NCBI GenBank assembly: GCA_017998575.1
Contig: JAGOCV010000067.1
Location: 1-14,773, forward strand
Length of the DNA: 14,773 bases
Source: Burkholderiaceae bacterium
GTDB lineage: Bacteria; Pseudomonadota; Gammaproteobacteria; Burkholderiales; Burkholderiaceae
Direction: 5' to 3'
In this document: positions 1 through 14,773 of the stretch, piece by piece
Numbering within the stretch: position 1 is the first letter of the stretch
How the letters are laid out: every line of letters begins with the position of its first letter
The notes under the pieces: model-generated
Told to the model about the DNA's origin: nothing
Database searches by the model: none
Seen by the model: the letters and a program-made list of their open reading frames with translations, nothing else
Translations under genes and position numbers: made by a program

Positions 1-66
1 GGATAACGTCAACCCGCGCGCCAGCCATCCAGCTTGGCCATCCAGGCGCGCGGGTTGACGTTATCC
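1..66. repeat. perfect 22-bp inverted repeat at window edge
   Basis: Positions 1-22 are the exact reverse complement of 45-66 (arm begins GGATAACGTCAACCCGCGCG and continues with CC). The 22-bp spacer holds two direct copies of GCCATCCA (24-31 and 37-44). The outer arm (45-66) is ordinary coding sequence of the MAPEG gene; the inner copy interrupts that gene with a stop codon. A fold-back exactly at a sequence end is typical of a chimeric or contig-terminal artefact, though a genuine hairpin cannot be excluded. Confidence 0.9.
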
Positions 67-191
67 AGGCCGCCGTCACGCCGTGGCTTTCCGAAGAGGC
101 CGACCTTGGTCAGCCAGGCACAACCGATGGGCATGAGGGCCACCACCAGCAGGCACCAGTAGGCGAATGTGAAGTGGTGAGCAGTGATCAT
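9..191 (-). pseudogene. MAPEG family membrane protein, N-terminal part only
   Basis: Sixty residues are readable. A hydrophobic N-terminal helix (about residues 8-28) is followed by a cytoplasmic-type segment containing DNVNPRAWMAKLDGWRA. This resembles the first helix and the asparagine/arginine loop of MAPEG proteins (membrane-associated proteins in eicosanoid and glutathione metabolism), which usually have about 130 residues and four helices. The frame ends at a TGA (9-11) inside the inverted repeat, just where the family normally continues with R-A-N-A-A. I therefore read it as a gene cut by the window edge or an assembly fold-back, not a natural 60-residue protein. The ATG at 191 is the only good start: the frame upstream is closed by a stop overlapping the end of recR, 27 bp away. 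No strong Shine-Dalgarno is visible, so it may be translated as the last gene of the dnaX operon. Confidence 0.6.
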
Positions 192-218
192 GGTGACCCA
201 GTGGGTGGGGAAAGGGAC

Positions 219-809
219 CTAACGCCGGTCCACCAGCGCATGTGCGATCGTGCCGAGATCGACGTATTCGAGTTCGCTGCCGGCCGGCACGCCGCGCGCC
301 AGCCGCGTCACCTCGAGCCCGCGCGCCTTCAACCCTTCGGCGATCACGTGGGCCGTGGCTTCGCCTTCGGCCGTGAAGTTGGTCGCGAGGATGACCTCGC
401 GCACCACGCCGTCGGTGGCGCGGTCGAACAGTTTCTTCAGGCCGATCTCGTGCGGACCGATGCCGTCGAGCGGACTGAGCCGTCCCATCAGCACGAAGTA
501 CAGACCACGATAGGCCGCCGTGCGTTCCACGGCCGACTGGTCAGCGGGCGTCTCCACCACGCAGAGCTTGCCCGCATCGCGCGACGGATCGAGGCAGGTG
601 TCGCACACCTCGTGCTCGGTGAAGGTATGACAGCGCTCGCAATGGCGGATACCGTCGGCCGCGCTGGCCAGCGTGCGCGAGAGCACGCGCGCACCCTCCC
701 GGTCGTGCTGCATCAGGTGGAACGCCATGCGCTGCGCCGACTTGACGCCCACGCCCGGCAGGCGCCGGAGCGCCTCGATCAGCGCGGCCAGCGATGCGTT
801 GTCGGCCAT
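219..809 (-). CDS. recR: recombination mediator protein RecR
   Basis: RecR works with RecF and RecO to load RecA on SSB-coated gaps during recombinational repair. The 196-residue length is normal for the family (about 198-200). An N-terminal helix-hairpin-helix region carries [13 protein letters not shown] (residues 17-29). A four-cysteine zinc finger follows (C57, C60, C69, C72). The Toprim domain covers about 80-175, with the acidic VVETP (84-88) and the [10 protein letters not shown] stretch (144-153). The ATG at 809 lies 13 bp after the ybaB stop, so the two are co-transcribed and probably translationally linked. The order dnaX-ybaB-recR is conserved in many bacteria and supports the call. 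Confidence 0.97.
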
Positions 810-822
810 GGTCGTGTTCGGC

Positions 823-1155
823 TCAGAAAGGAAACTTCATGCCCCCGGGCAGGCCTGGCATGCCGGCGGTGATCTTGCCCATCTTCTCCTGCGACGTTTC
901 CTCGGCGCGGCGCACGGCGGCATTGAAGGCGGCGGCCACCAGATCCTCCAGCATGTCCTTGTCGTCGGCGAGCAGGCTGGGGTCGATGGTGACGCGGCGC
1001 ACGTCGTGCTTGCAGGTCATGACCACCTTCACGAGGCCGGCACCGGATTCGCCTTCGACCTCGATGTTGCCGAGCTCTTCCTGCGCCTTCTTCATGTTGT
1101 CCTGCATGGCCTGAGCCTGCTTCATGAGTCCGGCGAGTTGTCCTTTGTTGAACAT
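823..1155 (-). CDS. ybaB: YbaB/EbfC family nucleoid-associated protein
   Basis: Small basic DNA-binding protein of the YbaB/EbfC family, 110 residues, usual length. It begins [18 protein letters not shown] and has the amphipathic helix (about 5-30) and central beta-strand region ([20 protein letters not shown]) of the family, which forms tweezer-like dimers on DNA. The C-terminus is rich in Gly, Pro and Met ([13 protein letters not shown]). An AAAGGAAA Shine-Dalgarno sits a few bases before the ATG at 1155. It lies 45 bp downstream of dnaX and 13 bp upstream of recR, its usual place between the clamp-loader and recombination genes. Its exact role in the cell is not settled. Confidence 0.96.
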
Positions 1156-1200
1156 GGGGTTTCCTTTTCCTGGGGTTCGTGTGTTCGGAGTGCCGGTCGG

Positions 1201-3246
1201 TCAGTGACCGGCTCGGGGCGCGGGCTTGATGCTGCCAGGCACGATCCGTGCGCCGTAGTCTCGCATCATCGCCTGCACGAAAGGATCGCCGAGGATGATG
1301 TCCTCGGCCTGCCGCTGGCGTTCGGCCGCGGCCTCGGCGTTGCGGCGCGCGGGGCTGTCGGACACACGGCCGATTTCCACCGCCAACCGCACGGCATGGC
1401 CGGCGCCGGCCAGCGCGGACTGCAGCCGGTCGCGGCTGTTGCCCTGGTTGAGCGACTCGCGCTCCACGCGCAGCAGCCACTGGTCGGTATCCCGCGCAAT
1501 CAGTTGCGATTGCAGGGCCAGCTCGCGCACCAGCGCGGTGACGGCCTCGGCCTGCACCAGCTGGCGGACTACGCCGTACCAGAAGTCGCCCTCTTCCGTG
1601 CGTTCCACGCGCACGGCTGCCGTGGCGGCGGCGACCACGTCCTGGCGCGGCTCGGCCTGCTGGCGCACGGGTACGGGCATCACGGGGGCGGCAGCCGGTG
1701 CCTCGGCGCGGGCCGGCACGGCATCGGGCCGTGGCCGGTCGACCACGGGCAGCACGCGCCCAGGCGGCGCGGTGGCGGGGCCGGTGCGCAGCGCGACGGG
1801 CGGGCGCGTGGGCGCGGCCATGGGCGGATCGTCGCCCTCTTGCGCCATCGCATCGGCCATCGCATCGGCCATCGCTTCGGCCATGGCGTCGGCGGCCGAC
1901 AGTTGCGGACGCGGTGCCGCGGCACGTGGCGCCGCCGCAGGAAGGGGGTCAGCAGCGAGCGCCTGGGCACGGGCCGGCTCGGCCGCCGGTGCCGGCGAAC
2001 GTGATACGACCGGCGCCTCGGCGCGGGACGCAGCGGCCACGGGTGCCGCCACAGGTGCGGGCGTGGAAGCCGGACGCGCCGCGGCCGAAGGCAGCGCCTC
2101 AGCCGCGTTCAGAGTTTTTTTTTCAGCCTGGCCGGCGGCGGCGTCACGCGGCTTGAAGGCCAGCAGCCGCAGCAGCACCATGGTCAGGGCCGCGTATTCA
2201 TCGGGCGCAAGGCCGAGTTCGGCGCGGCCGTGCAGGCACAGGCTGTACAGCAGCTGCGTCTCGTCGGGCGGCATCACGCCAGCCAGTCGCGCCATCTCCA
2301 CGCTCTCTGGATCGTCGTCCGGCGCCTCGGCCTGCGGCACGGCCTGCAGAACGGCCATGCGCTGCAACACCATGCTCATGTCCTCGAGCGTGGATCCGGC
2401 CGACAGGCCGTTGAGCCGCAGCGTCTCCGACGCCTCGACCACCGCGCGCCCATCGCCGCGGGCCAGCGCATCGATGATGCGCAGCACGTGGCCACGATCG
2501 GCACTGCCGAGCATCTGGCGCACACCGGCCTCGTCGAGCTTGCCGGAGCCGAAGGCGATCGCCTGGTCGGTGAGCGAGAGCGCATCGCGCATGGAGCCAC
2601 GCGCGGCGCGCGACAGGAGGCGCAACGCGCCCGGCTCGGCCGGCACGCCTTCGACATCGAGCACGCGCGTGAGGTGCTCGTGCACCGTCTCGGGCGCCAT
2701 CGGCCGCAGGTTGAACTGCAGGCAGCGCGAGAGCACCGTGACCGGAACCTTCTGCGGATCGGTGGTGGCCAGCACGAACTTGAGGTACTCGGGCGGCTCC
2801 TCCAGCGTCTTGAGCATCGCATTGAACGCGGTGTTCGTGAGCATGTGCACTTCGTCGATCATGAAGACCTTGAAGCGGCCCTGCACCGGCTTGTAGACGG
2901 CCTGCTCCAGCAGGCCCTGCACCTCGTCGACCCCGCGGTTGGAAGCCGCGTCGAGCTCGGTGTAATCGACGAAGCGGCCCGCATCGATGTCGGTGCACGC
3001 CTGGCACACGCCGCAGGGCGTGGCCGTGATGCCGCCCTGGCCATCGGGGCCCTGGCAGTTGAGCGACTTGGCCAGCACGCGCGAGACCGTGGTCTTGCCC
3101 ACGCCGCGCGTGCCGGTGAACAGGTAGGCATGGTGCAGGCGCTGCTGCGTGAGCGCGTTGGAGAGGGCCTGCACCACGTGCTCCTGGCCCACCATCTCCG
3201 AGAAGGTCTTCGGACGGTATTTGCGGGCGAGCACCAGATAGGACAT
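1201..3246 (-). CDS. dnaX: DNA polymerase III tau (and probable gamma-like) subunit DnaX
   Basis: AAA+ clamp-loader ATPase that organises the replisome, 681 residues from the start chosen here. I use the ATG at 3246 because the family begins with MSYLVLARKYRP; the frame is open for 37 more codons upstream but these are not family-like. Visible are Walker A GTRGVGKT (45-52), a zinc site (C64, C78, C81, C84), Walker B with DEVH (131-134), the sensor-1 region LATTDP (159-164) and the SRC arginine finger (173-175). The collar domain runs to about residue 370. A long Ala/Pro-rich low-complexity linker follows, then the tau C-terminal domain (about 555-681) expected to contact the polymerase alpha subunit. 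Codons 375-378 form an A9 run followed by an RNA hairpin (separate entry), predicted to give a gamma-like product of about 378-382 residues. A TAGAAT -10-like box lies 7 nt before the start. Confidence 0.97.
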   Translation of the reverse strand: MSYLVLARKYRPKTFSEMVGQEHVVQALSNALTQQRLHHAYLFTGTRGVGKTTVSRVLAKSLNCQGPDGQGGITATPCGVCQACTDIDAGRFVDYTELDAASNRGVDEVQGLLEQAVYKPVQGRFKVFMIDEVHMLTNTAFNAMLKTLEEPPEYLKFVLATTDPQKVPVTVLSRCLQFNLRPMAPETVHEHLTRVLDVEGVPAEPGALRLLSRAARGSMRDALSLTDQAIAFGSGKLDEAGVRQMLGSADRGHVLRIIDALARGDGRAVVEASETLRLNGLSAGSTLEDMSMVLQRMAVLQAVPQAEAPDDDPESVEMARLAGVMPPDETQLLYSLCLHGRAELGLAPDEYAALTMVLLRLLAFKPRDAAAGQAEKKTLNAAEALPSAAARPASTPAPVAAPVAAASRAEAPVVSRSPAPAAEPARAQALAADPLPAAAPRAAAPRPQLSAADAMAEAMADAMADAMAQEGDDPPMAAPTRPPVALRTGPATAPPGRVLPVVDRPRPDAVPARAEAPAAAPVMPVPVRQQAEPRQDVVAAATAAVRVERTEEGDFWYGVVRQLVQAEAVTALVRELALQSQLIARDTDQWLLRVERESLNQGNSRDRLQSALAGAGHAVRLAVEIGRVSDSPARRNAEAAAERQRQAEDIILGDPFVQAMMRDYGARIVPGSIKPAPRAGH
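1844..1891. repeat. four 12-bp tandem repeats in the tau linker
   Basis: Four consecutive 12-bp units are seen on the plus strand, two identical GCCATCGCATCG copies followed by GCCATCGCTTCG and GCCATGGCGTCG. On the coding (minus) strand they encode an (A-[D/E]-A-M)-type repeat in the disordered linker of tau. Units are a multiple of three, so copy-number change would keep the frame. Confidence 0.85.
2080..2124 (-). promoter_or_regulatory. predicted dnaX programmed frameshift/slippage cassette
   Basis: On the coding strand the mRNA reads GCT GAA AAA AAA ACT, an A9 run (2115-2123) holding an in-frame A AAA AAA heptamer. Eight nucleotides after the heptamer comes an 11-bp stem (CGCGGCTGAGG, 2107-2097, with CCTTCGGCCGCG-type partner at 2090-2080) around a 6-nt loop. 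Two pairs are G-U and are mismatches on the opposite strand, as expected for an RNA element. A -1 shift reads N-S-E-R-G and stops at TGA 2099-2101; a +1 shift stops at TGA 2109-2111. The truncated product would be about 378-382 residues, the clamp-loader domains only. E. coli dnaX uses A AAA AAG plus a hairpin, and Thermus thermophilus dnaX uses an A9 slippage run. No clear internal Shine-Dalgarno stimulator is seen. Confidence 0.8.
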
Positions 3247-3253
3247 CCGCCCG

Positions 3254-3259
3254 ATTCTA
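3254..3259 (-). promoter_or_regulatory. putative -10 box of dnaX
   Basis: TAGAAT on the minus strand, followed by CGGG and separated from the dnaX ATG (3246) by only 7 nt. This would place transcription start at or within a few bases of the start codon. No obvious -35 box is visible. Confidence 0.45.
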
Positions 3260-3297
3260 CGGGGCCGCCCCGGTCCGGCCCCACGGCGGCCATCCCC

Positions 3298-3303
3298 GAT
3301 AAT
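3298..3303 (+). promoter_or_regulatory. putative -10 box of the PurM-like gene
   Basis: GATAAT followed by CGCGCCC and then the ATG at 3311, a 7-nt gap and no Shine-Dalgarno. The layout mirrors that of dnaX on the other strand, so the 64-bp divergent region holds two back-to-back near-leaderless promoters. Confidence 0.5.
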
Positions 3304-3310
3304 CGCGCCC

Positions 3311-4450
3311 ATGACTTCTGCCTCTACCGGCCACGGCACGCCCGCAGCCACCGACACGCTGAGCTACGACCAGGCCGGCGTCAACTACGACCTGATCGAT
3401 CCCCTCAAGGTGAGCGCACAGCGCGCCGCCGCCGCCACGGCCTCGCACCTGCTGGGCCATGGCTTCACCGAGATCGCCGCCTCGCGCGGCGAATCGGCCT
3501 ATGTGGTCGACGTGGGGCCGTTCTACCTGGCCAGCATCGTCGAATGCCTGGGCAGCAAGGCCCTGGTGGCCGACGAAATGAGCCAGCTCACCGGCCGCAG
3601 TTACTACGACGGCATCGCGCAGGACACCATCGCCATGGCGGTGAACGACCTGATCACCGTGGGTGCCACGCCCCTGGTGGTGCAAGCCTACTGGGCGGCC
3701 GGCGGCTCCGACTGGTTCGGCGACGCCCAGCGCGCGCAGGCCCTGGTGGCCGGCTGGAAGAAAGCCTGCGACACCTGTGGCGTGGCCTGGGGTGGCGGCG
3801 AGACACCCGCTCTGGCGGGCATCGTCGAATCGGGCCGCATCGACCTCGCGGCTTCGTGCACCGGCCTCATCAATCCCAAGCAGCGCCTCTCGGTCGGCGA
3901 CAAGCTGGGCGCCGGCGACGCCATCGTGCTGCTGGCCTCCAGCGGCATCCATGCCAACGGCCTCTCGCTCGCGCGCAAGCTGGTCGAGCGCCTGCCCGGT
4001 GGCTACCTGACCGAAATCGAACCCGGCCTCACCTACGGCGACGCCCTGCTCGCCCCGACGGTGCTGTATTCGCCCGTGACCGAGGCGCTCTACAAGGCCG
4101 GCATCACGCCGCACTACTGTGCCAACATCACGGGCCACGGCTGGCGCAAGCTGCTGCGCCACCCGGGCGAGTTCACTTACCGCATCAACAAGGTGCCGCC
4201 CGTCACGCCGGTGCTGCGCTTCATCCAGCAGCACGCGAAGCAGGACGACCGCGAGGCCTACAGCACGCTCAACATGGGCGCGGGCTTCGCGCTCTTCGTG
4301 CCGGCAGCCGATGCGCAGCGCACGGTGGACGTGGCAAAGGCCTGCGGCATCGACGCCATCGTGGCCGGCCGGGTCGAGGCGGGTCCCAAGCAGTTGGTGA
4401 TCGAGCCGATCGGCGTGACTTTCGGCAACGACGACCTTCAATTGCGCTGA
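3311..4450 (+). CDS. PurM-like (AIR synthase-related) protein, divergent paralogue
   Basis: 379 residues with the two-domain PurM/AIR synthase fold. PurM proper closes formylglycinamidine ribotide to AIR in purine synthesis, and several features are shared with it: AGVNYDLIDPLK near the N-terminus (22-33), AMAVNDL (108-114), GGGETP (161-166), SSGIHANGLSL (209-219), LLAPTVLY (245-252) and NMGAGFAL near the C-terminus. However, the glycine-rich TDGVGTK loop of true PurM is replaced here by DVGPFYLASIVECLGSK (67-83), and the PurM TGGG motif is TGHGW (273-277). It therefore looks like an AIR synthase-related paralogue with a changed substrate or nucleotide site, not the housekeeping enzyme. The ATG at 3311 has no Shine-Dalgarno but a GATAAT box 7 nt upstream. 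The SRP RNA gene follows about 50 bp downstream. An automatic annotation as phosphoribosylformylglycinamidine cyclo-ligase is likely, but the activity is uncertain. Confidence 0.85.
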   Translation: MTSASTGHGTPAATDTLSYDQAGVNYDLIDPLKVSAQRAAAATASHLLGHGFTEIAASRGESAYVVDVGPFYLASIVECLGSKALVADEMSQLTGRSYYDGIAQDTIAMAVNDLITVGATPLVVQAYWAAGGSDWFGDAQRAQALVAGWKKACDTCGVAWGGGETPALAGIVESGRIDLAASCTGLINPKQRLSVGDKLGAGDAIVLLASSGIHANGLSLARKLVERLPGGYLTEIEPGLTYGDALLAPTVLYSPVTEALYKAGITPHYCANITGHGWRKLLRHPGEFTYRINKVPPVTPVLRFIQQHAKQDDREAYSTLNMGAGFALFVPAADAQRTVDVAKACGIDAIVAGRVEAGPKQLVIEPIGVTFGNDDLQLR

Positions 4451-4489
4451 CCTGAAGCCTTGCGGCGCGGCGGGGCATGCCGCCTCGCC

Positions 4490-4495
4490 TACAAT
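4490..4495 (+). promoter_or_regulatory. -10 box of the SRP RNA gene
   Basis: TACAAT followed by CGCGGG; the RNA 5' end predicted from its terminal stem (4500) lies 5 nt downstream, the normal distance. The -35 position does not match the consensus. Confidence 0.6.
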
Positions 4496-4499
4496 CGCG

Positions 4500-4598
4500 G
4501 GTGACGGGCCTCCCCGCATGGTGAAGCAGCCAACCGGGTCAGGTGGGGAACCAAGCAGCCCTAACTGTGTAGTCAGTGCCGGGGTCGGGCTCGTCACC
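4500..4598 (+). ncRNA. ffs: signal recognition particle 4.5S RNA
   Basis: Small bacterial SRP RNA that binds Ffh and targets ribosomes to the membrane. The conserved apical region is clear: GGTCAGG on the 5' side, a GGAA tetraloop closed by TGG/CCA, and AAGCAGCC on the 3' side (about 4537-4560). The hairpin closes with GGTGACG (4500-4506) pairing with CGTCACC (4592-4598), and CCCC (4512-4515) pairs with GGGG (4581-4584). A pyrimidine-rich TTCTTCTTTCTT follows and may serve in termination, although it is not a clean T tract. The approximately 99-nt length fits the family. It overlaps no real gene; a short open frame reading through it is spurious. Confidence 0.95.
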
Positions 4599-4609
4599 TT
4601 CTTCTTTCT

Positions 4610-6043
4610 TCATTCGCACGGCTGGAATCGCACGCAGGCCGCCACCGCGCGGATCGTCACCAGCGTGTTCTCCCCGTCCACGCGCTCCGCACTGAACTTC
4701 ACGTTCGTGCCGGATTCCAGCCCCGCCAGCATCGCCTGATCGCGCACCCTGAACCGCAGGGTGCTGAACGGCACCTTGGCTCCAGGCAGGATCTTCAGGT
4801 ATGCGTAGACCTTGCCGGCCTCGTGCGTGACAGACCGCAGTTCCGCGCGCGTGCCGGCCGCCGGCGGCGCAGGTGCCCCGGCGGTCGGCCCGGCGGCTTC
4901 GAAAGTCGCACCTGCTGCGTGCTCCCGCGTGGCGACCACCACCTGCTCGAGCAGCGAGCGCTGGATACGCCCGATGCTGCCGTCGTTGTACTCGCCCGCG
5001 GTTGCCACGACCACCAGGTCGAGCGCGGGCACCAGGAACACGCGCTGCCCGCCGTTGCCCAGCGCGCCCTGCCAGCCGACCGGCCGGCCGTCGACGTGTA
5101 TGCGCCCGGCCCACCACTGGTATCCGTACTCCGCGCCCGCCACACAAGGCGTCACGGCGGCACGGACCCAGTCCTGCGGCACGAGCTGCCGCCCCTGCCA
5201 GCGGCCGCCGTCAAGCATGAGCCGGCCGATGCGGACCATGTCCCGCGGTCGCAGGCGCAGGCCGCTGTCGCCGCGTGTGCGCTGGCGCAGGTCGCGGCCC
5301 CATTCCCACGACTCGATGCCCAGCGGCGCGAACAGCTTCTGCCGGGCGTAGTCCTGCAGGTCCTGGCCGGTTCGCGCCTCCAGCAACTGCGCCAGCACGG
5401 CGCTCAGACCGCTGTTGTAGTTGAACTGCTGGCCGGGAGCCGCCTGCAGGCGGCGCCCGAGCACGTGGCGCGCGATGTCGCCGCGCCAGAGCAGATCGCG
5501 CGCATCGTTGCCCGGCCGCGAATAGCCGCCGCTTTCGTCCCACGCCAGCCCGCTGCGCATGCACAGGAGATCGCGCACGGTGATGTGCTCGCGCCCATCG
5601 CTGCGCAGGTCCGCCAGGGCGGGCAGCAGGTCGAGCACCGGCGTGTCCACCGGCGGCACGGCGCCCTCGCCCTGGGCGATGCCCCACAGCAGCGCGACGA
5701 CGGACTTGGTGACCGAGCGCACATCATGCGGCGTCGAGGCGTCGAACGCTGTGCGGCTCGCGAACAGGGAATACGTCGAGCGGTCATCGCCCGCGCGGTA
5801 GGCTTCGGCGACGAGTTCGCCGCTGCGTTCCACGACGAGCGAATGCAGGTTGCGCGGGCTGCCGGCGAACGCCCGCAGCGCATCGCACAGGGCCTGCGGC
5901 GAAAAACCGGCCTGTGCCGGATCGGTCTGGAAGCGCCAGCCGTCGTCCGCACGGGCCGGCGTCTCGCACGGTGCCGCCGCGGCGGCGGGCACGGCGATGC
6001 ACATCGAGAGGCAGGCGAGGAAGGCGGCCAGGACGAGGCGCAT
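4610..6043 (-). CDS. exported serine hydrolase (beta-lactamase/EstB-like) with C-terminal CusF-like domain
   Basis: 477 residues. I start at the ATG at 6043, which has a GGAG Shine-Dalgarno and begins a classic Sec signal peptide (MRLVLAAFLACLSMCIAVPA, cleavage near AAAAA-PC); the frame is open further upstream but that part is not protein-like. The penicillin-binding-protein/class C beta-lactamase fold is shown by SVTK (S110, K113), a Tyr motif FNYNSG (Y209) and GNGGQR (329-334) in place of KTG. The natural substrate is unknown; esterase, amidase or peptidase activity is possible. After a Pro/Ala linker (about 378-398) comes a segment with KVPFSTLRF (about 423-431) and FRVRDQAMLAGLESG (431-445), which resembles the periplasmic copper chaperone CusF. 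The Met, Trp and His ligands of CusF are not conserved in it. The gene is convergent to the SRP RNA gene, 11 bp away. Confidence 0.87.
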   Translation of the reverse strand: MRLVLAAFLACLSMCIAVPAAAAAPCETPARADDGWRFQTDPAQAGFSPQALCDALRAFAGSPRNLHSLVVERSGELVAEAYRAGDDRSTYSLFASRTAFDASTPHDVRSVTKSVVALLWGIAQGEGAVPPVDTPVLDLLPALADLRSDGREHITVRDLLCMRSGLAWDESGGYSRPGNDARDLLWRGDIARHVLGRRLQAAPGQQFNYNSGLSAVLAQLLEARTGQDLQDYARQKLFAPLGIESWEWGRDLRQRTRGDSGLRLRPRDMVRIGRLMLDGGRWQGRQLVPQDWVRAAVTPCVAGAEYGYQWWAGRIHVDGRPVGWQGALGNGGQRVFLVPALDLVVVATAGEYNDGSIGRIQRSLLEQVVVATREHAAGATFEAAGPTAGAPAPPAAGTRAELRSVTHEAGKVYAYLKILPGAKVPFSTLRFRVRDQAMLAGLESGTNVKFSAERVDGENTLVTIRAVAACVRFQPCE

Positions 6044-6154
6044 GGAGTCTCCGGAATCCGTATCGCCGCGACGATAAACCGCAACCGCCCCGCCCGGCAC
6101 GGCGATTGCCCCCGCAGCGGGCACGGCCCCGATGCGAATTTGCTGCGGCGTCGT

Positions 6155-6160
6155 GATAAT
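6155..6160 (+). promoter_or_regulatory. putative -10 box of the MHYT gene
   Basis: GATAAT lies 26 nt before the proposed GTG start at 6187, in the divergent region opposite the serine hydrolase gene. It belongs to the same general class as the other -10 boxes in the window but leaves room for a short leader. Confidence 0.4.
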
Positions 6161-6186
6161 CCCCGAAACTTCATGGGGCACCGCGC

Positions 6187-6969
6187 GTGCAAACCGTTTT
6201 TCCCGGCTATTCGTTCGTCCTCGTGACCATCTCGCTGGTGGTGGCCGCCATCGGCTCATTCATCGCCTTCCACACCCTGCGCACGGCGGCGCTGGCCGGT
6301 ACCGGCACGCCCTGGAAGAGCGTCGCGCTGGCGGCGGTGGCCATGGGCGGCATCGGCATCTGGTCGATGCATTTCGTGGGCATGCTGGCGCTGTCGCTGC
6401 CGGTGCCGCACGGCTATTCGCTCTGGGAGACGCTCACCTCGCTGGCCCTGGCCATCGCGGCAACGGCGGCGGCGTTCGCGCTGCTGGCGGGGCGGCCGCG
6501 CGATCCGTGGCGGTTGCTGCTCTCATCGTTGCTGCTCGGGCTGGGCGTGTGCGCCATGCATTACCTGGGCATGCTGGGAATGCGCTTCGATGGATACATC
6601 GTCTGGTCGTGGCCGATCGTGCTGGCTTCGCTGGTTCTCAGCGTGGCGGGCGCGGGTGGCGCGCTGTGGCTCGTGTTCGCGGCCCGTTCACCCATGGCGT
6701 TGCGCGCCGCGCCGCTGGTGATGGCGGCCGCCGTATCGGGAATGCACTATGTGGCGATGACGGCCGCCAGCTTCGTCTGCTCCACCGCCTCGCGCAACAT
6801 CCCGGGACAAGGCGTGGTCGCCTCGACCGAACTCACCAATGTGCTCATGATTTCCCTGGTGGGGATGATGGCCGTGCTGGCACTCGACCAATGGTTGTGG
6901 GCTGATCCGCACATGAGCCGCCGCCGCCGCGACGGCCAGCGCCGTCGAAACAGCGCCGGCAAGTCCTAG
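6187..6969 (+). CDS. stand-alone MHYT domain membrane sensor
   Basis: 260-residue integral membrane protein with three copies of the MHYT signature: WSMHFVGM (59-66), CAMHYLGM (122-129) and SGMHYVAM (184-191). MHYT domains have been proposed to bind copper through the Met/His pairs and to sense O2, CO or NO. They usually sit in front of GGDEF/EAL or kinase modules. Here there are about seven predicted helices and then only a short basic tail (MSRRRRDGQRRRNSAGKS), with no output domain, so signalling would need a partner. The GTG at 6187 is used because it precedes the first helix directly and no in-frame ATG lies upstream; GGGG at 6174-6177 may act as ribosome-binding site. The gene ends convergently with the histidine kinase, sharing the 4-bp CTAG. 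Confidence 0.88.
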   Translation: MQTVFPGYSFVLVTISLVVAAIGSFIAFHTLRTAALAGTGTPWKSVALAAVAMGGIGIWSMHFVGMLALSLPVPHGYSLWETLTSLALAIAATAAAFALLAGRPRDPWRLLLSSLLLGLGVCAMHYLGMLGMRFDGYIVWSWPIVLASLVLSVAGAGGALWLVFAARSPMALRAAPLVMAAAVSGMHYVAMTAASFVCSTASRNIPGQGVVASTELTNVLMISLVGMMAVLALDQWLWADPHMSRRRRDGQRRRNSAGKS

Positions 6970-8339
6970 GGCGCGGCTGGCGCGGTCGGGTTTTCCGTGG
7001 ATGGTTCGTCGGCCGCAGTGTCCAGCGTGAAGAAAAACGTGGAGCCCGCACCCACCTCGGAATGCGCCCACACACGCCCGCCATGCAGCGAGACGATGCG
7101 TCGAACCGTGGCCAGCCCCACGCCCGTGCCAGGAAACTCTTCAGCCGCGTGCAGCCGCTGGAAGGTGCCGAAGAGCTTGTCCGCATAGGCCATGTCGAAG
7201 CCCGCACCGTTGTCTCGCACGAAAAAGGCAGGCGAGCCGCCGTCGGCCGAGGCATCCTGGCCGAAACCGATCTCCGCCACGGGCTGACGGCCGGTGAACT
7301 TCCAGGCATTGCCCAGCAAATTCTCCAGCAGCGCCCGCAGCAGGCGGGCGTCGCCCTGCACGAGCAGGCCGTCCTGCACCTGGATTCGCACCTGCCGGCC
7401 CGGATCGGCTTCGGCGTGACCGGCCAGGATCTCGCGTGCGGCAGCGCTCAGATCCACCGGCGCCCTGCGCACCGCAGCGCGAGAGAGCTGCGCGAGCGAC
7501 AGCAGCGCCTCGATGAGATCGCTCATGCGCGTGACGTTGGCGCGGATGCGCGAGAGGCTGTGCACGGCCTGGGCCGGCGCGGTTTCGCCCAGCGTCTTCT
7601 GCAGGATATGGCTGAACCCGTTGATGGCGTTGAGCGGACCGCGCAGGTCGTGGGAGACGGTGTACGAATAGGCTTCCATCTCGCGGTTGGCCTCCTGCAG
7701 CTGCCGCGTGCGTTCGCGCACCCGCTCTTCCAGGCGCGCATTGAGCTGGCGCACTTCCTCCTCGGCGCGCTGGCGGTCACGCACCTCGCGCTGCAGGCCC
7801 GCATTGGCCACGCGCTGCCGGTCGAGCGCGGCTTCGAGCTTGCGCAGCACCAGCGCAATGGCGGTGGTGATGATCGAATTCACGAACAGGAAATTGAGCG
7901 TGATGATGAACCACCGGAAAAGCGGCACCGGCTCGACGCCCGGCAGGTGCTGCGGACTGAGGCCCGCCACGTAGCCGATGAACATGAGCGTGACGCCGTT
8001 CATGGCCAGGGTCAGCACGGCGCCGCGCAGTCCGAGCAGCACCGAGGCCATGACGGGGAAAGCGGCCAGATAGATCAGGCTGACCACCCCCACGCTGACG
8101 AGGAACCAGGTGCCGATGGCATAGATCAGCAACAGGAAGCCCCAGGCCCGCACCACGTACGGCCATGTGCGCATGCGCCACAGCACGAGCACCCAGCCCA
8201 GTGCGGAGAGATCGACCACGATGACGGACGGCACGCCCATGCGCAGGGCCGACCAGAGACTGGGCAGTGCCACCACCGCGCCGCACAGCAGCGCGTAACG
8301 CAAGATGGAGACGAGGAACTGCTCGCGCCATTGCGCCAT
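6966..8339 (-). CDS. membrane sensor histidine kinase
   Basis: 457 residues from the ATG at 8339, chosen for its GAGGA Shine-Dalgarno; an ATG at 8393 and a TTG at 8426 are also possible. About six hydrophobic helices (residues 10-170) form a membrane sensor region without recognisable PAS or periplasmic domain. A coiled coil (about 170-222) leads to the HisKA dimerisation domain with YTVSHDLRGPLNAI (phospho-accepting H230) and the HATPase domain: N box LLENLLGNAWKF (N344), G1 DNGAGF (376-381), F box LFGTFQRL and G2 GTGVGLAT (404-411). This arrangement resembles kinases of the bacteriophytochrome class. No response regulator is adjacent, so it is an orphan kinase; the signal is unknown. The convergent MHYT gene overlaps it by 4 bp at the stops. 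Confidence 0.9.
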   Translation of the reverse strand: MAQWREQFLVSILRYALLCGAVVALPSLWSALRMGVPSVIVVDLSALGWVLVLWRMRTWPYVVRAWGFLLLIYAIGTWFLVSVGVVSLIYLAAFPVMASVLLGLRGAVLTLAMNGVTLMFIGYVAGLSPQHLPGVEPVPLFRWFIITLNFLFVNSIITTAIALVLRKLEAALDRQRVANAGLQREVRDRQRAEEEVRQLNARLEERVRERTRQLQEANREMEAYSYTVSHDLRGPLNAINGFSHILQKTLGETAPAQAVHSLSRIRANVTRMSDLIEALLSLAQLSRAAVRRAPVDLSAAAREILAGHAEADPGRQVRIQVQDGLLVQGDARLLRALLENLLGNAWKFTGRQPVAEIGFGQDASADGGSPAFFVRDNGAGFDMAYADKLFGTFQRLHAAEEFPGTGVGLATVRRIVSLHGGRVWAHSEVGAGSTFFFTLDTAADEPSTENPTAPAAP

Positions 8340-8567
8340 TGCGTCCTCGTCGGTGTCCGCTGCCAAGGCTCGACCCCCCGTCTTCGATGTCATCGCAGTT
8401 GTAACCCATCCGCCCGATTTGCCCAAGCCGGGTCATCCCGCCGCAGCCACGCCGGCCAGCGTCGATGGCTCGCCGGGTAGGCTCGCCCTGCGGGACGGGC
8501 GGGATCGGATGCAGATGGGCACGCGGGCCCGCCACGGCCCGCTGGAAGCGGCGGCGTGCGGGGGGCG
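8340..8567. other. intergenic region between dioxygenase and histidine kinase
   Basis: No convincing coding sequence. It holds alternative upstream starts for the kinase (8393, 8426), a TACAAC box on the minus strand (8398-8403) that could be the kinase -10, and a GCGGGCCCGC palindrome (8523-8532) with no T-run after it. I see no clear terminator. Confidence 0.4.
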
Positions 8568-9479
8568 TCAGCCCCAGACCACCGAGCGCATCGAGATCGA
8601 GGCCGCCTGGAAGTTGCCGTTGAAAAAGCGCACCGGCTCCTTGCCGTCGGCGGCACCGGCCGCATGCAGCAGCGGCAGGTAATGGTCATGCGTGGGATGC
8701 GCCAGTCGCGCCAGCTCGCCGGACTTCTGGAAGCCGTCCAGCGCATCGAGGTTGCCGCTCTGCAGCTGGCCGGCCACCAGGCGGTCGAACTCGATCGCCC
8801 AGTCGTAGGCCTGGTTGCTGGCGGCCTGCCGCTGTGTGGCGCGCAGGTTGTGCACGATGTTGCCGCTGCCCACGATGAGCACGCCGCGCTCGCGCAGCGC
8901 CCGCAACTGGCGGCCCAGCGCGTAGTGCTCGGCCGGCGGGCGGTGGTAGTCCATCGACAGCTGGATGACCGGGATGTCGGCCTGGGGGAACATGGGCTTG
9001 AGGACAGACCACGTGCCGTGATCGAAACCCCACTCATGCGTGTCAAGGCCCACGGGCTGGTTGGCGTCGGGCGAGCGCAGGTCGCGGCCGATTTCGGCGG
9101 CGGCGGCGGGCGCGCCCGGTGCCGGGTACTGCTGATCGAACAGCTCCTGCGGGAAGCCGCCGAAGTCGTGGATGGTGGGCGGCTTGTCCATGCCCGTCAG
9201 GTACCAGCCACGCGTGATCCAGTGCGCCGAAATGCACAGGATGAGCTGGGGCTTCGGGTATCTGGCGCCGAACTCCGCGCCCAGCGCCTGCCAGCTGCGC
9301 GTGTATTCGTTGTCGCCAATGGCGTTCATGGGGCTGCCGTGGCCCACGAACAGCACGGGCAGGCGTGGGCTTTTCTTCAATGCCTTCAAGCGGTCGAAGG
9401 CTGCGGCGCTGGCGGGTTGGACGGTCATCAGGGGCAGGACGGCGCTTGCGGCGCCGGCCATCAGTGTTCTGCGTTGCAT
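8568..9479 (-). CDS. LigB-type class III extradiol dioxygenase (4,5-DOPA dioxygenase/YgiD-like) with Tat-like signal
   Basis: 303 residues. The ATG at 9479 starts MQRRTLMAGAASAVLPLM, a twin-arginine-like leader with an n-region RR, a hydrophobic core and an A-S-A-A cleavage region near residue 26; the frame runs on upstream without protein-like character. The body fits the LigB superfamily, whose members cleave catechol-type rings with a non-haem metal. It has GHGSPMNAI (H47), SAHW (H86), HDFGG (H104), HEWGFDHGTW (H154), VGSGNIVHNL (H210) and HPTHDHYLPLL (H264, H266). Family members such as E. coli YgiD are cytosolic, so the leader is unusual. The physiological substrate is unknown. It lies between the kinase and the divergent phaZ without obvious operon partners. 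Confidence 0.9.
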   Translation of the reverse strand: MQRRTLMAGAASAVLPLMTVQPASAAAFDRLKALKKSPRLPVLFVGHGSPMNAIGDNEYTRSWQALGAEFGARYPKPQLILCISAHWITRGWYLTGMDKPPTIHDFGGFPQELFDQQYPAPGAPAAAAEIGRDLRSPDANQPVGLDTHEWGFDHGTWSVLKPMFPQADIPVIQLSMDYHRPPAEHYALGRQLRALRERGVLIVGSGNIVHNLRATQRQAASNQAYDWAIEFDRLVAGQLQSGNLDALDGFQKSGELARLAHPTHDHYLPLLHAAGAADGKEPVRFFNGNFQAASISMRSVVWG

Positions 9480-9615
9480 GGTACGCCGGGGTTGTCGGAC
9501 TGCGCTGACATGGATAGTGCATGCCGTTACAAGTTCCCGCCACAGGCTGTCGAAAAGGTGACACATCCGGCCGGACATGCGTATTTCCACCCTCGCAAGG
9601 GTCATGCACCGCTGC

Positions 9616-9630
9616 TATATTGCACTGCAA
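9616..9630 (+). promoter_or_regulatory. phaZ promoter with overlapping palindromic operator
   Basis: A -10-like TATATT (9616-9621) overlaps the perfect palindrome TTGCA-C-TGCAA (9620-9630). The palindrome covers the likely transcription start, a typical position for a repressor site. TGC/GCA palindromes are characteristic of PHB regulator PhaR targets, so PhaR is the candidate. Two further palindromes lie upstream: TCCGGCCGGA (9566-9575) and ACCCT-CGCA-AGGGT (9589-9602). Confidence 0.5.
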
Positions 9631-9648
9631 CATAACTCGCAGAATCCG

Positions 9649-11118
9649 ATGCTCTACCAGATCTACGAGGCGCAACGCGCCCTCATGGAGCCGTTCGCAG
9701 ACTTCGCGCAGGCGGCTTCCAAGCTCTACAGCAACGCGGCTTCTCCGCTGGGCCAGAACCCGCTGGCGCAACGCGTGTCGGCCGGCTTCGACCTGCTCTA
9801 CCGGCTCGGCAAGGACTACGAGAAGCCCGTGTTCGGCCTGCAGACGGTGGATGTCGAGGGCAAGGAAGTCGCCATCCACGAACGCATCGAGCTGGACAAG
9901 CCTTTCTGCGAACTCCGCCGCTTCAAGCGTTTCACCGACGACCGCGAGACGCTGGCGCGCATCAAGGGCCAGCCGGCCGTGCTGATCGTCGCGCCGCTGT
10001 CGGGCCACTACGCGACGCTGCTGCGCGATACCGTCAAGACCATGCTGCGCGGCCACAAGGTCTACATCACCGACTGGAAGAATGCGCGTACCGTGCCGCT
10101 GTCGGAAGGCGAATTCCACCTCGACGACTACGTCAACTACGTGCAGGAATTCATCCGCCATGTGCAGAAGCTCTACGGCAACTGCCACGTGATGAGCGTC
10201 TGCCAGCCCACGGTGCCGGTGCTGGCGGCCGTCTCGCTGATGGCCAGCCGCGGCGAGAAGACGCCGCTGTCGATGGTGATGATGGGCGGCCCGATCGACG
10301 CGCGCAAATCGCCCACGGCCGTCAACAACCTGGCCATGAACAAGAGCTTCGAGTGGTTCGAGAACAACGTGATCTACCGCGTGCCCGAGAACTTCCCGGG
10401 CGCCGGTCGCCGCGTCTACCCCGGCTTCCTGCAGCACACGGGCTTCGTGGCGATGAACCCCGACCGCCACGCCAAGAGCCACTACGAATATTTCGAAGAC
10501 CTGCTCAAGGGCGACGACGCCAGCGCCGAAGCCCACCGCAAGTTCTACGACGAGTACAACGCCGTCCTCGACATGGACGCCGACTACTACCTGGAGACCA
10601 TCGATACGGTGTTCCAGCAGTTCAAGCTGGTGCAGGGCACGTGGGACGTGAAGAATCCGCAGGGCCAGCTCGAACGTGTGCGTCCCCAGGACATCCGCAC
10701 CACCGCCCTGCTCACGGTCGAAGGCGAGCTCGACGACATCTCGGGATCGGGCCAGACCGAGGCCGCGCATGGCCTGTGCTCCAGCATCCCGGCTGCTGCG
10801 CAGAAGCACCTGGAGGCCAAGGGCGCGGGCCATTACGGCATCTTCAGCGGCCGGCGCTGGCGAGAAATCGTCTATCCGGTGGTGCGCGACTTCCTGCTCG
10901 AACACAACCGCCCCATGACTGCGCCCACGGCGCGCCCCCAGGCCGCGGCATCCGCAAGGCGGTCCACGGCTGCGGCGAAGACGCCCGCACGGACGGCATC
11001 GGCCAAGACCGTATCGGCCAAGACGGCATCGGCGAAAACTGCCTCGGTGAAGACCATGCCGGCAAAGACCGCAGCGGCGCGACAGGCGCCGGCCCGCAAG
11101 CGCCGCGCCGCTGCCTGA
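9649..11118 (+). CDS. phaZ: intracellular polyhydroxybutyrate depolymerase with basic repeat tail
   Basis: 489-residue alpha/beta hydrolase that mobilises stored PHB granules. The ATG at 9649 gives the family N-terminus [16 protein letters not shown]. The nucleophile elbow is [13 protein letters not shown] with Cys185, as in the intracellular PhaZ of Ralstonia eutropha (Cys183); the likely acid is in [10 protein letters not shown] (D362/D363) and the catalytic His in GAGHYG (H395). Homology should end near residue 422, matching the roughly 419-residue Ralstonia enzyme. The remaining 67 residues form an Ala/Lys/Thr/Arg-rich tail with five copies of a (A/V/M)-(S/P)-(A/V)-K-T unit and the end RKRRAAA. 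It resembles tails of histone H1-like proteins and of PhaF/PhaM-type granule proteins. A palindromic site overlaps the promoter. Confidence 0.95.
10996..11070 (+). repeat. five 15-bp tandem repeats coding the PhaZ tail
   Basis: Five imperfect 15-bp units beginning GCATCGGCCAAGACC (units at 10996, 11011, 11026, 11041, 11056). They are in frame with phaZ and encode [20 protein letters not shown] and MPAKT (residues 450-474). Confidence 0.9.
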
Positions 11119-11150
11119 CCTGCCGCGCGCCGTGCCGACCCCGGTACGGC

Positions 11151-11156
11151 GACAAT
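11151..11156 (+). promoter_or_regulatory. putative -10 box of the rsxB-like gene
   Basis: GACAAT followed by CGGG, 8 nt before the ATG at 11165 and without a Shine-Dalgarno. It is the same arrangement as before dnaX and the PurM-like gene. Confidence 0.4.
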
Positions 11157-11164
11157 CGGGCCCC

Positions 11165-11824
11165 ATGCCCGCTCTTGCCGAACGCCTGCTCGACGCCCTG
11201 CCCCAGACGCAGTGCACCCGCTGCGGCTATCCCGACTGCGCCGGCTACGCCCAGGCGCTGGCCGATGGCGAAGCCGCGCTCAACCAGTGCCCGCCCGGCG
11301 GCGCCGAGGGCGTGGCGCGGCTGGCTGGCATCCTCGGGCAGCCCGTGCTGCCCCTGAGCGCGGACCACGGCATCGAAGGTCCGCGCACGCTGGCCGTGAT
11401 CGACGAGAACTGGTGCATCGGCTGCACGCTGTGCATCAAGGCCTGCCCCACCGACGCCATCGTGGGCAGCAACAAGCACATGCACACCGTGATCGAGCCC
11501 TGGTGCACCGGCTGCGAACTCTGCATCCCGGCCTGCCCGGTCGACTGCATCTCGCTGGAGAACGTGACGGGCGAGCGCACCGGCTGGGCCGCTTGGTCGC
11601 AGGCCGAGGCCGACACCGCGCGCCAGCGCTACGAGCGCCGCACCGCCCGGCAGGCCCGCGAGCTCACCGAGCACCAGCAGCGGCTGGAAGCCAAAGCGCA
11701 CACCAAGCTGGCCTACCTGCCCGCCCACACCCACGGCACGCAGGACACCGACGAGCTGGCGCGCAAGCGCGCCGTGATCGACGCCGTGCTGGCCAAGGCC
11801 CGCGCGCGCCAGGGCGGCGCCTGA
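11165..11824 (+). CDS. rsxB: RsxB/RnfB-like polyferredoxin, soluble form
   Basis: 219 residues with three cysteine clusters. The first is [12 protein letters not shown]...CPPGG (C17, C20, C25, C42), typical of the Rnf/Rsx subunit B Fe-S domain. Two 4Fe-4S ferredoxin motifs follow: [12 protein letters not shown] (C84, C87, C90, C94) and [12 protein letters not shown] (C114, C117, C120, C124). A charged helical tail (about 145-219) is rich in Arg, Glu and Gln. The N-terminal membrane helix of RnfB from complete Rnf complexes is missing, and none of rnfA, C, D, G or E is present in the window, so this is a soluble electron carrier rather than a subunit of a visible complex. The ATG at 11165 starts directly before the cluster domain; a longer frame upstream overlaps the promoter. 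Confidence 0.88.
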
Positions 11825-11837
11825 CGCCAAGCCGGGC

Positions 11838-12323
11838 TCAACGCGCCGCGGCCGCCAGCGCTGTGAACGCCGTCACGACCTCGGGTGGAGCCTGCACCAG
11901 TTCGATCAGCACGCCCTCGCCGCCGATGGGCGATGCGTCGTCGCCGCGCGGATGGATGAAGCAGATGTCGAAACCGGCCGCCCCGCGCCGGATGCCGCCG
12001 GGCGCAAAACGCACGCCCTGCGCGCCCAGCCATTCGACGGCGCGCGGCAGGTCGTCGATCCACAGGCCCACGTGGTTGAGCGGCGGGCTGTGCACGGCCG
12101 GTTTGCGGTCCGGATCGAGCGGCTGCATCAGGTCCACCTCGACCTTGAGCGGCCCGGCGCCGAGGGCGCAGATGTCCTCGTCGACGTTTTCGGATGCGCT
12201 GGTGAACGAGCCTGTGACCTCGAGACCCAGCAGGTCGACCCACAGCCGCGCGAGGCGGCGCCTGTCGGGCGCGCCGATGGCGATCTGCTGGAGCCCCAGC
12301 ACCCGGAAGGGGCGCGTCGTCAT
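11838..12323 (-). CDS. VOC family protein, methylmalonyl-CoA epimerase-like
   Basis: 161 residues with two beta-alpha-beta-beta-beta units of the vicinal oxygen chelate fold. The C-terminal FIHPRGDD...[16 protein letters not shown] (about 122-149) closely resembles methylmalonyl-CoA epimerase, as does [23 protein letters not shown]. Compared with the Propionibacterium enzyme, ligands H91 and E141 correspond to H84 and E141. The first His appears to be Gln (Q13, in LQQIAIG) and the Gln ligand appears to be Asp (D64). The epimerase activity is therefore uncertain; another acyl-CoA or lactone-type substrate, or a glyoxalase/dioxygenase-like role, remains open. The ATG at 12323 follows the lyase gene by 8 bp, in the same operon. 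The frame continues far upstream but only as a shadow of that gene. Confidence 0.85.
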
Positions 12324-12331
12324 GGTCGGGC

Positions 12332-13192
12332 TCAGGTGTAGCGCTTCTCGAGCGCGTCCCACTCGGGCTTGCCGACCAGACGCTGGCGCTCGGCGAACGT
12401 GGCCACCAGGCCGCTCGATTCCTGCACCTCGCGCTCGTCGCGCAGCGTGGTGAGCACCTTCTGCATGCCTGCCACCGCGCCCTGCAGCGCGGCATTCGCA
12501 TAGAGCACGATGCCGTAGCCCAGCTCCGACAGTTCCTTGGCGTTGAAGATCGGTGTCTTGCCGCCGATCACCAGATTCATGAGCTGCGGCGTGGGCAGGC
12601 GTTGGGGCAATGCACGGATCTCGTCGGCCGTGGTCACGGCTTCGACGAAGAGGATGTCGGCGCCGGCCTCGGCGAACTTCTGCGCACGCTCGATGGCGGC
12701 TTCGAAGCCCTGCGTGGCGCAGGCGTCGGTGCGGGCCATGATGAGTAGGTCGGGGTCGGTACGGGCATCGACGGCGGCCTTGATCTTGGCCACGGCCTCC
12801 TCGGTGGAAATCACTTCCTTGCCGTTGAAATGGCCGCAGCGCTTGGGCGCGACCTGGTCTTCGAACTGGATGCAATCGGCGCCCGCGCGCTCGAGCACGC
12901 GCACGGTGTGGCGCACGTTGAGCGCGTTGCCGAAGCCGGTGTCGGCATCGACGATCAGCGGCACGCGCACTGCGTCGCGGATGCGCGCCGTGTGGTCGGC
13001 GATCTCGGCCAGGCCCATGAAGCCCTGGTCGGGCATGCCGAACCACATGTTGGTGACGCCGGCGCCGGTGACGTAGATGGCCTCGTAGCCCAGGTCTTCG
13101 ATGACCTTGGCCGACAGGGCGTTGAAGGCGCCCGGCACGAGCAGGCCGCGGCGGGCTTCGGCGAGGGACTTGAGTTGCTTGCGGGTAGACAT
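12332..13192 (-). CDS. isocitrate lyase/PEP mutase superfamily C-C lyase
   Basis: 286 residues, TIM-barrel lyase. Magnesium-site [12 protein letters not shown] (D82, D84), FEDQ (E111, D112), the lyase signature KRCGH (C119) and MARTDA (R154, D156) are present. The Cys in KRCGH is the general acid of the lyases (isocitrate, 2-methylisocitrate, 2,3-dimethylmalate) and is missing in true PEP mutases, so a C-C lyase is favoured over a phosphonate mutase. It could be 2-methylisocitrate lyase (PrpB function), 2,3-dimethylmalate lyase or an oxaloacetate decarboxylase-type enzyme. The C-terminal part does not look like E. coli PrpB, so I give no symbol. It lies 25 bp after prpF and 8 bp before the VOC gene. 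The Shine-Dalgarno is weak; the start [16 protein letters not shown] fits the family. Confidence 0.88.
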
Positions 13193-13217
13193 GTGTGTAC
13201 GTCTCGGTTCTCGCGAT

Positions 13218-14411
13218 TCAGAAACTGTCGCCGGGCACGCGCACCTGGCCTTCCATCAGCACGCGCGCGCTGCGGCTCATGAGCGCCTTGGTGACGGCCC
13301 ACTGGCCGTCTTTCAGCTGCGCCTGGGCACCGACGCGCAGCGTGCCGGAGGGGTGGCCGAAGCGCACGGATGCGCGTTCGCCGCCACCGGCCGCCAGGTT
13401 CACCAGCGTGCCGGGAATGGCCGCCGCGGTGCCGATGGCCACGGCCGCCGTGCCCATCATGGCGTGGTGGAGCTTGCCCATGGAGAGCGCACGCACCAGC
13501 AGGTCCACATCGTGCGCATCGATCTGCTTGCCGCTGGATGCCGCATAGGCCGCCGGTGGCGCCACGAAGGCGACCTTGGGCGTGTGCTGGCGCTTCGCGG
13601 CTTCATCCAGGCTCTTGATGAGGCCCATGCGCAGCGCGCCGTGCGCGCGGATGGTCTCGAACCGGGCCAGTGCGGCCGCATCGCCGTTGATGGCGTCCTG
13701 CAGTTCGGTGCCGGTGTAGCCGATGTCGGCGGCGTTGAGGAAGATGGTGGGAATGCCGGCGTTGATGAGCGTGGCCTTGAATGTCCCGATGCCCGGCACC
13801 TCCAGGTCGTCGACCACCTGGCCCGTGGGAAACATCGCGCCGCCGCCCTCGCCGTCGCCCTCTTCGGCCGGATCCATGAATTCGAGCTGCACCTCGGCCG
13901 CCGGAAAGGTCACGCCATCGAGCTCGAAGTCGCCGGTCTCCTGCACCTCGCCGCCCGTCATCGGCACATGGGCGACGATGGTCTTGCCGATATTGGCCTG
14001 CCACACGCGCACGGTGCACACGCCGTCGCGCGGAATGCGCGCCGCATCGACCAGGCCGTTGCTGATCGCGAACGGGCCGACGGCGGCCGAGAGGTTGCCG
14101 CAGTTGCCGCTCCAATCCACGAAGGGCTGGTCGATGGAGACCTGGCCGAACAGATAGTCGATGTCGTGGCCGGGGCGCGTGCTCTTCGAGAGGATCACCG
14201 CCTTGCTGGTGCTCGACGTGGCGCCGCCCATGCCGTCGGTCTGCTTGCCGTACGGATCGGGGCTGCCGATCACGCGCAGCAGCAGTGCGTCGCGCGCCGG
14301 TCCGGGCTGGCGGCAGCGCTCGGGCAGATCCTGCAGGCGGAAGAACACGCCCTTGCTGGTGCCACCGCGCATGTAGGTGGCAGGAATGCGGGTCTGGTTC
14401 ACGAATGCCAT
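13218..14411 (-). CDS. prpF: 2-methylaconitate cis-trans isomerase PrpF
   Basis: 397 residues with the diaminopimelate-epimerase-like double fold of PrpF. Family features include the N-terminal IPATYMRGGTSKGVFF (9-24), TDGMGGATSSTSKAVI, the central DWSGNCGNLSAAVGPFAI with its conserved Cys, AGIPTIFLNA, and GKLHHAMMGTAAVA near the C-terminus. PrpF isomerises the 2-methylaconitate made by AcnD in the methylcitrate cycle. The ATG at 14411 has a GAGGA Shine-Dalgarno that overlaps the acnD stop codon (TGAGGA), which suggests translational coupling; the gap is 10 bp. A longer frame reaching 14486 overlaps acnD and is not family-like. PrpF homologues also include 3-methylitaconate isomerase, so the substrate is inferred from the acnD neighbour. 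Confidence 0.95.
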   Translation of the reverse strand: MAFVNQTRIPATYMRGGTSKGVFFRLQDLPERCRQPGPARDALLLRVIGSPDPYGKQTDGMGGATSSTSKAVILSKSTRPGHDIDYLFGQVSIDQPFVDWSGNCGNLSAAVGPFAISNGLVDAARIPRDGVCTVRVWQANIGKTIVAHVPMTGGEVQETGDFELDGVTFPAAEVQLEFMDPAEEGDGEGGGAMFPTGQVVDDLEVPGIGTFKATLINAGIPTIFLNAADIGYTGTELQDAINGDAAALARFETIRAHGALRMGLIKSLDEAAKRQHTPKVAFVAPPAAYAASSGKQIDAHDVDLLVRALSMGKLHHAMMGTAAVAIGTAAAIPGTLVNLAAGGGERASVRFGHPSGTLRVGAQAQLKDGQWAVTKALMSRSARVLMEGQVRVPGDSF

Positions 14412-14421
14412 CTTGCTGTCC

Positions 14422-14773
14422 TCAGGCTGTCGCATGACCGGCCAGGAAATCCTGTGCGAAGCGCTGCAGCACACCGCCCGCTTCATACACCGACACTTCC
14501 TCGGCCGTGTCCAGGCGCGAGGTCACGGGCACGTCTAGCGTGCTGCCGTCGCGGCGGCGGATGCGCAGCGTGAGCGTGGCGCGCGGCATGCGCTCGCCGA
14601 CCACGTCGTAAGTCTCGGTGCCGTCCAGGCCCAGGGTGAGGCGCGTCGTGCCCGGCTGGAATTCCAGCGGCAGCACGCCCATGCCGATGAGGTTGGTGCG
14701 GTGGATGCGCTCGAAGCCTTCGGCCACCACGGTCTCGACGCCGGCCAGGCGCACGCCCTTGGCGGCCCAGTCG
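14422..14773 (-). CDS. acnD: Fe/S-dependent 2-methylisocitrate dehydratase AcnD, C-terminal fragment
   Basis: Only the last 116 or so codons are inside the window; the gene continues past 14773. The visible part starts in the family signature DWAAKGVRLAGVE and goes on with VAEGFERIHRTNLIGMGVLPLEF, the swivel-domain segment that carries substrate-binding Arg and Ser/Thr residues of aconitases. The AcnA version reads differently after WAAKG, and the immediate downstream prpF supports AcnD, which dehydrates 2-methylcitrate to 2-methylaconitate. The TGA at 14422-14424 overlaps the ribosome-binding site of prpF. Confidence 0.93.
   Translation of the reverse strand, partial: DWAAKGVRLAGVETVVAEGFERIHRTNLIGMGVLPLEFQPGTTRLTLGLDGTETYDVVGERMPRATLTLRIRRRDGSTLDVPVTSRLDTAEEVSVYEAGGVLQRFAQDFLAGHATA

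What the first reader, a model, noticed from the sequence alone, without database searches (positions are those of the whole stretch)
2080..2130. dnaX carries an A9 slippery run plus an RNA-specific hairpin: predicted gamma-like product
Seen: in a GC-rich gene the codons GAA AAA AAA ACT form A9 with an in-frame A AAA AAA heptamer. Eight nucleotides later an 11-bp stem with a 6-nt loop can form; its two irregular pairs are G-U only on the mRNA strand. Both shifted frames stop at once (-1 after N-S-E-R-G; +1 after one codon). The break lies at residue 377, just after the clamp-loader domains and before the disordered linker. Known: E. coli makes gamma by -1 frameshifting on A AAA AAG with a hairpin, and Thermus by transcriptional slippage on A9. 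Inference: this species combines both types of signal. The use of AAA instead of the favoured AAG argues for selection.
Basis: partly seen in the sequence, partly recalled or inferred. Interest (0 to 1): 0.75.

Follow-up and report, generated by a model that had tools for sequence, protein, structure and literature searches.

The report
Conserved polymerase-slippage site in dnaX
A run of nine A's in the gene for the DNA-replication clamp loader, with stop signals waiting in both wrong reading frames, is kept in nearly all sampled members of one bacterial group and most likely lets the cell make a second, shorter clamp-loader protein by letting RNA polymerase stutter on the run.

Summary
In dnaX (window 3246-1201, minus strand) A9 at 2123-2115 reads GAA AAA AAA ACT; an 11-bp stem with 6-nt loop follows after 7 nt; both shifted frames stop at once. 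The run is not chance: all 80 retrieved relatives keep it (79 A9, 1 A10), as do 136 of 140 tips of the window's clade (A8-A10). Stops are kept in BOTH shifted frames by unusual synonymous codons, although the -1 stop moved or changed type about 61 times on the tree. The hairpin is not kept, even in the nearest relative, and no Shine-Dalgarno-like signal is enriched before the run. This is the anatomy described for Thermus dnaX transcriptional slippage rather than E. coli-type -1 frameshifting. A lineage within the same clade has A_AAA_AAG, a near-invariant Shine-Dalgarno-like upstream block and mostly a near stop in the -1 frame only, so the clade seems to hold both mechanisms, partly correlated with a second lysine tRNA. 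Predicted products: tau 681 aa, gamma-like 378 and 382 aa. Slippage itself is inferred; no expression data were available.

The parts
1201..3246 (-). dnaX, clamp-loader tau (681 aa; start ATG 3246)
   Evidence: TIGR02397 dnaX_nterm 392.9 bits over cut-off 250; Pfam delta2/AAA+, ATPase lid, gamma3 (domain III, 238-365) and tau_5 (547-671); solved gamma/tau chains
2115..2123 (-). A9 slippery run, phase GAA AAA AAA Axx, codons 375-378
   Evidence: sequence; run in 80 of 80 loci and in 136 of 140 clade tips (A8-A10)
2109..2111 (-). stop (TGA) of the +1 frame, product ...EKKL (378 aa)
   Evidence: +1 stop within 21 nt in 134 of 139 A-run tips of the clade
2099..2101 (-). stop (TGA) of the -1 frame, product ...EKKNSERG (382 aa)
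   Evidence: -1 stop within 21 nt in 122 of 139 A-run tips of the clade
2080..2107 (-). hairpin, 11-bp stem (2107-2097 / 2090-2080), 6-nt loop; present here but not conserved, role doubtful
2116..3246 (-). part coding the shared residues 1-377 of tau and the gamma-like products (AAA+ domains and domain III)
   Evidence: solved gamma chain 1jr3_A 1-362 aligns to residues 1-367; Pfam domain III ends at 365

Best explanation
The site is a programmed transcriptional-slippage site of the Thermus dnaX kind. RNA polymerase copying the T9 template adds or drops A's in a share of transcripts. Unchanged (or +/-3) transcripts give tau (681 aa); A10 (or A7) transcripts are read in the -1 frame and stop after N-S-E-R-G (382 aa for A10); A8 or A11 transcripts stop after L (378 aa for A8). 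The short products are a gamma-like clamp-loader subunit ending right after domain III, without the linker and the C-terminal part that holds the predicted polymerase-binding domain V. Shown here: the anatomy, its conservation, the codon-level selection for stops in both frames, the lack of a conserved hairpin and of an enriched upstream element. Inferred: that slippage happens, its rate, and what gamma does.
For: (1) Run in 80 of 80 loci (these were picked by similarity to the full protein). In a family sample not chosen by the site, 53 of the 90 dnaX loci fetched from 110 genomes have a run of 8 or more; of the 37 without it, 4 lie inside the window's clade, 32 outside it, and 1 (L320) was left out of the tree. 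136 of 140 tips in the window's clade have it. (2) Stops in both frames: of 129 distinct genes the -1 stop lies within 18 nt in 105, the +1 stop in 122, both in 98; random in-frame points give 15% and 13% downstream and 10% and 19% upstream in the same genes. With amino acids held fixed and codons redrawn, both stops within 21 nt occur in 13.5 (sd 3.3) of 126, observed 104. (3) Codons: CTA in 17 of 109 leucines against 1.2% elsewhere; before a G, where among CTx codons only CTA makes the +1 stop, 5 of 6 are CTA against 38 of 2393; CTC before A 0 of 100 against 616 of 1332; T before GA/AG/AA (needed for the -1 stop) in 51 of 60 against 1306 of 13006. (4) Turnover with retention: about 61 changes of the -1 stop's place or type and 13 of the +1 stop type on the FastTree tree. 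(5) The 9th A, outside the heptamer, is kept through Thr or Ser codons in 127 of 129 genes. (6) No enrichment of a Shine-Dalgarno-like signal: mean best anti-SD energy -3.50 against -3.72 in control stretches. (7) Nearest relative G001 has tRNA-Lys UUU and CUU, the condition suggested for Thermus in PMC5009743 (section 21, read), which also states that Thermus dnaX has nearby stops in both non-zero frames.
Against: No transcript or protein data. A9 also contains an in-frame A_AAA_AAA heptamer, so -1 ribosomal slippage can add to the -1 product. A small excess of structure just after the run exists (36-nt windows at +5: mean z -0.63, near 0 by +62), though windows upstream of the run deviate too (-0.53 at -66). 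The +1 stop is largely given by the amino acids chosen (86.6 of 126 expected, 120 observed). Other A9 lineages outside the clade (L162, L172, L217) have a near -1 stop but no near +1 stop, so A9 does not always come with both stops. E. coli RNA polymerase is reported to slip less readily on A than on T runs (PMC6260861, passages).
Confidence: 0.75

Rival explanations
1. -1 programmed ribosomal frameshifting of the E. coli dnaX kind on A_AAA_AAA, helped by the downstream hairpin; the short product is the 382-aa form only.
For: In-frame heptamer and hairpin present in the window; -1 stop kept; slight excess of downstream structure in the group; the A_AAA_AAG lineage shows that -1 frameshifting signals do occur in this clade.
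Against: Hairpin not kept; no enriched SD-like element; +1 stop within 21 nt in 134 of 139 A-run tips though -1 frameshifting does not use it, against 3 of 20 A_AAA_AAG tips; no Rfam match at E<=1 in window 1100-3400, while RF00382 scores 96.8 bits in E. coli.
Confidence: 0.13
2. Both processes act together on the same run: polymerase slippage gives both frames, the ribosome adds to the -1 product where a hairpin happens to be present (a variant of the best explanation; the odds overlap).
For: Both signals are physically present in the window.
Against: Hairpin strength varies widely between close relatives while the run stays.
Confidence: 0.2
3. The run is a DNA-level contingency or phase-variation tract, or part of an antisense terminator, not a decoding signal.
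For: Homopolymer; on the + strand a stem precedes the T run, and one weak terminator-like site (5 pairs) is found in 1150-3320, where shuffles give 0.6.
Against: Length is nearly fixed (131 A9 of 134); the stem is not kept; neither idea predicts stops in both shifted sense frames.
Confidence: 0.02
4. The run is a neutral relic without product.
For: None beyond absence of expression data.
Against: AAA 258 of 258 against 34%, and synonymous-codon choice for stops.
Confidence: 0.03

Closest known systems
Thermus thermophilus dnaX, transcriptional slippage on A9 giving gamma
   Same: A9 in the sense strand of an intact tau frame; near stops in both other frames; two lysine tRNAs in the nearest relative's genome (PMC5009743 section 21; PMC1088944 passages)
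   Different: unrelated lineage; site lies at codon 375 of 681, straight after domain III, not seven-eighths along the gene; slippage not measured here
Escherichia coli dnaX, -1 ribosomal frameshifting on A_AAA_AAG
   Same: makes a short clamp-loader subunit from the same gene; -1 stop close behind (2 nt)
   Different: heptamer ends in G, SD-like element (-6.9) and hairpin, +1 stop 34 nt away; E. coli site lies 383 codons past Walker A against a median of 330 in the clade
A_AAA_AAG lineage inside the same clade (20 genes: L239, L298, L336, L338-L341, L343-L349, L351, L352, L356-L359)
   Same: same gene, same region, -1 stop within 14 nt in 20 of 20
   Different: near-invariant upstream GGG-rich SD-like block, +1 stop within 21 nt in 3 of 20 only
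dnaX genes in two frames with an A-run, mostly A10 (GeneTack cluster, PMC3711429, passages)
   Same: A-run in dnaX with inferred transcriptional slippage
   Different: there tau, here gamma, needs the slip

Membership tests
Thermus-type dnaX transcriptional slippage | homopolymeric run of about 9 A inside an intact tau frame | tested here: met
[quoted passage not shown]
   window 3 and 13 nt after the run; 98 of 129 genes with both within 18 nt
Thermus-type dnaX transcriptional slippage | mRNA population with differing A-run length | not testable with these tools
   needs cDNA or direct RNA reads
Thermus-type dnaX transcriptional slippage | tau and gamma made at about 1:1 | not testable with these tools
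   needs immunoblot or mass spectrometry
Thermus-type dnaX transcriptional slippage | no need of ribosomal stimulators | tested here: inconclusive
   no enriched SD-like element, hairpin not kept, but a weak excess of structure remains
E. coli-type dnaX -1 ribosomal frameshifting | A_AAA_AAG heptamer | tested here: not met
   A_AAA_AAA followed by A and C
E. coli-type dnaX -1 ribosomal frameshifting | upstream Shine-Dalgarno-like stimulator | tested here: not met
   A9 group mean -3.50 against control -3.72; E. coli -6.9; A6G group -8.04
E. coli-type dnaX -1 ribosomal frameshifting | downstream hairpin | tested here: inconclusive
   present in the window (-22.0), varies from -23.7 to -5.4 in the seven nearest tips
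E. coli-type dnaX -1 ribosomal frameshifting | Rfam RF00382 match | tested here: not met
   0 matches at E<=1 in window 1100-3400; positive control E. coli 96.8 bits
DnaX (gamma/tau) proteins | TIGR02397 N-terminal model | tested here: met
   392.9 bits, cut-off 250

The most novel reading that the evidence does not exclude
Within one bacterial clade the gamma subunit is made by RNA-polymerase slippage in most lineages (A9, stops in both frames) and by ribosomal frameshifting in another (A_AAA_AAG, upstream stimulator, -1 stop), and the switch goes with loss of the dedicated tRNA-Lys(CUU): found in 16 of 19 A9 genomes and 4 of 20 A_AAA_AAG genomes examined (Fisher p 8.8e-5, not corrected for kinship). 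That would be a natural test of the idea that tRNA content decides at which level a gene is recoded.
Probability: 0.5. Interest if true: 0.78.

Novelty: new member of a known kind. Interest (0 to 1): 0.6.

Why it matters
In the papers I saw, gamma is made by slippage in Thermus, by ribosomal frameshifting in E. coli and its kin, and by proteolysis in Caulobacter (PMC5009743, section 21); a 2012 review says most other bacteria lack such signatures in dnaX and may not make gamma (PMC3290774, passages). If true, a large group of common environmental bacteria makes gamma by slippage, with a related lineage using the ribosome instead. That gives matched material to test what gamma is for and what drives a switch between decoding levels. 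My paper searches for dnaX with slippage or frameshift plus Burkholderia, betaproteobacteria, Acidovorax, Comamonadaceae or Variovorax listed no paper that reports this site by title or abstract (one search listed 15 of 62; the one full text checked for these genera, PMC3711429, names Burkholderia and Delftia only for magnesium chelatase). Only open-licence papers were searchable.

Tried and rejected
Rejected: the hairpin as a conserved element; SD-like stimulation of the A9 sites; Rfam frameshift elements; antisense terminator. The tRNA idea is only partly borne out: 3 of 19 A9 genomes showed UUU but no CUU gene, 4 of 20 A_AAA_AAG genomes have CUU, 15 showed UUU only and one (G376) gave no lysine tRNA; weaker BLAST hits were not all read and assemblies may be incomplete, so absence is not proved. 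A 21st genome of that lineage (G383, dnaX A7G) had two UUU genes and was not counted. The contrast A9 against A_AAA_AAG rests on one or two switches: the FastTree tree has the A6G genes in separate places, but holding all 20 together was not rejected (p-AU 0.878), the quick tree needs 2 changes, and only 2 independent pairs exist on supported branches. In one search one row (L340) was measured at a second A6G site (this touches its SD, hairpin and stop figures); one search corrects the stops. One search's A9 group of 140 held one gene outside the clade (L185); one search recounts with the 139 inside. Rows dropped: L320 (stops inside the tree stretch), L337 (A7G) and L350 (no run) from the A6G group, L342 as a copy of L298, six A-run rows outside the clade. 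keep near-duplicate species; one search removed only identical 150-nt stretches. The class sample (30 loci of 143 genomes) was only looked over. Whole-genome A9 runs other than dnaX (L111-L126) were not annotated.

Full report
What is there. The gene is dnaX, window 3246-1201 on the minus strand, 681 aa, by TIGR02397, Pfam domains and 49 matching distinct PDB sequences led by DNA polymerase III gamma/tau chains. Downstream of it on the same strand lie ORFs that look like ybaB (1155-823) and recR (809-219) (names recalled from the sequences, not searched). At 2123-2115 the mRNA has A9 in the phase GAA AAA AAA ACT. The stops, the stem and the product lengths (378 and 382 aa, 41.0 and 41.4 kDa; tau 72.3 kDa) were recomputed. 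The break follows domain III, which Pfam ends at residue 365.

Is it chance? Composition predicts 5.5e-5 such runs in this gene. No genome is held for the window. In the genome of the nearest relative found (G001, which holds L001; its DnaX is 94% identical to the window's over the best segment, and 99% over 305 aligned columns) A9 or T9 occurs 3 times in 5.0 Mb; in seven other genomes with the site, 3 to 15 times.

Conservation. Of the 80 dnaX loci kept, which are the best matches to the whole protein, 79 have A9 and one (L012) A10 at the site; among 134 genes with a run, 131 are A9 in the same phase, the rest A8 or A10. In a sample of the GTDB family not chosen by the site (110 genomes, 90 dnaX loci fetched) 53 of 90 have a run of 8 or more. 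On a FastTree tree of 279 DnaX N-terminal stretches that leave the site out, 136 of 140 tips of the window's clade (local support 97) have it, and the run needs about 6 changes in all. Of the 37 family-sample loci without it, 4 lie inside that clade, 29 in the neighbouring branch, 3 further off, and L320 was left out. The 32 outside show no slippery heptamer of the kinds searched with a near -1 stop, except possibly L313. Order and class samples show A-runs only here and there.

Selection on codons. In 129 distinct genes all 258 in-run lysine codons are AAA, against 34% elsewhere in the same genes. The -1 stop lies within 18 nt in 105, the +1 stop in 122, both in 98; random in-frame points give 15% and 13% downstream, 10% and 19% upstream. 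Redrawing synonymous codons gives both stops within 21 nt in 13.5 of 126 on average (sd 3.3, largest 24), against 104 observed; the -1 stop alone 21.9 expected, 110 observed. The +1 stop is largely given by the amino acids (86.6 expected, 120 observed), though the amino acids of this linker may themselves be chosen for it. The direct tests are CTA before G (5 of 6 against 38 of 2393), CTC before A (0 of 100 against 616 of 1332) and T before GA/AG/AA (51 of 60 against 1306 of 13006). The -1 stop changed place or type about 61 times on the tree and the +1 stop type 13 times, so the stops are renewed rather than merely inherited.

Hairpin and upstream element. The window's stem is strong but not unusual for its gene (rank 15 of 624, synonymous p 0.09). 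In the window's 8-tip group L001 has -11.6 kcal/mol, L069, L048, L046 and L266 -5.4 to -8.6, L305 -14.1 and L285 -23.7. Over 126 genes the 40 nt after the run are a little more stable than a control at +120 (-13.3 against -11.2; mean z -0.26 against +0.24), and codon shuffles show a small excess near the run, with a deviation upstream as well (-0.53 at -66). The A9 group shows no enriched Shine-Dalgarno-like signal.

The natural contrast. Two of the four clade members without the run, L239 and L298, carry A_AAA_AAG instead. Searching their relatives gave a set of 20 genes with an in-frame A_AAA_AAG. All 20 have a -1 stop within 21 nt; only 3 of 20 have a +1 stop within 21 nt, against 134 of 139 A-run tips of the clade (Fisher p 9e-16, not corrected for kinship). 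Their upstream block GGG(A)GTGCCG(C)CGAGCC is nearly invariant, third codon positions included, with anti-SD energy -8.04 against -3.19 in controls (one row at a wrong site). Hairpin strength does not differ between the groups (p 0.27). One A8 gene, L262, also has only the -1 stop near. Kinship limits this contrast: it reflects one or two switches.

Mechanism. The review PMC5009743 says that Thermus dnaX has near stops in both non-zero frames and makes gamma by polymerase slippage, and suggests that its two lysine tRNAs may explain why it does not use ribosomal frameshifting (section 21 read, other passages). The site here has the same anatomy. Passages of PMC6260861 say that slippage by enterobacterial polymerase occurs on runs of 9 A or T and longer with variable direction, and that the Thermus run gives both shifts in E. 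coli with insertions prevailing. I therefore take slippage as the main route (0.75), with a share of -1 ribosomal slippage possible. tRNA genes: CUU was found in 16 of 19 A9 genomes and 4 of 20 A_AAA_AAG genomes; in the others only UUU was read, apart from G376, where no lysine tRNA was read. This agrees with the published idea but does not prove it.

Known or new. Both mechanisms are known for dnaX. A group-wide slippage site in these bacteria, and a switch within them, did not turn up in my paper searches (open-licence papers only). I file it as a new member of the Thermus kind by anatomy, with the two expression criteria untested.

Noticed in passing
window 2115-2113 and the other dnaX genes: The first codon after the run is ACT (87) or ACA (15) among threonines, ACC or ACG only 5 times, though ACC and ACG make 89% of threonine codons elsewhere in these genes. 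Neither stop needs it; a weak pair just after the run may help slippage.
   Followed up: partly
L239, L298, L336, L338-L341, L343-L349, L351, L352, L356-L359, about 20 nt upstream of A_AAA_AAG: Near-invariant block GGG(A)GTGCCG(C)CGAGCC including third codon positions, more than a plain Shine-Dalgarno sequence.
   Followed up: partly
L162, L172, L217, L106: A9 runs in dnaX of other lineages with a -1 stop 1-4 nt away and the +1 stop 21 to 330 nt away; L217's run lies about 145 codons further along. They may be independent gains of another type.
   Followed up: partly
L185 and L204: A10 followed by G late in the dnaX linker with a +1 stop 2 nt away and a -1 stop 21 nt away.
   Followed up: no
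L320 (G333): dnaX match broken into two abutting pieces near its middle, with the first frame ending there; could be an assembly error.
   Followed up: no
window 1-66: Perfect inverted repeat, 22-nt arms 1-22 and 45-66 with 22 nt between, at the very end of the window; possibly a contig-end fold-back artefact.
   Followed up: no
tRNA-Lys(UUU) of G287, G357, G371, G373, G375, G377: Both A_AAA_AAG groups share an odd T arm in tRNA-Lys(UUU), unlike the two A9 genomes compared (G001, G008), which hints that they are one lineage.
   Followed up: no
L127: Weak match to the Neisseria frameshift element RF01843 (29.1 bits, gathering 50) in a locus whose dnaX has A_AAA_AAG with a GGAGG upstream.
   Followed up: no
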